64,000 nt of DNA from contig CASFEZ010000005.1 in the NCBI GenBank assembly GCA_949293815.1, forward strand, positions 62,001-126,000. The letters are read 5' to 3'. The first letter of the stretch is position 1; each line of letters begins with the position of its first letter. A model generated the notes under the pieces. That model was not told the DNA's origin, did not search any database, and saw only the letters and a list, made by a program, of their open reading frames with translations. This document shows positions 1 through 64,000 of this stretch, in pieces. Source of the DNA: an uncultured Eubacteriales bacterium. Its GTDB lineage: Bacteria; Bacillota; Clostridia; Oscillospirales; Acutalibacteraceae. Both the position numbers and the translations under genes were made by a program.

Positions 1-603
1 GATGCTTGCGCCCGAAGCATCATAAACAGTAAAGCTGACAATATCATAATTGACGGGATTGGCTATTTTGGCATGCACCGCCACCCTGCCAACGCCATCG
101 GTCACTCTGGTATTGATATAAATACCATTGGAACCGTTTTCCCCGAGCTCAAAATGGGTAACACCCGCAATGATTAAATGGACATCGCCCCATATACCGC
201 CGAAAAATTCCGAGCCGGGCAGCAGACGGCACATATCGGAATAATCCGAATTATCCGCCACAACGGAAATCACATTGGTCTGCCCGAAAACCACCGACTT
301 GGTAATTTCCACCCGAAAGGAGGTAAAGCCGCCCTTGTGAATGCCCACACATTTATCATTGATATATACCAGACAGACATTACTGACCCCGCCAAATTCC
401 AAAAACAGGCGAATCGCCTGCAATTCCGCCGGAATCGGCAGTTCTTTTCGATAGATACATTTGCCCTTATACGCCCCCGCCCCTTTGGCGGGCCAGGTAT
501 AAGGCAAATTGATTTGCAACGGGGAAACCAGGGCGTCGCTGATGTTTTCGGGCACCTGACGCGAAAACAGCCAGCCCTGATTCAAATTAAAAAGCTGTTT
601 CAT
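1..603 (-). CDS. Glycoside hydrolase family 2, N-terminal part (cut by window edge)
   Basis: The first 201 codons of a GH2-type glycosidase that runs off the left end. The translation begins MKQLFNLNQGWLFSRQ and shows the jelly-roll sugar-binding domain of the family: YRKELPIP at about residue 45, LEFGGVSNVCLVYINDK at about 67-83, and the domain-closing motif FFGGIWGDVHLI at about 131-142. The start of the immunoglobulin-like second domain follows. The (alpha/beta)8 catalytic barrel with its two glutamates lies outside the window, so the substrate (galactoside, glucuronide or other) cannot be told. The ATG at 603 follows AGGAGGG by about 8 bases, and a promoter lies just upstream. It is one of three GH2 genes here, the others being at 25599 and 35572. 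Confidence 0.87.
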   Translation of the reverse strand, partial: MKQLFNLNQGWLFSRQVPENISDALVSPLQINLPYTWPAKGAGAYKGKCIYRKELPIPAELQAIRLFLEFGGVSNVCLVYINDKCVGIHKGGFTSFRVEITKSVVFGQTNVISVVADNSDYSDMCRLLPGSEFFGGIWGDVHLIIAGVTHFELGENGSNGIYINTRVTDGVGRVAVHAKIANPVNYDIVSFTVYDASGASI

Positions 604-641
604 AAGCAAATCCCTCCTGTGTATCACAGCCGGAATACTTT

Positions 642-670
642 ATTTTATCATATTCGACCGGTTGTTTCAA
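642..670 (-). promoter_or_regulatory. Sigma-A type promoter for the GH2 gene ending at 1
   Basis: Read on the minus strand: TTGAAA (670-665), a 17-base gap, TAAAAT (647-642). It lies about 40 bases before the AGGAGGG ribosome-binding site of the GH2 gene, so the leader is short. Confidence 0.6.
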
Positions 671-724
671 TACATCTATATGACAAAATCCAAACAAATA
701 CGCAATGACACAAAATGCCCGTTC

Positions 725-1711
725 TTACGCATTGGTCTGTTTGCTGCGTCTTTTTGTCAAAACGGCAATTGTAATGACAAGCGCTGCGGCTAGCACCAGA
801 AAAACCACCCAAAAAAGCGCTGTATTGCTCGAATTTTCACGATTGTTCACAGCCTCGGCATCGCCGATAACCAGCGTTTGTCCATCGGTGCCAAATTCAA
901 GAATATCGGGATTTTCCATGGTCTGCTCCGTTGTCGTTTCCCCGGCGTTTTCACCGGCAGCGGTTGCACTCGGCTCAAGCACGGCCGCATTATCCCCATT
1001 GCCGAAATCCAACACGCCGTCACCGTCTCCTCCCTCCAAATCAATGCTCACACCGCCGCCTGCTGTGGTTTCGGGCTGTGTGGTCGGCGGAGCGGTTTCA
1101 TAATTTTCCGGGAATGTCATGGCAGTACCCAACGAATCCACCACCGACTGCAAATCCAGAAGCTCACTGTCGGAAGCTTCCTCGCCTTCCGCCATAAAAC
1201 GGACTTCCAGCGCCAAACCATTTGTCACCGTATGATAATAATAGGCATACAGCGCCCCTTCATACAGCACGGTATATTTGATAAACAGAACCGCCCCGGA
1301 GCGATACCGTTCCACCGCCTCCATGGAAAACCCATCGAGAGAGGTTGTGGTTTCCACCTGCTCACGAAGCAGGAGATTTAGCTGCGCAGCCGTCAGCGAA
1401 GCATAGGATGCCTGTCCATCAGCATCCTGCGCAGTAACAATCATCGACTTTTCGCCCCGCTTTTCGGTCAGCCATATACTATAGGAAAAGGCGTTCATAT
1501 AATCCGTTAAAAGCGAAGCGGAGAGTCCGCGCTTTTCCTGCAAATCCTCGTGAATCTTGTCGGGCGTGCTGACATACCAATCATCGGAAAAGGTTATGGG
1601 AATCAAAATGCCGCCAACCGATGCCGTTTGGGTTTGGCTTTCGGCAGAAGCAGTAAAAACAAAAGCAAAACAAAACAGAACCGCAAGGATTCCGCACGCT
1701 GTTTTTTTCAA
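725..1711 (-). CDS. Secreted protein with C-terminal membrane anchor, function unknown
   Basis: I do not recognise a family. The protein has an N-terminal signal peptide (MKKTACGILAVLFCFAFVF, cut probably after TASA), an extracellular domain of about 200 residues, and an acidic Gly/Thr-rich linker containing TTQPETTAGGG. A single transmembrane segment near the C-terminus (ALFWVVFLVLAAALVITI) is followed by a basic cytoplasmic tail, KRRSKQTNA. The layout is that of a type I membrane protein displayed on the cell surface. Three starts compete: GTG 1720, ATG 1717 and TTG 1711. The sequence AGCAGGTGAT sits directly on the first two and 5-7 bases before the TTG, so I chose TTG 1711 (328 residues). 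It has its own promoter at 1779-1807 and no obvious operon partner. Confidence 0.72.
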   Translation of the reverse strand: MKKTACGILAVLFCFAFVFTASAESQTQTASVGGILIPITFSDDWYVSTPDKIHEDLQEKRGLSASLLTDYMNAFSYSIWLTEKRGEKSMIVTAQDADGQASYASLTAAQLNLLLREQVETTTSLDGFSMEAVERYRSGAVLFIKYTVLYEGALYAYYYHTVTNGLALEVRFMAEGEEASDSELLDLQSVVDSLGTAMTFPENYETAPPTTQPETTAGGGVSIDLEGGDGDGVLDFGNGDNAAVLEPSATAAGENAGETTTEQTMENPDILEFGTDGQTLVIGDAEAVNNRENSSNTALFWVVFLVLAAALVITIAVLTKRRSKQTNA

Positions 1712-1778
1712 AGACATCACCTGCTGTATTTTTCATTTTGCATCATCAGCGCCGCCGAAAAACTTTCGGCTCCATTTA

Positions 1779-1807
1779 ACTATAGCATATCCGTTTGCGC
1801 TTGACAA
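1779..1807 (-). promoter_or_regulatory. Sigma-A type promoter for the secreted protein at 725
   Basis: Minus strand: TTGTCA (1807-1802), 17 bases, TATAGT (1784-1779). The expected transcript start is about 60 bases before the TTG start codon. Confidence 0.65.
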
Positions 1808-1848
1808 GCAAAAATACAAACGCGGGCAAGCAGCCGTCTGTTGCCCGC

Positions 1849-1888
1849 AGCAAAATAAAAAATAAAGGAGAGCATCGCCCTCCTTTAT
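1849..1888 (-). terminator. Rho-independent terminator of the surface-protein gene
   Basis: Arms at 1862-1870 and 1880-1888 (ATAAAGGAG / CTCCTTTAT, nine pairs). On the minus strand they are followed by a T-rich tract with a few As. It lies 19 bases past the stop codon of the gene at 1907. Confidence 0.75.
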
Positions 1889-1906
1889 CGGTTAATCAGT
1901 CCAAAA

Positions 1907-2413
1907 TTATTTAACAGAAGCCTTTCTGCGGGTAAACACAAATGCTGCGCCTGCAAGCATAAACAACCCAGCCGCAACGCCTACACCGGCATCACCGGTC
2001 TGCGGAATATTGGTTGTAGGAGCCGTAGTAGAAGGTGCGTTTGTGGTAGACGGCGCTGTGGTAGAGGTAGACGGCGCTGTGGCAGAGGTAGACGGCGCCG
2101 TGGTTGTGGGAGTGGTGTCGGAACCACCGGGAAGCAGGTTGCCGAGCAAATCCTCCAGATTCAGGTTGCCGAGCAGGGAGCTTAAATCTAAACCGCCAAG
2201 CATCGAGCCCAAGTCACCCATACCCAAATCGTTCAAAATACCGCTGAAGTCCATGCCGGACAGCATCTCGGTAATGGCAGAGGGGTCAAAGTCGGCAAAA
2301 ATCGGCGTCAGCTGACCGGAGCCGTTGCTGAGTATATCACCAAGAGCGCTGACAGACACTGCACAGGTTAAAGCGAGCGCAAGCGCCAAAAGCACAGCAA
2401 TAATTTTTTTCAT
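1907..2413 (-). CDS. Small LPXTG-like sortase-anchored surface protein
   Basis: A 168-residue secreted protein of no family I can name. A signal peptide (MKKIIAVLLALALALTCAV) is followed by a leucine/glycine/aspartate-rich middle of repeated short units: GMDFSGILNDLG, GDLGSMLGG, DLSSLLGN, NLEDLLGNLL. Then comes a Pro/Ser/Thr stretch built of APSTS/APSTT repeats, likely a wall-spanning and possibly glycosylated stalk. The C-terminus has IPQTGD, a hydrophobic stretch (GVGVAAGLFMLAGAAFVF) and RRKASVK, the order of a sortase signal, with Ile in place of the usual Leu. GAAAGGAA precedes the ATG. It is monocistronic, with its own promoter (2457-2485) and terminator (1849-1888). Confidence 0.8.
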   Translation of the reverse strand: MKKIIAVLLALALALTCAVSVSALGDILSNGSGQLTPIFADFDPSAITEMLSGMDFSGILNDLGMGDLGSMLGGLDLSSLLGNLNLEDLLGNLLPGGSDTTPTTTAPSTSATAPSTSTTAPSTTNAPSTTAPTTNIPQTGDAGVGVAAGLFMLAGAAFVFTRRKASVK

Positions 2414-2456
2414 GAAAAAACATTCCTTTCAAAAGAACTCAATTCTTACAGATATA

Positions 2457-2485
2457 AGCATACTATCAATCGATTTCAATGTCAA
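2457..2485 (-). promoter_or_regulatory. Strong sigma-A type promoter for the LPXTG-like gene
   Basis: Minus strand: perfect TTGACA (2485-2480), 17 bases, TATGCT (2462-2457). It lies about 45 bases upstream of the start codon at 2413. Confidence 0.75.
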
Positions 2486-2635
2486 TGATGATATGAACAA
2501 AATTTTAATATTTGTATACTTGCATAAAAATCAATCTTGTTTTTTGTTGGTTTTACACATTCTTCTTATTTGTATATCTCTGAAAAAAGCGGCAAATACT
2601 ACACCTGACAACAAAAATTGAACGGAGGAAATACC

Positions 2636-2806
2636 ATGCTGTTTTCAGGGTCCGGCAAAGAAAAGAAAAAGAACCGCAAAAGCGAACAGGCGGCGGATAT
2701 ATGGGATGATTTCAGCACCGAGGAGAATACCTACGATATTCTCGGCAGTTATACGGGACAGCCTGTAAACGACAGTCTGCCGGAGCAGGATGCAGACGAT
2801 TTATAA
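2636..2806 (+). CDS. Small charged hypothetical protein (56 residues)
   Basis: Predicted because ATG 2636 follows a strong GGAGGAA (2624-2630) with good spacing. The protein is MLFSGSGKEKKKNRKSEQAA onward, with a lysine-rich first third and an acidic end, QDADDL. It has no membrane segment or signal peptide and no motif I know. Earlier in-frame starts lack a ribosome-binding site. A terminator follows at 2908-2933. It could be a real small cytoplasmic protein; the main support is the ribosome-binding site and the matching terminator. Confidence 0.55.
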   Translation: MLFSGSGKEKKKNRKSEQAADIWDDFSTEENTYDILGSYTGQPVNDSLPEQDADDL

Positions 2807-2907
2807 GCCTGTTTCACCGCCTGGCAAAGCTGCTCATGCCATGCATCCGGCAGCATCCGACCGCCAACACCGAAGAGTGCCGAAATCATACCGGTTTATT
2901 ATTTTTT

Positions 2908-2933
2908 GCGCGGCTGCCCTGCCGCGCTTTTTT
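2908..2933 (+). terminator. Rho-independent terminator after the 56-residue gene
   Basis: GCGCGG (2908-2913) pairs with CCGCGC (2922-2927) around an eight-base loop and is followed by six Ts. Ts also precede the stem, so only the plus direction has the right tail. Confidence 0.8.
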
Positions 2934-3058
2934 CATCGCATCGCCCTTTCCTATATATATTGTATATAAATATTATATCGCTTCAGACGGGTTTTATTGT
3001 TTCAATCAAGAAAATACCAAACAAAAATTACAAAAAACTGTCCATTTGTGACATTCTG

Positions 3059-3087
3059 TTGCACACGCATTTTAATTATGCTATTCT
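3059..3087 (+). promoter_or_regulatory. Promoter of the GT8 / TVP38 operon
   Basis: TTGCAC (3059-3064), 17 bases, TATTCT (3082-3087). Transcription from here would give a leader of about 130 bases containing an imperfect hairpin (about 3105-3136) that ends in six Ts. A second TATACT at 3192-3197 lacks a good upstream box. Confidence 0.5.
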
Positions 3088-3224
3088 GTATACGGGGTAG
3101 TAGCAAAAAACTGTGAGCGGGGAACTCTGTTTTTTCATCATATTTTCTTCAATCTTATGTTTTTTGTAACTTTTTCTTTACTTTAACAGTCTATACTGTG
3201 TCCATCAAGACAAGGAGGATCGTT

Positions 3225-4055
3225 ATGAATATTTTAGTCACCTTAAACAGCAATTATGTACCGCCCCTTACCGTCCTGCTCCATTCGCTGACAGAAAACA
3301 ACCCCAGTACCGTTATCGACTTGTATGTAGCGCATTCCTCCCTGACATCGGAGGATTTCCGGCGCATAGAAAATAGCTGTGATATGCGCCGCACCCGCAT
3401 TCACTCGGTAAGCATTGCACCGGATGTTTTGGCGGAAGCGCCGACGCTCAAGCGTCTGTCCAAAGAAACCTACTACCGGTTGCTTGCCATAGATTTTCTG
3501 CCGCCCGAAATCGACCGTATCCTGTATATCGACCCGGATACGGTTGTCCTGCGCTCACTTGACAGCTTTTATAATATGGATTTGAACGGCAGTTTGATGG
3601 CAGCGGCAGGTCATACCAAGGGCTGGATTGAAGCGCTGAACCACCGGCGGCTGAAAATGGCAGAAGGCAGCCGCTACATCAACGCCGGCATTATTTTAAT
3701 GGACATACAGGCTATGCGAAAAGAATATACCGTCCATGATATTTTTGACTATATTACAGCCAATGCTAAAAAATTATACTTAGGCGACCAGGACGTATTT
3801 AACGGTCTGTTTACCGGCAGAATCCAGATTGTGGACGAATGTCTATATAATCTGGACGAAAAGACTTTCCGCGAACACCGCGGGCATATCGACCTGGAGT
3901 GGGTGCGCCAAAACACGGTTATCGTTCATTACAACGGTCAGTACAAGCCCTGGAAAGAGGGCTACAAGGGCGTCTTACAGGATTTTTATTATGACTACCG
4001 AAAAAAACTGCCTCAGCTGCCGTTGCAGCATCAGAAAGGGTCGCTGATTGCATGA
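3225..4055 (+). CDS. Family 8 glycosyltransferase (LgtC-like)
   Basis: A 276-residue cytoplasmic glycosyltransferase that should transfer a hexose from a nucleotide sugar with retention of configuration, as GT8 enzymes do; the acceptor is unknown. It starts MNILVTLNSNYVPPLTVLLH, the nucleotide-sugar fold. The metal-binding DxD is in YIDPDTVVL (residues 103-105). Other family motifs are YINAGIILMD at about 154, LGDQDVFNGLF at about 193, and the C-terminal HYNGQYKPWKEGY with its metal-binding histidine. ATG 3225 follows AAGGAGG by six bases; the GTG at 3198 has no such site. The stop overlaps the next start in ATGA, so the membrane protein is translationally coupled. A role in a surface or storage polysaccharide is inference. 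Confidence 0.9.
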   Translation: MNILVTLNSNYVPPLTVLLHSLTENNPSTVIDLYVAHSSLTSEDFRRIENSCDMRRTRIHSVSIAPDVLAEAPTLKRLSKETYYRLLAIDFLPPEIDRILYIDPDTVVLRSLDSFYNMDLNGSLMAAAGHTKGWIEALNHRRLKMAEGSRYINAGIILMDIQAMRKEYTVHDIFDYITANAKKLYLGDQDVFNGLFTGRIQIVDECLYNLDEKTFREHRGHIDLEWVRQNTVIVHYNGQYKPWKEGYKGVLQDFYYDYRKKLPQLPLQHQKGSLIA

Positions 4056-4864
4056 CAACAACAAAACCAGAAACCAATAAGCTGAAAGCCCTGATACAGC
4101 AAAAGCGGCAGGCTCTGCGGGAAGCGCTGGCAGAAACCGCCGCAAACGAAAAAGATATCAAGCGCAAACGCATTGCCATTTTGATTTTTGCCATTCTGCT
4201 GTTAGCGGCTTCTCTTGCTTGTTATTTTACCATCGGCAAGCAGCTTTTGCTTTTCATTGAAGATAAAGATGCGTTCAAAGCGTGGCTTGCCGGGTTCGGC
4301 GCAGGCAGCCGGATTATCTTTGTCCTCATTCGTGCGCTGCAAACCGTAGTTAAATTCATTCCGGCAGAGCCGCTGGAAATCGGCGCGGGGTATGTGTTCG
4401 GTACCTGGGGCGGGCTGTTGTACTGCTCGTTGGGGTCACTGCTTGGGTCGCTGATTATTCTGCTTTTGACCAAAAAATTCGGTATCAAACTGGTTTCACT
4501 TTTTGTATCCAAGAAAAAAATCGATTCCCTGCAATTTTTACAGAACAAACAGAACCTGAATATGACGCTGTTCATCATTTATCTGATTCCCAGCACGCCG
4601 AAAGACATCATTACTTATCTCATCGGGGTGACGGACGAAAGCATTCCGCTGTTTTTACTGATTACAACCATCGGCAGGATCCCATCCATTATCACCTCTA
4701 CCTGGTGCGGACATACGCTCCAGCAAGAAAATTACCTGGCCGCAGCCGTCATTTTCATTGCCACGGCGCTGTTTGGCTTTCTATGCGCCTTTCTATATCG
4801 CCGTTTTGCGGGGAGAGAAAACAGAAAAATGAACGAGGAAATTTCTGACAATTCCGGCGTATAA
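4052..4864 (+). CDS. TVP38/TMEM64-family (VTT domain) membrane protein
   Basis: A 270-residue polytopic inner-membrane protein. After a charged coiled-coil-prone N-terminus (about residues 1-47), the first membrane helix is IAILIFAILLLAASLACYF. The VTT core carries the family marks FIPAEPLEIGAGYVFGTWGG at about 110-129, SLGSLLGSLIILLL, and the re-entrant LIPSTPKDIITYLIG at about 184. These proteins are DedA relatives thought to move or flip lipids or ions; the exact substrate is not known. It overlaps the GT8 gene by four bases, suggesting a shared role such as export of a glycosylated lipid, which is only inference. The shared terminator is at 4873-4909. Confidence 0.88.
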   Translation: MTTTKPETNKLKALIQQKRQALREALAETAANEKDIKRKRIAILIFAILLLAASLACYFTIGKQLLLFIEDKDAFKAWLAGFGAGSRIIFVLIRALQTVVKFIPAEPLEIGAGYVFGTWGGLLYCSLGSLLGSLIILLLTKKFGIKLVSLFVSKKKIDSLQFLQNKQNLNMTLFIIYLIPSTPKDIITYLIGVTDESIPLFLLITTIGRIPSIITSTWCGHTLQQENYLAAAVIFIATALFGFLCAFLYRRFAGRENRKMNEEISDNSGV

Positions 4865-4872
4865 CAAAGGCA

Positions 4873-4909
4873 AAACGGGTCAACACTTTTGGTGTTGACC
4901 CGTTTTTTT
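4873..4909 (+). terminator. Strong Rho-independent terminator after the GT8 / TVP38 operon
   Basis: A stem of about 12 pairs (ACGGGTCAACAC / GTGTTGACCCGT) with a five-base loop, followed by seven Ts. It insulates spoIIR, which starts 47 bases later. Confidence 0.9.
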
Positions 4910-4955
4910 GTATCGCAAAGCGGGTGTACTCCATTTGGAAAGGAAGTCCCGTTTG

Positions 4956-5555
4956 ATGTCAAAAGGTATGTCCACCGCCGCGCTGCGCATTGCCAGCGCC
5001 TGTTTTTGCTGTTGTATTCTGCTGAACATCACCGCCTTTTATGCCAGGTGTGAAAACCTGCGCGGACAGTTTTTGCGCCTGCATGTCATTGCCGCCTCCG
5101 ACACCGCCGAAGACCAGCGGCTGAAGCTGAAGGTGCGTGATGCTGTTCTGACGGCAGGGGGCGAGCTGTTCGACGGCAGCGTGACCGCCGCCGAGGCAGA
5201 GGAAAAAATTCGTCCCGCCATTCCCGTTTTACAGGAAGCAGCCGAACAGGTTCTGCGCGCAAACGGCTGCGAGGATACGGTAATTGTAACCGTACAGCAA
5301 GAATATTTCACCACCCGGCAATATGGAGAAATCACACTGCCCGCAGGGGTTTACGAGGCAGTAAAAGTGGTAATCGGCGAGGGGGTCGGGCAAAACTGGT
5401 GGTGCGTCATGTTCCCACCCCTGTGCCTGCCCGCCGCCGAAGCCGTCGCGTCCGAGGACTACTTCAGCCAAGAGGATGCCGACCTGCTGCGTCAGCCGGT
5501 AAAATACCGGGCAAAGCTGAAAATTGTAGAATGGATAGAACAGCTTTTATCCTGA
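4956..5555 (+). CDS. spoIIR: Stage II sporulation protein R
   Basis: SpoIIR is the secreted forespore signal that triggers SpoIIGA-dependent processing of pro-sigma-E in the mother cell. The 199-residue product has an N-terminal hydrophobic segment (LRIASACFCCCILLNITAF) for secretion, followed by LRLHVIAASDTAEDQRLKLK and VRDAVL, the family signature. The conserved block QNWWCVMFPPLCLP lies at about 147-160, and the C-terminus ends KIVEWIEQLLS. ATG 4956 follows GGAAAGGAAG; the earlier frame extension has no ribosome-binding site. It is single, flanked by terminators on both sides. Known members depend on sigma-F, but I could not find a convincing sigma-F promoter in the short upstream gap. Confidence 0.95.
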   Translation: MSKGMSTAALRIASACFCCCILLNITAFYARCENLRGQFLRLHVIAASDTAEDQRLKLKVRDAVLTAGGELFDGSVTAAEAEEKIRPAIPVLQEAAEQVLRANGCEDTVIVTVQQEYFTTRQYGEITLPAGVYEAVKVVIGEGVGQNWWCVMFPPLCLPAAEAVASEDYFSQEDADLLRQPVKYRAKLKIVEWIEQLLS

Positions 5556-5592
5556 ATCTGCTTGCCGGGCTTGTGACAGTTCGCATGTAAAG

Positions 5593-5625
5593 AAGGCAGA
5601 GAAGCCGCACTCCTCTGCCTTTTTG
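5593..5625 (+). terminator. Rho-independent terminator after spoIIR
   Basis: AGGCAGAG pairs with CTCTGCCT (5613-5620), followed by a run of Ts. It directly abuts the end of the ABC remnant on the other strand. Confidence 0.8.
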
Positions 5626-6156
5626 TTATGCGCCAATCGCGTTGCCGGTATACAGTTGATAATATCTGCCTTTCTCGGTCAGCAGCTGTTCGTGGGTGCC
5701 CCGCTCAATAATGCGTCCCTGTTCGAGCACCATAATACAGTCCGCATTCTTTACGGTGCTGAGCCGGTGGGCAATCACAAAGCTGGTGCGACCCTGCATG
5801 AGCTGATCCATCCCCTTTTGCACCAGCTGCTCAGTGCGCGTATCAATCGAGGAAGTCGCCTCATCCAGGATAAGCACCGGCGGGTCTGCCACGGCGGCGC
5901 GGGCAATGGCCAGAAGCTGCCGCTGCCCCTGGGAAAGGTTCGCGCCGTCGCCGGTCAGCATGGTCTGGTACCCCTCCGGCAGCCGCCGGATAAATCCGTC
6001 CGCATTCGCCAGTTTGGCGGCGGCAATACATTCTTCATCGGTGGCGTCCAGCCGGCCGTAGCGGATATTGTCCATCACCGTGCCGGTGAACAGATGGGTA
6101 TCCTGCAACACCATCCCCAAACTGCGGCGCAAATCGCTTTTCTTAATTTTATTGAT
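5626..6156 (-). pseudogene. 3' remnant of an ABC exporter ATPase gene
   Basis: The C-terminal two thirds of an ABC nucleotide-binding domain without its front. From about IKKSDLRRSLG onward it has the Q-loop (MVLQDTHLF), the signature NLSQGQRQL, Walker B (PVLILDEATSSID) and the switch histidine (FVIAHRLST), ending GNAIGA. Walker A and the whole membrane domain are absent. A TAA at 6157-6159 closes the frame only ten codons before the likeness ends, and the sequence beyond it shows no ABC homology in any frame. The only start is a TTG at 6132 without a good ribosome-binding site. The product could not bind ATP normally, so I treat this as a deletion remnant. It differs in sequence from the intact exporter at 62578. 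Confidence 0.85.
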
Positions 6157-6237
6157 TATGATTTATAAACTCACCGACTGCTTTATGAAGCTGCGTTAAC
6201 TGCATGAAATATACCAACCGTTTTTCATCTTACATAA

Positions 6238-6277
6238 AAAACCGTTTCGCTGCTCTTGTCAGCAGCAGAAACGGTTT
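6238..6277 (-). terminator. Terminator of the serine hydrolase gene
   Basis: A long stem, AAACCGTTTCTGCTGC read on the minus strand pairing with GCAGCGAAACGGTTT around a short loop and a bulge, followed by Ts. It lies about 35 bases past the stop at 6311. A-rich flanks mean it may work in both directions. Confidence 0.75.
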
Positions 6278-6310
6278 TTATTTTAATATTACAAAAAAAA
6301 TATAATGCAA

Positions 6311-7888
6311 TTATTTACCCGCTTTTACCAGTCCGCGTTGCGTGGGCTGCAAAATTTTACCGACCCGGGGAACGAGGACTTTAATCCACCATTCAAAATA
6401 TTTGCCTTTTAATATGGATTTCAGCTTTTCACCGGTGGCTTTGGTGCGCTCTTCCATATCCGGCACGGTGCGCGGCTGCATGGAAATACGGTTTCCTTGG
6501 AAAGTAAAAATAAACCGGCGGGTTACCGTAGCGGGAATGGGCTTGATATGCACTTCCAGCGTATGCGCGTCCGCCCAAAAGGCATATCCGGCGCAGTCAA
6601 AATCCAGTTCGCCGATTTTTATTTGGCTGTGGGCAATCTCCCCGTTGAAAGGCAGCACTGCCCGCTGCCCCGGGTTGCCCTTTTCATCCCAGGTCATCAC
6701 CACATCGTTTTCCCGGAACCGGAAGCAAAGATTGGTCATATCGCCGCCCTTTTCGCGTGAAAAAAAGGTAACCTGCATGGGGAAAACGCTCACAGGATAG
6801 CCACAGGCATCCACAAAATGCGGTTTGAGCAAGCCATAAACCTTGCCGCTTATCTTCTTTTCCAGGGGGCTGCGGGGGGTGGTTTTTGCTGTAAAAGCAG
6901 GCGCTAATGCCAAAGAAGTTGTCTGGGCGGCGGCGTCAGGTTCCACAAACAGCTGCGGCGCGTGCTGCCATACAATATCCAAACTTTTTTGCAGCTGCGG
7001 ACAGGAACCGGTCATCACAAGGCAGGCATCCTCCTTGCGAAAGGAAATGGCGTACTGCGAATACATCCCCTCGCAGCGAAAGGTTCCCGGATAGCCGGCG
7101 CATTGCCAGAAGCCGAGTCCATAGCCTGCCGCGCTGTCCGCATCCGACTGGGACACGGCGGAATCGGTCAAACAGGAGGTGGCTTCCCGAATATAGTCCT
7201 CGGGGATAATCTGCCGGTCAAACAGCCGTCCGCCGTTGTGGCAGCAAAGAATGAATTTGGCAATATCCTCGGTTTTCAGCAGAAGTCCCCAGCCGCCCGC
7301 TTCCGTATCATCGGAACGGGTTTCCCATACCGGCACCTCCATGCCCAGCGGCTCATACAGGCGGGGCGTCAAATAGGCGGTAACCGACATTCCGGTCACC
7401 CGCTGAATCACCGCCGCCGCTGCCGAATAGTTTTCATTAACATAACGGAAGCTGGTGCCCGGCTCAAAATCCCATTTCGCCTTTACAAAGGTGCGCAGCC
7501 AGTTTCTTCCGCCCCGGTGGGTGCGTTTGCCGGAAGTCATGGACATCAGCTGATAAACCGTCAATTTTTCCAAATAGGGGTCGGTTTTCTCCGGGCGCAA
7601 CTCCGGAAAAACATCCAAAAACTTGGTTTCCCGGGTCAGCAAGCCTTCTTTCAGAGCAAAGCCATAGGCTGCTGACAGAAAACTTTTGCTGATGGAAAAT
7701 ACCATATGCACGCTCTCTTTATAAAACGGCGCCCGGTAAACCTCGCACGCCACCTTTCCATGGCGAATCAGCATCAGGCTGTGCAAATCCATACCGCCCG
7801 CAATCAAGTCCTCCGCCAAAAGCTGCACCTCTTTTGACGAAATTCCCACTTCTTCCGCCGTTTTCGCCCGATCCAAATATTTTTCCAT
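6311..7888 (-). CDS. Beta-lactamase-fold serine hydrolase with C-terminal domain
   Basis: A 525-residue protein of the class C beta-lactamase / DD-peptidase superfamily ("beta-lactamase family serine hydrolase"). The SxxK motif is FSISKSFL with the nucleophile Ser65 and Lys68. The second motif is YVN (Tyr149) in FRYVNENYSAAA, followed by LGMEVPVWETRSD typical of this group. Residues from about 330 on form an added C-terminal domain. There is no signal peptide, so it is probably cytoplasmic, and I would not call it an antibiotic-resistance enzyme; an esterase or peptidase is equally possible. ATG 7888 follows AAAGGACTTGAGG. It lies 68 bases downstream of the radical-SAM gene, with a weak hairpin between them. 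Confidence 0.85.
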   Translation of the reverse strand: MEKYLDRAKTAEEVGISSKEVQLLAEDLIAGGMDLHSLMLIRHGKVACEVYRAPFYKESVHMVFSISKSFLSAAYGFALKEGLLTRETKFLDVFPELRPEKTDPYLEKLTVYQLMSMTSGKRTHRGGRNWLRTFVKAKWDFEPGTSFRYVNENYSAAAAVIQRVTGMSVTAYLTPRLYEPLGMEVPVWETRSDDTEAGGWGLLLKTEDIAKFILCCHNGGRLFDRQIIPEDYIREATSCLTDSAVSQSDADSAAGYGLGFWQCAGYPGTFRCEGMYSQYAISFRKEDACLVMTGSCPQLQKSLDIVWQHAPQLFVEPDAAAQTTSLALAPAFTAKTTPRSPLEKKISGKVYGLLKPHFVDACGYPVSVFPMQVTFFSREKGGDMTNLCFRFRENDVVMTWDEKGNPGQRAVLPFNGEIAHSQIKIGELDFDCAGYAFWADAHTLEVHIKPIPATVTRRFIFTFQGNRISMQPRTVPDMEERTKATGEKLKSILKGKYFEWWIKVLVPRVGKILQPTQRGLVKAGK

Positions 7889-7910
7889 ACCTCAAGTCCT
7901 TTATATAACA

Positions 7911-7939
7911 CAAACAGACGCCGACAAAACTTGCCGGCG
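7911..7939 (-). terminator. Possible weak terminator after the radical-SAM gene
   Basis: Minus strand: CGCCGGCA pairs with TGTCGGCG around a short loop, followed by the T-rich TCTGTTTGTG. The tail is poor, so read-through into the hydrolase gene is likely. Confidence 0.45.
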
Positions 7940-7956
7940 CCGGTTTGCAGAATTTT

Positions 7957-9402
7957 TTATTCGCCGACAGACGCATTGAATTCATCGAAGTCGTGAATAT
8001 GCTTGACCTCTACATCCTGGTACATAGCCATACTTCTGGGCATATTCTTAATAAACCCATGCTCCTGCATCATGCTGTCCGCAACGGGCTTCCACTCTTT
8101 GGCCAGGTCAATGGTCTTGCTGACCAGATGCTCAACATCCTCGGGGCTGACCAGGTCAGTGGATTTGGCACCGGTGGTTTTTACCATCTGCACGATAGCG
8201 CCGGGATTATCACGAATCGGGCAGGGGCGCAGCATATTGTCGCTGAACGGCTGACGCTCTCTGTACGCCATGAAGATGGGGCTGCGCAGTACATCAATCA
8301 GATGCGTATTGGGGTCTTTGATATTGACCGTAGAATAATGGCAGAATACGCAGGGCTCGCAGTCGCCGTTGGAATTGATGTGGAAATACTGTTTGCCGCC
8401 CGCAATGCAGCCGCCCACATATTCGCCGTCGTTGAAGAAATCAATGGTAAACAGGGGCTTACGCTCTCTGTGGCGCCATTTGCGGATTTGGTCGTACATC
8501 ATCTTGCGCTGCTCGGCTGTGGCAAGAATTTCGGGACCCGCGCTGTTGCCGATGGGCATATAGCTGAAGTACCACGCGAAGCGGCAGCCCAAATCCACCA
8601 GGAAGTCTGCGTATTCGTCAGAGCCGATAACTTCCGCGTTCAATTTGGTATAACAAAGCGATGCGCCGAAAATCAGGTTACGGTCTTTCAGGCGTTTAAT
8701 CGCCGCGGTAACCGCTTTGTATGTACCCTTGCCCCGGCGGGCGTCGGTGGTTTCTTCGTTGCCTTCAATGGAGAAAATCAGCAAAAGGTTGCCCACGCGC
8801 TTTACTTCGTCCGCAAAAGCATCGTCGCAAAGGGTGCCGTTGGTAAACATCAGGAACAGGCAATCCGGATTTTCTTCGCAAAGATGGAGCAAATCCTTTT
8901 TGCGCATCAGCGGCTCACCGCCGGTGAACAGATAGACATAGGTGCCCAGTTCCTTGCCTTCGGAAATAATTTTATTCAAATCATCGTTGGACAATTGGGA
9001 CTGATGACCGTATTCCGCCGCCCAGCAGCCGGTACATTTCAGGTTGCATGCCGCCGTGGGGTCAATCAGAATTGCCCAGGGGATATTGCAGTTATATTTT
9101 TCAATCGCGGCTTTTCTGGTTTCATAGCTGTAAAAGCCGGCGTTCATAATCGGCGTAACCAGTTTTTCCAGCATTTTGGGATCCGTATCGACAACCAGAG
9201 ATTTGAGATACTCCCTCCAAACATACCCCTCGGTTGTAAGCGCTTTTTTCAAACCGCCCAAAATCTTTGCATACAGCGGGTCACCGGCATATTTTTTCTC
9301 GGCAAGCTCAATCATATTGACCGATGCTTTATCAAAATCTTTCTGCAATGCCTTAATACCCTGTTTGACGACCATGGCCGTCGCTTTTTCTTTCAATGCC
9401 AT
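7957..9402 (-). CDS. Radical SAM protein with SPASM-like C-terminus
   Basis: A 481-residue radical S-adenosylmethionine enzyme. After a helical N-terminal region of about 110 residues comes AILIDPTAACNLKCTGCWA with the CxxxCxxC that holds the catalytic 4Fe-4S cluster, then the SAM-binding GGEPL in YLFTGGEPLMRKKD. The C-terminal GGCIAGG, GDCEPCVFCHYS and LRPCPIRDN cysteines probably bind a further cluster, as in SPASM-type enzymes. This architecture is common in gut anaerobes, but I know no assigned substrate. ATG 9402 is preferred over 9408: GGAGGAA is two bases from the first and eight from the second. It lies 43 bases after metK, so enzyme and cofactor supply are probably co-transcribed. 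No peptide substrate gene is visible nearby. Confidence 0.88.
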   Translation of the reverse strand: MALKEKATAMVVKQGIKALQKDFDKASVNMIELAEKKYAGDPLYAKILGGLKKALTTEGYVWREYLKSLVVDTDPKMLEKLVTPIMNAGFYSYETRKAAIEKYNCNIPWAILIDPTAACNLKCTGCWAAEYGHQSQLSNDDLNKIISEGKELGTYVYLFTGGEPLMRKKDLLHLCEENPDCLFLMFTNGTLCDDAFADEVKRVGNLLLIFSIEGNEETTDARRGKGTYKAVTAAIKRLKDRNLIFGASLCYTKLNAEVIGSDEYADFLVDLGCRFAWYFSYMPIGNSAGPEILATAEQRKMMYDQIRKWRHRERKPLFTIDFFNDGEYVGGCIAGGKQYFHINSNGDCEPCVFCHYSTVNIKDPNTHLIDVLRSPIFMAYRERQPFSDNMLRPCPIRDNPGAIVQMVKTTGAKSTDLVSPEDVEHLVSKTIDLAKEWKPVADSMMQEHGFIKNMPRSMAMYQDVEVKHIHDFDEFNASVGE

Positions 9403-9445
9403 ATCCATTTCCTCCGATACTATGATTTATGCTGCATGGGCAGCT

Positions 9446-10639
9446 TTATTCCATATAAACCTTCGCGCTTTCCCGCAGCGCGTCAACCATATCCGTGCGC
9501 TCCCAGGCAACGTCCAAATCCTCGCGCCCCATATGTCCGTAAGCTGCCAGCGCGCGGTACTGGGGGCGCCGCAGCTGCAATTTGTCGATAATCGCAGCGG
9601 GACGCAAATCAAAGAGCTTATCTATCATCTCCTCCAGCGCACCGTCACCAATTCTGCCGGTTCCGAAAGTATCCACATACACCGATACCGGGCGGGCAAC
9701 GCCGATGGCATATGCCAGCTGCACCTCGCACCGGTCAGCAAGACCGGCGGCAACCACATTTTTAGCGATATATCTTGCCGCATACGCCGCGCTGCGATCC
9801 ACCTTGGTGGGATCTTTGCCGGAAAACGCGCCGCCGCCGTGGCGGGCATAGCCGCCGTATGTATCCACAATAATCTTTCTGCCCGTAAGACCGCTGTCCC
9901 CTGCGGGACCGCCGATAACGAACCGACCGGTGGGATTGACATAGTATTTCGTCTTTTCATCCAGCAATTCGGCAGGTATAGTGGGTTGAATCACCTTTGC
10001 AATCACATCCGATCGAATCTGCTCCTGCGCAATTGCGGGGTCATGCTGAGAAGAAATAACAACCGCATCCACACGGACAGGCTTACCATCCGCATATTCT
10101 ACCGTGACCTGGCTTTTGCCGTCCGGGCGCAGGTAAGGCAGCGTGCCGTCCTTGCGTACCGCCGCCAGCTGCCGCGACAGCTTATGCGCCAAAGAAATGG
10201 CAAGGGGCATAAGCTCCGGCGTTTCGTTGCAGGCATAGCCGAACATCATGCCCTGATCGCCTGCGCCGTTTAAGTTGTAGACATCTGCATCGCCGTCTTT
10301 TTTTTCTTTGGAAGCGTCCACGCCCATGGCGATATCCGCGCTCTGCTCGTCAATGGACAACAGCACCGCGCAGGTATTTCCGTCAAATCCATATGCCGGG
10401 TTGTCAAAGCCGATATCCGTTACCACCTCACGAACAATCTGGGGGATTTTCACCTCCGCTTTTGTAGAAATCTCGCCCATGACAGAAACCACGCCGGTGG
10501 TGCAGGTGGTTTCGCACGCCACGCGAGACTGGGGATCCTGCGCAAGCATCGCATCCAGAATGGCGTCAGAAATCTGGTCGCAGATCTTATCCGGATGCCC
10601 TTCTGTCACAGATTCCGAAGTAAAAAAGTATTTTCGCAT
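9446..10639 (-). CDS. metK: S-adenosylmethionine synthetase
   Basis: MetK makes S-adenosylmethionine from ATP and methionine in the cytoplasm. The 397-residue product is full length: it starts [20 protein letters not shown] and contains [12 protein letters not shown] at about residue 119 and the P-loop-like [20 protein letters not shown] at about 259. It also has [19 protein letters not shown] and the late [14 protein letters not shown] 10639 follows AAAGGGAG by about six bases. It lies 19 bases after the membrane-anchored gene at 10659 and 43 bases before the radical-SAM gene, all on the minus strand. I saw no SAM riboswitch in front of metK or of the gene before it. Confidence 0.97.
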
Positions 10640-10658
10640 ATTTTACTCCCTTTCCTTT

Positions 10659-11585
10659 TTACCAATTGATTGTCCAACTCTCCGTTTCCTGTCCGGTAAA
10701 CACTGCGCTGCCGGAAATCCCGATCGCGGAGGCGGAGCCTTCCACATACAGCGGGATGGTGTAGGTCGCGGATGCAATATATCCATCCGGGTTAATCACC
10801 GCGTGAATAGTGGAACCCGAATAGGTAATATTTGCCGACTGGACCGTCAAAATGCTGATATCAATACTGCTGACATCCAAATAGCCGATCGCCGCTGCAT
10901 TGGCGGTGGGGATTTCATTCATGCCCACGCTTTCAGACACCAGCGTAATATCCACTACCGTGTTCTGTCCGCTTTGTGCAACCGTAGCGGAGGCAACACC
11001 ACTCTCCGTCAGAGTAAATGCACCGCGTTTTGGCAGCAGCAGCGGCACGGTTTCGCCCTCGGAATTGACGGCCGTTCCGCCGCTGAAGCTCAGCGTTTCA
11101 TCCACCGGTTCTACCACAGAGTCAATCAGTCTATTGGCTACACCAGCCACCAAATCACCGCCGGTAATGCTTTGAATTTCGGCAGAAAAGCCCTCGGTAT
11201 GGTGTACGGACACCGCCCCCGTATATGCCTTTGTTTTGTTGACCGCATCGGACAAAAGCGCCAATATCTCCGCTTTTGTCATTGTTTGCGGCGAAGCGCC
11301 CGCCGTAACCGCCGGGGCTGTCTGTGCCGGCAGGGATGTGCTGCCAGTTGTTTGCACCGCAGTGGATTCAGACACAGCAGATTCTGAAGCAGGAACGCTT
11401 ACAGTAAGCGAAACATCGGAGGAAACCGGCTCGGCGGTAGTTCTCTCATGCCATGTCGCCTCAGCGCTGTCCGGCAGCGTACCTGCGGAATCATCCGCGC
11501 GGCGACCTACCATAAACAGCACAAACAGGAGCGCACACAACGCAATAACAGCCAGAATATATAGTGCTTTCTTTTTCCCAGACAA
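10659..11585 (-). CDS. Membrane-anchored secreted protein, function unknown
   Basis: A 308-residue protein with a single N-terminal membrane helix (ALYILAVIALCALLFVLFMV, residues 7-26) and no cleavage site that I can see. A Ser/Thr/Ala-rich linker (about 30-105) is followed by a mainly beta extracellular domain. The domain holds repeated patterns such as GGDLVAGVANRLIDSVVEP and ends in TGQETESWTINW. I know no family name for it. The start is TTG 11585, preceded by AGAGGG six bases away; the ATG overlapping that gap is in another frame. It shares the plan of short N-terminus, mucin-like linker and beta domain with proteins at 24627 and 37473. Co-transcription with metK is likely from the 19-base gap. 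Confidence 0.75.
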   Translation of the reverse strand: MSGKKKALYILAVIALCALLFVLFMVGRRADDSAGTLPDSAEATWHERTTAEPVSSDVSLTVSVPASESAVSESTAVQTTGSTSLPAQTAPAVTAGASPQTMTKAEILALLSDAVNKTKAYTGAVSVHHTEGFSAEIQSITGGDLVAGVANRLIDSVVEPVDETLSFSGGTAVNSEGETVPLLLPKRGAFTLTESGVASATVAQSGQNTVVDITLVSESVGMNEIPTANAAAIGYLDVSSIDISILTVQSANITYSGSTIHAVINPDGYIASATYTIPLYVEGSASAIGISGSAVFTGQETESWTINW

Positions 11586-11959
11586 TCCATACCCTCTTCT
11601 CTCTTCTATTCAAAAAAACGCTTTTACCGAAAAAACGGTCTGCACGCATATCCGCAATCTTTTGAATATATTTTAAACCGGTCATATTTTCGTAATGCTT
11701 TTATTGTGTTAAAGTTTTGTTAATCTGAAAATTTTGGCGAAAAACCGCTATATATAAGGGAAAAATTGCATTTCCAACAGGCAAAACGGTAAAAAAATGG
11801 CAAAGAAATGCAAAGAAAAACCGCCAATACACTGATAATTATGTCTAATTTTTTACAGAATAAACCCAATATTAGGCATACAAATCTCACCAGCAGACAG
11901 AGAACATATATAGAAAGCCCCGTGCAAATATCGCACAGGGCTTTTCTTCTTAGCAAAAT
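11586..11959. other. AT-rich intergenic region, no gene seen
   Basis: About 370 bases between the TTG start at 11585 and the stop of the sigma-factor gene. Apart from the hairpin at 11917-11945 I see no ribosome-binding site, conserved frame or clean promoter. The promoter of the gene at 10659 must lie here, but no box pair with 16-18 base spacing stood out. Confidence 0.5.
11917..11945 (-). terminator. Hairpin terminator after the sigma-factor gene
   Basis: AAAGCCC-GTGC pairs with GCAC-GGGCTTT around ATATC with one mismatch. The T tail on the minus strand is short (TTTC); the plus strand has TTTTCTTCTT, so it may act in both directions. Confidence 0.55.
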
Positions 11960-13249
11960 TTATAAAATATAATCGGTAATACAATCATACCAATGCACAT
12001 AAGGTTCACCGTTGACCATCAGCGTTTCATTTTCCGGCAGCCGCTGCGACCAGGGGGTGCCGTGGTGCTCAATCGCCCAGGTATCGTGATTAAACCGCCG
12101 CCAGAGAATGGTGCGACCGTTTTCGTCCAAAAACTGCTCTGTCACCACACCGCCGTCGATATATGTACCTATATCCATAACGCATATGGTATCGTAACGC
12201 TTGCCGCCGATGGCAATGGTATATCGTCCGACCACATCCAGTAAAAACGGCTTGTTCACCGCTGTCACGATATTGCCGCTGCGGCAAATCTCCCCTTTCG
12301 GCTTCAGATGGATTTCGTTGCCGCAATTGTCCTCCCCGAATCCCCAATTATCCAGAAAGGGGTCACCGTCCAAAAAGGTATATAGCCGCTGAACGCCGCC
12401 CTCCTTGTGGCTTTCCGCCAGAATCCGACAGTGGGTATCCGTCAGCTGCGCAATCAGACTGCGCTCTACCACCTTCTGCCCGCCGGCAGAATTGCATTCC
12501 ATCGGGTCATATTCCACCGTGCGGATCTGTACGCCCCGAATCCCATGAACCTCGGCTGGTCCCAGCACCTTCATTTCCATACGCTCAGTACGGATGCGCT
12601 CGGGAAAATCATACATGGCCCACTGGAGCGTCTCGCCGATTTTCGGCACAATAAACCAGCCCATAATCTCTTCCCAGCAGACGGCAAACGGCTCCCCTTT
12701 TGCCTGCTCAATGGTATAGTCCGGCATGATTTTCGGTAAAGTATTCATATTCCATTCTCCTTTTTTCTCATTCGTTCGCTGCTCCCACAGCTTTTTGAAT
12801 TGCTGCTTCGCGGTGTACAAACGGCTTTTTACCGTACCCTCCGGAATTTGCAGCAACCGGGCAATTTCCTTTTGCGGCAGCTCCCGCCAGTAAACCAGAT
12901 ATAAAATCTGCCGATTGTTTTCACTTAATGCCGAAAGAATCTCCCGCACGGCAGCTCCTGAGGCGGCTCCGCTGCATGCAGCCAGCATTTTCGATTCCAA
13001 ATAAACCTTTTCCTGTAACTGCCGCTCTTTTGCCTGTTTACGGAAATAATCGCCGCATTTGCTGCGGGCTATTTGCAAAAGCCAGGACTGAAAAGCCGCC
13101 GGATTGCGCAGAGATGAAAAATTGAAATATGCACTCAGGCGGATTTCCTGCAACAAATCCTCAGCGGCAGCTGACGAAGATACGCGGAAGCGCACATACC
13201 GTTCCAATGCCGCGCTATGCGCCCGCAGCAGCGCTTCAAAACCATCCAT
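11960..13249 (-). CDS. ECF sigma factor fused to a large C-terminal domain
   Basis: A 429-residue protein. Residues 1-165 are an ECF-type sigma-70 factor: region 2 (YVRFRVSSSAAAEDLLQEIR, then FQSWLLQIARSKCGDYFRK) and region 4 (LPQKEIARLLQIPEGTVKSR). Residues 168-429 form a second domain beginning MNTLPKIMPDYTIEQ and ending YVHWYDCITDYIL, mainly beta, with no family name I can give. I chose ATG 13249 because GGAGGTG lies eight bases before it; ATG 13288 falls at the predicted transcript start. An ECF-type promoter at 13294-13321 suggests autoregulation. A strong AAAGGAG lies eight bases before an in-frame ATG at 12748, so the C-terminal domain may also be made alone. No anti-sigma gene is adjacent, and the extra domain may take that role (inference). 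Confidence 0.87.
   Translation of the reverse strand: MDGFEALLRAHSAALERYVRFRVSSSAAAEDLLQEIRLSAYFNFSSLRNPAAFQSWLLQIARSKCGDYFRKQAKERQLQEKVYLESKMLAACSGAASGAAVREILSALSENNRQILYLVYWRELPQKEIARLLQIPEGTVKSRLYTAKQQFKKLWEQRTNEKKGEWNMNTLPKIMPDYTIEQAKGEPFAVCWEEIMGWFIVPKIGETLQWAMYDFPERIRTERMEMKVLGPAEVHGIRGVQIRTVEYDPMECNSAGGQKVVERSLIAQLTDTHCRILAESHKEGGVQRLYTFLDGDPFLDNWGFGEDNCGNEIHLKPKGEICRSGNIVTAVNKPFLLDVVGRYTIAIGGKRYDTICVMDIGTYIDGGVVTEQFLDENGRTILWRRFNHDTWAIEHHGTPWSQRLPENETLMVNGEPYVHWYDCITDYIL
12744..12766 (-). promoter_or_regulatory. Internal ribosome-binding site and start in the sigma-factor gene
   Basis: Minus strand: AAAAAAGGAG, then AATGGAAT, then ATG at 12748, in the same frame as the sigma factor. 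The site is read in frame as Lys-Lys-Gly-Glu. It would give a separate 262-residue C-terminal protein (11960-12748). Confidence 0.6.
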
Positions 13250-13293
13250 ACACACACCTCCTGTAAAAGGATTGAGAATCGATTCCATACAAT

Positions 13294-13321
13294 AAGACGG
13301 TTTTCCCCGACAAAAGGTTCA
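13294..13321 (-). promoter_or_regulatory. ECF-type promoter in front of the sigma-factor gene
   Basis: Minus strand: TGAACC (13321-13316), exactly 16 bases, CGTCTT (13299-13294). This matches the TGAAAC-N16-CGTC form known for Bacillus ECF sigma factors. The predicted transcript starts about 40 bases before ATG 13249. Confidence 0.6.
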
Positions 13322-13341
13322 TCAAAAACGATATGTTCCTA

Positions 13342-13375
13342 TAAAAAACGAGGGACACCGAAAAAGTGTCCCTCG
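13342..13375 (-). terminator. Strong terminator of the 1763-residue surface-protein gene
   Basis: A perfect ten-pair stem (CGAGGGACAC / GTGTCCCTCG) followed on the minus strand by six Ts. It separates the surface-protein gene from the sigma-factor promoter. Confidence 0.9.
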
Positions 13376-13431
13376 TCTTTACAATGATTAGGCTATAGCC
13401 CCGCAATCAGGCTGACAGCCGCCCTTTTTGC

Positions 13432-16400
13432 TTATGCAAACGCATTCAGCAATGCTGTCAGTATTTCAAGGATTCTGGTTATGATATCGATAAAAGCAGC
13501 CAGCATATCGCCAAGGTTCCGGTTGCAAATATCGCAGTCTCCGTCACCGTCCGCGTCAACATGGTCGCCCTCGTGCATCAAAACGCCTTCGCTGTTAAAG
13601 GTATACAGCTCGCCGTCAATGGTGACCTGACCGGTGGCAACCAGATTGTCGTTGCCCGGATCACAGTAATACCGGTCGCCGTCTACCGTCTGCCAGCCGG
13701 ACATCACTTCACCGTCAACGCAGAGAACCTTGCCGCCGTCCGCGTCTACAAGACCGTTCAAGCCACGGCCGTCCGAACCAAACAGATAGGTCTTGCCGTC
13801 GATTTCGATTTCGGCGTCAGTCACCATGTAGCCGGTCTCGGGGTCAAAGTAAAATGTGCCTTTTAATGTTTTAGAAGAGTTAAAATACAATCCGTCAACA
13901 TCACATAAGCCGGTGACATAGGAATTAGCCCAGAAATAGCGAATCGCACCGGAAGCCGGATCTTCTGAAACCCAACCTTTTATCAGTTTACCATTGGCAT
14001 CGCACTCAAACTTCTGATAGTTCCGCTCCCAGACACCGGTCAACATTTTACCATAGCTCTGCTCTTTACGAACACCATCGAACATGTACCAATCGCCATC
14101 AATATGCCACCAGCCATACTGCAAAACACCGGCATAGACATAGTATCTGGCGCCATTGGCGTATACATCCGCGCCGCGTACCAGTTTGCCGTCCGCATCA
14201 AACACATAGGTCAGCGTGGTCGGCTCGCCGTTAAAGAGGAAGTCCTCTACTTCCGCACGAGCGGTAGTAATGCTTTCGGTAATTTCAACCGTTCCGGTTA
14301 CGGCGTAGCCGTCAGAACCGAGATAATAGTAATCATCCTCAATAGCCTGCCAGGCGTTGGTTCTGGGGGTACCCATGTACAGGTACAACTTTTTGCCGTT
14401 GGTGCGGTCGGTCAGAAGACCGGTGTAGTTGCCAGCCTCACGTGTATAACCGCAAACCGAGCAAATCAGGTTGCCGCTGTCGTACTCATAGGCGTGTTCG
14501 CCGGATTCGGTGCAGGTGACTTCTTTTTCCACAGCATAGGAATCAATAATCATATCCGACCCATCAGGGGAAACGCTGTGGGTCTCTACAACAAAGGTAG
14601 TGTCGGTGGTTGATACCGACAGGTAAATCGCCTCGAACTCATCTTCGAGCATGGCGAAATGGAACGCATCGTTGGGAACAATATCGTAGGACTTTTCACC
14701 GGTGGAGCCGCAAATATAGTATACGGCGCCGCTTTCTTCGTCCACTTCACCGGCGGTCAAGGGATAGGTTCTCGCATAGGAATGGTCGTGACCGGAGAAT
14801 ACCACATCAATGCCCGCTTCATCCACCGCTGCGGGGACATAGGTATTGATATACCCGTTGCCGCCGGTGGGGTTGGTGTAATAGGGAGGCTGGTGTATGG
14901 TCAGCACTTTCCAGGTGGCATCAGAGGCATTGGCGTCTTCCACCAGCCAGGCCAGCGCATCCTGCAGCTGCTGGGCATTCTGGGTGTAGTTAATGACCGC
15001 TACATATACATTACCGTACTGTACCGAATAGGCGCTGCCGTAGGAGCCGTCCGCCAGGTTGTAAATCGCCTGGGCATTGGCGCCGGACAAGTCGCTCTCA
15101 TGCTCGTGGTTGCCCAATACATGAATGGCATCCACATCGCCCGCGACCTCTGCCTGATACAGGGAGAGGGTGTGCACCCAGTTTTCATAGTTGCCGGCAT
15201 TATCCACCGAGTCACCGGTCTGGATACTGAACGAATAGTTCTTATCCGAAGCGGCCAGCGTAGACATCAGACTCTGTACAAACGCAATATCCGCGTCCTG
15301 AATATCGGCAAGGACATAGAAAGAAGTATCCGAATGCAGCGGGTCAAGGGTGAATGAATACACATCCGACCAGTTTTCATCGGAACCGTCGCCGACTTTA
15401 TAAACATATTCCACACCGGCTTTAAGACCGGTTACCGTAACGCGGTTGCTGCGAACGGTGTTCTTGGAGGCAGTCATATTCAAATCGCTGCAAACGCCGG
15501 TATAAGTGGTGAAGGCTGCGTCGCCCTCTGCGTCATATGCCGCTTTTTCGGCAAGCATAACCACCGCATTTTCCGCTGTGTACAGCGGGTTGCTCAGCCA
15601 GCTGAACGCCTTGGAATTGGAACCGTTCGTTGTGGCTGGGGTGATGACATTGGTCGGTTTACCATCGGTCAATTCAGCGGGGATCGAGTTAATATCCACC
15701 GAACGAACAAAGGAAACATCGCCGTCTTTTTCAGCGTACAGACGCACCGAGCCAATCGCCGCAGTTATCGCGGCGGAAACAACCTGACCGCTTCCATCTG
15801 TGGTACCAACCAATGTGCCGGAATCTGCCATATAGACATTTGCCCCGGCGACCGGATTGCCGTCTATATCAACGACCGTTACAACCCCTTCCGTGCCCAC
15901 AAGCATCGGGTCGGCAGAAATGGCATATTTGGCTTCCACCAACGCGCTGACCGTGCCGGTCGCAAAGGAGGGAATAAAGCCCTCCGGCAGCGCATCTACT
16001 GCGGTAAAGGTACCGTTGACCGAATAGGTAAAGCTGCTGCCCTCAAACGTTGCGGCAGGAATCGCATAGCGGACAACGCCCAGCGCACCGTCTGTAGCAA
16101 CATCCAAATTCCGCTTGGCGCTGATGGTCAAAATATTATTTTTTTCATCCAATTCGTAAGTGCTACCGGCATAGGCGGGCGCAAATTCAATACTGTCGAA
16201 CTGATAGCCGCCGGAAACGGAAATATCGATCTGCGCTTCACTGATCGCCTCGGCGGGGTCAACTGTAAGCGCCAAATCCGCTGTTTTGCCAAGGAGCGGC
16301 GCGGCGGTCAGGGCGGCTTTTACGCTTGGGTAAACGGTTTCGCCCTTTACAAAGAAAGTGCGGGTTTCCTCGGTTTCGTTGCCGAAGCCGTCGCGAATCA

Positions 16401-18723
16401 CCAGCCGAACCGTGTGTGCGCCGTCCGCCAGCTCCGCATCGTATAAATAGCAGATATTATCCGCCGTTACCACGAAATTGCTGTTGCCTGTCACTTCCAC
16501 GCCGTCTACATACATACGAACGATATCCACACCGGTGGTATATTTGTTTTCCACATCGGAATAGGACGCCTGGAAAGTAACGGTATTCGAATCGACTGTT
16601 GTTACACCGCTTTCAATTTCCGTGTCGTTGACCATGATGGAATTGACCGCCGGCGCGTCTACGTCGTCGATATTCGCACCGTAAACGAATTGCAGGTTAT
16701 CCAGATAAATGGAGCCTTTGGACTGGGTGCCCATGTTAATACCGGGCACATACATCAGCCGGAAAGTATAGCCGCTTGCCAGGGTATACGGCGGAGCAAT
16801 ATTGGTCAAATCCGCCTCCAGATATTTCCAGCCGCTCCAGTAAATGCCTGCGGGGGTATCCTCCGTTGCCTGGCTGGTCTGCAGGGTAAAGTCAACCGGC
16901 GTTACCTTGGAGAAGTCATTATTATTATAGATATAACCACGCAGCCAGAAATTGGCGGTGCCTTCCGGCGCGTAGACCCAAACGCCGAAGCCGGTGGGCG
17001 TACCGGGCACCTCAAAGTTTTCGACCATGCCGAAGTACGAACCGTCGGTACCGGAAACGCTGTTGGTCTGGAAGTCATAATTCAGTTTCAGAGAATGCTC
17101 ACCGAAGCGCACCGGTTCATCGTCATAAATGCTGACGATTTCCGCCGAAGCAATAGCGCCGCGCCCGGCTGTACCGGTCTTGAAGTTAGAACCCTCGGTA
17201 TCAATGGTATAATAATCGGGATCCTCAAAATCCCATACCAGCGTGGGCAGCATACCGATAATGGCGCGAATGGTAGCGGACAATTCGCCTTCACCCGCAT
17301 AGGTCGCCGTAACATTGGCGGTAATGGTAATGCCGTCGGCAGAAGTAAAGGTATTGCCGTCAAATGTACCAATCACACCAAGGCAGTCCTCGCCGGTCTC
17401 CGCGTTGGCTGCGCTCCAGATGATATCGCCCGCTTTGATATGTACATCGCGCCCCATATACCGGGCTGTCAAACCAAAATCAGTTTCCGCTTCAAATCCG
17501 AGGCTGATTTCATCTGTAGCAAAATACAGCTCATCCGGGTTCTGAATCTCAATGGAAACAGAGCCGCAAACTTCGCCGCCGGACAGGTAATTTACCGTAA
17601 CCGTACCGGTTTGGTCATTGGCGGTGAACAGACCGTCCTCGGTGATAGAACCGAAGGACTCGTCCGCCAGGGCAAATACGCCGTCTGCGGGTAAATCCAC
17701 CGCAGCACCGGAGGAGTCAACGCCCTTGGCGGTAAACTGTACCTGGGAACCGGGGGTATAAATTTCGTTATTGGGTGTCAGGTTCGCATGATCAAACACG
17801 CCGGTGGGCTTCGCGGTGGATACCACCAGCAGAGAGGAAGCAACCGCACGCTCCACGCCGTCGGAAGGGCTGCTGGTAACCTGCAATTCCGACTCGCCTT
17901 CATGCTTGGAAACAAAGGTGGTCGAGCCGCCGCCGTCCAAATGGCCTGCCGTGACACAGCCGAGGCTTATCATCATATCCGCAATTTCCGACCAGGACAT
18001 ACCGCTAGATTTTGGCGCCTGGCGACCGTCCATAACAAAAAGAACAACTGAACCGTCCGCTTTGATACCAACGGCGGTTCTGGGCTGGTCGGCGGTGTTA
18101 TAGCTGCCGCCGGAGCCGTGAAGATTCACACCGTCACGAACACAGATTTCCCACAGACCTATCGCTTCCTTACAATCTGTAGGCGGCACGCTGGCGTCAC
18201 GAATCACCGCAGTACCGTCGTTCAAGATGGCAAAATACGGCTGGTTTCTTTCATTATGATAGTATTCCTTGCCATCCATAACCAGATAGCCGAAATCCGC
18301 GCCATTGGCCATATTGAAGATATTGCCGTTTACACCGCCAACAACGGTGAACTTCTCACCGTTCACTTCGCGCTTTCTTTCAGCAGCTTTTGCCTGGTCG
18401 CGAACGGTCTGCAAACCATCTTTCGTACCGTCCTGATCCTTATAGCTGGCCAGCACCGTAGCCGATGAGCCAGAGCCAAGCTGTACGGTCATGGCATACC
18501 CCATATTTTGGCGTGTGCCGTCAGCGTTATTTAAGATCAAATGTGTTTCTTCAACGCCGGGAGCAATGCTGTAGTCTGTCTTTGAAATCAGATACGTGTC
18601 GTCAGGGAATGTATCTTCTGTCAAATCTACCGCCGCAAATGCCGACATCGGCAAAACCGAAACCAGCATCAGCAAACTGAGCAAAACTGCCAGCAGCTTG
18701 GAAAAAGAAGAACCCTTTTTCAT
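13432..18723 (-). CDS. Giant secreted protein: NAGPA phosphodiester glycosidase, metallophosphatase, wall-binding repeats
   Basis: A 1763-residue surface or secreted protein. Signal peptide 1-31 (ends SAFAA). Residues about 120-300 are a NAGPA-type phosphodiester-glycosidase domain (PRTAVGIKADGSVVLFVMDG, HLDGGGSTTF with DGGG at 263-266). Immunoglobulin-like and jelly-roll regions follow (WDFEDPDYYTIDTEGSN), then a cohesin-like region about 800-940. Residues about 1030-1340 resemble purple acid phosphatases: a fibronectin-like part, then GDSVDNAGNYENW, GNHEHE and SGHDHSYAR carrying the metal ligands. Residues about 1440-1720 are choline-binding-like repeats (GWWHIDGDWYMFD and similar), ending HVDADGDGDCDIC and an amphipathic helix. 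ATG 18723 follows AAAGGAAG. It has its own promoter and terminator. The set suggests attack on phosphodiester-linked glycans or teichoic-acid-like polymers, or phosphate scavenging (inference). Confidence 0.9.
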   Translation of the reverse strand: MKKGSSFSKLLAVLLSLLMLVSVLPMSAFAAVDLTEDTFPDDTYLISKTDYSIAPGVEETHLILNNADGTRQNMGYAMTVQLGSGSSATVLASYKDQDGTKDGLQTVRDQAKAAERKREVNGEKFTVVGGVNGNIFNMANGADFGYLVMDGKEYYHNERNQPYFAILNDGTAVIRDASVPPTDCKEAIGLWEICVRDGVNLHGSGGSYNTADQPRTAVGIKADGSVVLFVMDGRQAPKSSGMSWSEIADMMISLGCVTAGHLDGGGSTTFVSKHEGESELQVTSSPSDGVERAVASSLLVVSTAKPTGVFDHANLTPNNEIYTPGSQVQFTAKGVDSSGAAVDLPADGVFALADESFGSITEDGLFTANDQTGTVTVNYLSGGEVCGSVSIEIQNPDELYFATDEISLGFEAETDFGLTARYMGRDVHIKAGDIIWSAANAETGEDCLGVIGTFDGNTFTSADGITITANVTATYAGEGELSATIRAIIGMLPTLVWDFEDPDYYTIDTEGSNFKTGTAGRGAIASAEIVSIYDDEPVRFGEHSLKLNYDFQTNSVSGTDGSYFGMVENFEVPGTPTGFGVWVYAPEGTANFWLRGYIYNNNDFSKVTPVDFTLQTSQATEDTPAGIYWSGWKYLEADLTNIAPPYTLASGYTFRLMYVPGINMGTQSKGSIYLDNLQFVYGANIDDVDAPAVNSIMVNDTEIESGVTTVDSNTVTFQASYSDVENKYTTGVDIVRMYVDGVEVTGNSNFVVTADNICYLYDAELADGAHTVRLVIRDGFGNETEETRTFFVKGETVYPSVKAALTAAPLLGKTADLALTVDPAEAISEAQIDISVSGGYQFDSIEFAPAYAGSTYELDEKNNILTISAKRNLDVATDGALGVVRYAIPAATFEGSSFTYSVNGTFTAVDALPEGFIPSFATGTVSALVEAKYAISADPMLVGTEGVVTVVDIDGNPVAGANVYMADSGTLVGTTDGSGQVVSAAITAAIGSVRLYAEKDGDVSFVRSVDINSIPAELTDGKPTNVITPATTNGSNSKAFSWLSNPLYTAENAVVMLAEKAAYDAEGDAAFTTYTGVCSDLNMTASKNTVRSNRVTVTGLKAGVEYVYKVGDGSDENWSDVYSFTLDPLHSDTSFYVLADIQDADIAFVQSLMSTLAASDKNYSFSIQTGDSVDNAGNYENWVHTLSLYQAEVAGDVDAIHVLGNHEHESDLSGANAQAIYNLADGSYGSAYSVQYGNVYVAVINYTQNAQQLQDALAWLVEDANASDATWKVLTIHQPPYYTNPTGGNGYINTYVPAAVDEAGIDVVFSGHDHSYARTYPLTAGEVDEESGAVYYICGSTGEKSYDIVPNDAFHFAMLEDEFEAIYLSVSTTDTTFVVETHSVSPDGSDMIIDSYAVEKEVTCTESGEHAYEYDSGNLICSVCGYTREAGNYTGLLTDRTNGKKLYLYMGTPRTNAWQAIEDDYYYLGSDGYAVTGTVEITESITTARAEVEDFLFNGEPTTLTYVFDADGKLVRGADVYANGARYYVYAGVLQYGWWHIDGDWYMFDGVRKEQSYGKMLTGVWERNYQKFECDANGKLIKGWVSEDPASGAIRYFWANSYVTGLCDVDGLYFNSSKTLKGTFYFDPETGYMVTDAEIEIDGKTYLFGSDGRGLNGLVDADGGKVLCVDGEVMSGWQTVDGDRYYCDPGNDNLVATGQVTIDGELYTFNSEGVLMHEGDHVDADGDGDCDICNRNLGDMLAAFIDIITRILEILTALLNAFA

Positions 18724-18914
18724 GTCAGACTTCCTTTCTTTGAATAAAATTATAATAAATGATAACAATTCCGTTTTTATTGCCCGTACAGGGATTTTCT
18801 GCCGAAATACACCCCTCCTTTCTTCGATTGCAATAGAATGAAACAAAAGCAAACAATCGAACGGCAGTATAATTTTCAGGCAAAAAATAAGCAGTCGTCG
18901 ATTTTCGCTCTTTC

Positions 18915-18943
18915 AGTATAAAGCAAGTATCGTCTTTTGTCAA
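18915..18943 (-). promoter_or_regulatory. Near-consensus sigma-A promoter for the giant surface protein
   Basis: Minus strand: TTGACA (18943-18938), 17 bases, TATACT (18920-18915). It implies a 5' leader of about 185 bases before ATG 18723. Confidence 0.8.
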
Positions 18944-19218
18944 GAACTTTTTTCTTGGCAGGAAGTTACAAAAGACAAACCGTCCGCACAGCTGCAAAAG
19001 TATCCAGTTTTATTTGCTTATTCACATAAAAATTGTAAAATACTGTTCATTCGTGCCGGCGATACCCGCTATTGCTTGCCGCTCACGCAATAGACAGCTG
19101 GTATTGACAATCCGGCTCCCGCAGCTATTTTTTATCGCCTTGCAAAAATATAAGTTTGTGATACACATATTCCGTTTTTTATCATTGTCATTTTTCGCCG
19201 TTTTCTCTTTTTTTTCAA

Positions 19219-19257
19219 CAAAAAAACCTCTGCCACAGGCAAAATCTGCGGCTGAGG
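19219..19257 (-). terminator. Terminator after the patatin-like gene
   Basis: Minus strand: CCTCAGCCGCAG pairs with CTGTGGCAGAGG (one mismatch, one wobble), followed by seven Ts. It lies about 80 bases past the stop at 19339. Confidence 0.75.
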
Positions 19258-19338
19258 CTTCGATATATTTTTATATAATTCTACAGTTTTAGCAAAAACA
19301 GAAATTCTTTCACAAATTCAAAACCGGTCAGCATCTTC

Positions 19339-20181
19339 TTATGCCTGCAAAAATGCACGTATGACCGCACCATCCTCAAAACCTTTCTGATAGAGCAAGT
19401 CCAAAGATTCCGGCGTTTTCTTCAGCGTATCCACGCCGCAGCAATCCGAGGGGGCTACAATGAGCGTCTGCCCTGCGGCCGCCAGCTTTTTCACCTTATC
19501 CAGACATTTATCATAAATATCGTGCCGGGTAAATATTTCATCAGCAATCTGCGGGTATTCAGAAAGCATACGGCGAATCACCGGCTCCAGACGGCTCTGG
19601 CGGTTGGCGTGGTAATCCACCGGACGGGTTAAAATTACCACAATTTTATCACAGCCCACCGACAGCAAATGCTCAATGGGCAGCGGGTCGGACAGACCGC
19701 CGTCAAAATATTTGACGCCGTTAATGATATACGGGCGGCAAACCAGCGGAATACAGCAGGATGCCTTTAAAATTTCATAGTGATTTTCAGAAACATCTTT
19801 TTTGGTAAAATAAACCGGTTTGCCATCGGACGCTCTGGTGGCAACCACACAGAGCTCTCCCGGCGCATCCATGACCTTTTCATATGCCAGCGGATTTTCG
19901 CTGCCGGCATTGGACAAATCCGAATAAATATAATCCAAATTGATATAGCTGCCACGCCGGAGCATATTGCGCATGCTCATATACTGCCAGCGAAAGGCGT
20001 AGTCATGGTAAAACAGATAATTCCGCCCCTGCTGCCCTGCCAGGAAGGATATCATATTGGCGCTGCCGGCGGAAACACCGCAGCAGTAATCAAACTGCAC
20101 GCCGTCCTGCATGCACCTGTCCAGAACACCGGCGCCGTATATGCCGCGCATACCGCCGCCCACATCAATAATTCCGGTCAC
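19339..20181 (-). CDS. Patatin-like phospholipase
   Basis: A 280-residue cytoplasmic or membrane-peripheral lipid acyl hydrolase of the patatin family. The oxyanion-hole glycines are in DVGGGMRGIYGAGVLD, the nucleophile serine in GVSAGSAN, and the dyad aspartate in FDGGLSDPLP, so the catalytic set is complete. No signal peptide or membrane segment. The frame can start at TTG 20187 or GTG 20181; AGAAGG lies three bases before the first and nine before the second, so I chose GTG. It begins 18 bases after the dnaE stop and is probably co-transcribed with it; a link between the two functions is not obvious. The natural lipid substrate is unknown. Confidence 0.88.
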   Translation of the reverse strand: MTGIIDVGGGMRGIYGAGVLDRCMQDGVQFDYCCGVSAGSANMISFLAGQQGRNYLFYHDYAFRWQYMSMRNMLRRGSYINLDYIYSDLSNAGSENPLAYEKVMDAPGELCVVATRASDGKPVYFTKKDVSENHYEILKASCCIPLVCRPYIINGVKYFDGGLSDPLPIEHLLSVGCDKIVVILTRPVDYHANRQSRLEPVIRRMLSEYPQIADEIFTRHDIYDKCLDKVKKLAAAGQTLIVAPSDCCGVDTLKKTPESLDLLYQKGFEDGAVIRAFLQA

Positions 20182-20199
20182 AACCAAAGACCTTCTTTC

Positions 20200-23100
20200 T
20201 TATTGCAGCACCACATTTTTGTCGCCGAGCAGCTGTTTCAGGCTGGCGAGCAGCTGGGCACTGATACCGGCGGTAATCCCGGTCTTTAAATCGTATTTTT
20301 TGCTGTCGTTGAAATAGAAATAGACAGGCGTACTGCCCTCAAACGCGGTAATGCGGTTCAGCGCCTGCTGTTTTGTACCGTCAGATTCCGATGCAAAACG
20401 CAGGAACAAACCGTGAGTACGCTTCTGCGCACTCGCCGCAGGGCGGGGCTGTTCTGCGACCGCAGCGGCAGATGCCATCCGCGCCGCAGCAATAGGCGCA
20501 GGGGAATCGGTTTCGGCAGCGGAATGTCCGATATAGGAAACCGCCGTATATTCCGGCGCGGGCGCGGCGGTGCTTTTGCCGAACCCCGAAAGGGACGGCG
20601 CAGGCTCAATGCTTTCCAGCAGCAGCTTCGGCGCTTCGTCATCCCGCACGGACAGGCGGGCTTTCAGCAGCACAATGGCGTCCTCCGTAATATAATTCGC
20701 AAACTGAAGATACGCTTTCGGAAAAACAAGCACTTCTATTGAGCCGTACATATCCTCCGCTTCCAAAAACGCCATGGTGGTATCATTTTTGGTAATTTTT
20801 TTGCGCACACTGGAAAGAATGGCCAGCACAACCACCTTTTGCCCATCCCGGTAAGAGGACGGGTCCTGCGGGTCGGCTTCCAGCAAATGATCTACCCGGG
20901 CACAGCGCAGCTTTTTCGCCATATCTCTATATTCTGCCATCGGATGTCCGGAAATATACAGACCGGTGGTCAGTTTTTCCATGGCCAGCTTTTCCCGCTC
21001 CGGCAGCTCCGGCACATCGGGAATGGGCGGCTCGGCGATTTCTGCAAACTGGGAACCCATATCAAACAGGCCGAACTGCCCTTCAATTTTATGCTTGCGG
21101 TCATCCTCCAGCGAGGCAATGACCGTATCCATCATTTGCAGCATCTGCCGCCGGTTGGTCCCCAAATCATCTAAAGCGCCGCATTTGATAAAATGCTCCA
21201 CCGAGCGGCGGTTAAATTCCCGACCGTAGACCCGCTTGCAGAAAGAGAAAAAGGAAGTAAACGAACCATTTGCCTCCCGCTCTTTTATAATCACTTTAAT
21301 AAACACGCTGCTGACATTCTTGACCGCCAGCAGACCAAACCGCACCTTGCCGTCCACAACGGTAAAGTTCTCATCGCTGTAATTCACATGGGGCGGCAAT
21401 ACCTCAACCCCCAGGTTCGCGCACTCGGAGATATAAGGCACCATTTTATCGGTATTATCCAAAACGCTGGTCAGCATCGCCGCCATAAATTCGCAGGGGT
21501 AATGCCGCCGCAGCCAGGCGGTCTGGTAGGTGACATACGCATAGGCGGCGGAGTGGGACTTATTGAACGCATAGGAGGCGAAGGACGCCATATCATCAAA
21601 AATGGCGTTGGCTGCCTCCTCGGAAATCCCGCGCTTGATACAGCCGTCGCAGGGAGAGCTGCCGTCAGAGCCATCCGAGCCGTAAAGGAAATATTTGCGC
21701 TGCTGCTCGAGTACATCCGCCTGTTTTTTGGCAACGGCACGGCGCACCATGTCGGACGCGCCCAGAGAATACCCCGCCAAATCCCGGAAAATCTGCATGA
21801 CCTGCTCCTGGTACACAATGGTACCGCAGGTAACATCCAGAATCGGCTTTAATTCCGGCGTATGATAATGGATTTTATCCGGATGGGCGCGGTTTTCCAA
21901 ATACGCCGGAATGAAATCCATCGGTCCGGGACGGTACAGAGCGATAACCGCGATAATATCTTCCAGGTTCTTCGGCTGCATGTTGATCATCAGCGAACGG
22001 ATACCCGCCGACTCACATTGGAAAACACCGTAGGTGCCGCCCTCCGCCAGCATTTGGTAGGTTTCCGGGTCGTCGATGCCCACATCCGAAATCTTAAAAT
22101 CCGGCACCCGGCGGCGAATCATCTTTTCCGCGTCGCTGATAACCGTTAAGGTCCGAAGCCCCAAAAAGTCCATTTTCAACAGACCGAGCTTTTCCACCCA
22201 GCCTTTATAATATTGGGTAACAATGGAATCGCCGCTGGTAAACAACGGGCAGTATTCCACCACCGGCAGGCGGCTTATCACCACGCCCGCCGCGTGCATG
22301 CCGGTGCTTTTGGGCATACCCTCGATTTTTTTGGAGGTATCGATGAGATTGCGCACCTGCTCGCTCTCATCGTACATTTTTTTCAAATCCTGATTGGATT
22401 CCAGCGCCTTGTCGATGGTCATGCCCAATTCCTGGGGAATTTCCTTGGCAACCACATCCACCTCGGCGTAGCTCATGCCCAAAACCCGACCGACATCGCG
22501 AATGGCGCCCTTGGCGGCCATGGTGCCAAAGGTGGCAATCTGCGCCACATGGTCCGCCCCGTACCGGCGCTTGACATATTCAATCACTTCCTGGCGGCGG
22601 TTGTAGCAAAAGTCGATATCAAAGTCGGGCATGCTGACGCGCTCCGGGTTCAAAAACCGCTCGAACAGCAAATGAAAGCGCATGGGGTCAATATCGGTAA
22701 TGCCGCAGCAATAGGCGGCAATGCTGCCCGCGCCTGAGCCGCGCCCGGGGCCGACGGGGATATCAATGCTTTTGGCGTAATTGATATAGTCCCACACAAT
22801 CAGGAAATAATCGATAAACCCCATGGAGTTGATAACGCCCAGTTCATAGTCCAGGCGCTCCTTGTATTCCTGGGGGTAATTTTCGCCGTAGCGTTTAACA
22901 AGACCGGTATAGCACAAATCCCGGAAATATTCAAAATGATCCTGATTGTTCGGTACATCGAAATGGGGCAGAATCGTGTTGCCGAACTCAAATTCCACAT
23001 GGCAGCGCTCGGCAATTTTGTTGGTATTTTCAATGGCTTCGGGCACCTCGGGGAACAGCGCCGCCATTTCATCGCCGCTTTTCAGATAAAAGTCGGGCGA

Positions 23101-23817
23101 GGAAAAGTCAAAGCCGGTGTTTTCGTTGATGGTGTGCTTGGTCTGAATGCAGATCAGAATTTTCTGCACTTCCGCGTCGTCTTTTTCAATGTAGTGCACA
23201 TCGTTGGTGGCGACCAGCGGAATGCCCGTTTCCCGCGCCAGACGGATAATCTCCGGGTTGGAACGCTTCTGGTCCTCAATGCCGTGATCCTGAATCTCCA
23301 GAAAATAATTGCCCTGCCCGAACACGCTGTTATACCACAGCGCGGTTTCTTTTGCTTTTTCGTAATTATTATCCAAAAGCGCCCGGGGAATTTCACCGGC
23401 TAAACAGGCGGACAGGCAAATCAGCCCCTCGCGATATTGCTCCAATAAATCATGGTCCACACGGGGCTTGGTATAAAAGCCGTCAATCCAGGCGGAAGAG
23501 ACGATTTTCATTAAATTTTGATAGCCGGTCATATTTTCAGCCAGCAAAATCAAATGGTACCGCTGGCTGTCCGGTCCGTGCACCTTATCAAACCGGGTGC
23601 GGGCTGCCACATAGACCTCGCAGCCGATGATGGGCTTAATGCCCTCTTTCTGGCACGCCAAATAGAAGTCAATCACACCGTGCATCACGCCGTGGTCGGT
23701 AATGGCAAGGCTTTTCATGCCCATTTCCTTTGCCCGGTGGCAAAGCTGCTTCACCTTGGCCGCGCCGTCCAACAGGCTGTATTCGGTGTGCACATGCAGG
23801 TGGGTAAATTCTGTCAT
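20200..23817 (-). CDS. dnaE: DNA polymerase III alpha subunit, DnaE type
   Basis: A 1205-residue replicative polymerase subunit. The N-terminal PHP domain starts MTEFTHLHVHTEYSLLDGA with the metal-binding HVHTEYS and ITDHGVM. The catalytic core has GPGRGSGAGSIAAYC at about residue 358 and PDFDIDFCYNRR at about 393-404, the palm aspartates. The beta-clamp and OB-fold parts lie in the last third (about 1000-1090). This is DnaE, not PolC: there is no exonuclease insertion in the PHP domain. In Gram-positives a PolC would be expected elsewhere. ATG 23817 follows AAAAGGAAC; the frame is open further up to 23934 but has no ribosome-binding site. It sits in a run with araD upstream and the patatin gene downstream. 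Confidence 0.97.
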   Translation of the reverse strand: MTEFTHLHVHTEYSLLDGAAKVKQLCHRAKEMGMKSLAITDHGVMHGVIDFYLACQKEGIKPIIGCEVYVAARTRFDKVHGPDSQRYHLILLAENMTGYQNLMKIVSSAWIDGFYTKPRVDHDLLEQYREGLICLSACLAGEIPRALLDNNYEKAKETALWYNSVFGQGNYFLEIQDHGIEDQKRSNPEIIRLARETGIPLVATNDVHYIEKDDAEVQKILICIQTKHTINENTGFDFSSPDFYLKSGDEMAALFPEVPEAIENTNKIAERCHVEFEFGNTILPHFDVPNNQDHFEYFRDLCYTGLVKRYGENYPQEYKERLDYELGVINSMGFIDYFLIVWDYINYAKSIDIPVGPGRGSGAGSIAAYCCGITDIDPMRFHLLFERFLNPERVSMPDFDIDFCYNRRQEVIEYVKRRYGADHVAQIATFGTMAAKGAIRDVGRVLGMSYAEVDVVAKEIPQELGMTIDKALESNQDLKKMYDESEQVRNLIDTSKKIEGMPKSTGMHAAGVVISRLPVVEYCPLFTSGDSIVTQYYKGWVEKLGLLKMDFLGLRTLTVISDAEKMIRRRVPDFKISDVGIDDPETYQMLAEGGTYGVFQCESAGIRSLMINMQPKNLEDIIAVIALYRPGPMDFIPAYLENRAHPDKIHYHTPELKPILDVTCGTIVYQEQVMQIFRDLAGYSLGASDMVRRAVAKKQADVLEQQRKYFLYGSDGSDGSSPCDGCIKRGISEEAANAIFDDMASFASYAFNKSHSAAYAYVTYQTAWLRRHYPCEFMAAMLTSVLDNTDKMVPYISECANLGVEVLPPHVNYSDENFTVVDGKVRFGLLAVKNVSSVFIKVIIKEREANGSFTSFFSFCKRVYGREFNRRSVEHFIKCGALDDLGTNRRQMLQMMDTVIASLEDDRKHKIEGQFGLFDMGSQFAEIAEPPIPDVPELPEREKLAMEKLTTGLYISGHPMAEYRDMAKKLRCARVDHLLEADPQDPSSYRDGQKVVVLAILSSVRKKITKNDTTMAFLEAEDMYGSIEVLVFPKAYLQFANYITEDAIVLLKARLSVRDDEAPKLLLESIEPAPSLSGFGKSTAAPAPEYTAVSYIGHSAAETDSPAPIAAARMASAAAVAEQPRPAASAQKRTHGLFLRFASESDGTKQQALNRITAFEGSTPVYFYFNDSKKYDLKTGITAGISAQLLASLKQLLGDKNVVLQ

Positions 23818-23911
23818 AGTTGTTCCTTTTCTGAAAATATATGTGTAAGGTCGGAAATGATGTGTATGGGCGGAATTTATGTGTGTAGGTGAGGTTGCAA
23901 AGCGGCGCGCG

Positions 23912-24610
23912 TCATTTCTGCCCGTAATACGCATTCTTTCCGTGCTTTCTCAAATAATGCTTCGAGAGCAGCGACTGACCGACCCGGTCGGTGGGACCGC
24001 CGGAGAGCTGTTCGGTATAGCGCGCCATTTTGGCGACGATTTCCAGCACTGCCGCGTTCTCCGCCGCTTTTTTGGCGTCCTTGCCCCAGGTAAACGGTCC
24101 GTGGTTACGCACAATGACGCCCGGGATCGCCATCGGGTCCAGCCCACGCCGGGCAAAGCAGCGGGCAATCACAAGCCCGGTATTTTTTTCATACGCTCCT
24201 CCGATTTCCTCATCGGTCAGCGCGTCGGCGCAGGGAATATCCCCATAGGAAAAATCCGCATGGGTCGTGCCGTAAGCGGGAATATCCCGCCCCGCCTGCG
24301 CAAAGGCGACCGCGTTGACGGAATGGGTATGCACCACGCCGCCGATTGCGGGAAAGGCTTTGTATAATTCAATATGGGTCGGCGTATCCGAGGAGGGCGA
24401 CAGGGAGGATTCCACCACTTCGCCGTCCAGGGAGACAACCACCATCTTCTGCGGCGAAAGCTCGGGATAGGGCACGCCGCTGGGTTTAATAACAATGAAG
24501 CCCTGCTGACGGTCAATGGCGGAGGCGTTGCCCCAGGTAAAGGGCGCAAGACCGTATTCCGGCAAAAGCATATTCGCCTCGTAAACCTGTTGTTTTAAGT
24601 CTTCCAGCAT
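23912..24610 (-). CDS. araD: L-ribulose-5-phosphate 4-epimerase
   Basis: A 232-residue class II aldolase-fold enzyme that interconverts L-ribulose 5-phosphate and D-xylulose 5-phosphate, the last step of arabinose entry into the pentose phosphate pathway. Zinc ligands are in VVHTHSVNAVAF and YGTTHADFSYG, with the late catalytic NHGPFTWGKDAKKAAENA. Also present are the family's FTWGNASAID and KPSGVPY. It spans the usual length. Related 4-epimerases act on ascorbate-derived substrates (UlaF, SgbE), so the sugar could differ. araA and araB are not in the window. It lies 16 bases after the lipoprotein gene and 94 bases before dnaE. Confidence 0.9.
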   Translation of the reverse strand: MLEDLKQQVYEANMLLPEYGLAPFTWGNASAIDRQQGFIVIKPSGVPYPELSPQKMVVVSLDGEVVESSLSPSSDTPTHIELYKAFPAIGGVVHTHSVNAVAFAQAGRDIPAYGTTHADFSYGDIPCADALTDEEIGGAYEKNTGLVIARCFARRGLDPMAIPGVIVRNHGPFTWGKDAKKAAENAAVLEIVAKMARYTEQLSGGPTDRVGQSLLSKHYLRKHGKNAYYGQK

Positions 24611-24626
24611 ATCAATTCCCCCGGTT

Positions 24627-25403
24627 TTAAGATTCGGCAGCGGTCGGCTCGGTGACCTGGGCCTCGGTAATGGTATAGCCGTCCGTGGAAAAGCCGATGC
24701 TCTCCTCGCTGACGCCGCCGACGGTCAGTTCCGTCAGCTCCCAGCTCACATTTACCGAGCCGGTCATGTTATACACCCGGCATTTGGAGGCAAAGCCGTA
24801 TTCGCTGTCAATCCAGACAAACGCATAGGCGGTCAGCAAACCGGCGGTGTTGTAAGCGGACTGGGTGTATTTTGCGGCGACGCGCCCTGCCACGGTTTCC
24901 TCTCCCTGGTATTCCACATTGGAAAGGGTGGGGAAAGACGAATCCACATAGGCGATTTTCATGAACCCGGTGGTAATATCCGCAAGGCTCTGGTCGGAAA
25001 GCACCGAATGGGTACCGCTCATGGCAGCGGGATTTAGAACATACTGGTCAATATCCGACCCGTTTTGAATAAAATAGGTAGCCGCGCCGCTGGCCAAATC
25101 CGTTACGCTGTACAGCCCCTCGCAGCGCATCTCCCGCAGCTGGGAGCTTTCCGTGCCCTCGGTATAGGTATAAGTCAGCGAATAATTGCCCATCCAGCTG
25201 TTATTCGTGCTCAAAAGCGAATCCGATGCCCCCGCCGAAGGCTGCGCGGCGGTTGAGCCGGCCTCCTCGGGTTCGGTAAACACCTGGGTGTTTTTAACCG
25301 TTGTAGCATACTCGTTGATACCGGTCGGGTCGTTTTGTGCACAGGCGGAGCAGGTCAGCACCAGCGCAAGCAAAGCGGCGATAACAGGTACTCTTTTTTT
25401 CAT
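24627..25403 (-). CDS. Lipoprotein of unknown function, possibly LolA-like fold
   Basis: A 258-residue exported protein. The signal peptide ALLALVLTCSACAQ includes a likely lipobox ending in Cys, so it is probably a lipoprotein on the outer face of the membrane. A short Ser/Ala/Gly linker precedes a domain with many alternating strands (NYSLTYTYTEGTE, YFIQNGSDIDQYVLN, GEETVAGRVAAKYTQSA, AYAFVWIDSEYGFASKC). The pattern of a sheet lined with hydrophobics recalls LolA/LppX-type lipid carriers; this is inference, not a recognised match. ATG 25403 follows GGAGGG. A promoter is at 25479-25507, and the gene heads the minus-strand run with araD, dnaE and the patatin gene. Confidence 0.78.
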   Translation of the reverse strand: MKKRVPVIAALLALVLTCSACAQNDPTGINEYATTVKNTQVFTEPEEAGSTAAQPSAGASDSLLSTNNSWMGNYSLTYTYTEGTESSQLREMRCEGLYSVTDLASGAATYFIQNGSDIDQYVLNPAAMSGTHSVLSDQSLADITTGFMKIAYVDSSFPTLSNVEYQGEETVAGRVAAKYTQSAYNTAGLLTAYAFVWIDSEYGFASKCRVYNMTGSVNVSWELTELTVGGVSEESIGFSTDGYTITEAQVTEPTAAES

Positions 25404-25478
25404 AAAGAACCCTCCAAATGACAATGCGCATCTATCTGGCAATGGTATGAAAATCAATCAATATATCTGATAATATTT

Positions 25479-25507
25479 ATTGTAGTCGTCCACTAAAATA
25501 AAGTCAA
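25479..25507 (-). promoter_or_regulatory. Sigma-A type promoter for the lipoprotein-araD-dnaE run
   Basis: Minus strand: TTGACT (25507-25502), 17 bases, TACAAT (25484-25479), about 70 bases before ATG 25403. It is divergent from the beta-galactosidase promoter. Confidence 0.7.
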
Positions 25508-25539
25508 CCGATAATTTGTAAATTTGCCTGTATTCCCCC

Positions 25540-25569
25540 TTGCAATATGGAAACGGGCTGTGCTATGAT
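25540..25569 (+). promoter_or_regulatory. Promoter of the beta-galactosidase operon
   Basis: TTGCAA (25540-25545), 18 bases, TATGAT (25564-25569). The expected start is only about 22 bases before ATG 25599, so the leader is very short. Confidence 0.6.
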
Positions 25570-25598
25570 AAACAAAAAAACGGAGGCATGGATGAATT

Positions 25599-28500
25599 AT
25601 GAAATATGAACTTTTTCTGAATCATCATACCGACTTTCATACCCTGCAAATCGGCAATCTGCCCGCAAGGGCTTATACCATCCCCTTCCCTTCCAAGGAG
25701 AGCTGCCAAAAGACCGACTATATCACCGAGCGCAGCGGCTCGCCCATGGTGGAAAATCTCTCCGGCGCATGGGATTTCAAATTTTATCCCACGGTGCTGA
25801 AAATGAAAAGCCATATCGACACCGATAAGATGGACTTTGAAACCATTCAAATTCCCTGCACCTGGCAGCGCACCGGCGTACAGCCCCCGGTGTATCTGAA
25901 CTGCCCCTATGAATTTAAGACCTTTGAGCCCTGCATCCCCACCGACCAGCCCGCCGCCATTTACCGCAAGCATTTCACGGTAAGCGATATAAACAAAACC
26001 CGCATTCTCTCTTTCCTCGGCGTAGCCAGCTGCGCGGATGTCTATGTCAACGGCGCCTTTGTCGGCTATCGTGAGGGGACGCACAACACCAGCGAATTTG
26101 ATATTACCTCCCTTGTCCACGAGGGGGAAAACGAGCTTCTGGTGGTGGTTTTCAAATGGTGCAACGGCTCGTTTTTGGAAGCGCAGGATATGTTCCGCGA
26201 AACCGGCATTTTCCGGGATGTACTGCTTTACAGCTATGATGCGGTATATCTGTATGACTACCGTGTGGATACCGACAAAGCCGGGGACGGCTATGATTTA
26301 TCCATCGAAGCTACGCTTGCGGGCGATACCGATGGCGCCGCCGTCAAAGCGCAGCTGTATGACGGGGGAACGCTTGTGGCGGAAGGTATGCTCACAGACG
26401 GCAAAACCGTCTTCTCCGCCCTTTCGGTCAAAGAGTGGAACGCCGAGGTGCCCTATCTTTACACCCTGTACCTGACCGTGGAAAAGGACGGCAGGGAAAT
26501 CATGTGTGTGAGAAGCGATGTGGGCTTTAAGCACATTCAAATTGACGGACAGCACTTCCTGTTCAACGATAAATTGATTAAAATCAAAGGCGTGAACCAT
26601 CACGATTCCAGCATTGTCGGCGGCTATGCCATGACACACGAGGAACTGATTCGCGATATAGAGTTGATGAAATCCTATAATGTCAACGCGGTGCGTACCT
26701 CCCACTATCCGCCCGACCCGTTCTTTTTGCAGCTTTGCGACCACTACGGTCTGTACTGTATTGACGAAGCGGATATCGAAACCCACGGCTGCTGGGAAAT
26801 GGCGATGGATGTCAGCTATATCAGCAAGCAGAAAAAATGGATCCCCCACTATGTTGACCGGGTAAAGCGGATGTATTACCGCGACCGCAACCATCCCTGC
26901 CTTTTGATGTGGTCGCTGGGCAACGAATCCGGCGGATATACCTGTCAGGATGCCTGCTACGACTTTATTAAGTCCATGGACAATCGTATCCCCGTGCATT
27001 ACGAGGGCGTCATTCATACCAACCGGGTCTGCTACGATGTGTTCTCCAATATGTACAACAGCACCGAAAATCTGGAGCTGATTGGCAAGGGCACCATCAA
27101 GGACGGCATTCGCACCAAATTTTATAAAACCAAGCCCTATTTCTACTGCGAATATGCCCACGCCATGGGCGTAGGACCAGGCAATTTGGAGGAATACTGG
27201 GATTTATTCTATCGGTACGACAATTTGATGGGCGGCTGTATTTGGGAATGGTGCGACCATACCGTTTATCACGACGGAACCGATAAATACAAATATCGAT
27301 ACACCTACGGCGGCGACCACGGCGAGCGGCAGCACGACGGCAACTTCTGCGTCGATGGTCTGATATACGCCGACCGCCGTCCCCATACCGGCGCTTTGGA
27401 GATGCGCAATGTCTACCGCCCTGTCCGCGCCAAGCTGATTGACGGTACAACCGTTGCCTTTACCAACACCAACCGCTTCCGCGCCGCTGATTATTTACGG
27501 ATTCAATGGAGCTGTACCGTGAACGGCGAAGAAAAGGAAACCGGTACGCTCTCCCTTTCCGCCGCCCCGGAGAGCACCGAAGAAGTGACCATTCCGCTCA
27601 CAACGCCTTTGGACGAGAGCAAGGATATGGCAATTCTGTTCTCTTATTATGACGGCGACACCTGTCTTGCGGAGGATCAGGTCACCTTAAACGATGTGGA
27701 CTATGAATACACCGTTGCGATTGGCGATAAGGTCTGTATTTCGCAAAAGGGCAATGAGGTGCTGGTGGAGTTCGACAATGGCAGCGCCGTGTTCAACACC
27801 AAAACCGGCTTTTTGACCCGCTACACCGCCGCCGGTCAGGACTTAATCAACCCAAACCCCGCCCAATATGATGCCTTCCGCCCGAATCTGTTCCGCGCCT
27901 TTTTGGACAACGACCGCAACCTGCGCGGCGGCATTCAGCACGCGGGGCTGCGGAGCTTAAAAACCAAAGTCATTTTCTTTGACGCGACCGTGGATGACGG
28001 CGTGGCGCGGATTACCGTAGCCCATGAGCTGCTGCGGGAAAAGGAAAACCGCTATACCGTGGAAACGGAATACGAGATTACCGCGGCGGGCGTGATGGAT
28101 GTCCACACCGAAATCACTTCGTTTACCGCCCTGTCCTATATTGACCTGCCCCGCTTCGGCGTGCTGCTGGAGCTGCCGAAAAAATACGACCATGTTAAAT
28201 ATTACGGCATGGGTCCCTGGGAGAACCTGCCCGATTTCAAGGCGCAGAGCCATATGGGCGTTTTCGAGAGCAAAGTGGACGATTTGTTCGAGCACTATGT
28301 CTATCCCCAGGACAACGGCAACCACGGCAAGGTTAAAATGCTGGCTTTGACCGATGCCGAGGGCGGCGGCTTCACCTTCTACGCCGATACCGACTTTTCC
28401 TTCTCCGTTCGCCATTGCACCCAGGACAGCCTGGACGATGCGACCCACGACGAGGAAATTCAGTGGGTGGATTCCACCGTTCTTTCTCTCGACGGCTTTA

Positions 28501-28616
28501 TGCGCGGCACCGGCACTGGCATTTGCGGCCCGGACACCCGCGCAGAGTACCGCCTGAATCTGGAAGAGCGTCTGCCCTCCCTGACCTTTACGGTGGTGCC
28601 CGAAGCGGCAAAATAA
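25599..28616 (+). CDS. Beta-galactosidase, glycoside hydrolase family 2 (LacZ-like)
   Basis: A 1005-residue LacZ-type enzyme, full length with five expected domains: jelly-roll (about 45-215, closing ETGIFRDVLLYSYD), an immunoglobulin-like domain, the catalytic barrel, and the small- and large-beta C-terminal domains (ending RLPSLTFTVVPEAAK). The acid/base glutamate is Glu443 in MWSLGNESGGY; the nucleophile is Glu518 in YFYCEYAHAMG. The large C-terminal domain has YYGMGPWENLPDFK, as in LacZ. No signal peptide, so it works in the cytoplasm on imported galactosides. ATG 25599 is used: GGAGG at 25582 sits 11 bases upstream, and the two nearer ATGs are out of frame. A hairpin follows, then the GNAT-GH78 gene. 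Confidence 0.95.
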   Translation: MKYELFLNHHTDFHTLQIGNLPARAYTIPFPSKESCQKTDYITERSGSPMVENLSGAWDFKFYPTVLKMKSHIDTDKMDFETIQIPCTWQRTGVQPPVYLNCPYEFKTFEPCIPTDQPAAIYRKHFTVSDINKTRILSFLGVASCADVYVNGAFVGYREGTHNTSEFDITSLVHEGENELLVVVFKWCNGSFLEAQDMFRETGIFRDVLLYSYDAVYLYDYRVDTDKAGDGYDLSIEATLAGDTDGAAVKAQLYDGGTLVAEGMLTDGKTVFSALSVKEWNAEVPYLYTLYLTVEKDGREIMCVRSDVGFKHIQIDGQHFLFNDKLIKIKGVNHHDSSIVGGYAMTHEELIRDIELMKSYNVNAVRTSHYPPDPFFLQLCDHYGLYCIDEADIETHGCWEMAMDVSYISKQKKWIPHYVDRVKRMYYRDRNHPCLLMWSLGNESGGYTCQDACYDFIKSMDNRIPVHYEGVIHTNRVCYDVFSNMYNSTENLELIGKGTIKDGIRTKFYKTKPYFYCEYAHAMGVGPGNLEEYWDLFYRYDNLMGGCIWEWCDHTVYHDGTDKYKYRYTYGGDHGERQHDGNFCVDGLIYADRRPHTGALEMRNVYRPVRAKLIDGTTVAFTNTNRFRAADYLRIQWSCTVNGEEKETGTLSLSAAPESTEEVTIPLTTPLDESKDMAILFSYYDGDTCLAEDQVTLNDVDYEYTVAIGDKVCISQKGNEVLVEFDNGSAVFNTKTGFLTRYTAAGQDLINPNPAQYDAFRPNLFRAFLDNDRNLRGGIQHAGLRSLKTKVIFFDATVDDGVARITVAHELLREKENRYTVETEYEITAAGVMDVHTEITSFTALSYIDLPRFGVLLELPKKYDHVKYYGMGPWENLPDFKAQSHMGVFESKVDDLFEHYVYPQDNGNHGKVKMLALTDAEGGGFTFYADTDFSFSVRHCTQDSLDDATHDEEIQWVDSTVLSLDGFMRGTGTGICGPDTRAEYRLNLEERLPSLTFTVVPEAAK

Positions 28617-28638
28617 AACACATCTCTTATGCAGCAAA

Positions 28639-28676
28639 AAAGACCCTGCTCTCTGATTCGGAGAACAGGGTCTTCC
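28639..28676 (+). terminator. Hairpin between the beta-galactosidase and rhamnosidase genes
   Basis: AGACCCTG pairs with CAGGGTCT around a 17-base loop with inner pairing. The tail (TCCTAC) lacks a T run, so it probably lowers rather than ends transcription, or stabilises the upstream message. Confidence 0.45.
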
Positions 28677-28706
28677 TACAAAAAAAACTGGCAGAGGTGA
28701 ATTTAT

Positions 28707-31274
28707 ATGATAACCCATCAATGGATTCCCGGTGACGGCGACTATACCGATGCGCTTACTGTTCGCCGCGCCGTTTTTATGGACGAGCAGGGCTATTCCG
28801 AACAGATAGAGGTTGTACCCGAAGAAGAGCGGGTTTCTCTGCATCTGGTCATTTATGACGATGGTATCCCCGTCGGCTGCGGACGGCTGCTGCCCGACCC
28901 CGAGCCCCGTTCCATGCACGCCGGGCGCATTGCTGTATTAAAATCACACCGCGGCACCGGACTTGGTAGGGTCATTGTACAGCTGCTGACCGAAAAGGCA
29001 AAAGAACGCGGGGCGGAAATCGTACATATCGGCGCACAGAAATATGCCGTGCCTTTCTATGAAAAATGCGGTTATCACAAATGCTCGGCAGAGTATATGG
29101 ACGGGCATATTCCCCATATCGCCATGGCGCGCACCTTCGCTTTAGACGGCTGCGGCTTTTTGGCTTTTGGCGATTTATACGAAGCGGTGATTTTCCGCAA
29201 AAATATCCAGATCCCCGCGCCGGTAAAAAAGGCGACCATCAAAATACTGACCCTTGGCTTTTTTGAGGGGTATCTCAACGGTAAAAAAATCAGCGAGGAC
29301 TTTTATGTCCCCGCCTGGAGCAACTATATCGAGCGGGACCATTCGGCCATGAACTACCCCATCCACGACCGGATGTGCTGCCGCGCCTATTATATGGAAT
29401 ACGATGTGACATCGCTGCTAAAAAATGGCGAAAACGCGCTGGCGCTGCATATCGGCGACGGGTGGTACGGTCAGTGGGAGAGCGAAAACGAGGGCGTTCA
29501 CCGCTACGGCGAAAAGAAGCTCTGCTATCTTCTTTGTGTCACCGACGAGGCGGGCAGCGAATACCGTTTTTCCTCCTCGGACGGCGGCCGGTTCCGCCAA
29601 AGCTATATCAAATCCACCAGTATGTATTTTGGCGAAGTACAGGATCTGCGCGATTATGACCGCGAACTGTTTGTTTCGGCTCCGAACGGCGCACAATGGC
29701 GCGATGCGGAACCTGCCGAGGCGCCGAACACCCTGATTCTGAAACAAACCTGCCCGCCGGATCGAATTTTAAGGCATATTACCGACCCGAAAATCATATA
29801 CTCTTTCGGAGATACCACCATTTATGACATCGGAGAAAACCTCGCCGGTTTCGCGGTGCTGAAATTTCCCGAAGGCGCACGAGCCAACCGGCGCATTTCG
29901 GTGCGCTATGCCGAAAACTTGAACGAGGACGGCTCCTTAAACTTTCATTCCATCGGCGGCACAAACCGCATCGGTATGGACGAATTTCGCAGCGGTCAGG
30001 ACAGCGATGTGCTTTTATACCCCCACTTTCTCTGGCACGCGGGGCGGTATATTGAGGTGCGCGGCGAACACGAATTTATGGACTTTTGTCTGGTGGCGTC
30101 GGATATTCCGGTGACCGCCTCGTTCCGCTCCTCGGACGATACGCTGAACTGGCTGTTTGAAGCGTATGTGCGTACCCAGCAGTCCAATATCCACTGCTGC
30201 GTGCCCTCCGACTGTCCCCATCGGGAACGGCTCGGCTATACCGGCGACGGGCAGCTGACGAGCCGCGCCTGCATGACCATCTTTGACGCGGAGGGGCTTT
30301 ACCGCAAATGGATGGGGGATATTGCCGACTGTCAGGACATTGAGGGCGGTCATGTGCAGCACACCGCGCCTTTCTACGGCGGAGGCGGCGGTCCGGGGGG
30401 CTGGGGCTGCGCCATGGTGGCCGTGCCCTGGAATTTCTATGCATTTTACGGCGACAAAAGCGTTTTGGCAGCCTACTATTGCCACATGGAAAAATACCTC
30501 GCGTATATGCATGCGCACAGCGAAAACGGTCTTGTGGTACGCGAAGAGGAGGGCGGCTGGTGTCTCGGGGACTGGTGCCCGCCCTATGGAAAACCGAAAA
30601 TTCCCGAGCCCTTTGTAAACACTTATTTCTTTATCCGTTCCCTGCGCCAGACCGCCAAAGCTGCTGAAATTCTTGGCAAAGAGCAGGATATTCCCCGCTA
30701 TCGGGCATGGGATGAAACCGCCTGCCAGGCGCTGCTGCGCGATTATTTTGACGCCGGCACCGGCTCGTTCTGCGAAGGAATCGAGGGCGCGGATGCCTTT
30801 GCCGTAGACCTATCCTTAGGCGATGAACGCACCTTAAAGAACCTTTCCGCCAAATACGAGCAGCTGGGCATGTATGACACGGGTATTTTCGGTACGGATC
30901 TTGTGACCAAAACCCTGTTCCGCCATGGGTACGCCTCCCTTGCGCTGCGGCTGCTGACCGGCAAGGGCGAGGTTTCGTTCCGCCATATGAAAGAAGCGGG
31001 CGCCACGACCCTTTGGGAATATTGGTTCAACGACCATTCCTCCAGCCACCCCATGTTCGGCGCGGTTACCGAATACCTGTTCAGCGATATCCTCGGCATA
31101 CGCCAAAAAGAAGGCAGCGCCGGCTTCTCCGAAGTGGAGATCTCCCCCGCCCCTTTGCCCGAGCTGGATTGGGCGGAGGGCAGCATACAAACCGCCGGCG
31201 GCACCATAGAAGTGCGCGTTGAAAAAGGGCGGCTTGTTCGCAAAAAAATCACAAAAGGAAGAGAAGAACCATGA
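28707..31274 (+). CDS. GNAT acetyltransferase fused to GH78 alpha-L-rhamnosidase
   Basis: An 855-residue two-part protein. Residues 1-145 are a GNAT N-acetyltransferase: VRRAVFMDEQGYSEQIE, then the acetyl-CoA loop VLKSHRGTGLGRVIVQLL, then PFYEKCGYHKCS. From about 155 the frame continues without a break into a GH78 rhamnosidase: FRKNIQIPAPVKKATI and GFFEGYLNGKKIS (N-terminal beta domain), CCVPSDCPHRERLGYTGDGQ with the acid Glu507 in the (alpha/alpha)6 barrel, and ATTLWEYW with the base Glu771. The GH78 end is complete. No signal peptide. AGAGGTGA precedes ATG 28707. It overlaps the Vat-like gene by four bases. The glycosidase should remove L-rhamnose from imported oligosaccharides; the acetyltransferase substrate is unknown. 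Confidence 0.9.
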   Translation: MITHQWIPGDGDYTDALTVRRAVFMDEQGYSEQIEVVPEEERVSLHLVIYDDGIPVGCGRLLPDPEPRSMHAGRIAVLKSHRGTGLGRVIVQLLTEKAKERGAEIVHIGAQKYAVPFYEKCGYHKCSAEYMDGHIPHIAMARTFALDGCGFLAFGDLYEAVIFRKNIQIPAPVKKATIKILTLGFFEGYLNGKKISEDFYVPAWSNYIERDHSAMNYPIHDRMCCRAYYMEYDVTSLLKNGENALALHIGDGWYGQWESENEGVHRYGEKKLCYLLCVTDEAGSEYRFSSSDGGRFRQSYIKSTSMYFGEVQDLRDYDRELFVSAPNGAQWRDAEPAEAPNTLILKQTCPPDRILRHITDPKIIYSFGDTTIYDIGENLAGFAVLKFPEGARANRRISVRYAENLNEDGSLNFHSIGGTNRIGMDEFRSGQDSDVLLYPHFLWHAGRYIEVRGEHEFMDFCLVASDIPVTASFRSSDDTLNWLFEAYVRTQQSNIHCCVPSDCPHRERLGYTGDGQLTSRACMTIFDAEGLYRKWMGDIADCQDIEGGHVQHTAPFYGGGGGPGGWGCAMVAVPWNFYAFYGDKSVLAAYYCHMEKYLAYMHAHSENGLVVREEEGGWCLGDWCPPYGKPKIPEPFVNTYFFIRSLRQTAKAAEILGKEQDIPRYRAWDETACQALLRDYFDAGTGSFCEGIEGADAFAVDLSLGDERTLKNLSAKYEQLGMYDTGIFGTDLVTKTLFRHGYASLALRLLTGKGEVSFRHMKEAGATTLWEYWFNDHSSSHPMFGAVTEYLFSDILGIRQKEGSAGFSEVEISPAPLPELDWAEGSIQTAGGTIEVRVEKGRLVRKKITKGREEP

Positions 31275-31900
31275 TACCCGACAAACACGCGCTGTTTCCC
31301 AATCCAAACATTCCCAGCCTTTGCCTGATTCAAAACGCCGTCACCCGCGAAAACATTCAAGTCGGCGATTATACCTATTACGACGACCCGGACGGCGCCG
31401 CGCGCTTTGAAGAGCGGGTGACCCACCACTATGCATTTCTGGGCGACCGGCTGATTATCGGCAAGTTTTGCAGCATCGGCAAGGGCATTGAATTTATTAT
31501 GAACGGCGCAAACCACCGCATGGGCAGCGTTAGCACCTATCCTTTCAACCTGCTCAGGGGCGACTGGGAAAGCAGTGTGCCTGCCCTCGATGATTTGCCC
31601 TTGAAGGGCGATACCGTTGTGGGCAATGATGTGTGGATTGGGCAGAATGTGACCGTGCTGCCCGGCGTTCATATCGGCGACGGCGCCATCATCGGCGCGA
31701 ATGCCGTTGTTGCCAAGGATATTCCGCCCTATACCATTGCGGCGGGTAATCCGGCGGAGGTCATTCGCCGCCGGTTCTCGGAAGAAATCATCGAACATCT
31801 GCTTGCCTTACGCTGGTGGGACAGGGATATACAGTGGATTACCCAAAACCTGCCCGTCCTTTGCTCCGGCAACCCGGAAGAAATCCTGACCATACAGTAA
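31271..31900 (+). CDS. Vat-type xenobiotic acetyltransferase (streptogramin A family)
   Basis: A 209-residue left-handed beta-helix acetyltransferase of the Vat/CatB group. The resemblance to Vat streptogramin A acetyltransferases is strong: VGDYTYYDDPDG, IGKFCSIGKGIEFIMNGANH, STYPFNLL, LPLKGDTVVGNDVWIG and IAAGNPAEVIRRRF. His82 in NGANHRM falls at the position of the Vat catalytic histidine. The difference is RMGSVSTYPF where I recall RMDGSTYPF in Vat enzymes. Known members acetylate virginiamycin M-type antibiotics from acetyl-CoA; related enzymes acetylate sugars, which would fit the glycosidase operon. The start overlaps the rhamnosidase stop in ATGA, so the two are coupled. The terminator is at 31911-31942. 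Resistance is possible but not shown. Confidence 0.87.
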   Translation: MIPDKHALFPNPNIPSLCLIQNAVTRENIQVGDYTYYDDPDGAARFEERVTHHYAFLGDRLIIGKFCSIGKGIEFIMNGANHRMGSVSTYPFNLLRGDWESSVPALDDLPLKGDTVVGNDVWIGQNVTVLPGVHIGDGAIIGANAVVAKDIPPYTIAAGNPAEVIRRRFSEEIIEHLLALRWWDRDIQWITQNLPVLCSGNPEEILTIQ

Positions 31901-31910
31901 GACAATAAAA

Positions 31911-31942
31911 AGGCGCCCGATTTGCGTTCGGGCGCTTTTTTT
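31911..31942 (+). terminator. Strong terminator after the glycosidase / Vat operon
   Basis: GCGCCCGA (31913-31920) pairs with TCGGGCGC (31928-31935) and is followed by eight Ts. Confidence 0.9.
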
Positions 31943-31948
31943 CCGGAA

Positions 31949-31974
31949 CAAAAAAAGCTCCGTGCAACGGAGCT
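31949..31974 (-). terminator. Strong terminator after the 58-residue membrane protein
   Basis: AGCTCCGT pairs with ACGGAGCT with a three-base loop, followed on the minus strand by seven Ts. It faces the terminator at 31911-31942. Confidence 0.9.
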
Positions 31975-31999
31975 GATTCTGCCAAAGCCTATCTGCCTG

Positions 32000-32176
32000 T
32001 CAAGCGACGGTTTCGGAAACGAAATCCTCGTCACAGCAAGAGCAGGAAACATAGTTTTCCTCGGTATTGCCAATCTGCTGCTGTTTTTCCATATACTTCT
32101 GTACCAGAGCATATACAGCGGCAATCACACCCGCGATACCTACAATAATGCCGATTACTTTCAGAGCTTTTTTCAT
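32000..32176 (-). CDS. Small membrane protein with cysteine-rich tail (58 residues)
   Basis: A short gene easily missed. It begins MKKALKVIGIIVGIAGVIAA, giving one membrane helix (about 6-25), then a charged helix (QKYMEKQQQ) and a tail with YVSCSCCDEDF, three cysteines in four residues. ATG 32176 follows AAAGGACGG, and a strong terminator follows the TGA, so it reads as a real gene. It lies 30 bases downstream of rpsT and is probably on the same transcript. I know no function; the tail could bind a metal or be oxidised. Confidence 0.7.
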   Translation of the reverse strand: MKKALKVIGIIVGIAGVIAAVYALVQKYMEKQQQIGNTEENYVSCSCCDEDFVSETVA

Positions 32177-32206
32177 GGGGAAACCGTCCTTTCAAAACAA
32201 AATTAT

Positions 32207-32470
32207 TTATGCATTGGACTTGCTCAGCTTCACGGCGAGAGCCGCTTTTTTGCGAGCCGCATTGTTTTTATGCAGCAGACCTTTGGCAGCAGCCTGGTCA
32301 ATCTTCTTTTCCGCGAGCCTTACAAGTTCTGCTTTATCCGCTGCGTTGGTTTCAACAGCGATATTCGCTTTTTTAATAGCGGTTTTCAAAGCCGTATTTG
32401 CAGATTTATTACGGGCAGCTTTGGTCGCGTTTACGCGAACTCTTTTTTTCGCAGATTTAATATTGGGCAT
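32207..32470 (-). CDS. rpsT: 30S ribosomal protein S20
   Basis: S20 binds 16S rRNA early in small-subunit assembly. The 87-residue product starts MPNIKSAKKRVRVNATKAAR, is lysine/alanine-rich and helical throughout, and carries the conserved QAAAKGLLHKNNAARKK near the end. AAAGGAGGTG precedes ATG 32470. It is back to back with gpr, a pairing often seen in Clostridia and Bacilli. Its promoter is at 32504-32532. Confidence 0.97.
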   Translation of the reverse strand: MPNIKSAKKRVRVNATKAARNKSANTALKTAIKKANIAVETNAADKAELVRLAEKKIDQAAAKGLLHKNNAARKKAALAVKLSKSNA

Positions 32471-32503
32471 ATTGGCACCTCCTTTGCGTCATACACATAC
32501 TGT

Positions 32504-32532
32504 ATCATACCATCTTTCTCGATGAATTGCAA
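32504..32532 (-). promoter_or_regulatory. Promoter of rpsT
   Basis: Minus strand: TTGCAA (32532-32527), 17 bases, TATGAT (32509-32504), about 35 bases before the start codon. Confidence 0.65.
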
Positions 32533-32655
32533 GATTTTTTTTAATTTTTTTCACAAACGGGCAGCCGCGCCGAAAAAGTACGGATGAACCCCGCGCCATG
32601 GGCAACACTATTCACAGAAAAACTGCATTATAAAAATAAAACGGAGGCGTTTTCC

Positions 32656-33534
32656 ATGTTTTTCGGAACCGACCTTGCCATGGAACGGCGAGAAATCGCC
32701 GGCGATATCGAAGGGCTTACCCACAGCGAGCAAACCGTTGGCGATGCGACCGTCAGCACCATTGAAGTGACAACCCCCGAAGCTGCCAAAGCACTGGGCA
32801 AGCCGGAGGGAAGCTATATTACCGTATCCGTGCCGTCCATGCGCGCGTCACGCGAGCTTTTTGACGGCAGGGTACAGGCAGTGGCGGACTGTCTTGCCCG
32901 GCTGCTGCCCCAGGACGGCGGCGTGCTGGTAGTGGGACTGGGAAACCTCGCCATCACTTCAGATGCCATTGGTCCGAAATGCGCCGAAAAGGTTTTTGCC
33001 ACCAGTCATATTGACAAACAGCTGGCGCAGGAGCTTGGTTTTGCGCAGCTGCGCAAAGTGTCTGTCCTTGCGCCCGGCGTAGCAGGCAAAACCGGGCTGG
33101 AAGCCTCCCATGTCATTCGGAGCATCTGCGCCGACCTGCACCCGGCGGTCATTATTGCCGTAGATGCCCTGGCGGCGCGGGATTTGGCGCGTGTCGGCAC
33201 AACCATTCAAATGACCGATACCGGCGTTGCACCCGGCTCCGGCGTGGGCAATGCGCGAAAAGTCCTGAACCGGCAGAACCTGGGTATTCCGGTCATCGCC
33301 GTCGGCATTCCCACGGTCATTCATATCCTGCACGCAGCCCTGGGGCTGTTCGGCGATGCTTTGACCGATGAAAAAGTAAACGCGGCAAAGGACGAATACC
33401 GCAATACCATTGTCACGGTGCGGGAAGCGGACACCATGGTCGAACGCGCCGCCGCTCTGACCGCCATGGCAATCAACAAGGCACTTCAGCCCTCGCTTTC
33501 GCAAGAGGAGCTGACGGAATTAATCCTGGGATAA
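32656..33534 (+). CDS. gpr: Germination protease GPR
   Basis: GPR degrades small acid-soluble spore proteins at germination and is made in the forespore as an inactive zymogen. The 292-residue product starts MFFGTDLAMERREIAGDIEG, with the conserved TDLAxE propeptide processing site. The core has VVGLGNLAITSDAIGPKCAE, VLAPGVAGKTGLEA, AVDALAARDLARVGTTIQ, and TGVAPGSGVGNAR, all family marks. ATG 32656 follows GGAGG; the earlier in-frame ATG at 32584 lacks one. The propeptide is shorter than in Bacillus. Expression from sigma-F or sigma-G is known for the family; a CATTATA at 32626-32632 resembles a sigma-G -10 box, but I found no matching -35. Confidence 0.96.
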   Translation: MFFGTDLAMERREIAGDIEGLTHSEQTVGDATVSTIEVTTPEAAKALGKPEGSYITVSVPSMRASRELFDGRVQAVADCLARLLPQDGGVLVVGLGNLAITSDAIGPKCAEKVFATSHIDKQLAQELGFAQLRKVSVLAPGVAGKTGLEASHVIRSICADLHPAVIIAVDALAARDLARVGTTIQMTDTGVAPGSGVGNARKVLNRQNLGIPVIAVGIPTVIHILHAALGLFGDALTDEKVNAAKDEYRNTIVTVREADTMVERAAALTAMAINKALQPSLSQEELTELILG

Positions 33535-33544
33535 GGAAAAAGCC

Positions 33545-33751
33545 ATGAACAAAAACCCGATTTTTCGTCTGATTCAAATTTTTCTGCTGCTTTCCATTCT
33601 GCTGCTGTGCATCGCGGGCGTAGCGGCAGGCGCAGTCACCATCAGCGAACGCAGCAAGCCCAGCGCCGAGGCAGAAACACCTCTGGCTATCCCCGCGCAT
33701 TCTTTTTCGTACGGTACCGCCGCTCCCGGCGGCACGGCGCCTCGCTTTTAA
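33545..33751 (+). CDS. Small single-span membrane protein downstream of gpr
   Basis: A 68-residue protein beginning ten bases after the gpr stop, with AAGGAA before ATG 33545. It has one helix (LIQIFLLLSILLLCIAGVAA, about 9-28) and a short Pro/Ala/Gly tail (APGGTAPRF). I know no family. Its position suggests co-expression with gpr in the forespore, possibly a spore-membrane protein (inference). Its last four bases overlap the end of the gene on the other strand. Confidence 0.6.
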   Translation: MNKNPIFRLIQIFLLLSILLLCIAGVAAGAVTISERSKPSAEAETPLAIPAHSFSYGTAAPGGTAPRF

Positions 33752-35550
33752 CCGGCGCCGCTATCGCCCGTTTCCGCCAAAACAAACACCGCCGCCGCAC
33801 CGTCCTCTATACGCACCGGCTCATATCCCGCGCTTTGCAGCCACGCCATACGCGCGGTATTGATTTCCGGCGTAAAAGAGAACAAATCCAGCACCACCCA
33901 CTCGGCGTCATAGGTCATCACGCTGCTTTGCACCGTGCCGTCCTCCTGATAGACCGGATAATCGGCAAACAGCACCTGCCGCTCAGCCAAAAACGCGGTC
34001 AGGGATGCGGAGGCTGCCACCGAGGCATCCGCCGGCACCTCCTGAAGACAGCTTTCGATTTTTGGAATGATTTCCTGCCTGTCGCGATAGGTACGCACAT
34101 AATTCGCCTGGCTCAGCACAATGCTGCTAAACGAAACCAGCGACACCGCCGCGCAGAACACGGCGACGCAGGGTTTCCATTTTGCTTGCAGCGCCGGGAA
34201 ATGCACGGCAAACAGATACAGCAAAAGCGCTGCGGGCGCAAAGGCGTGCTGGTAATACACCGAACCGTCGTAGCTGTTGGGGCTTAAAAAACCAATGATA
34301 AAAAACGGCAGCAGCAAAAACAGCGAAGCCTTTTTGCGGCAAAGCAGCGGCAGCGCCCCTAAAGGCAGCAGCATCAGCACCAGATATTCCGCCTTGCCCA
34401 GAGAGAACCAATGCTTCAGCAGATAGCCGGGATTCGCCAAAAGGAAAGATGCCAGCTCCGATTCCGATAGCTCACCTGTTGCCAGGAATGTAACCCCCGG
34501 CAGAAAAATTTCCGTCAGCAAGAAGCACAGTGCCGTCAGCAGCAGCGAGAGCGAGCCGCTCTTTTTTTGTTTTAAGCCGAACAGCACATACAGCGATACC
34601 GCGCCCACGCTCACAAGCCCTTCTTTGCCGACACAGAGCGATAGCGCCATGGCAATTAAATAACCGGCGGTCGTTTTGCGTTCGGCAAAATACAGCCCCC
34701 AGAGCAGCAGCGGCGCCAATAGGCTCTGCTCATGGAAATCATAGTAAATCCCCGTCCATATGCCTGCGCTCAGCAAATACAGCAATCCGCTCAGCAAGCA
34801 GGTCGCCTCGGAGCAGGCTCGTTTTTTGCAAATCAGCAGCAGCGGCACAACACCGGATGCCAGCGCCGCCGCTTGTAAAATCAAATAGGGGGTCATGGAG
34901 CGGAAGACCATATACAGCGGCAGCAGCAAATACAAAATCGGGGACGGGTCGGTGACGAAACGGGATTTTTCATAATAATTGGCAACCGTTGTCAGTGGAC
35001 CGTTCCCTTCTGCCATTTGGTAAAACATCTGGCTGTAAACGCCCATATCATAGTTATCGCCGCCAAAACTGCGGTAGCGCAGCACCGTCTGCACGCTGAA
35101 AAACACAAACCAGACGACCGCCAGCGCCGGCACAAGGCGGCTCAGCGATACTTTGGGGCGCAGCGATATGGCATCACGCCCAAAACAGTACCACGCACCG
35201 ACGCCGATAAAAATACATAAAAACAGAAAAAACCAAATCTGGTACCCGAAATAGCCAAGCAGCATAAAATACAGCGTCATGCTGCAAAACAGCAGCACCC
35301 GCTCCATTTGCAGCTGCTTATGCCCGAGAGCGAACAGATTCAACAGCACAAAAAAGACCGCAAACACAATAAGGGCGGGCGCAAGCCCCACGCTTTTCAT
35401 AAAGGACAAATCGGTAAACAGAATGTCGTCCCGCAGCAGCGCATACAACAGCAAAACCAGGCTGCCCAGCGCATACGCCGTCAATAGCCGTATGATGAGC
35501 GGCTCTGCTTTCATCTTTTTCACTTTTTGAATCCACGCGAACTTCCCCAT
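33748..35550 (-). CDS. DUF2079 family polytopic membrane protein
   Basis: A 600-residue membrane protein with about ten to twelve helices. It carries the marks of DUF2079: a first loop FGGDNYDMGVYSQMFYQMAE, then DPSPILYLLLPLY, then IYYDFHEQSLLAPLLLWGLYF and CVGKEGLV. The layout, with a long outer loop after the first helices carrying acidic residues, resembles GT-C glycosyltransferases and mannosyltransferases; activity is unproven. The last 130 residues form a soluble outer domain. GGTGAT precedes ATG 35550. It starts 21 bases after the GH2 gene stop, so both probably share the promoter at 37310-37338. Confidence 0.82.
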   Translation of the reverse strand: MGKFAWIQKVKKMKAEPLIIRLLTAYALGSLVLLLYALLRDDILFTDLSFMKSVGLAPALIVFAVFFVLLNLFALGHKQLQMERVLLFCSMTLYFMLLGYFGYQIWFFLFLCIFIGVGAWYCFGRDAISLRPKVSLSRLVPALAVVWFVFFSVQTVLRYRSFGGDNYDMGVYSQMFYQMAEGNGPLTTVANYYEKSRFVTDPSPILYLLLPLYMVFRSMTPYLILQAAALASGVVPLLLICKKRACSEATCLLSGLLYLLSAGIWTGIYYDFHEQSLLAPLLLWGLYFAERKTTAGYLIAMALSLCVGKEGLVSVGAVSLYVLFGLKQKKSGSLSLLLTALCFLLTEIFLPGVTFLATGELSESELASFLLANPGYLLKHWFSLGKAEYLVLMLLPLGALPLLCRKKASLFLLLPFFIIGFLSPNSYDGSVYYQHAFAPAALLLYLFAVHFPALQAKWKPCVAVFCAAVSLVSFSSIVLSQANYVRTYRDRQEIIPKIESCLQEVPADASVAASASLTAFLAERQVLFADYPVYQEDGTVQSSVMTYDAEWVVLDLFSFTPEINTARMAWLQSAGYEPVRIEDGAAAVFVLAETGDSGAG

Positions 35551-35571
35551 AGGATCACCGTTGTTTTATCT

Positions 35572-37278
35572 TTATTCCGTTTCGATTGCCGCCGGCTGCG
35601 TGTTGATTGCATAAAAAACAGCAGGGTCAAATTTCGGCTGACGGTCATAGGTATATAGTCCGTTCCGCTCCTGCTCCACATCAGTCAGCTGCGTATAGCA
35701 GAAGCCAAACATCCGCTTATTTTGCAAAATCGCTTCTGTCAGCCCCCGGTACCGGGCAATAAACGCCGCTTCATCCTTCGGCGCATTGCCGTATCCCCAG
35801 CCCACGCCGTCGCTCCACTGAATACCGCCGTATTCGCTGATAAATACCGGCATACCAAAGGAATAGGGCTGCCGGTCAGAGAACCGGTCGTGCAGCGTAT
35901 CCTCGGTCATCAGCTTATCATAGTTTGCCCGGAAAACCACAGGATCCTGCTCATAATCATGCACATCAAAAATATCGGTCTGCACATGGAAATTACCGCT
36001 GACATCAATGCAGGGACGGGTATCATCCGCCGCCTTGGTGGCAAGATACACCATGCGCAGTACCTCGTCGTTCTGCTTTCTGCCGTACCGGTCCCAGGTT
36101 TCGTTAAACGGGCACCAGCCGATAATGGACGGGTGGTTGAAATCCCGCTGGATTTCCTCGAGCCATTCGGGCAGGATAGAAAACACCGCTTCGCTTCGGC
36201 TGTGATCCAGCCCCCAGTTCGGGTATTCCCCCCAAACCAGATAGCCCATCCGGTCAGCATGGTACAAAAAACGCGGCTCAAAAATCTTCTCATGCAGCCG
36301 TGCACCGTTAAAGCCGCAGGCCATGGCGCGTTCAATATCCCCCCGCAGCGCCGCATCGCTCGGGGCGGTATAAATGCCGTCCGGGTAAAAGCCCTGGTCG
36401 AGCACCAGCCGCTGGAACACCGGTTTTTCGTTAATCAAAAAGCGGAACCCATCCAGCCGCAAAGAACGCAGACCGCAATAGCTTTTTACCGTATCCTCGC
36501 CATAGGTGAACACCAAATCATATAAATTCCCCTCGCCGGGCTGCCACAGGTGCGTTTCCGAAAATGCCAGCGTCAAAAGCGCGTCGCCGCCCTCGCTTGC
36601 CACCGAGGATACGCCCACTTCTCTGCCGTGGTACCACGCCTGCGCCGTTAAAACGCCCGCGCCCCGCAGCCTGGCGCGTACCGTCAGGGAACCGGTCTTA
36701 CAATCCGGATAAAATTTGAACGATTCTATCCGGGTATCCGGCACAAATTCCAGCCACACCGACTGCCAAATACCTGTCGTGCGCGTATAATCACAACCGT
36801 GGGAAAAATATTCTTCGCTCTGCTTGCCCCGGGGAATCATCGGGTCGCGCTCATCATCCAAGGCGTTTACGCAAATCACATTCACACCGGCCTTGCAAAA
36901 GGCGGTGATATCCAGACAGAACGAAACATACCCGCCCCGGTGCGAGGCGGCAGGCTTGCCGTTGATGAATACCCTTGCCTCATAATCCACCGCGCCGAAA
37001 TGCAAAAGCACCGCGCCCCGCAGCTGCGAGTCGGTCAGCTCCACCTCCCGCCGGTACCAGACAGAATACATAAAATCCGTTTCCCCTATGCCGGAAAGCG
37101 CGCTTTGGGGGCAGAACGGCACGGTGATTCTGCGCGAATATACCGCGTCGGGTTGTGCCAGCCCCCGCGCCTCGCCGCTTTTGCCCTGGTCAATTTCAAA
37201 CTGCCATTCGCCGTTCAAACACTGCCAGTGTTCCCGCTGAAATTGCGGGTTCGGATGTTCACTTCTCGGAATATACAT
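35572..37278 (-). CDS. Glycoside hydrolase family 2 enzyme (short form)
   Basis: A 568-residue cytoplasmic GH2 glycosidase with the three core domains only: jelly-roll (about 35-180, including FINGKPAASHRGGYVSF), immunoglobulin-like (about 185-280), and the catalytic barrel. The acid/base Glu393 is in WCPFNETWDRYG and the nucleophile Glu482 in VFISEYGG. The C-terminus ends soon after the barrel, so it lacks the LacZ C-terminal domains and is closer to glucuronidase- or short galactosidase-type members. The substrate cannot be told. ATG 37278 follows AGGAGGGG by six bases. It is first in a two-gene operon with the DUF2079 protein. Confidence 0.92.
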   Translation of the reverse strand: MYIPRSEHPNPQFQREHWQCLNGEWQFEIDQGKSGEARGLAQPDAVYSRRITVPFCPQSALSGIGETDFMYSVWYRREVELTDSQLRGAVLLHFGAVDYEARVFINGKPAASHRGGYVSFCLDITAFCKAGVNVICVNALDDERDPMIPRGKQSEEYFSHGCDYTRTTGIWQSVWLEFVPDTRIESFKFYPDCKTGSLTVRARLRGAGVLTAQAWYHGREVGVSSVASEGGDALLTLAFSETHLWQPGEGNLYDLVFTYGEDTVKSYCGLRSLRLDGFRFLINEKPVFQRLVLDQGFYPDGIYTAPSDAALRGDIERAMACGFNGARLHEKIFEPRFLYHADRMGYLVWGEYPNWGLDHSRSEAVFSILPEWLEEIQRDFNHPSIIGWCPFNETWDRYGRKQNDEVLRMVYLATKAADDTRPCIDVSGNFHVQTDIFDVHDYEQDPVVFRANYDKLMTEDTLHDRFSDRQPYSFGMPVFISEYGGIQWSDGVGWGYGNAPKDEAAFIARYRGLTEAILQNKRMFGFCYTQLTDVEQERNGLYTYDRQPKFDPAVFYAINTQPAAIETE

Positions 37279-37309
37279 GACAACCCCTCCTAGGTTTTTT
37301 TATATGTAT

Positions 37310-37338
37310 ATAGTAAAGCATGGCGGGAGTGAAGTCAA
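37310..37338 (-). promoter_or_regulatory. Promoter of the GH2 / DUF2079 operon
   Basis: Minus strand: TTGACT (37338-37333), 17 bases, TACTAT (37315-37310), about 30 bases before ATG 37278. Confidence 0.7.
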
Positions 37339-37407
37339 GCACTCCTTTGGGTTCCGCCGTGAAATTTCCGTGGATGTGAATTTTTCTTAAATGCTGCGGT
37401 TTTTCCC

Positions 37408-37436
37408 TTGATTTATCCAAAAAAACAGACTAAGAT
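37408..37436 (+). promoter_or_regulatory. Promoter of the zinc-ribbon protein / esterase operon
   Basis: TTGATT (37408-37413), 17 bases, TAAGAT (37431-37436), about 35 bases before ATG 37473. Divergent from the GH2 promoter. Confidence 0.6.
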
Positions 37437-37472
37437 AGAAGAAGATTTCTGTAAACAGAACAGGTGATTATC

Positions 37473-38723
37473 ATGAACCAATGCCCCTATTGCGGCGCGG
37501 ATATAGCCGATACCGACGGCATTTGCCCCCGGTGCGGCAAAAAAACATCGGAACCGTATCCTGCCGACAGCATCCCCGCCGGTGCCGAGACCGAACAGGA
37601 AAAGGACGCAGCCGCGCCGGTCGATTCGGAGGATACGGCGGCAAGCCCCGGCACGGCGTCTGCCGACAGCCTGATAAAAACCGCCGCTATTTCAGCAGAC
37701 GGTTTTTCCAATCCTGCCGAACCACAGAAAAAAAGAAAACGCCGCCGGCTGCTCATCGCCATTGGCGCTGCGGTGGTGATACTTCTTTTGATTGCCGCGC
37801 TGGCGCTGCCGGGCGGCGACTCCGGTGAACAAAATACACCTGCGGGCGTAACCGATGAACAGCTTACCGGCTCTGACGGCACAGATACGCAGGCTGCTGC
37901 GGGCAGTACCGATGCAGCATCCGGCAGTTCCACTGACGCAAATATGCCTATGGACAGCACAGCTGCTTCCGGGAACGCAGATGCTACCGGCAGTTCGGGC
38001 GCACCGCACACCGGCGCTTCCGGCAGTGCAAACGCACAACCCAACGGCAATTCCGGCAATCAAACCGGCAGCAACAATGCCGCAGCCAATAACAATACCG
38101 GCAGCAATAACGCTTCGGGCAGCAACACCGGCAGCGCAGCAGTCAGCAATACCACGCAAACCGCCGCCGACCCGTTCGCCGAGGTGGTCAATATCATCAA
38201 CAGCGGCAGCTACGCCATGGAAGGTACCATGACCAGCGGCGCCGACAATATCCCCGTGGGCATTACCTTTTGCGGGGATATGACCCGCATGAGCACGGAT
38301 ATGGACGGCATGGTATTGGATATGGCCATGGCGGACGGCGTCATCTATCTCATCAACCCCAGCAACAAAACCTATATGACTTTAACCGAATCGCTGATGA
38401 ACATGATGGAAATGGACGCTTCGGATTTGGACGCCAGCGAAATGCGCTGGCATCTGGCAGATGCGAGCACAGCGCAAAAAGCTACCGTGACGATCGACGG
38501 TCAGTCCGTGGACTGCTATACCATCGGAGAAGCCAACGGCTCACTGAAAATCTATATGTCCGGCTCTGAGGTTGTGCAAATCGATGTGCTCAACACCTCC
38601 GGCAATACCACCGGCGCATACAAGCTGACCTCTTTCCGTGGCAATATTACCGAAGCGGATATTCTGCCCGGCGATGATTACAGCTCCAAAAACTTTATGT
38701 CGTTCTTCATGGACCTGATGTAA
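37473..38723 (+). CDS. Zinc-ribbon membrane protein with Ser/Asn/Gly-rich linker
   Basis: A 416-residue protein in four parts. It begins with a short zinc ribbon, MNQCPYCGADI and GICPRCGKK (two CxxC pairs). A low-complexity acidic stretch follows, then a single membrane helix after KKRKRRR (LLIAIGAAVVILLLIAALAL, about 90-110). Next is a long extracellular linker of Gly/Ser/Asn/Thr/Ala units (GSNNAAANNNTGSNNAS and similar). The C-terminal domain (about 235-416) resembles a LolA-like or DUF4412-type lipid carrier (IDGQSVDCYTIGEAN, then GAYKLTSFRGNITEADILPG), which is only inference. ATG 37473 follows AGGTGAT; the zinc ribbon is cytoplasmic. It precedes the esterase gene by 15 bases. Confidence 0.8.
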   Translation: MNQCPYCGADIADTDGICPRCGKKTSEPYPADSIPAGAETEQEKDAAAPVDSEDTAASPGTASADSLIKTAAISADGFSNPAEPQKKRKRRRLLIAIGAAVVILLLIAALALPGGDSGEQNTPAGVTDEQLTGSDGTDTQAAAGSTDAASGSSTDANMPMDSTAASGNADATGSSGAPHTGASGSANAQPNGNSGNQTGSNNAAANNNTGSNNASGSNTGSAAVSNTTQTAADPFAEVVNIINSGSYAMEGTMTSGADNIPVGITFCGDMTRMSTDMDGMVLDMAMADGVIYLINPSNKTYMTLTESLMNMMEMDASDLDASEMRWHLADASTAQKATVTIDGQSVDCYTIGEANGSLKIYMSGSEVVQIDVLNTSGNTTGAYKLTSFRGNITEADILPGDDYSSKNFMSFFMDLM

Positions 38724-38738
38724 AAGGAGGTCTGCCCA

Positions 38739-39494
38739 ATGGTTCTGCGCGGAAGTGTATATTCCAATACGCTGGGCATGGAAACCGGTCTTTCGGTGAT
38801 TACCCCAAACGATTATGGTCAGGCAAAGCGGTACCGGGTCTGTTATGTGCTGCATGGCCTCTGCGGCGGCAATGCGGACTTTTCCAACTATACCATGCTG
38901 CCCTATTTTGCCTATGACAAGGATATACTCTTTCTCTGCCCCGAGGTGCAGCGCAGCTTTTATACCGATACCGATTACGGCATGGCGTATTTCCGCTATG
39001 TATGCCGGGAGCTGCCGCATCTGGCGAAGCTGGTTTTCAATATCTCCGCCAGGCGGGAAGATACCGCCGTGATCGGCTGCTCCATGGGCGGCTACGGTGC
39101 GCTGAAATGCGCCCTGACCGCGCCGGAAACCTTCGGCGTCTGCGGCGCGCTCGCCCCCGGCTGCCTGTTCTTAAAAGAGTATCTGGAAGAATGCCGCCAA
39201 AAGAAAGAGATTGATTTCCCGGATTTTTACGGTATTTTCGGCAAAGACCTGACCTGTCAACCGGAAAACGACATCATCTATTTGTCGCAGCAATTGGCTG
39301 CCGACCCCAAGCGGGAAAAGCCCCGCCTGTTTATCAGCGTCGGCGAGCAGGACTGGCTGCTGGCAGACAACCGCCGGTTCGCCGATTTTCTGCGCCCCCT
39401 GCCCTTCGATATGCAATACGAGGAAATTCCGGGCGAACACGATTTTTACGCCTTTAACGAAGGCATCAAACGGTTTATATCCTGGTGGAAATAA
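38739..39494 (+). CDS. Alpha/beta-hydrolase esterase (esterase D / FrmB / CE1-like)
   Basis: A 251-residue cytoplasmic esterase. The nucleophile serine is in VIGCSMGGYGALKC, the acid Asp in VGEQDWLL and the histidine in IPGEHDF, a complete triad. The N-terminal YVLHGLCGGNADFSNYT supplies the oxyanion hole. Relatives include tributyrin esterases and acetyl- or feruloyl-esterases of family CE1. In this window with rhamnosidase and galactosidase genes it could remove acyl groups from plant oligosaccharides, though the substrate is unknown. AAGGAGG precedes ATG 38739, and the gene follows the zinc-ribbon protein gene closely. Confidence 0.88.
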   Translation: MVLRGSVYSNTLGMETGLSVITPNDYGQAKRYRVCYVLHGLCGGNADFSNYTMLPYFAYDKDILFLCPEVQRSFYTDTDYGMAYFRYVCRELPHLAKLVFNISARREDTAVIGCSMGGYGALKCALTAPETFGVCGALAPGCLFLKEYLEECRQKKEIDFPDFYGIFGKDLTCQPENDIIYLSQQLAADPKREKPRLFISVGEQDWLLADNRRFADFLRPLPFDMQYEEIPGEHDFYAFNEGIKRFISWWK

Positions 39495-39529
39495 CTCATT
39501 TCCTAATAAACAGACAAACGCAAAACAAT

Positions 39530-39584
39530 AAGACAGTGTGAGATTCGACGGTACCGTTTATACCGCAAATCCCGCACTGTCTTT
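39530..39584 (+). terminator. Long hairpin between the esterase gene and feoB
   Basis: AAGACAGTG pairs with CACTGTCTT around a long loop that has its own ACGGTACCGT palindrome. The plus strand then reads TCTGTTTTTC. It lies between convergent genes and may end both transcripts. Confidence 0.6.
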
Positions 39585-39617
39585 CTGTTTTTCAATCTAT
39601 GAAGCCATGGCGCCCGT

Positions 39618-41969
39618 TTATACCGCGCCGAATACCAACCCGGCAGTTTTCACCAAAAACGCAAAGATATACGCAATCACGCACTGACCGAGCGCGACAC
39701 CAACTGCCCATTTGCCGCCCAGCTCCCGCCGCACAGCGGCAATGGCGGCCACGCAGGGGGTGTACAGCAGGCAAAATACCAACAGCGAAGCCGCGGCCAT
39801 GGGTGTCAGCAGCGCAACCAGATTTTCCGTACTGCCAAACAGCACGCCAATGGTCGCCACCACGCTTTCCTTTGCCATAAAGCCGGTGACCAGCGCGGTG
39901 GAAATCCGCCAGTCTCCAAAGCCCAGGGGCTTGAAAATCGGCGCAATCCATCCGGCAATCAGTGCCAGCATGCTGTCCTTCTGGTCTGCGACTACATTCA
40001 GCCGGAAATCAAAGGTCTGCAAGACCCATATCACAATGGTTGCCACAAAAATGACCGTAAACGCCCGCTGCAAAAAGTCCTTTGCCTTATCCCACAGAAG
40101 CCGCGCCACATTTTTGGCGCCGGGCATGCGGTAATTGGGCAGCTCCATGACAAAAGGCACCGCCTCGCCCTTAAACGCCACGCTGTGGGACAGCAGCGCG
40201 AACAGGATGCCAACCAGAATACCGCCGAAATACAGCCCAATCATCACCAGCGCCTTATGCTCCGCAAAAAACGCATCGGTGAAAAAGCTGTATATCGGCA
40301 GCTTTGCCGAGCAGCTCATAAAGGGCGTCAGCAGTATCGTCATTTTTCGATCCCTGTCTGAGGGCAGGGTGCGGCTTGCCATCACCCCGGGCACCGTACA
40401 GCCAAAGCCAATCAGCATCGGCACAATACTGCGACCGGAAAGACCGATTTTGCGCAAAAGTTTATCCATCACAAACGCCACACGCGCCATATAGCCGCTG
40501 TCCTCCAAAAGGGACAGGAAGAAAAACAGGGTCACAATCACCGGCAAAAAGCTCAAAACGCTGCCCACACCGCCGAAAATGCCGTCAATCACCAGCGATC
40601 GCAGTATTTCATTCACCCCGACCGCGTCCAATCCGGCGGAAACCGCCCCGGACAGCGCGTCAATCCCCATTTCCAATAGCGACGATAAAAATTCGCCAAT
40701 CACATTGAAAGTCAAAAAGAACACCAGCGCCATAATGACCACAAACGCCGGTATGGCGGTGTATTTGCCGGTTAAAATTTTATCCAGCTTCACGCTGCGG
40801 GCGTGTTCTTTGCTCTCTTTGGGTTTTATCACCGTTTCGGCAGCCACCCGCTCAATAAAGGAAAAACGCATATCGGCAATGGCGGCCGCCCGGTCAAGTC
40901 CCCGCTCGGTTTCCATCTGCTTTATTATATGCTCCAGCATCTGTTTTTCGTTTTCATCCAGCCCCAGTTTTTCCAACACCAGCGCATCGCCCTCCGCCAG
41001 CTTGGAGGCGGCAAAACGCGGCGGAATCCCCGCCTGTTTGGCGTGGTCTTCTATCAGGCTCATAATGCCGTGCAGACAGCGGTGTACTGCGCCGCCGTGG
41101 TCATCGCTGCCGCAAAAATCCTGACGGGCAGGCCCCTCCTGGTATTTCGCCACATGAATGGCATGGCGCACCAGCTCGTCAATGCCCTCATTTTTAGCCG
41201 CGGAAATGGGCACCACCGGAATGCCCAGCAGCTCTTCCATCTCGTTGACCAGCACCGAGCCGCCGTTTTCCCGCACCTCGTCCATCATATTCAGCGCCAG
41301 AACCATCGGAATCTGCAATTCCAGCAGCTGCATGGTCAGATAGAGATTGCGCTCGATATTGGTCGCGTCCACAATATTGATAATCCCCTTGGGGTGTTCA
41401 TCCAAAATATACTGCCGGGTGACCAGCTCTTCGCCCGAATAAGGCGACAGGGAATAAATACCCGGCAAATCGGTCACCAGCGTGTTGGCATATCCCTTGA
41501 TGGCGCCGTCTTTGCGGTCAACGGTAACACCGGGGAAATTGCCCACATGCTGGTTCGAGCCGGTCAGCTGATTAAACAGCGTGGTTTTTCCGCAGTTTTG
41601 ATTGCCTGCCAGCGCAAAGGTCAGCGCTTCATCCTCCGCCAGCGGGCGTTCCTCTGCCTTTACATGGTACTTTCCGCCCTCGCCGAGTCCCGGGTGCATA
41701 ATCGGTCGTTTGATGTCCTGGGTATTTTGCGCCTGCGCCTGTGCACGCACATCACGAATGGTAATTTTGTCCGCATCTGCAAGGCGCAGCGTCAGCTCGT
41801 ACCCGTGAATGCGCACCTCCATCGGGTCGCCCATGGGCGCGTATTTCACCAGCGTGATTTCCACGCCGGGAATCAGTCCCATATCCAGAAAATGCTGGCG
41901 CAGCGCCCCTTCTCCGCCAACGGAAACAATGGTGGCGCTTTTGCCGACCGGCAGTTCTTTTAATGTCAT
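39618..41969 (-). CDS. feoB: FeoA-FeoB fusion, ferrous iron transporter
   Basis: A 783-residue inner-membrane ferrous-iron uptake protein. Residues 1-75 are a FeoA SH3-like domain (GALRQHFLDMGLIPGVEITL). After a linker comes the FeoB G domain: G1 GNQNCGKTTLFN, then DRKDGAIKG, G3 DLPGIYSLSPYS, G4 NMMDE. The membrane part carries the gate and core motifs GCTVPGVMASRTL and SCSAKLPIYSFF, then about eight helices. It is complete to VFGAV. ATG 41969 follows AAAGGATC with adequate spacing; the extension to 42002 starts TTG without a site. A perfect inverted repeat at 41994-42014 lies just upstream. It follows typA by 60 bases. Confidence 0.95.
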   Translation of the reverse strand: MTLKELPVGKSATIVSVGGEGALRQHFLDMGLIPGVEITLVKYAPMGDPMEVRIHGYELTLRLADADKITIRDVRAQAQAQNTQDIKRPIMHPGLGEGGKYHVKAEERPLAEDEALTFALAGNQNCGKTTLFNQLTGSNQHVGNFPGVTVDRKDGAIKGYANTLVTDLPGIYSLSPYSGEELVTRQYILDEHPKGIINIVDATNIERNLYLTMQLLELQIPMVLALNMMDEVRENGGSVLVNEMEELLGIPVVPISAAKNEGIDELVRHAIHVAKYQEGPARQDFCGSDDHGGAVHRCLHGIMSLIEDHAKQAGIPPRFAASKLAEGDALVLEKLGLDENEKQMLEHIIKQMETERGLDRAAAIADMRFSFIERVAAETVIKPKESKEHARSVKLDKILTGKYTAIPAFVVIMALVFFLTFNVIGEFLSSLLEMGIDALSGAVSAGLDAVGVNEILRSLVIDGIFGGVGSVLSFLPVIVTLFFFLSLLEDSGYMARVAFVMDKLLRKIGLSGRSIVPMLIGFGCTVPGVMASRTLPSDRDRKMTILLTPFMSCSAKLPIYSFFTDAFFAEHKALVMIGLYFGGILVGILFALLSHSVAFKGEAVPFVMELPNYRMPGAKNVARLLWDKAKDFLQRAFTVIFVATIVIWVLQTFDFRLNVVADQKDSMLALIAGWIAPIFKPLGFGDWRISTALVTGFMAKESVVATIGVLFGSTENLVALLTPMAAASLLVFCLLYTPCVAAIAAVRRELGGKWAVGVALGQCVIAYIFAFLVKTAGLVFGAV

Positions 41970-41993
41970 AAACACCAGATCCTTTGCCCACAA

Positions 41994-42014
41994 TTTCGCC
42001 AATTTTTGGCGAAA
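41994..42014. promoter_or_regulatory. Perfect inverted repeat between typA and feoAB
   Basis: TTTCGCCAA, then TTT, then TTGGCGAAA: nine-base perfect arms. It lacks the T run of a terminator and sits 25 bases before the feoAB start, so an operator, for example for a metal-sensing repressor, is possible; the regulator is not identified. Confidence 0.5.
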
Positions 42015-42029
42015 AGGATGTTGATGGTT

Positions 42030-43853
42030 TTATTTTTTCTTAAACTGCTGTTTCATCCGCTGTTCCTTGGAAAGAATGACCTTTCGCAGACGCAGGGAAT
42101 CCGGGGTGACCTCCAGCAGCTCGTCCTCTTTCAAAAACTCCATGCTCTGCTCCAAGCTCAGCGTAGTATGAGGAACCAGACGCAGCGCGTCGTCGCTGCC
42201 GGCGGCGCGGGTATTGGTCATCTGCTTCTTTTTGCAGACATTGCATACAATATCCTCGTTTTTTGCGCATTCGCCCACAATCATACCCTCGTAAACCTGT
42301 ACGCCCGCACCGATAAACAGCCGCCCGCGCTCCTGGGTGTTGAACAGACCATAGGCGGTGCTTTCACCGGTTTCATGGGCGACAATCGAGCCGCGCTCGC
42401 GGGTTACAAGCTCCCCTTTATACGGTTCATAGCCGTGGAACAGGTTATTCATTACGCCGTAGCCGTTGGTATCCGTCAAAAATTCCGAGCGGTAGCCAAT
42501 CAGTCCCCGGGCGGGAATTTTAAATTCCAAATGGCTGGTGCCGCCGCCCCGGGTACCCATATTTTCCAGCTCGCCCTTGCGCGCGCCCACTTTCTCCATC
42601 ACAGCGCCCACATAATTTTCCGGCACTTCCACGATCAAAAGCTCCATCGGCTCGAGCAGCTCGCCCTTTTCGCCCCGCTTAAAAATAACCTGCGGACGGG
42701 ATACCTGAAATTCATACCCTTCTCGGCGCATGGTTTCAATTAAAATCGACAGGTGCAATTCGCCCCGTCCCGCAACGCGGAAGGTGTCGGTTGAATCGGT
42801 TTCCTCCACACGCATGCTGACATTCGTTTCCACCTCTTTAAATAGGCGGGCACGCAGATTGCGGGAAGTGACAAACTTCCCCTCCCGTCCGGCAAAGGGG
42901 CTGTCGTTGACCAAAAAGTTCATGGCAATGGTCGGTTCATCAATTTTAACAAAGGGCAGCGGTTCAATACATTCCGGGTCGCAGACCGTTTCGCCCACAT
43001 TCAAATCGGCGATACCGGAAACGGCAATCAAATCGCCCATGGTCGCTTCCGGCACCTCGACGCGCTTTAAGCCGTCGTATTGATACAGGCGCGAAACCTT
43101 TACCGTAGAAACACTGCCGTCGGTATGGCAGAGCGCTACCTGCTGTCCGGCACGAATCTTTCCGCGCTCCACCCGGCCGCCGCCGATGCGCCCCACATAA
43201 TCATCATAATCCAGGGTGGCGAACAGCACCTGAAGCGGCGCGTCAATCTCGCCCTCCGGCGGGTCGATGTTCTGAATAATTGACTCAAACAGCGGGCGCA
43301 TATCTCCTGCGCGGTCATCCGGGTTCAGCGACGCATACCCGTCCCGGGCGGAAGCGTAGACCACCGGAAAATCCAGCTGGTCCTCATCCGCGCCCAGGTC
43401 GATAAATAAATCCAGTACCTCGTCCACCACTTCAGCCGGTCTTGCGCCGGGGCGGTCGATTTTATTGATAACCACTATGGCTTTCTTACGCGCAGCCAAC
43501 GCCTTGCCCAAAACAAACCGGGTCTGGGGCATGCAGCCCTCAAAGGCGTCTACCAGCAGCAATACGCCGTCCACCATCTGCATAATCCGCTCCACTTCGC
43601 CGCCAAAATCGGCGTGACCGGGGGTGTCCACAATATTGATTTTAATGCCGTTATAATGCACGGCGGTGTTCTTTGACAAAATCGTAATGCCCCGCTCCCG
43701 CTCCAAATCGTTGGAGTCCATGACCCGCTCGGCCACCTGCTCGTTGGAACGGAAAATACCGCTTTGCTTCAAAAGCTCGTCCACCAGCGTGGTTTTGCCG
43801 TGGTCAACATGGGCAATAATGGCGATATTGCGCAAATCTTCTCTCTTATCCAA
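42030..43853 (-). CDS. typA: GTPase TypA/BipA
   Basis: BipA is a ribosome-binding translational GTPase of the EF-G family, used in ribosome assembly and stress. The 607-residue product is full length. The G1 motif is [20 protein letters not shown]2 with RGITIL, G3 [13 protein letters not shown]4 [10 protein letters not shown]. It then has an EF-Tu-like domain, EF-G-like domains III and V, and the BipA C-terminal domain. The start is TTG 43853: AAAGGTGAT lies about six bases upstream and no ATG fits. The promoter is at 43896-43924. Confidence 0.96.
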
Positions 43854-43895
43854 AAAATATCACCTTTCTGTTTACAAATATCCACATACTTTTTT

Positions 43896-43924
43896 ATTGT
43901 ATCACCGCTGTGCGCTTCGCGCAA
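43896..43924 (-). promoter_or_regulatory. Promoter of typA
   Basis: Minus strand: TTGCGC (43924-43919), 17 bases, TACAAT (43901-43896), about 35 bases before the TTG start. Confidence 0.6.
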
Positions 43925-44015
43925 CAAAAAAAGTGCAGTATCGCATATTTTCCACTATCTATACAAAAAATACAGGCAGTGGAGCGGCAGATATCGTTTT
44001 TATTTCGCCGCATGC

Positions 44016-44044
44016 TTGAAATTTCTCTTTTTCCATGTTATAGT
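44016..44044 (+). promoter_or_regulatory. Promoter of the ynzC-trxA-FTR group
   Basis: TTGAAA (44016-44021), 17 bases, TATAGT (44039-44044), about 15-20 bases before the ribosome-binding site of the first gene. Confidence 0.65.
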
Positions 44045-44066
44045 GTAGACAAAGGAGGGAATGTCT

Positions 44067-44318
44067 TTGCATCAAGCATCGATTGACCGCATCAACGAGC
44101 TGGCGCGCGCCTCCCGCGAGCGGGAATTGACAGCGGAAGAAAAGGCTGAGCAGCAAATGCTGCGGCAGGAATATGTTGCCGCCATCCGCCAATCCCTGCG
44201 TGCCCAGCTGGACAACAGCTATATTGTACGACCGGACGGCAAAACGGAACCCGTTCGCCAGCGAAGAGAAAAAAGCCATCCGGCAAAACCGGGAATGAAA
44301 GGAGAACCCCATGCATAA
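44067..44318 (+). CDS. DUF896 / YnzC family small protein
   Basis: An 83-residue cytoplasmic protein of the YnzC family (UPF0291). It has the helical-hairpin core ASIDRINELARASRERELTA, then EEKAEQQMLRQEYVAAIR and SLRAQLDNSYIVRPDG, as in Bacillus YnzC, plus a basic tail. Members in Bacillus are under SOS-linked LexA control; nothing here shows that. Two starts are possible: ATG 44061, only two bases after AAAGGAGG, and TTG 44067, eight bases after it. I prefer the TTG. It overlaps the thioredoxin gene start by eight bases, so translation is coupled. Confidence 0.88.
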   Translation: MHQASIDRINELARASRERELTAEEKAEQQMLRQEYVAAIRQSLRAQLDNSYIVRPDGKTEPVRQRREKSHPAKPGMKGEPHA

Positions 44319-44619
44319 CATTACCACAGACAGCTTTGAAGCTGAAGTTTTACAATCCGACAAGCGCACCGTTGTGGACTTTTACGCCGACTGGTGCGGT
44401 CCGTGCAAAATGATTGCGCCCTATATGCAGTCGCTTTCCGAAGAACATGGCGAATGGAAGTTCTGCAAAATCAATGTAGATGAAAACCCGGAGCTGGCCA
44501 TCCGCTTCGGCGTCAGCTCCATTCCCACCGTCGCCGTTTTTGAAAACGGTCAGCTGCTGGACACCTTTGTCGGCTATCGGGAAAAAGAGCAGATTGCCGC
44601 ATTTATCAGCGCTTGCTGA
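44311..44619 (+). CDS. trxA: Thioredoxin
   Basis: A 102-residue cytoplasmic thiol-disulfide oxidoreductase. It has the WCGPCK active site (Cys29, Cys32) within VVDFYADWCGPCKMIAPYMQ, the cis-proline in VSSIPTVAVFENG and the closing glycine region FVGYREKEQI. It is single-domain and the normal length. The ribosome-binding site AAAGGAG lies inside the end of the ynzC-like gene. The FTR-like protein follows by 23 bases, so the group may be a thioredoxin-based redox system. Confidence 0.96.
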   Translation: MHNITTDSFEAEVLQSDKRTVVDFYADWCGPCKMIAPYMQSLSEEHGEWKFCKINVDENPELAIRFGVSSIPTVAVFENGQLLDTFVGYREKEQIAAFISAC

Positions 44620-44642
44620 ATCATTTTAATGGGGGCTTTCCT

Positions 44643-44840
44643 ATGAAAATCCGTTATAACGAGAACGAAGAAATTGTAAAAACCGTAAAGGAAGGTCTGC
44701 GGCGCAAGGGCGGGTACTGCCCCTGCAAAGCGGGTACCGATGAGAGCATCAAATGTATGTGTCAGGAGTTTCGCGAACAGATTGCCGACCCCGACTTTGA
44801 AGGATACTGCCACTGTATGCTCTATTATAAAGAAAAATAA
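44643..44840 (+). CDS. FTR-catalytic-like cysteine protein
   Basis: A 65-residue protein with three CxC pairs: CPC (26-28), CMC (38-40) and CHC (56-58), the last in YCHCMLYYKEK. The order recalls the catalytic beta chain of ferredoxin:thioredoxin reductase, in which these cysteines hold a 4Fe-4S cluster and a redox disulfide, though the spacings differ (9 and 15 residues here). It has no separate alpha chain or ferredoxin in view. Standing right after trxA, it may pass electrons to thioredoxin (inference). ATG 44643 has a GGGGG site; the terminator is at 44845-44885. Confidence 0.82.
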   Translation: MKIRYNENEEIVKTVKEGLRRKGGYCPCKAGTDESIKCMCQEFREQIADPDFEGYCHCMLYYKEK

Positions 44841-44844
44841 ACCA

Positions 44845-44885
44845 AAAAGCGGCGAATCCAACCCATATGGATTCGCCGCTTTTTA
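44845..44885 (+). terminator. Terminator after the redox group
   Basis: AAAGCGGCGAATCC pairs with GGATTCGCCGCTTT (14 pairs) around a nine-base loop, then Ts. A-rich flank on the left makes it usable from both sides, which suits the convergent HAD gene. Confidence 0.85.
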
Positions 44886-44916
44886 TATGTCGTTTAACAG
44901 GCACAATGCCTGTTTT

Positions 44917-45546
44917 TTACAGTATTATGCCCTTTTCCGCCAGCTTCCGATACAGCACGGCAATATCCTCCCGGGCGGCGTTAAAGCAAATACCGTCCAT
45001 GCCGCAATTCTTTGCGCCGTCAATATTGCGCTGCATATCGTCCACAAATACACAATCCGACGGCGCAAGCGAAAAGGTACGGAAGAAGGTTTCGTAAATT
45101 TCCCGCTCCGGCTTGAGCAAATGATAGTCGGAGGAAATAAAAGTACCCGTAAAATACCGCAACGCCGGAATCCCCTTGGAATATTGGTAAAAATCCTGTC
45201 CGGCATTTGACAGCAGATAAATCGGTATCCCCTTTTCATGGGCGCGGCGCACCAGCTCCTCTGTTTGGGGAATCGGCGGCATATAGCTTTCGGCAAAAAT
45301 ATGCTTCAGCAGCATGTCCTCCGCCAAGTTCGCCAAATGCGGCGGTAATTTTTGAATCAGGGGGATAAATTCTGTTTTCTCCGCTGTTCCCCGATCAAGA
45401 TTCTGCCATACATCGGAATCAAAAATAATCTGCTGAAACAGCGCCATATCCGCCTTGTCCGTTACGCCCTGCCGGCGCAAAATCGCTTCGGTATCATAGG
45501 AAATCAGCACATTTCCCATGTCCAGCACCAGGACGCGCTTACACAT
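44917..45546 (-). CDS. HAD-superfamily hydrolase (YihX-like phosphatase)
   Basis: A 209-residue cytoplasmic phosphatase of the haloacid dehalogenase fold. Motif I is VLDMGNVLISYD, with the nucleophile Asp; as in the YihX group, the second Asp is replaced by Gly-Asn. Motif II is in LLSNAGQDF, and motifs III/IV in LLKPEREIY and CVFVDDMQRNIDGA. YihX removes phosphate from hexose 1-phosphates; the substrate here is unknown. ATG 45546 overlaps the end of acpP by eight bases; it lacks its own strong site and is probably coupled to acpP translation. Confidence 0.85.
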   Translation of the reverse strand: MCKRVLVLDMGNVLISYDTEAILRRQGVTDKADMALFQQIIFDSDVWQNLDRGTAEKTEFIPLIQKLPPHLANLAEDMLLKHIFAESYMPPIPQTEELVRRAHEKGIPIYLLSNAGQDFYQYSKGIPALRYFTGTFISSDYHLLKPEREIYETFFRTFSLAPSDCVFVDDMQRNIDGAKNCGMDGICFNAAREDIAVLYRKLAEKGIIL

Positions 45547-45772
45547 CCTCAACGCAGCTTTCTACATAGCGAACCACATCGCCGACATTCTTAAAGCCTT
45601 CCAGCTCTTCATCCGGAATAGAAATATCAAATTCATCTTCAATGGCCATGGTCAAATCCACCGCGTCAATGCTGTCGATTTGCAAATCGTCCATCGTCGA
45701 ATCCATTGTGATTTCCTCTTCATCAATTTCAAATTCTTCAGAAATAATGGCTTTGATTTTTTCAAATACCAT
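45539..45772 (-). CDS. acpP: Acyl carrier protein
   Basis: A 77-residue acidic four-helix protein that carries growing acyl chains on a phosphopantetheine arm. The attachment serine is Ser34 in DSID, where DSLD is usual; otherwise the helices match (LTMAIEDEFDISIPDEE). It could be a fatty-acid or a dedicated carrier. ATG 45772 follows AAAGGA with nine bases; the TTG at 45781 is too close. The promoter is at 45834-45862. No fab genes are near; only the HAD gene shares the transcript. Confidence 0.94.
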   Translation of the reverse strand: MVFEKIKAIISEEFEIDEEEITMDSTMDDLQIDSIDAVDLTMAIEDEFDISIPDEELEGFKNVGDVVRYVESCVEDV

Positions 45773-45833
45773 GTGTTTCAATCCTTTCCAAAAAAACGCG
45801 GAAATGCCCGCTCGGTAATACAGTATATTAAAG

Positions 45834-45862
45834 ATATTATGTATTTTTCACTGCTTTGTCAA
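45834..45862 (-). promoter_or_regulatory. Near-consensus promoter of acpP
   Basis: Minus strand: TTGACA (45862-45857), 17 bases, TAATAT (45839-45834), about 55 bases before the acpP start. Confidence 0.75.
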
Positions 45863-45892
45863 TAGTTTTTGATAAAAAATTCAAGCGTGCTT

Positions 45893-45925
45893 CCAAAAAA
45901 ATGAGCCGTCCCGCAGGACGGCTCA
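45893..45925 (-). terminator. Terminator after ftsZ
   Basis: TGAGCCGTCC pairs with GGACGGCTCA, ten pairs, followed on the minus strand by a T run. It closes the dcw cluster before acpP. Confidence 0.9.
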
Positions 45926-45940
45926 AAGGAAAACGGGTGG

Positions 45941-47035
45941 TTATCTTCTGGAGCTGTTGAACATTTCAAAAATGGTCTGCAAATCATCATCATCGCCGCC
46001 CAAGCCCATGGAAGAAGAATCCGAGGACTTTTCCGTTTTTACTGCCTCAGCCGCTTTCGGCGCTTCGATTTTATTTTCGCTGTTGCCAAAGCCCGTGGCA
46101 ATAACGGTTACATCCATCTCATCCTCCAAGTTGGGATCGATAGAAACACCGAAAATAATGTTCGCATCGGTCGATGCCTCATCGTGTACCAGGCTGGAGG
46201 CAATATCCACCTCGTCCAGCGTCATATCCGCAGAACCGGTAATGTTGATGATAACACCTTTTGCCCCTTCGATGGTGGTTTCCAGCAAGGGACTGGAAAT
46301 GGCGGATTTCGCCGCCTGCTCCGCGCGTTCTTTGCCGGTCGCTTTGCCCACGCCCATATGGGCATGTCCGGCATCCTTCATAACAGAGGTAATGTCGGCA
46401 AAGTCCAGGTTAATAAGCCCCGGCACCTTAATCAAATCGGAAATGCTGCGAACACCCTGGCGCAGGATATCATCCGCCACATCAAAGGCATTCAGCAGGG
46501 TAATTTTCTGGTCGGTAACCAGCTTTAATCTTTCGTTGGGAATGACAATCAAGCTGTCCACATGCTGCGCCAGCTCATTGATACCGGCAATGGCCTGATC
46601 CATACGGCGCTTACCCTCAAAAGCAAAGGGCTTAGTAACAATACCAACCGTCAAAATGCCGGACTCTTTTGCCATCTGGGCAATAACCGGCGCCGCGCCG
46701 GTGCCTGTACCGCCGCCCATACCGGCGGTAATAAAGACCATATCAGCGCCTTTGAGCGCGTCTTTAATCGCGTCCTCGCTCTCCTCGGCGGCTTTGCGAC
46801 CAACCTCGGGTTTTGCGCCGGCGCCCTGACCGGCCGTTACTTTTTCGCCCAGCTGAATCTTTTGGGTTGCTTTCGACTGTACCAGTACGTGCTTGTCCGT
46901 ATTAACGGCAATAAAATCTACGCCCTGGATGCCCGCATCCACCATGCGGTTGATTGCATTTCCGCCGCCGCCGCCGACGCCGATTACGCGAATTTGGGTA
47001 ACTTCTTCAAATTCATTCGAGATTTCAAATGCCAT
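45941..47035 (-). CDS. ftsZ: Cell division GTPase FtsZ
   Basis: FtsZ forms the cytokinetic ring. The 364-residue protein has the nucleotide-binding [17 protein letters not shown], the tubulin signature [18 protein letters not shown], and the T7 loop [12 protein letters not shown]. The C-terminal end [15 protein letters not shown] fits the short peptide that binds FtsA, SepF or ZipA, after an acidic linker. ATG 47035 follows GGAGGATA by a good gap; the frame extends to 47101 without a site. It has its own promoter at 47116-47144, so ftsZ levels can differ from the rest of the cluster. ftsA is not in the window. Confidence 0.97.
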
Positions 47036-47115
47036 GTTATATCCTCCGTTTTCCATTTCTATCGTTCTATTCAAAACTTTGATTAAGCGATACAAAGACA
47101 TACTTAAACAAAATT

Positions 47116-47144
47116 ATGATACCATGAAAGCCACTGAATTGCAA
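47116..47144 (-). promoter_or_regulatory. Promoter of ftsZ
   Basis: Minus strand: TTGCAA (47144-47139), 17 bases, TATCAT (47121-47116), with a leader of about 75 bases. Confidence 0.6.
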
Positions 47145-47159
47145 GGTGAAATCACCTTT
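47144..47159. promoter_or_regulatory. Inverted repeat at the ftsZ promoter -35 edge
   Basis: AAGGTGA, two bases, TCACCTT: seven-base perfect arms touching the -35 box. No T run follows in the minus direction, so it is more operator-like than terminator-like. Confidence 0.4.
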
Positions 47160-47255
47160 TATTTGTAAAAATTTTAAACAATATAGGATTGATATTATGA
47201 AATATGCCAACTGCCGGAAAAATTTGTCAAAAAAGCCGCGCAAAAACAGTTCCTG

Positions 47256-48203
47256 TCAGCCCTGCGCTTCGGGTTGCGTTTCGTTTGCATCCTCGCCGTC
47301 TGTCTGCGGCGTGTCGTTCGATACATCCGATGATACATCCGAACCGCTGTCATCCGCCGGTTCTGTCGGCGCTGCCGTGGTGTGCTCCGCATTGCGCACA
47401 TAGGCTTTCGAGCCGGAAGACACATCAATGGTAATGGTACGGTTCACCGCATTCCCCTGCTCTCTGGCAAGCACCTCTTCGACAATCGACAGCTTGTACG
47501 CCAGGTTGTCAACATCGCCGAGCGTAACGATATAAGTGCCATCCAGCTCGACTCGCAAATCTTTGCTGTCGCTGATATCTATTTTTGTAATTTTTCCCAA
47601 ATTCGCCGCCCGGAACCGTTCGGACAACTCAAAAAAGACAGCTGCTTTTTCGTTGCTTTCCGTCATGACCGCATAGCCGGGCAGTGTGGCAACTTCCCCC
47701 AGCCCGATGACAGCCGCGCAGTTTTCAGGCACTTCGGCTGCGGGATATTCCAGCACCTTGCCGGAAGCGTCAAACAGCACAATGCCGCCGGTTGTGTTTA
47801 TATAGTACGCTGCCTCCGTCTCGCTGACGGTCAGCACCACAGCACCGGAGAGTTGTTTTTGCACCTGCACATCGCCGATATACACCAGCGTTGTAGTAAT
47901 GCGGCTGCGGATGTCATCGCTTTTGAGCAAAAGCAGCGGCGTATCGTTTTCAATCCCGCTGGCGGCGGCGATGTCCCTGTCGGAATACCGGCTTTCGCCC
48001 TCCACGCGAATGCTTTGCGCACGGAAAAATACAAAAAACACCAAAAATGCAATCACGGCTACAGCAGCCGTAAGAACAACGGTAACAAAAACCCTTTTCT
48101 TACGGCGCTTCGCCCGTCGGATTCGCTCATTATGTAAACGGATTCGCTCATTTTTAGAAAGCGGTTCCCTGTTTTGCTCATTCGTTCGACTGTTGCCGGA
48201 CAT
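47256..48203 (-). CDS. ftsQ: Cell division protein FtsQ/DivIB
   Basis: A 315-residue single-span membrane protein of the divisome. A basic cytoplasmic N-terminus (RIRRAKRRKKRVF) is followed by the helix VVLTAAVAVIAFLVFFVFF, then the POTRA domain (RAQSIRVEGESRYSDRDI, GIENDTPLLLL) and the FtsQ beta domain. The C-terminal 60 residues are a Thr/Asp/Ser-rich tail, acidic and probably unfolded. ATG 48203 is nine bases after AAAAGGA; ATG 48209 is only three. It overlaps the end of murA by 26 bases, suggesting coupling. Confidence 0.92.
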   Translation of the reverse strand: MSGNSRTNEQNREPLSKNERIRLHNERIRRAKRRKKRVFVTVVLTAAVAVIAFLVFFVFFRAQSIRVEGESRYSDRDIAAASGIENDTPLLLLKSDDIRSRITTTLVYIGDVQVQKQLSGAVVLTVSETEAAYYINTTGGIVLFDASGKVLEYPAAEVPENCAAVIGLGEVATLPGYAVMTESNEKAAVFFELSERFRAANLGKITKIDISDSKDLRVELDGTYIVTLGDVDNLAYKLSIVEEVLAREQGNAVNRTITIDVSSGSKAYVRNAEHTTAAPTEPADDSGSDVSSDVSNDTPQTDGEDANETQPEAQG

Positions 48204-49464
48204 GTTCATCCATCCTTTTGATTTCGGCGCCCAGCGATGTCAGCGCCGCGCAAATATCCTCATACCCACGCTCAATATGCCGAATTTCTTTAACCGTGGT
48301 TTTCCCCTTCGCCGCAAGCCCCGCCGCAACCAGCGCAAAGCCGCCGCGCAAATCCGGCGAAACAACGCTCGCGCCGGTCAATTGCCGAACGCCTTCCACC
48401 ACCGCTGCGCGGCCTTCAACGCGGATATGCGCACCCAGGCGGTTCAGCTCGCTGACATGCTTATACCGGCTCTCAAAAATGGTTTCCACAATCACCGTTG
48501 TCCCCTCGGCGACAGACATCATGGCCATAATCGGCGCCTGCATATCCGTAGGAAAGCCCGGATACGGCATGGTGCGGATATTTTTCACAGCCCGCAGTAC
48601 CGGCGGCGCGGTACAGCAGACATCCCGCCCTTTTACCTGCACATCGCAGCCGGACTCCCGAAAGATTGGCAGTACCGGACCGATATGCGCGGGAATAATA
48701 TCTTTCAGACGCACACAGCCGCCGGTCATGGCGGCAGCAGCCAAATAGCTCGTTGCAACAATGCGGTCGGGAATGACGGTATGGCGGCAGCCGGAAAGGG
48801 CGCGCACGCCTTCAATCACCATCTCGCCGCTGCCTGCCCCCTGAATCCACGCGCCGCTTGCGTTTAAAAAGTCTGCCAAATCGCTGATTTCCGGTTCTCT
48901 GGCAGCATTAAAAAGCGTTGTAGTACCCTCGGCGGTACAGGCAGCCAGCATAATATTCTCTGTTGCGCCCACTGATGGAAAGGACAGGGTGATATCCGCC
49001 GCCCGCAGACCGCTGGGACACTCGCAGATAATTTTTCCGTGCTCCTCGCTGATGCTGGCGCCGAATTTGCGCAGAGCATCCAAATGCAGATCAATGGGAC
49101 GCAGTCCGATTTCGCAGCCCCCCGGTGCCGACATCTCCGCCCGCCCGAACCGACCGAGCACCGCTCCCAGAAAAATAATAGACGAACGCATTTCATGCAT
49201 CAAATCTTCCGGAATCGGTTTGTTCTGCACCCCCTGGCTGTTTACAAAAACGGTGTTTCCCTTTCGGGATACCTCACAGCCCAGATGCCGCAGGATATTA
49301 AGCGTTGCCTGCACATCAGAGAGCGCCGGGCAATTGCGGATTTCAGATACGCCGTCCGTCAGCACTGTTGCAGCCAAAATAGGCAGTGCGCTGTTTTTTG
49401 CACCCTGTATGGAAATTTCTCCCTGCAATCGTTTTCCGCCTGTAATTTCAAAACTCGCGTTCAT
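48178..49464 (-). CDS. murA: UDP-N-acetylglucosamine 1-carboxyvinyltransferase
   Basis: MurA joins phosphoenolpyruvate to UDP-GlcNAc, the first committed step of peptidoglycan. The 428-residue protein has KNSALPILAA (residues about 22-31), the catalytic cysteine Cys117 in APGGCEIGLRPIDLHL, and ATENIMLAA. Also present are GFPTDMQAPIMAMM and the late SPDLRGGFALVAAGL. The cysteine means it is of the fosfomycin-sensitive kind. The start ATG 49464 has GAGGGTG about nine bases ahead. It lies 116 bases after murG, the largest gap in the lower half of the cluster, though I saw no promoter there. Confidence 0.96.
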   Translation of the reverse strand: MNASFEITGGKRLQGEISIQGAKNSALPILAATVLTDGVSEIRNCPALSDVQATLNILRHLGCEVSRKGNTVFVNSQGVQNKPIPEDLMHEMRSSIIFLGAVLGRFGRAEMSAPGGCEIGLRPIDLHLDALRKFGASISEEHGKIICECPSGLRAADITLSFPSVGATENIMLAACTAEGTTTLFNAAREPEISDLADFLNASGAWIQGAGSGEMVIEGVRALSGCRHTVIPDRIVATSYLAAAAMTGGCVRLKDIIPAHIGPVLPIFRESGCDVQVKGRDVCCTAPPVLRAVKNIRTMPYPGFPTDMQAPIMAMMSVAEGTTVIVETIFESRYKHVSELNRLGAHIRVEGRAAVVEGVRQLTGASVVSPDLRGGFALVAAGLAAKGKTTVKEIRHIERGYEDICAALTSLGAEIKRMDEHVRQQSNE

Positions 49465-49580
49465 TCCTGTTTACACCCTCTCTGCAATCACGCTTCATAC
49501 TATGAAACGCCGCGAGGGGATGTGACGGTATTTTCCCGATTTTCAGCAGATTTCAGCGTAAAAAAACTGCTTTTTACGGC

Positions 49581-50708
49581 TTATCGGGCGGATTGCGCCA
49601 ATTGTACAAGCAAATCACAAATGGTGTCTTTCGCATCGGTTTTTGCCATTTTCAGGGCGTTTGCCCCAAGGCTTTGCAGCCTTTGCGGCTCTGCCAACAG
49701 TTCAAGCACCATATTTTTTACCACATCCGGTTCTTTTTCTATTTGGCTTTCCTCCACCAGATACGCTGCGTTCTTTTCAACCAGCGCATGGGCGTTGTGA
49801 TACTGATGATTTTCCGCTACATTCGGCGATGGGATTAAAATAGAAGCCTTGCCAAGCGCTTCAATTTCGGCAATAGAGGACGCGCCTGCACGCGATATGA
49901 CCAAATCGGCGGCAGCCAGGCAGTCCGCCATATCGTATATGTATTCGCGCACATCGTATTTCGGGTCGTTTGGCGAAATGCCGTTTTCCTTTAATTTTTC
50001 CGGCACCCATGCGCCGTAATGACCGTAGCTGTGAATAAACTGAACCGAATCATCCTCTTTCAGCGCAATCATGATATCGCTCATCACTTCGTTAATCGTC
50101 CGTGCACCCAGGCTGCCGCCTGCCGAAAAAATAACGGTTTTGCCATCGGCGTGTAATTTTGCCCGCGCAAACGCCCGGTCTGCCTGCATGATTTCTTCCC
50201 GAATCGGCAAGCCTGTAATGACCGGCGTTTTTTTGCAGGATAAATATTTTTCCGCCTCCGGCACGGTCAGCATTACCAAATCCGCTTTTTTCGCCAGCGC
50301 CTTATTGGCAACGCCCGGGAACGCGTTCTGCTCGTGAATGGCTGTCTTAAAACCGAGCTTTGCCCCCTGACGCACCACAGGACCGCTGACATACCCGCCA
50401 AAGCCAATCACTACATCCGGCTGGAACGCTTCCAATATTTCCCGTGATTGGCGGGAGGCTTTTAAGATTTTCCAAAGTGTTTTTATATTGGCGCGCAGGT
50501 TAGCCGGGGTAATTTTTCGCTGAAAGCCGCTGATATCAATATAGCGGAAATTAAAGCCGGCAGCGGGCACCAATTTAGATTCCATTTTTTCTTTGGTACC
50601 CAGGAACAAAATATCCGCATCGGGGTATCTGCGTCTGAGCTCTCCGGCTACCGCAAGCGCCGGATTGATATGCCCGCCTGTACCGCCCGCGGCAAAAACA
50701 AATTTCAT
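49581..50708 (-). CDS. murG: UDP-GlcNAc:lipid I N-acetylglucosaminyltransferase
   Basis: MurG makes lipid II on the cytoplasmic face of the membrane. The 375-residue GT28 protein has the G-loops AAGGTGGHINPALAVAGEL and GFGGYVSGPVV, plus the lipid-linked HEQNAFPGVANK and the UDP-GlcNAc-binding SRAGASSIAEIEALGKASIL and NHQYHNAHALVE. It is complete. The ATG at 50708 follows AGGAGACG. It lies 27 bases after ftsW. Confidence 0.97.
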   Translation of the reverse strand: MKFVFAAGGTGGHINPALAVAGELRRRYPDADILFLGTKEKMESKLVPAAGFNFRYIDISGFQRKITPANLRANIKTLWKILKASRQSREILEAFQPDVVIGFGGYVSGPVVRQGAKLGFKTAIHEQNAFPGVANKALAKKADLVMLTVPEAEKYLSCKKTPVITGLPIREEIMQADRAFARAKLHADGKTVIFSAGGSLGARTINEVMSDIMIALKEDDSVQFIHSYGHYGAWVPEKLKENGISPNDPKYDVREYIYDMADCLAAADLVISRAGASSIAEIEALGKASILIPSPNVAENHQYHNAHALVEKNAAYLVEESQIEKEPDVVKNMVLELLAEPQRLQSLGANALKMAKTDAKDTICDLLVQLAQSAR

Positions 50709-50735
50709 CCTTTCGTCTCCTTTCGTTGTTTTTTC

Positions 50736-51977
50736 TTATTTTTTCACCATGCGTGATTCCCGCGATATGGCGAGAACTACACCCATTTCAACCAAAAAAA
50801 TAATCAGGGAAGTACCGCCATAGCTGAAGAACGGCAAGCCGATACCCGTATTGGGAATTAAATCCGTTGCCACCGCTACATTCATAACCACCTGAATGCC
50901 CAGCTGCATCACCGTACCTATGGCAAGATAAGAGCTGAAGCGGTCTTTCGCCTTTAAGCCAATTACCACGCCCCGATAAATCAGCGCGGCAAACAGTGCC
51001 AGCATCGCCGCCGCGCCTACAAAGCCCAGCTCTTCACAGAGAATGGCAAAAATCATATCGTTCTGCGGCTCGGAAACATAGTAATATTTCTGAGTGGAAT
51101 TACCCAATCCCACACCGAACAGACCGCCGGAGCCGATGGCATACAGCGAATTGTTAATCTGCCAGCGGGCATCCCGCGGGGAATAATCCTTATCCAGCCA
51201 CGCCCAGATACGACCTTTGGAGTCAATTTGCTGCAACAGCTCCGGATTGGTTTCATACAGAATGAAAATAGCAGCAACAGCAACCACAATGATCACAGCG
51301 GCGGTAACAAACCACCCCTTTTTGAAATCACCGATAAACAGCATGCTCACGCCTACAAGCATCAGCAAAATCATACCGGAATTGTGGTTGCCCAGCATAA
51401 CCAAAAACGCCGGAACCACGATAAGCGACCCGCACAGTAAAATCGGATACACAGACTCCGGCACATAGAAATTGACGCCGGTTTTTTGCCGCAGCGCGTT
51501 GGCAATGCTGCCGTTGGAATTACCCCTGCCGATAATCCGGCTGTGATATTTATCCATCACCGCTGCCAGAATTAAAATAAGACAAAATTTCATAATTTCC
51601 GAGGGCTGGATACTGAAGCCGCCGAAACGAATCCACCGGTGGAAACCGGGGAATTGCGGGTCATCGATAAACAAAACGGCAACCAACAGAAGCATCCCAA
51701 CGCCATAGGCGATTTTGCTTAAAAATTTGGCATAATACATATTGGCCTGGGAAAAAGCGAACATCAGGATGATTCCGATTCCCGCGTACATCAGCTGCCG
51801 CCGGAACAAATACGAGGCATCACCGTTGTGCTCGGCAATAGAGGTCGGTATGCTGGCGGAAAAGACCACCACCAGGCCATACGCCAACAAAACAAACAGC
51901 AAAATCAAAAAAGGGATATCCACGCCGCCCAGCTTAAACATCGGATGTTGATTTCGCTTTCCTTTACTACCTGCCAT
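50736..51977 (-). CDS. ftsW: SEDS-family glycosyltransferase FtsW/SpoVE
   Basis: A 413-residue, ten-helix SEDS protein that polymerises lipid II with a class B penicillin-binding protein. Motifs include RWIRFGGFSIQPSEIMKF, GNHNSGMI, GLFGVGLGNSTQKYYYV, DMIFAILCEELGF, and GIGLPFFSYGGTSLI. Whether it serves vegetative division (FtsW) or spore cortex (SpoVE) cannot be told by position; both are found here in sporulators. AGGAGGACG precedes ATG 51977. It starts 25 bases after mraY, where murD would normally be. Confidence 0.94.
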   Translation of the reverse strand: MAGSKGKRNQHPMFKLGGVDIPFLILLFVLLAYGLVVVFSASIPTSIAEHNGDASYLFRRQLMYAGIGIILMFAFSQANMYYAKFLSKIAYGVGMLLLVAVLFIDDPQFPGFHRWIRFGGFSIQPSEIMKFCLILILAAVMDKYHSRIIGRGNSNGSIANALRQKTGVNFYVPESVYPILLCGSLIVVPAFLVMLGNHNSGMILLMLVGVSMLFIGDFKKGWFVTAAVIIVVAVAAIFILYETNPELLQQIDSKGRIWAWLDKDYSPRDARWQINNSLYAIGSGGLFGVGLGNSTQKYYYVSEPQNDMIFAILCEELGFVGAAAMLALFAALIYRGVVIGLKAKDRFSSYLAIGTVMQLGIQVVMNVAVATDLIPNTGIGLPFFSYGGTSLIIFLVEMGVVLAISRESRMVKK

Positions 51978-52002
51978 GGCAGCGTCCTCCTGACTACAAA
52001 AA

Positions 52003-53031
52003 TTATTTTGCGCCGCCGAACGCCATCAGCAAAACAGCAATAATGCCGCCGACAGCATTCACAGCGGTAAACACATAGCAAATCTTTTTTTCTTTCCAGC
52101 CGCTTAATTCAAAATGATGATGTATGGGCGCCATTTTAAAAATCCGCTTGCCGTGCGTGGCTTTGAAATAGACAATCTGAATGATATCCGACAAAAATTC
52201 AATTACATAAATCACACATACAAACAGAATAATCCACGGCACATCCAGCGCATAGCAAACAGCAACAATCAATCCGCCCAAAAAATTCGAGCCCAAATCG
52301 CCCATCATTACCTTAGCCGGGTTCCAGTTCCAGATTAAATACCCGCAAAGGCTGCCGAACAGCGCTGCCGTCAGTAAGCTGACGCCGAAATTTTTTTGTA
52401 AAATAGCAATTATCGTCAACGATATGGCGGCAACAGCCGTCACCGAAGAGCACAGACCGTCAACCCCATCGGTAAAATTGGCGGCATTGACCGTAGCATA
52501 CATCACCGCCGCGCCGAAGAACCAGAAAAACCAGCCTAAATCCACATTACCGATAAACGGCAGATACATATAGGTCGCGCCGGCAGAATACAGCGTACCC
52601 AGGTACACGCCGATAATCAAAATCTGGGCAATGGATTTCTGGCGAATGGTCAGTCCTAAATTTCTCTTTTTTGCCACTTTAATATAATCATCCGCAAAGC
52701 CGACAAAGCCATAACACAGCGCCATCAAAATACCGCCGTAAAATTTCAGCTTTGTCCCCTTTTCATCCATGGAATCGCCGGTCACAATATCCCCGCCAAG
52801 CAAATGATCCGTAATCAGCACCACAGCAACGGCGGCCAATACGCCCGCTACAAACAGAATACCGCCCATGGTAGGCGTTCCCTGTTTCTTTTTATGCCAC
52901 TTCGGACCGATATCCAAAATCGTCTGACCGAACTTCAGCTTATGCAGCCATGGTATGACCACATAACCGAGCAAAAATGCGACCAGAAATGCCGTAAGTA
53001 CCGCCGTCAGCAGCGCCGCCGTATGATTCAT
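52003..53031 (-). CDS. mraY: Phospho-N-acetylmuramoyl-pentapeptide transferase
   Basis: MraY moves the phospho-MurNAc-pentapeptide to undecaprenyl phosphate, making lipid I. The 342-residue, ten-helix protein has KKKQGTPTMGGILFVAG, NAANFTDGVDGLCSS, the catalytic MGDLGSNFLGG, and APIHHHFELSGW (HHH). ATG 53031 follows AAGGGATTG, with spacing slightly long. It lies 27 bases after murF. Confidence 0.97.
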   Translation of the reverse strand: MNHTAALLTAVLTAFLVAFLLGYVVIPWLHKLKFGQTILDIGPKWHKKKQGTPTMGGILFVAGVLAAVAVVLITDHLLGGDIVTGDSMDEKGTKLKFYGGILMALCYGFVGFADDYIKVAKKRNLGLTIRQKSIAQILIIGVYLGTLYSAGATYMYLPFIGNVDLGWFFWFFGAAVMYATVNAANFTDGVDGLCSSVTAVAAISLTIIAILQKNFGVSLLTAALFGSLCGYLIWNWNPAKVMMGDLGSNFLGGLIVAVCYALDVPWIILFVCVIYVIEFLSDIIQIVYFKATHGKRIFKMAPIHHHFELSGWKEKKICYVFTAVNAVGGIIAVLLMAFGGAK

Positions 53032-53058
53032 GCTTCACAATCCCTTCTGTTCAACGAA

Positions 53059-54411
53059 TTATTTCCCCGAAAAGAAAATTTCCTCAATAATTTTTTCCAT
53101 ATGCATCCCGCGGCTGCCTTTGACCAGTACCGCGTCGTCTTCCCGTAGAACCCCGCGCACGGCTGCCGCAAGCGCGGCAGGGTCGCGAAAATGCTCTACC
53201 GCTACGCCGTGTTTTTTTGCCTCGTCCGCAGTGGCAGCGGACAGAACACCGTATGTAAACAACAGGGAAACATCGTTTTCAGCAACCGCCTCACCGACCT
53301 GCCGGTGCAGCTGTTCCGAAAACGCGCCAAGCTCCAGCATATCGCCCAACACGGCAATCCGCCGTCCCCCGCGATAGGCGTTCAGCACTTTTAAAGCCGC
53401 TTTTACCGAATCCGGCGAAGCATTATAACAGTCCTCAATCAGCGTAACCCCGCCAATACGGGTCACCCGCTGGCGCATGCCCTCCGGCGTATAATTTTTC
53501 AGCGCATTGGCGGCATTTTGCAGCCCGATGCCCAGCAACCACCCTACGGCAATAGCAGCCAGCGCGTTGTATACATTGTGCAGCCCGGCAACCGGCAAAC
53601 ATACCTCTGCCTTTTCTTCCGCACAGACGACAGTAAAGCGGCTGCCGTCCTGCTCCGTTTGTATATCATATGCGCGCACATCGTTTTTATCCGACTGTAT
53701 CCCGAATCGTACAATCTGAAAATCCGGATTTTCATAGCTGCCCAACAGGTCATCGTCGCCGTTCAGCAGCAAATAGGAGCCGGGCTGCATCCCCTGCAAA
53801 ATTTCCAGCTTTGCTTTTAAAATATTTTCCCGGGAGCCGAGATTTTCAATATGATTGACACCGATATTGGTAATCACCGCCATACTCGGGCGGCAAATCG
53901 CCGTCAGTTTGGCAATTTCACCGAAATGGTTCATGCCCATTTCAATCACGGCAGCCTCATGGGAAGAATCCATGCGCAAAAGCGTCAGCGGCATACCAAT
54001 GTCGTTATTTAAATTGCCCTGGTTTTTCAGCGTGTTATATTTTGAAGATAATACATACCAAATCATTTCCTTGGTGGTGGTTTTGCCGACACTTCCAGTC
54101 AGCCCCACCACGGGAATGGAAAATTTGGAGCGCTGATGATACGCCAGCGCCTGCAAAGCAAGTCTGGTATCCTTCACCAGAATTTTCGGCAGAGCTGTAG
54201 GCACATCTTTTTCCACCAAAACCGCCGAAACGCCGCTGTTTTCCAGCGAGGCGATAAAATCATGGCCGTCAAATTTATCGCCGGTCAAAGCAATAAACAA
54301 TCCGTTTTTCACCGGATGCCGGCTGTCGGTAAAAACGCCGGAAACATTGGCGTCCTTATCGTTTTTTCCGCCGACGGCACGCGCCGCTTCATTCAGGCTG
54401 ATTTGATCCAT
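53059..54411 (-). CDS. murF: UDP-MurNAc-tripeptide:D-Ala-D-Ala ligase
   Basis: MurF completes the pentapeptide precursor by ATP-driven ligation of D-Ala-D-Ala. The 450-residue Mur ligase has the P-loop GLTGSVGKTTTKEMI, TLKNQGNLNNDIG, the Mur central motif EMGMNHFGEI and ITNIGVNHIENLG, and the C-terminal ILGDMLELG-type block. The late DAVLVKGSRGMHMEKI is typical. ATG 54411 follows GGAGTG by six bases and overlaps murE by 23 bases; the open frame to 54561 is shadow. Confidence 0.96.
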   Translation of the reverse strand: MDQISLNEAARAVGGKNDKDANVSGVFTDSRHPVKNGLFIALTGDKFDGHDFIASLENSGVSAVLVEKDVPTALPKILVKDTRLALQALAYHQRSKFSIPVVGLTGSVGKTTTKEMIWYVLSSKYNTLKNQGNLNNDIGMPLTLLRMDSSHEAAVIEMGMNHFGEIAKLTAICRPSMAVITNIGVNHIENLGSRENILKAKLEILQGMQPGSYLLLNGDDDLLGSYENPDFQIVRFGIQSDKNDVRAYDIQTEQDGSRFTVVCAEEKAEVCLPVAGLHNVYNALAAIAVGWLLGIGLQNAANALKNYTPEGMRQRVTRIGGVTLIEDCYNASPDSVKAALKVLNAYRGGRRIAVLGDMLELGAFSEQLHRQVGEAVAENDVSLLFTYGVLSAATADEAKKHGVAVEHFRDPAALAAAVRGVLREDDAVLVKGSRGMHMEKIIEEIFFSGK

Positions 54412-55864
54412 GTGTTTCACTCCGCTCGTTTCCTGTTTTTCCTGCAAGAATATCCCGCACAATTTCCCGCTCATCGTAATGGATTTTTTCCGTCCCCAGA
54501 ATCTGATAGGTCTCGTGCCCCTTGCCCGCAAGCAAAACGGTGTCGCCCGCTTTTGCTTCATTTAATGCCGCCTGAATGGCCAGCGTGCGTGACGGCTCTA
54601 CCACCATCGGCACACTGCAATCTTTCAGTCCGGCAAGAATATCGGCAATAATCGCCTCCGGCTGCTCGGTACGCGGATTGTCGGAGGTAACAAACAGGTA
54701 ATCCGACAGCGATGCCGCCACCTTCCCCATTAAAGGGCGCTTTGTTCGATCCCGATCGCCGCCGCAGCCGAACACAGTCAATACCCGTCCCTTTGTAATC
54801 GGGCGCACTGCTTTCAGGATATTCTCCAAGCCGTCCGGTGAGTGGGCATAATCGATTATCACCACATAATCGGTATCGGTCGGCACAACTTCAATCCGTC
54901 CCTTAACGCCCCTAACCTTTGCCGCCTTTTCCACAATATCCGCCAGCGAGAAACCCAATTCCGCCAGCGCTGTTATGGCGCACAGGGAATTGTAAACGGA
55001 GAACTCGCCGGGAATACCGATTGCGGTATCGAAACACTGCTCTGCGTGCCGCAGCTGATAACGCACGCCGGTCTGTGCATACTGTATCTCGGCGGCGCGG
55101 TAATCCGCCTGCTGTTTTTGCGCATAGGTCACATAGGGACGGCTGCTGTCACGAATCATACGATGCCACGCCGGGTCGTCGCTGTTCAGCACCGCTTTTT
55201 TGCACTGGGAGAACAGTATGGCTTTGGCAGCCGCATAGTTCTCGAAATTGCCATGATAATCCAAATGGTCCTGGGTCAGATTGGTAAACACCGCCACTTC
55301 AAACATACAGCCTTCTACCCTGCCCTGGGACAGCGCCTGGGAGGAAACCTCCATCACGCAGTATTCACAGCCCGCCTGTACCATTTTGGCAAACAGCTGC
55401 TGGAGGGCAAAGCTCTCCGGCGTGGTCAGGGCTGCCGGTTCGGTCTGCCGGTCAATCATATTGACCACCGTGCCAATCAAGCCGGATTTTTTGCCGAACA
55501 TATCCAAAATTTCTTTGATTAAAAAAGTAGTGGTCGTCTTGCCGTTGGTTCCCGTAACACCAATCAGCCGCAGCTTTTTGGCAGGCTCGCCGAAAAAGAC
55601 CGCGCACATCAGCGAATAGGCCGCGCGGGTATTGGAGGTGATAACCTCCCCCTCACAGCCGACGCTGTGCTGTACAATCACGGCGGCAGCGCCCCGGCGA
55701 ACAGCATCGAAAGCTGCATCATGCCCGTCGAAATGATTACCCTTAATACAAACAAAGGCGCAGCCGGGCTGTATTTTTCGACTGTCATCGGTAATAAACG
55801 TGATTTCCCGATCCTCATAGGTATTTTGTACCGGTACCTGTTTGAGCAAAAGCGATAATTTCAT
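54389..55864 (-). CDS. murE: UDP-MurNAc-dipeptide:meso-diaminopimelate ligase
   Basis: MurE adds the third residue of the stem peptide. The 491-residue ligase has the P-loop GVTGTNGKTTTTFLI, LTTPES, TNLTQDHLDYHG, the central IDYAHSPDGLENIL, and TSDNPRTEQP. The DNPR sequence marks use of meso-diaminopimelate rather than lysine, so the wall is the meso-DAP type. ATG 55864 follows GGTGGTG by about five bases and lies ten bases after the penicillin-binding gene stop, so the earlier ATG at 55888 would overlap it. Confidence 0.96.
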   Translation of the reverse strand: MKLSLLLKQVPVQNTYEDREITFITDDSRKIQPGCAFVCIKGNHFDGHDAAFDAVRRGAAAVIVQHSVGCEGEVITSNTRAAYSLMCAVFFGEPAKKLRLIGVTGTNGKTTTTFLIKEILDMFGKKSGLIGTVVNMIDRQTEPAALTTPESFALQQLFAKMVQAGCEYCVMEVSSQALSQGRVEGCMFEVAVFTNLTQDHLDYHGNFENYAAAKAILFSQCKKAVLNSDDPAWHRMIRDSSRPYVTYAQKQQADYRAAEIQYAQTGVRYQLRHAEQCFDTAIGIPGEFSVYNSLCAITALAELGFSLADIVEKAAKVRGVKGRIEVVPTDTDYVVIIDYAHSPDGLENILKAVRPITKGRVLTVFGCGGDRDRTKRPLMGKVAASLSDYLFVTSDNPRTEQPEAIIADILAGLKDCSVPMVVEPSRTLAIQAALNEAKAGDTVLLAGKGHETYQILGTEKIHYDEREIVRDILAGKTGNERSETHGSNQPE

Positions 55865-55874
55865 CTGCACCACC

Positions 55875-58199
55875 CTATTCCGTTCCATCGTTCACGCCGA
55901 CCGTGGTACGGAAATACACCGTAATCACTGTACCGGCAGCCACTTCCTGCCCGGCGGTAACACTTTGCATATAAACCAAAAGCTCACTGCCGGAATGGGT
56001 ATTGCCGGACATCTTGACGTTCAAACCGACACTTTCGGCGATGCTGCTGACCTCGGAGGCACTATAGCCGGTAAAATCAGGTACCGTGACCAAATCATCA
56101 CCATAATCCTCCTCGGTGTACAAAATAATCACACCGTCTGTCGGAATCTGGTTGCCGGCCTCCGGAATCTGCGAAAGCACGGTTTCGCCTTCTCCGCGTA
56201 CACGAACGGTATATCCCTGACCGCGCAGCGAGGTGGCGGCCTCGTCGGCGTCCATCCCAACCGCGTTCGGACACTGCACAATCAGTGAATCCAGCTCATC
56301 CTCGGAATAAGCGGCTTCTATATTCAAATAAGGTAAAATACTTTCCAACACCTGGCTGGCAACCGGCGCGGCAATGGCGCCGCCGCCGTGCTCGCCCTGC
56401 GGTTCATCAATCGCAATCAAAATAGCAATCTGCGGGTCGTCTGCCGGCGCAAAGCCCACAAAGGAAGCGATATACTGCCCTTTGTTCTGCAATTTTTCCG
56501 AAGTACCGGTTTTACCCGCCACATGATAGCCCGCCACATAGGCGTTTTTACCGGTACCTTCCGACACCACCTGCTCCATCATGGCGCTGACCCGCTCGGC
56601 TGTGGATTCGGAAATCACCTGGCGTCTGACCTGCGGCTCGGTAACGCTGATTACATTGCCGTCTGCATCCAGCTGCTTTGCAACAACATACGGCGTCATC
56701 AGCTTTCCGCCGTTGGCGATGGCGGAAATGGCGGTAATCATTTGTATGGGCGAAACCTGAAAGGTCTGACCGAACGAATAACTGGACAGCTGCGAAATGC
56801 CGAAATCAGAAAAGGAATGATAGGTATCGCCTTCCGCGGGGGCGGCTTCGCCGGGCAAATCGATGCCGGTTTTTTCGGTAAACCCGAAGGCTTCAAAATA
56901 TTTATAAAATTTTTCCGTTCCCAAAAGCCTTGCAATGGTAATCGCAAAGGGGTTACAGGAATTTTTCAGCAAATCGGGCAGCGTTTCATGCCCGTGACCG
57001 CCGGTTCGCCAGCAGTTGTATATGGTATCCGCAACCAGAATCGAACCGGAGCAGGTGTAGGTATAATTTTCATCCACCAACCCCTCTTCCAAAGCGGCGG
57101 AAACGGTTATGCACTTAAAAACAGAGCCCGGTTCATAGGTGTCGCTGATGGAACGGTTGCGCCAGGCGGCGTACCGCGCGTTCATGGTAGCCATGCTCTG
57201 TTTCGATTCCTCGGTCATGGCTGCGTACTTTTCCTGCTCTTCCGCCGAAGCGGTTTCATTGCTTTTTTCCATCGCCGCACGGGCAGCATCGATTTCTTCC
57301 TGGCTGACCTCGTTGGGATTATTCAAATCATAATCCGGCAAGCTGACCATGCCCAGCACTGCGCCGGTGTCCACATCCATCACAATGCCGTAGGAATAAG
57401 TGGCATTGGTATCTTCCATCGTCTGCCGCAGCGCGTTTTCCAGCGTATACTGCACCGTTTCGTCAATGGTCAGCACCAAGCTGGTACCTTCTTGGGCGTC
57501 ATATGTAATTTCGTATTCATTGGGCAGCTGATTTTGTTTGGCGTCCTGCGCCGTTACAACACGCCCATCCACACCGGTCAAGAGTTCATCATAATACGAT
57601 TCCAGACCGGCGCGCCCCTCATCGCCATCCCCGGTGAACCCCAGCAAAGCGGAGGCCAGATTGGAATTGGGGTAATAGCGCTTGGTATCCGCATCGATAC
57701 CAATGATTGACTGATAGCTGTGCTCATCACGAAAGGCTTCCACCTGTTCCATTTGCGGACGCTCGACCTGACCAGCAATTTTTTGATAACCGGTTTCTGT
57801 TTTTGCAAGTTTATTTAATATATTTTCTTCTGAAACACCAAGAATAGCTGAAAGATTGACCGCAATTTCCTGTCGCTTGGCCTGCTTTTCCGCCTCATCC
57901 TTGCCTTTGACCTGCGAAGGATTGACATATACCAGCCAAACCGAAGCGCTCTGCGCCAACACATTCATATTGCAGTCGTAAATCGTTCCGCGCATGGCGC
58001 TGATAGAGGTATCCGACAATTGAAGCTGTTCCGCCTTTGACCGGTATTCATCCCCCTGCACAATGGTGATAACGCCGGTTTTTATAAAGCTGGAAACAAA
58101 CCCGAGCAGAATCAGCAAAACCAGTAGCAGTCTTGCCCGGTTGATTTTTCTTTTTGGCTGTTTGGTATGATTGGTTGAAGCATTGCTTTCTGCCGCCAT
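55875..58199 (-). CDS. ftsI: Class B penicillin-binding protein with two PASTA domains
   Basis: A 774-residue septal transpeptidase. It has a short cytoplasmic start, a membrane helix (LLLVLLILLGFVSSF), a pedestal domain (MRGTIYDCNMNVLAQSA), and the transpeptidase: SxxK EPGSVFKCI with Ser359, SxN in KNSCNPF, KTG in VAGKTGTSEK with Lys563. Two PASTA repeats follow: ...MDADEAATSLRGQGYTV... and VPDFTGYSASEVSSIAESVG. Two PASTA domains make it closer to vegetative PBP2B than to SpoVD, which has one. ATG 58199 has GGCAGGTG upstream. A 190-base spacer with hairpins separates it from ftsL. Confidence 0.95.
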   Translation of the reverse strand: MAAESNASTNHTKQPKRKINRARLLLVLLILLGFVSSFIKTGVITIVQGDEYRSKAEQLQLSDTSISAMRGTIYDCNMNVLAQSASVWLVYVNPSQVKGKDEAEKQAKRQEIAVNLSAILGVSEENILNKLAKTETGYQKIAGQVERPQMEQVEAFRDEHSYQSIIGIDADTKRYYPNSNLASALLGFTGDGDEGRAGLESYYDELLTGVDGRVVTAQDAKQNQLPNEYEITYDAQEGTSLVLTIDETVQYTLENALRQTMEDTNATYSYGIVMDVDTGAVLGMVSLPDYDLNNPNEVSQEEIDAARAAMEKSNETASAEEQEKYAAMTEESKQSMATMNARYAAWRNRSISDTYEPGSVFKCITVSAALEEGLVDENYTYTCSGSILVADTIYNCWRTGGHGHETLPDLLKNSCNPFAITIARLLGTEKFYKYFEAFGFTEKTGIDLPGEAAPAEGDTYHSFSDFGISQLSSYSFGQTFQVSPIQMITAISAIANGGKLMTPYVVAKQLDADGNVISVTEPQVRRQVISESTAERVSAMMEQVVSEGTGKNAYVAGYHVAGKTGTSEKLQNKGQYIASFVGFAPADDPQIAILIAIDEPQGEHGGGAIAAPVASQVLESILPYLNIEAAYSEDELDSLIVQCPNAVGMDADEAATSLRGQGYTVRVRGEGETVLSQIPEAGNQIPTDGVIILYTEEDYGDDLVTVPDFTGYSASEVSSIAESVGLNVKMSGNTHSGSELLVYMQSVTAGQEVAAGTVITVYFRTTVGVNDGTE

Positions 58200-58303
58200 C
58201 TTTTGCACCTGCCTGAAAATTAAGATTAACGCAATAACATATTGTTTTTTTCTGTCAACAAACCGAATATGAGCAATTCTGAATTTCGCCGTAAAGCCGC
58301 CAA

Positions 58304-58329
58304 AAGGGCGAAACAATGTTTCACCCCTT
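58304..58329 (-). other. Hairpin in the ftsL to penicillin-binding-protein spacer
   Basis: Minus strand: AGGGGTGAAAC pairs with GTTTCGCCCTT (eleven pairs with two G-T) followed by TTG. It is terminator-like but with a weak tail, in the longest gap of the upper dcw cluster (58200-58389). It may damp transcription or stabilise message. Confidence 0.45.
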
Positions 58330-58389
58330 TGTTCACCGCTTCCGGTGTGTCCTCACTATCCTATGCTGTCCGCGCGCATAATATGTATA

Positions 58390-59001
58390 TTACCCTTCGG
58401 CAGACACCGCCGTATTTGTGGCATCGGCATCAGCAGGCGCCGCTGCCGCCTGTTCCGGCTGCAAAACCGATGTGGTCATCATGACGCTTGTCTCGGTGGA
58501 CTTGCCGCCGGAAACAACTATATTATCCTCACCGGCAATGGTGATTTGTATGGTGTTGTAGCTGTCCAGTTTTACCATGCCCAAAACATTTTCGGCGTAG
58601 CTTTCCACTTCCCTTTTGGAAAACATGGAATTTAACTCGCTGAGCAGACGAACATGATCGCTTTCTTCCAACGCAATTTTTTCATTGATTTCGTTAATAC
58701 TTGCGGCAATGCCGTCCATTTCGGCGCGACGGTTCAGCAAAATGCCGCTGCCCGCCAATACCAGAACGGACATCAGCACCGCTGTCAGCACCTGAAGCAG
58801 CGAATGCCGTTTTTCCTGCGCAGGCTGGGGATTGGCTTTTCTCTTCGGAGCAAGCTGCGCCGGTTCGGGTATCTGCCGTGTATCCGGCTGCGGCTGTTCC
58901 GGCAGCTTCGGCGCCGCATTTGACTGCCGTGCCGCATAGGAAACGCCTTCGTCTTCAAACAATGAGAAATCATACGCTTCAGAACCCGAATAATTTGTCA
59001 T
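58390..59001 (-). CDS. ftsL: Cell division protein FtsL/DivIC-like
   Basis: A 203-residue bitopic protein identified by position and shape. A long Pro/Gln-rich cytoplasmic N-terminus (about 1-65) leads to the helix LLQVLTAVLMSVLVLAGSGILL, then a leucine-zipper-like coiled coil (INEINEKIALEESDHVRLLSELN). The end is Ala/Thr/Ser-rich. The short HSLLQVLTAV stretch and coiled coil match FtsL in other Clostridia. It is between rsmH and the penicillin-binding protein as usual. GGAGG lies ten bases before ATG 59001. Confidence 0.8.
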   Translation of the reverse strand: MTNYSGSEAYDFSLFEDEGVSYAARQSNAAPKLPEQPQPDTRQIPEPAQLAPKRKANPQPAQEKRHSLLQVLTAVLMSVLVLAGSGILLNRRAEMDGIAASINEINEKIALEESDHVRLLSELNSMFSKREVESYAENVLGMVKLDSYNTIQITIAGEDNIVVSGGKSTETSVMMTTSVLQPEQAAAAPADADATNTAVSAEG

Positions 59002-59020
59002 TTTAACGCAGCCTCCTGTA

Positions 59021-59944
59021 TTATTTTAACTTCTCAACGGCGCGCAGCCGGGCGCTGCGGGCTCGGTTGTTTTCTTCCAATTCCTCCGCTGACGGTGTAA
59101 CCGAGCGGAATTTTAATTTTCCCCGGGGTGTCCGGTGGCAGACGCAAACGGGGAAATCCGGCGGGCAGATGCACCCGCGGCAAAACTCAGTAAAACAGCC
59201 TTTTACAATTTTATCTTCTAAAGAATGAAAGGTAATGATTGCCAAACTGCCGCCGACCGCAAGGGACTGGAACATTTGATTGACCGATTCCTGCAAGCTG
59301 TCCAGCTCGCCGTTCACGGCAATACGCAGCGCCTGAAAGGTGCGCTTAGCCGGGTGCGCGTGCTGCATGGCTTTTTGCGGCATGGAGCGTTTGATAATAT
59401 CCACCAGCTCCAGCGTGCGTGTTATCGGCTGTTTCTTGCGATATATAACAATATTACGCGCGATCGAGCGCGCGTATTTTTCCTCACCATAAGCAAAAAT
59501 AATATGCGCCAGCTCCTGCTCGGAAAGGCTGTTCACCAGTTCGGCAGCGCTGACGCCCTCCTTGCTCATGCGCATATCCAGCGGCGCATCGGTATGATAG
59601 GAAAAGCCCCGCTCGGGGTCGTCAACATGCTTGCCGCTGATTCCCAAATCCGCCACAACACCGTCCACCGGCGGCACTGCCAGAGAAGAAAGAATCGAGG
59701 CGATATGGCGGTATTCATCGTGCACCAGCGTCACACGCGGTTCATCGCGGAACCGTTCGGAAAGATAGGCAATGGCGTCGGGGTCTCGGTCGATAGCAAT
59801 GACCCGTCCGCCGCGCATACGCCGCAAAATCTCCGCCGTATGTCCGCCGCCGCCTGCGGTGCAATCCACATAGGTTCCGCCGTCTTTTACCGAAAGCGCG
59901 TCCACCGTTTCCCGCAAAAGCACTGTTTGATGATAGGCAGACAC
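59021..59944 (-). CDS. rsmH: 16S rRNA m4C1402 methyltransferase
   Basis: RsmH (MraW) N4-methylates C1402 of 16S rRNA. The 307-residue protein has HQTVLLRETVDAL, the SAM-binding TYVDCTAGGGGHTAEIL, and DGVVADLGISGKHVDD. It also has PLDMRMSKEG, PAKRTFQALRIAVN and the late SLEDKIVKGCF. The start is GTG 59944 with GGAGGT nine bases before it. It follows mraZ by 16 bases. Confidence 0.96.
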   Translation of the reverse strand: MSAYHQTVLLRETVDALSVKDGGTYVDCTAGGGGHTAEILRRMRGGRVIAIDRDPDAIAYLSERFRDEPRVTLVHDEYRHIASILSSLAVPPVDGVVADLGISGKHVDDPERGFSYHTDAPLDMRMSKEGVSAAELVNSLSEQELAHIIFAYGEEKYARSIARNIVIYRKKQPITRTLELVDIIKRSMPQKAMQHAHPAKRTFQALRIAVNGELDSLQESVNQMFQSLAVGGSLAIITFHSLEDKIVKGCFTEFCRGCICPPDFPVCVCHRTPRGKLKFRSVTPSAEELEENNRARSARLRAVEKLK

Positions 59945-59960
59945 GAAACGACCTCCCGCT

Positions 59961-60395
59961 TTAATAGTTGATTTCCGGATACAAATCTTCGCTGTCCATA
60001 CCGTCCTCGCTCTGGGGCAGCTCGTCCATCATACGGTTCCAGCGTTCCATATCCCAAATTTCGATACGGTTGGTCATGCCGAAAATCATGACCTCCTTTT
60101 GCAAATGCGCCTTTTCAATCAGGCGGGGGGTCAGGGTAATACGCCCCTGCTTATCCGGGCTTACGGTGGTAACGCCGAATAATGCGTTACGCTGGCGGAT
60201 ACGGTCGATACGGGAGGAAGACTTTTGGGCAATCTGCTCAGCAATTTGCTGCCAATGCTCTTCGGTGTAAACAAACAGGCAGCCATCCGGCGAGGGGCAA
60301 ACCACAAATGAATCGCCGAGTTCTTCGCGAAACTTTGCGGGAATGAACAACCGGTTCTTTGCATCAATATTGTGGATATAATCGCCTTGGAACAT
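59961..60395 (-). CDS. mraZ: Transcriptional regulator MraZ
   Basis: MraZ is a DNA-binding regulator of the AbrB-like fold that acts on its own dcw promoter. The 144-residue protein starts MFQGDYIHNIDAKNRLFIPA, with the paired motif LFGVTTVSPDKQGRITLTP. ATG 60395 is nine bases after AAAGGAG; ATG 60401 is only three, so I took the former. It heads the cluster, with likely operator repeats at 60494-60534. Confidence 0.96.
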   Translation of the reverse strand: MFQGDYIHNIDAKNRLFIPAKFREELGDSFVVCPSPDGCLFVYTEEHWQQIAEQIAQKSSSRIDRIRQRNALFGVTTVSPDKQGRITLTPRLIEKAHLQKEVMIFGMTNRIEIWDMERWNRMMDELPQSEDGMDSEDLYPEINY

Positions 60396-60493
60396 GGTCA
60401 TTCACTCCTTTCGTTTGTCGAATTTTGTGTCGGCGAAACGGTCGGGGGGCTCATCTCCCAACCGGCACATTCGGTGGTTATTTACAGCCTATT

Positions 60494-60534
60494 GCAACCA
60501 TTTTGCACCACTTGGCAACACTTTGCACCACCTT
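60494..60534 (-). promoter_or_regulatory. Likely MraZ operator: four 10-base repeats
   Basis: Read on the minus strand from 60534: AAGGTGGTGC, AAAGTGTTGC, CAAGTGGTGC, then AAAATGGTTGC. Three are contiguous at exact 10-base spacing (60505-60534), the fourth has one extra base. The consensus AAAGTGKTGC resembles the AAAGTG repeats bound by MraZ in mycoplasmas and the tandem repeats of other dcw promoters. It lies just downstream of the -10 box. Confidence 0.78.
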
Positions 60535-60541
60535 CTTCTCA

Positions 60542-60570
60542 ATTATAAAGGACAATTCCAGCAATTGCAA
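60542..60570 (-). promoter_or_regulatory. Promoter of the dcw cluster (mraZ)
   Basis: Minus strand: TTGCAA (60570-60565), 17 bases, perfect TATAAT (60547-60542). The transcript start would fall at or next to the repeat array, leaving a leader of about 135 bases before ATG 60395. Confidence 0.78.
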
Positions 60571-60646
60571 GTATTATTTTCAAAAAAGCAGAGGAAATTT
60601 TTTCAATTTTCAGTTTTTTACAGGAACAAAAGTTCTGTTTTAAAAG

Positions 60647-60675
60647 GAAAAAACCTGCCGGATTTCTCCAGCAGG
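60647..60675 (-). terminator. Terminator after ispE
   Basis: Minus strand: CCTGC, bulge, GGA, loop GAAA, TCC, bulge, GCAGG, then seven Ts. It separates ispE from the dcw promoter. Confidence 0.8.
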
Positions 60676-60700
60676 CAACAAAATTCGTATATTTTTTATC

Positions 60701-61567
60701 TTATTTTACATACGGCAAAATACCCGCCGCAACAGGATGGACAACAAAGGCGTTTCGCCCGCCGCGCCGCAGCGCCGAAGCACAGTCTTCGGCAACTTTT
60801 TCATCCGAAAAGATGCCGTACACCACCGAGCCGCTGCCGGTCATCAGCGTAAAATCGCAGCGGAATGCCCGCATCACCGATTTAATTTCCGCCCGACCGG
60901 GCACATCAACCGCCTGTTCAAAAACATTGGCGCAAAGGCGGTAAAATTCCTGTAAATCCCCCTGCATATAGGCGAAAATCGCGTTTTCCTTTGCCGGGTG
61001 GCGCACCTGTTGCAGCGCGTCATAGGCGGCATAGGCCTCGGCTGTGGAAACATTACAGTCGGGCTTGACGCAAACAATGCTGCAAGCGGGCAAATCCGGC
61101 AATTTGGTGCAAAGCTCGCCGATATTCTGGCAAAGCGCCGTACCGCCGAGCATACAAAACGGCACATCCGCCCCGATTTTCGCGCCCAGCGCGCACAGCT
61201 GCGCCTGGCTCAAGTCAGCCTGGTACAATTCGTTTAAGCCGCAGAGCACCGCAGCCGCGTCGGCGCTGCCGCCCGCCATACCAGCCTGAGAGGGAATGCG
61301 CTTCTGAATGTCGATATGCGCGCCGCCCTCGATTCCGGTTTGCGCAAAAAAAAGCCGTGCCGCTTTATATGCGGTGTTATGCACATCGCAGGGGATTTCC
61401 GGCGCATCACAAGTCAGCGCAATATCCTTTGCCTGTTCTATCGAAACCACATCCGCCAAATCCACGCTTTGCATCACGGTATAAATGCCGTGATACCCGT
61501 TTGGGAATATTCCGGTTAAATCCAGCAGCAAATTGAGCTTGGCCGCCGCTAATTTTATAATCTTCAT
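60701..61567 (-). CDS. ispE: 4-diphosphocytidyl-2-C-methyl-D-erythritol kinase
   Basis: IspE phosphorylates CDP-methylerythritol in the methylerythritol phosphate route to isoprenoids, which also supplies undecaprenyl carrier for the nearby wall genes. The 288-residue GHMP kinase starts MKIIKLAAAKLNLLLDLTG with NGYHGIYTVMQSVDLAD. The ATP-binding glycine/serine loop is PSQAGMAGGSADAAA, and the late motif is LMTGSGSVVYGIF. ATG 61567 follows AAAAGGTGA. Its promoter is at 61617-61645. Confidence 0.95.
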   Translation of the reverse strand: MKIIKLAAAKLNLLLDLTGIFPNGYHGIYTVMQSVDLADVVSIEQAKDIALTCDAPEIPCDVHNTAYKAARLFFAQTGIEGGAHIDIQKRIPSQAGMAGGSADAAAVLCGLNELYQADLSQAQLCALGAKIGADVPFCMLGGTALCQNIGELCTKLPDLPACSIVCVKPDCNVSTAEAYAAYDALQQVRHPAKENAIFAYMQGDLQEFYRLCANVFEQAVDVPGRAEIKSVMRAFRCDFTLMTGSGSVVYGIFSDEKVAEDCASALRRGGRNAFVVHPVAAGILPYVK

Positions 61568-61616
61568 TTTCTTCACCTTTTCGGCACCACCCGCCCCGGG
61601 CAGTTTTTGCATGTAT

Positions 61617-61645
61617 ATCATAGCACAGCCGGTGCTATCGCACAA
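61617..61645 (-). promoter_or_regulatory. Promoter of ispE
   Basis: Minus strand: TTGTGC (61645-61640), 17 bases, TATGAT (61622-61617), about 50 bases before the start. Confidence 0.6.
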
Positions 61646-61664
61646 GAAAAATTTCCGCCGCATC

Positions 61665-61692
61665 TTGAAAAAGAGCCGGAAATCGCTATAAT
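61665..61692 (+). promoter_or_regulatory. Promoter of the PHP-phosphatase / ABC operon
   Basis: TTGAAA (61665-61670), 16 bases, perfect TATAAT (61687-61692). Divergent from the ispE promoter. Confidence 0.65.
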
Positions 61693-61739
61693 GTATAATG
61701 ATAGTAAGGTATCCTGATTTTGACAAGGAGTGTATGCGC

Positions 61740-62555
61740 ATGAACAACAGCTGTTTAATTGATACCCATGTACATTCGGACAATTCTCCGGACGGCAACC
61801 ATTCCTGCACCTTTTTATGCGAGCAGGCTGTGGAAAAAGGGCTGCGTGCCATTGCCATTACAGACCACTGCGAAACAGATACCTACCTGAAAGATCACTA
61901 CGACCGCTCCACCATGCAGTCCTATTTGGAAATTTTGAAAGCCAAGGTATCCTTTACCGGCGAGCTGATTGTGCTGCGGGGCATTGAACTGGGACAGGCC
62001 GTCTACGATATTCCGCTGGCGGAAAAAATTCTTGCCAAACAGGAATATGATATTGTCATCGGATCGATTCACAACCTGCGGGGGCGCGAGGATTTCTACT
62101 TTATGGAACAGTTTACCGAAGAAGAAGCCTATGCGCAAACGGAGGAATATTTACAGGAGCTGCTGCTGCTGACCCAGTGGGGCAAATTTGACGTATTGGC
62201 GCACCTGACCTATCCCCTGCGCTATTTTTACGCCCGCAGCGGCATACAAATCGATATGACCCGCTTTCAAAAACAGACCGATGAGCTGTTGGCGCTTTTG
62301 GCGGAAAAGGAGCGGGCGCTGGAAATCAACACAGCGGGGCTGCGGCAGCCTATCGGGAAGCTGTCGCCGGATTTTCCGCTGATTCGCCGGTTCCGGGAAC
62401 TGGGCGGAAAATATATTACCTTCGGTTCCGATGCCCACTATGCGGAGCATTTGGCGGCGGGTTTTGCCGAAGCGCACGAAGCGGCCGTACAGGCGGGCTT
62501 TGACGAATGTGTGTTTTTCCAAAACCACCACCCCATGTGCATCCCCTTACATTAA
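61740..62555 (+). CDS. PHP-domain phosphatase (histidinol-phosphatase-like)
   Basis: A 271-residue metal-dependent phosphoesterase of the PHP fold. Metal ligands are in LIDTHVHSDNSPDG and AIAITDHCETD, with later LRGIELGQ, IVIGSIHNLR and FGSDAHYAEHL. The length and order fit HisJ/HisK-type histidinol phosphatases, the step before L-histidinol, but no other his gene is near, so another phosphate ester could be the substrate. ATG 61740 lies nine bases after AAGGAG; ATG 61734 is only three. It leads the ABC gene by 22 bases. Confidence 0.85.
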   Translation: MNNSCLIDTHVHSDNSPDGNHSCTFLCEQAVEKGLRAIAITDHCETDTYLKDHYDRSTMQSYLEILKAKVSFTGELIVLRGIELGQAVYDIPLAEKILAKQEYDIVIGSIHNLRGREDFYFMEQFTEEEAYAQTEEYLQELLLLTQWGKFDVLAHLTYPLRYFYARSGIQIDMTRFQKQTDELLALLAEKERALEINTAGLRQPIGKLSPDFPLIRRFRELGGKYITFGSDAHYAEHLAAGFAEAHEAAVQAGFDECVFFQNHHPMCIPLH

Positions 62556-62577
62556 GAAGCCGAAAGGATTTTTTGCG

Positions 62578-64000
62578 ATGCTGAAAACCATTCGCCGCCT
62601 GTCCAAACTGGCCAGGCCATGGCGCAAAAACGAAATCATTACGGTGGTATCGCTTCTGGCCGCCGCCGTTCTCAATCTGGTAACCCCGGCCATTGTGCGC
62701 CGGCTGACGAACCTGCTGACCACGCCGGGAAGCCTTACCATGGAGATGATTCTGCTGTTTTCCGCCCTGCTGTTCGGCGCGTATCTGCTGCGGGCGGTCT
62801 GCCGTTTTTTTGCGATATGGCAGGCGCATATCGGCGCGTGGAACTTTGTGGGCTATATGATGAGCCTGACCTATGAAAAGCTGCAAAAATTATCGCTGAA
62901 ATATTACAGCGATAAGCAAACCGGCGAAATCATGAGCCGCGCCATCAACGACAACCGCAACCTGGAGCAGCTGTTCGCCCATGCGCTGCCGGATTTGGTT
63001 TCCAATGTACTGATTGTGCTTGGGGTCAGCGTGATGATTTTTACGATTAATCCCGTTTTGGCGGCGCTGACGCTGGTGCCGGCGCCTTTTGTTTTTTATG
63101 TGAGCACCTTTTTTTCCAAAAAAATTGCGCCCATGTTCCGCCGCAACCAGGAGGTATTGGGCGAGGTCAATGCCGAAATGCAGGACAACCTGTCCGGAAT
63201 TAAAGAGATTCAGGCGTTCGCCAAAGAGGATACCGAGCGGGACAAAATGCGCGAGGAATGCCGCCGGTACGCCACCGTCAACATCAAGGCCAACTTTGCC
63301 AACGCGATTTTCAATCCCTCCCTTGAATTTTTAACCTGTATGGGTACGGTCATTGTCATGGGCGTGGGCGGTGTGCTTGCGCTGCGCGAGCAGATGAACG
63401 CGGCGGATATTGTAGGCTTTTTCATGTATCTTTCCCTGTTTTATCAGCCGCTGCAAACCTTTGCCCGCATTGTAGAGGACATCCAAACAGGACTTGCGGG
63501 CGCGGGACGGGTGCTGGATATTCTGGACGCCCAGTCTGATGTCAAGGAGCTGCCAAACGCCATTGAAGCGCCGCATTTCAGCGGCAATATTGCGTTCCGG
63601 AATGTGTCCTTTGCCTATAAAGAGGGCGAACCGGTACTGGAGCAGGTTTCGTTTCAGACACAAAAGGGCAAAATGATTGCCTTTGTGGGCGCAACCGGCG
63701 CGGGCAAGACCACGCTGGTATCCCTGTTGGAGCGGTTCTATGACCCGGACAGCGGTGAAATTTTAATTGACGGGCAGGATATCCGCACCTTTACGCTCAA
63801 ATCCCTGCGCAGCAACCTTTCCATTGTGTTGCAGGATGTGTTTTTGTTCAACGGCACCATTTACGACAATATCGCCTACGGCAAGGAAAACGCCACCAAA
63901 GAAGAGGTGATTGCTGCCGCCAAAGCCGCCTCGGCGGATGCGTTTATCCGCGCCATGCCCGACGGCTACCAAACCAAAATCGGCGAACGGGGTACGCGCC
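62578..64000 (+). CDS. ABC exporter, fused membrane and ATPase domains (cut by window edge)
   Basis: The first 474 codons of an ABC half-transporter. Six helices form the membrane domain (about 15-310), with the typical KLSLKYYSDKQTGEIMSRAIND near the first intracellular loop. The ATPase follows: Walker A FVGATGAGKTTLVSLL at about 369, then the Q-loop SIVLQDVFLFNG. The signature, Walker B and switch are beyond the right edge. Such proteins work as homo- or heterodimers exporting lipids, drugs or peptides; a partner is not seen. AAAGGA precedes ATG 62578. It is downstream of the PHP gene on the same transcript. Confidence 0.93.
   Translation, partial: MLKTIRRLSKLARPWRKNEIITVVSLLAAAVLNLVTPAIVRRLTNLLTTPGSLTMEMILLFSALLFGAYLLRAVCRFFAIWQAHIGAWNFVGYMMSLTYEKLQKLSLKYYSDKQTGEIMSRAINDNRNLEQLFAHALPDLVSNVLIVLGVSVMIFTINPVLAALTLVPAPFVFYVSTFFSKKIAPMFRRNQEVLGEVNAEMQDNLSGIKEIQAFAKEDTERDKMREECRRYATVNIKANFANAIFNPSLEFLTCMGTVIVMGVGGVLALREQMNAADIVGFFMYLSLFYQPLQTFARIVEDIQTGLAGAGRVLDILDAQSDVKELPNAIEAPHFSGNIAFRNVSFAYKEGEPVLEQVSFQTQKGKMIAFVGATGAGKTTLVSLLERFYDPDSGEILIDGQDIRTFTLKSLRSNLSIVLQDVFLFNGTIYDNIAYGKENATKEEVIAAAKAASADAFIRAMPDGYQTKIGERGTR

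Follow-up and report, generated by a model that had tools for sequence, protein, structure and literature searches.

An ECF sigma factor fusion gene of Clostridia carries a conserved in-frame internal translation start and is predicted to yield two products

A gene on the minus strand of the window, the whole stretch of 64,000 nucleotides that was analysed, encodes an ECF sigma factor running in frame into a 262 amino acid domain and carries at the joint a Shine-Dalgarno (SD) sequence and a start codon. Comparison with relatives of the gene shows this inner SD and start codon to be, as far as patterns of conservation can indicate, under selection as nucleotides; they lie within the coding frame and are conserved beyond the constraint imposed by the protein. 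As the fusion and the inner start are both conserved, the best reading of the locus is one gene with two in-frame products, the full fusion and the free domain translated from the inner start, an arrangement which we regard as probable.

The fusion gene and its two parts

The open frame covers positions 11960-13288 (minus strand) and its likely start at 13249 gives a full-length fusion of 429 amino acids (11960..13249, minus). The SD of this product, AGGAGG (13257..13262, minus), lies 7 nt before the start at 13249, which we infer to be the likely one as the alternative start at 13288 is only 8 nt past the -10 element of the promoter. The sigma factor part, 167 codons together with its linker (12749..13249, minus), is a standard ECF sigma factor of approximately 160-167 residues with sigma-70 region 2 at residues 7-74 (PF04542, Pfam E 3e-11), region 4 at residues 100-150 (PF08281, Pfam E 3e-13) and a score of 71.3 bits against a cut-off of 42.9 for the NCBIfam superfamily model TIGR02937; no Pfam model of sigma region 3 matched the window protein. 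A first-pass annotation of this DNA had described an ECF part joined in frame to a 262-residue domain and this description holds, with about 167 residues before the joint, 262 after it and regions 2 and 4 both recognised by Pfam. The end coordinate given in that annotation, 13321, coincides with the base at which an ECF-type promoter begins.

The predicted free domain (262 amino acids, 11960..12748, minus) fell into no known family in our sequence searches. Neither Pfam nor PHROG gave a family match at E <= 1, and the matches in NCBIfam were restricted to stretches of class C beta-lactamase models at 16.9 bits or less, with cut-offs of at least 810. A Pfam scan of 22 members of the domain family gave matches to single members only (E 0.035 or worse), with no SnoaL family and no TPR model in either the window domain or the 22 members. 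A profile search of the PDB with the domain returned no significant match and its best hit, an N-terminal stretch of a metallo-beta-lactamase at E 0.4, was judged to be chance. A match to a Sinorhizobium plasmid (E 1e-3, 28%) in a frame which by eye we took to be beta-lactamase-like was rejected, the domain profile finding nothing in that record. Phages gave no match to the domain at E 1e-3 and an internal duplication was rejected following alignment of the two halves with hhalign (probability 0.4%). Cysteines 107, 142, 189 and 256 are all present in 111 of 144 domains, with three in 21 more and none in five divergent ones, and this pattern of three to four mostly conserved cysteines is a hint of metal or redox sensing.

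Distribution and genomic context

The domain occurs once in its own genome and has a patchy distribution, two of the three other genomes of the same genus in the family sample having no domain match. With the protein as query (E <= 0.01) it was found in 29/300 genomes of the family sample, and it was found in 49/394 of the order sample and 15/391 of the class sample, all three counts taking in some partial or weak matches, and in 3/398 of the phylum sample using a profile (E <= 0.001); the own genome is counted in every sample and some genomes were drawn in more than one. A named collection yielded 426 confirmed relatives. The best 80 were used, and their titles mention Clostridia, Clostridiales, Oscillospiraceae, Ruminococcaceae, Lachnospiraceae, Christensenella and similar, many of them from ruminant gut samples.

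A total of 147 loci with a domain match were collected, of which 140 were readable at the joint and seven that do not reach the start of the domain were left out; full-length matches that had not been fetched were judged by their open frame alone (425 amino acids or more in the order sample). In 136 of the 140 the domain continues the frame of an ECF part (E < 1e-5), and the arrangement that the first-pass annotation had suggested looking for, an ECF gene with the domain encoded by its own gene immediately downstream, was found in 0/140. The other four loci, omitted from the ECF tests, comprise L025, in which a CD3324-family HTH protein is fused to the domain, L074, in which the domain is free, and L098 and L126, both truncated at contig edges. 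Fewer than 150 codons precede the inner start in five of the 136, three of which are at contig edges (L035, L052, L054) and two of which (L008, L137) have an ECF frame interrupted upstream of region 4. Of the seven loci left out, L026 also has an ECF part fused to the domain and its inner SD is strong (-12.1), but its reading frame shifts within the domain. In L003 and L078 an in-frame TGA breaks the domain (open frame 212 codons), possibly reflecting a broken copy or an assembly error.

In L025 the CD3324-family HTH protein (NF040785) takes the place of the sigma factor and is fused to the same domain type, and two further fusions of this kind, L223 and L224, were met among the diverged loci (L223-L228 and L231), which lie outside the 140 and whose joints were read by eye. 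The domain is thus not specific to sigma factors. L074 (3893-4786) has the domain alone with no sigma part, directly after a gene that we take to be Fic, and as this is the one unfused case met a free function of the domain is thinly supported by its distribution.

No neighbouring gene is widely shared among 56 loci, the commonest neighbour family occurring in 10 of them. Beside the fusion gene in the window (13432-18852, minus) is a predicted protein of 1806 amino acids combining a phosphodiester glycosidase, a purple acid phosphatase-type metallophosphoesterase and choline-binding repeats.

Conservation of the inner Shine-Dalgarno sequence and start codon

The inner SD AAAAAAGGAG (12757..12766, minus) lies within the coding frame 8 nt before the inner start codon ATG (12746..12748, minus), where the minus strand reads GAG AAA AAA GGA GAA TGG AAT ATG and encodes E-K-K-G-E-W-N-M. 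The first-pass annotation had pointed to exactly this joint, with its eight bases between SD and ATG and its double use as Lys-Lys-Gly-Glu, and we find it as described. The start codon is ATG, GTG or TTG in 110, 2 and 1 respectively of 113 relatives forming a non-redundant set (<95% identity) and the SD is likewise kept.

SD strength was scored as the duplex energy of the 16 nt before the inner start with an assumed sequence of the 16S tail. An energy of -8 or lower was found before the inner start in 111/113 relatives as against 98/837 other in-frame ATGs of the same genes, and below 60% identity in 26/27 as against 19/189. This is the opposite of the outcome that the first-pass annotation had named as speaking against its reading, namely relatives fused in the same way and lacking the inner ribosome-binding site. 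The two weaker SDs in the set are those of L040 (-7.3) and L050 (-6.8); that of the HTH-fused L025 is likewise weak, at -5.9, and no SD precedes the corresponding Met of the free domain L074 (-3.8). The inner start was chosen among candidates within ten codons of a conserved LPxxxP motif with the best SD preferred, so that in the 11 of 112 genes with two ATG candidates the one with the best SD was taken, and it was set by hand in L123 and L143. When the start was instead picked without regard to the SD (the nearest ATG or, failing that, GTG/TTG), a strong inner SD was still present in 108/112. In strength the inner SD is close to the outer SD (-11.72 vs -11.48 in 60 genes, the outer start in this comparison being the candidate with the best SD).

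The eight codons before the start were recoded synonymously 1000 times using the codon usage of each gene. The observed mean energy was -11.1 as against -7.53 in the recoded sequences (z -7.8) and 0/1000 recodings were as strong, whereas the same procedure at 176 control ATGs gave z +1.4. Gene by gene, p < 0.05 was reached in 45/113 relatives and in 9/27 of those below 60% identity. The first G of GGAG lies 12 nt from the start in 55/72 genes and 9 nt in 7/72 (10/72 have no GGAG), and sigma region 4 is separated from the inner start by 19-27 codons in 71/72.

Relatives whose domain is just 43-65% identical keep the inner SD and start, and the same holds for some of the diverged loci. The HTH-fused L223 and L224 have AAGGAG-AAGAAA-ATG (AAGGAG-N6-ATG), and L225 keeps AAAGGAG in another codon frame, in which it encodes Tyr-Glu-Arg-Ser; GGAG here begins 14 nt from the ATG. 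L225 aligns best to L027, which is itself 22% identical to the window domain.

Interpretation of the internal start

Our favoured explanation, one gene with two products, would work as follows. A single mRNA would give a full-length ECF sigma factor carrying a C-terminal regulatory domain, and the internal ribosome-binding site in the linker would give the same domain alone. The fused domain may hold or release sigma activity upon a signal and the additional free domain may be an effector dealing with that signal, or else a titrating or feedback partner of the full-length protein. A role of the domain as a sensor or as a built-in anti-sigma factor is plausible, and its presence on an HTH regulator favours a general sensor role over that of a sigma-specific inhibitor. 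The narrower proposal that the domain is a built-in anti-sigma factor, with the free copy serving as extra anti-sigma in trans, is a special case of the two-product explanation that does not exclude it, and although the 56 loci offer no widely shared neighbour to serve as anti-sigma, the domain has no match to known anti-sigma families and we consider the proposal possible yet somewhat doubtful.

SD-like sequences in linkers can slow ribosomes too, which counts against our favoured explanation, and the SD in this family sits in an inter-domain linker, where pausing could aid folding, amid residues that are otherwise variable; a translational pause with no free domain made would account for these features. 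A pause needs no start codon, however, and one of ATG, GTG or TTG is present in 113/113 relatives (part of which could be chance, the start search having spanned ten codons) at a near-fixed distance from the SD, which holds even as the N-terminus of the domain varies (3-9 codons from the inner start to LPxxxP). We think a pause unlikely. It is less likely again that Lys-Gly-Glu-x-x-Met is conserved for protein reasons, as a hinge or recognition motif, and that the DNA merely follows. The residues do show some constancy, position -5 relative to the start being K in 59/72 and position -4 being G in 59/72, but of the joint's glycine codons 71/74 are GGA, as against 472/2006 elsewhere (Fisher p 3e-39), and there are 95 distinct hexapeptides before the start among the 113 relatives. 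Among these 95, 21 are without KG and 19 of the 21 still reach -8 or lower via AGAAAGG, GAAGAGG, GAAGGAG and similar; peptides such as RKVDD, KKEEV, TEGGEN and YERSKLT keep the SD despite the change. Four loci (L025, L119, L123, L131) lack the Met, and each has GTG or TTG in its place, codons that can likewise start translation.

The first-pass annotation had left two options, one gene making two products or two formerly separate genes joined by loss of a stop codon. The former is favoured by the 136/140 in-frame fusions and by the selection acting on nucleotides, while a recent loss of a stop codon is not borne out. The anatomy of the joint is indeed like that of an ordinary second cistron, as would be expected if operon genes had fused and left an old ribosome-binding site behind, but a relic of this kind is contradicted by the divergence of the relatives that keep it (43-65% domain identity), by the recoding result and GGA bias given above and by the separate-gene arrangement being found at none of the 140 loci, and we judge it very improbable.

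Comparison with known systems

ECF sigma factors with C-terminal extensions (PMC8999054) resemble the window family in having an additional domain C-terminal to regions 2 and 4, and the lack here of a widely shared candidate anti-sigma neighbour is a further likeness to them. In the part of that source drawn on here, the extensions described differ from ours in that Pfam assigns the window domain to none of them, and a conserved internal translation start is unmentioned for them. The C-terminal domain of ECF41 and ECF56 is SnoaL-like and that of ECF42 consists of TPR repeats, neither of which was matched by the window domain; for ECF238 (CorE-like), which has a cysteine-rich C-terminal domain (CRD), the comparison is mixed, as four cysteines occur together in 111/144 domains of the window family but are spread over 262 amino acids and all absent from five divergent domains. 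Ruminococcus is a gut and rumen clostridium. The group ECF262, with the model protein SFB89493.1 of Ruminococcus albus, is listed as having a regulatory extension of unstudied mechanism, and by description it resembles the window family in having such an extension.

Among the titles and starts of abstracts of the open-access literature searched, we found no sigma factor with such an internal start. Internal in-frame starts do occur in other genes. The start of Cas11 lies within a longer gene of the cas8 type. The portion of PMC11899642 considered here reports Cas11 as a separate subunit arising from an internal in-frame start, its product having been shown experimentally; the proteins are unrelated to ours and the evidence there is experiment, whereas here it is conservation alone. 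In Salmonella, N-terminal proteoform pairs give two proteins per gene via a second in-frame start (PMC11005335), and set against the pairs in the excerpt of that study used here the inner start of the window family sits where the two domains join and has been conserved in many families of the class.

Gene-finding software would predict a single fusion protein at the window locus, and if the free domain is made as well then work confined to the fusion would overlook half of the system. If our favoured explanation is true, one reading frame would supply the regulatory domain of a sigma factor both in cis and in trans, posing the question as to whether a regulator linked in cis is needed in trans as well.

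Promoter and palindrome upstream of the gene

Upstream of the sigma gene is a zero-mismatch site TGAACC-N16-CGTC (13296..13321, minus), which with its TGAAC-like -35 and CGTC-like -10 motifs we take to be a promoter of the ECF type. A relaxed pattern (TGAACC-N16-CG[TA]C or a close variant) is present in 101/113 genes, or 101/111 of those not cut by a contig edge, two of the 12 genes without it being at contig edges; the controls gave 3/111 on the opposite strand and 0/111 in coding sequence (a stretch of at most 650 nt). The narrower TGAA[CT]C-N15-17-CGTC was found in 36/71 genes, and neither the opposite strand nor the coding control had any match.

Across 46 genomes the strict pattern TGAACCTTT-N13-CG[AT]C has 59 exact matches, as against 7 for a reversed-pattern control, and 45 of the 59 (in 41 genomes) are before a family gene. 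The other 14 are not upstream of any recognised family gene, and 13 of these were inspected, leaving out G405:C66 (26 bases identical to G405:C101). An open frame of at least 103 amino acids covers 10 of the 13 and three look intergenic: the copy in L216 lies at a contig end and is followed by the leader sequence typical of the family, that in L218 is before a broken ECF-like gene, and that in L217 (genome G345) is an exact copy before a gene at 932-1417 which we take from its CxxxCxxC motif to be a radical SAM protein and which is a possible second target of the promoter. As 45 of the 59 strict matches precede family genes and 10 of the 13 others inspected are within open frames, the sigma gene looks like its own main target. 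A looser pattern gave 131 matches as against 65 in the control, and further targets with less strict promoters are therefore possible. These distributions point to a sigma factor that would transcribe its own gene and suggest a one-gene circuit that is largely self-transcribing. A promoter so biased towards its own gene raises the possibility of sigma factors serving mainly their own gene.

Following the promoter is a palindrome, GAATCGATTC (13276..13285, minus), centred 15 nt after the -10 element and likely positioned over the transcription start. The centre of the palindrome is 15 nt past the -10 in 81/101 promoter-bearing genes and 16 nt in six more, and a half-length of at least 5 is reached in 76/101 as against 5/101 in a downstream control window, in which 28 rather than 32 centres were tried. 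The core varies (CCGG, GCGC, TCGA, ACGT) and the symmetry is kept; by eye the palindrome can be recognised in the diverged subfamily L225-L227 as well. Taking these elements together we tentatively envisage, with rather less than even confidence, a one-gene circuit of Clostridia in which the main or only promoter of the sigma factor would be its own, the sensor would be in the C-terminus, extra free copies of the sensor acting as effector or brake would arise from the start in the linker, so that sigma activity would be turned into more free domain, and the palindrome would serve as operator.

The palindrome is similar to cre/LacI-family operators, as is its form TGAAANCGNTTTCA. Exact copies of this form number 53 in 27 of the 46 genomes, with 9 sites for the control and none in the genome of the window. 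Nine of the 53 are at family genes and the rest elsewhere, and since most of the exact copies are away from family genes the palindrome may be the site of a wider regulator.
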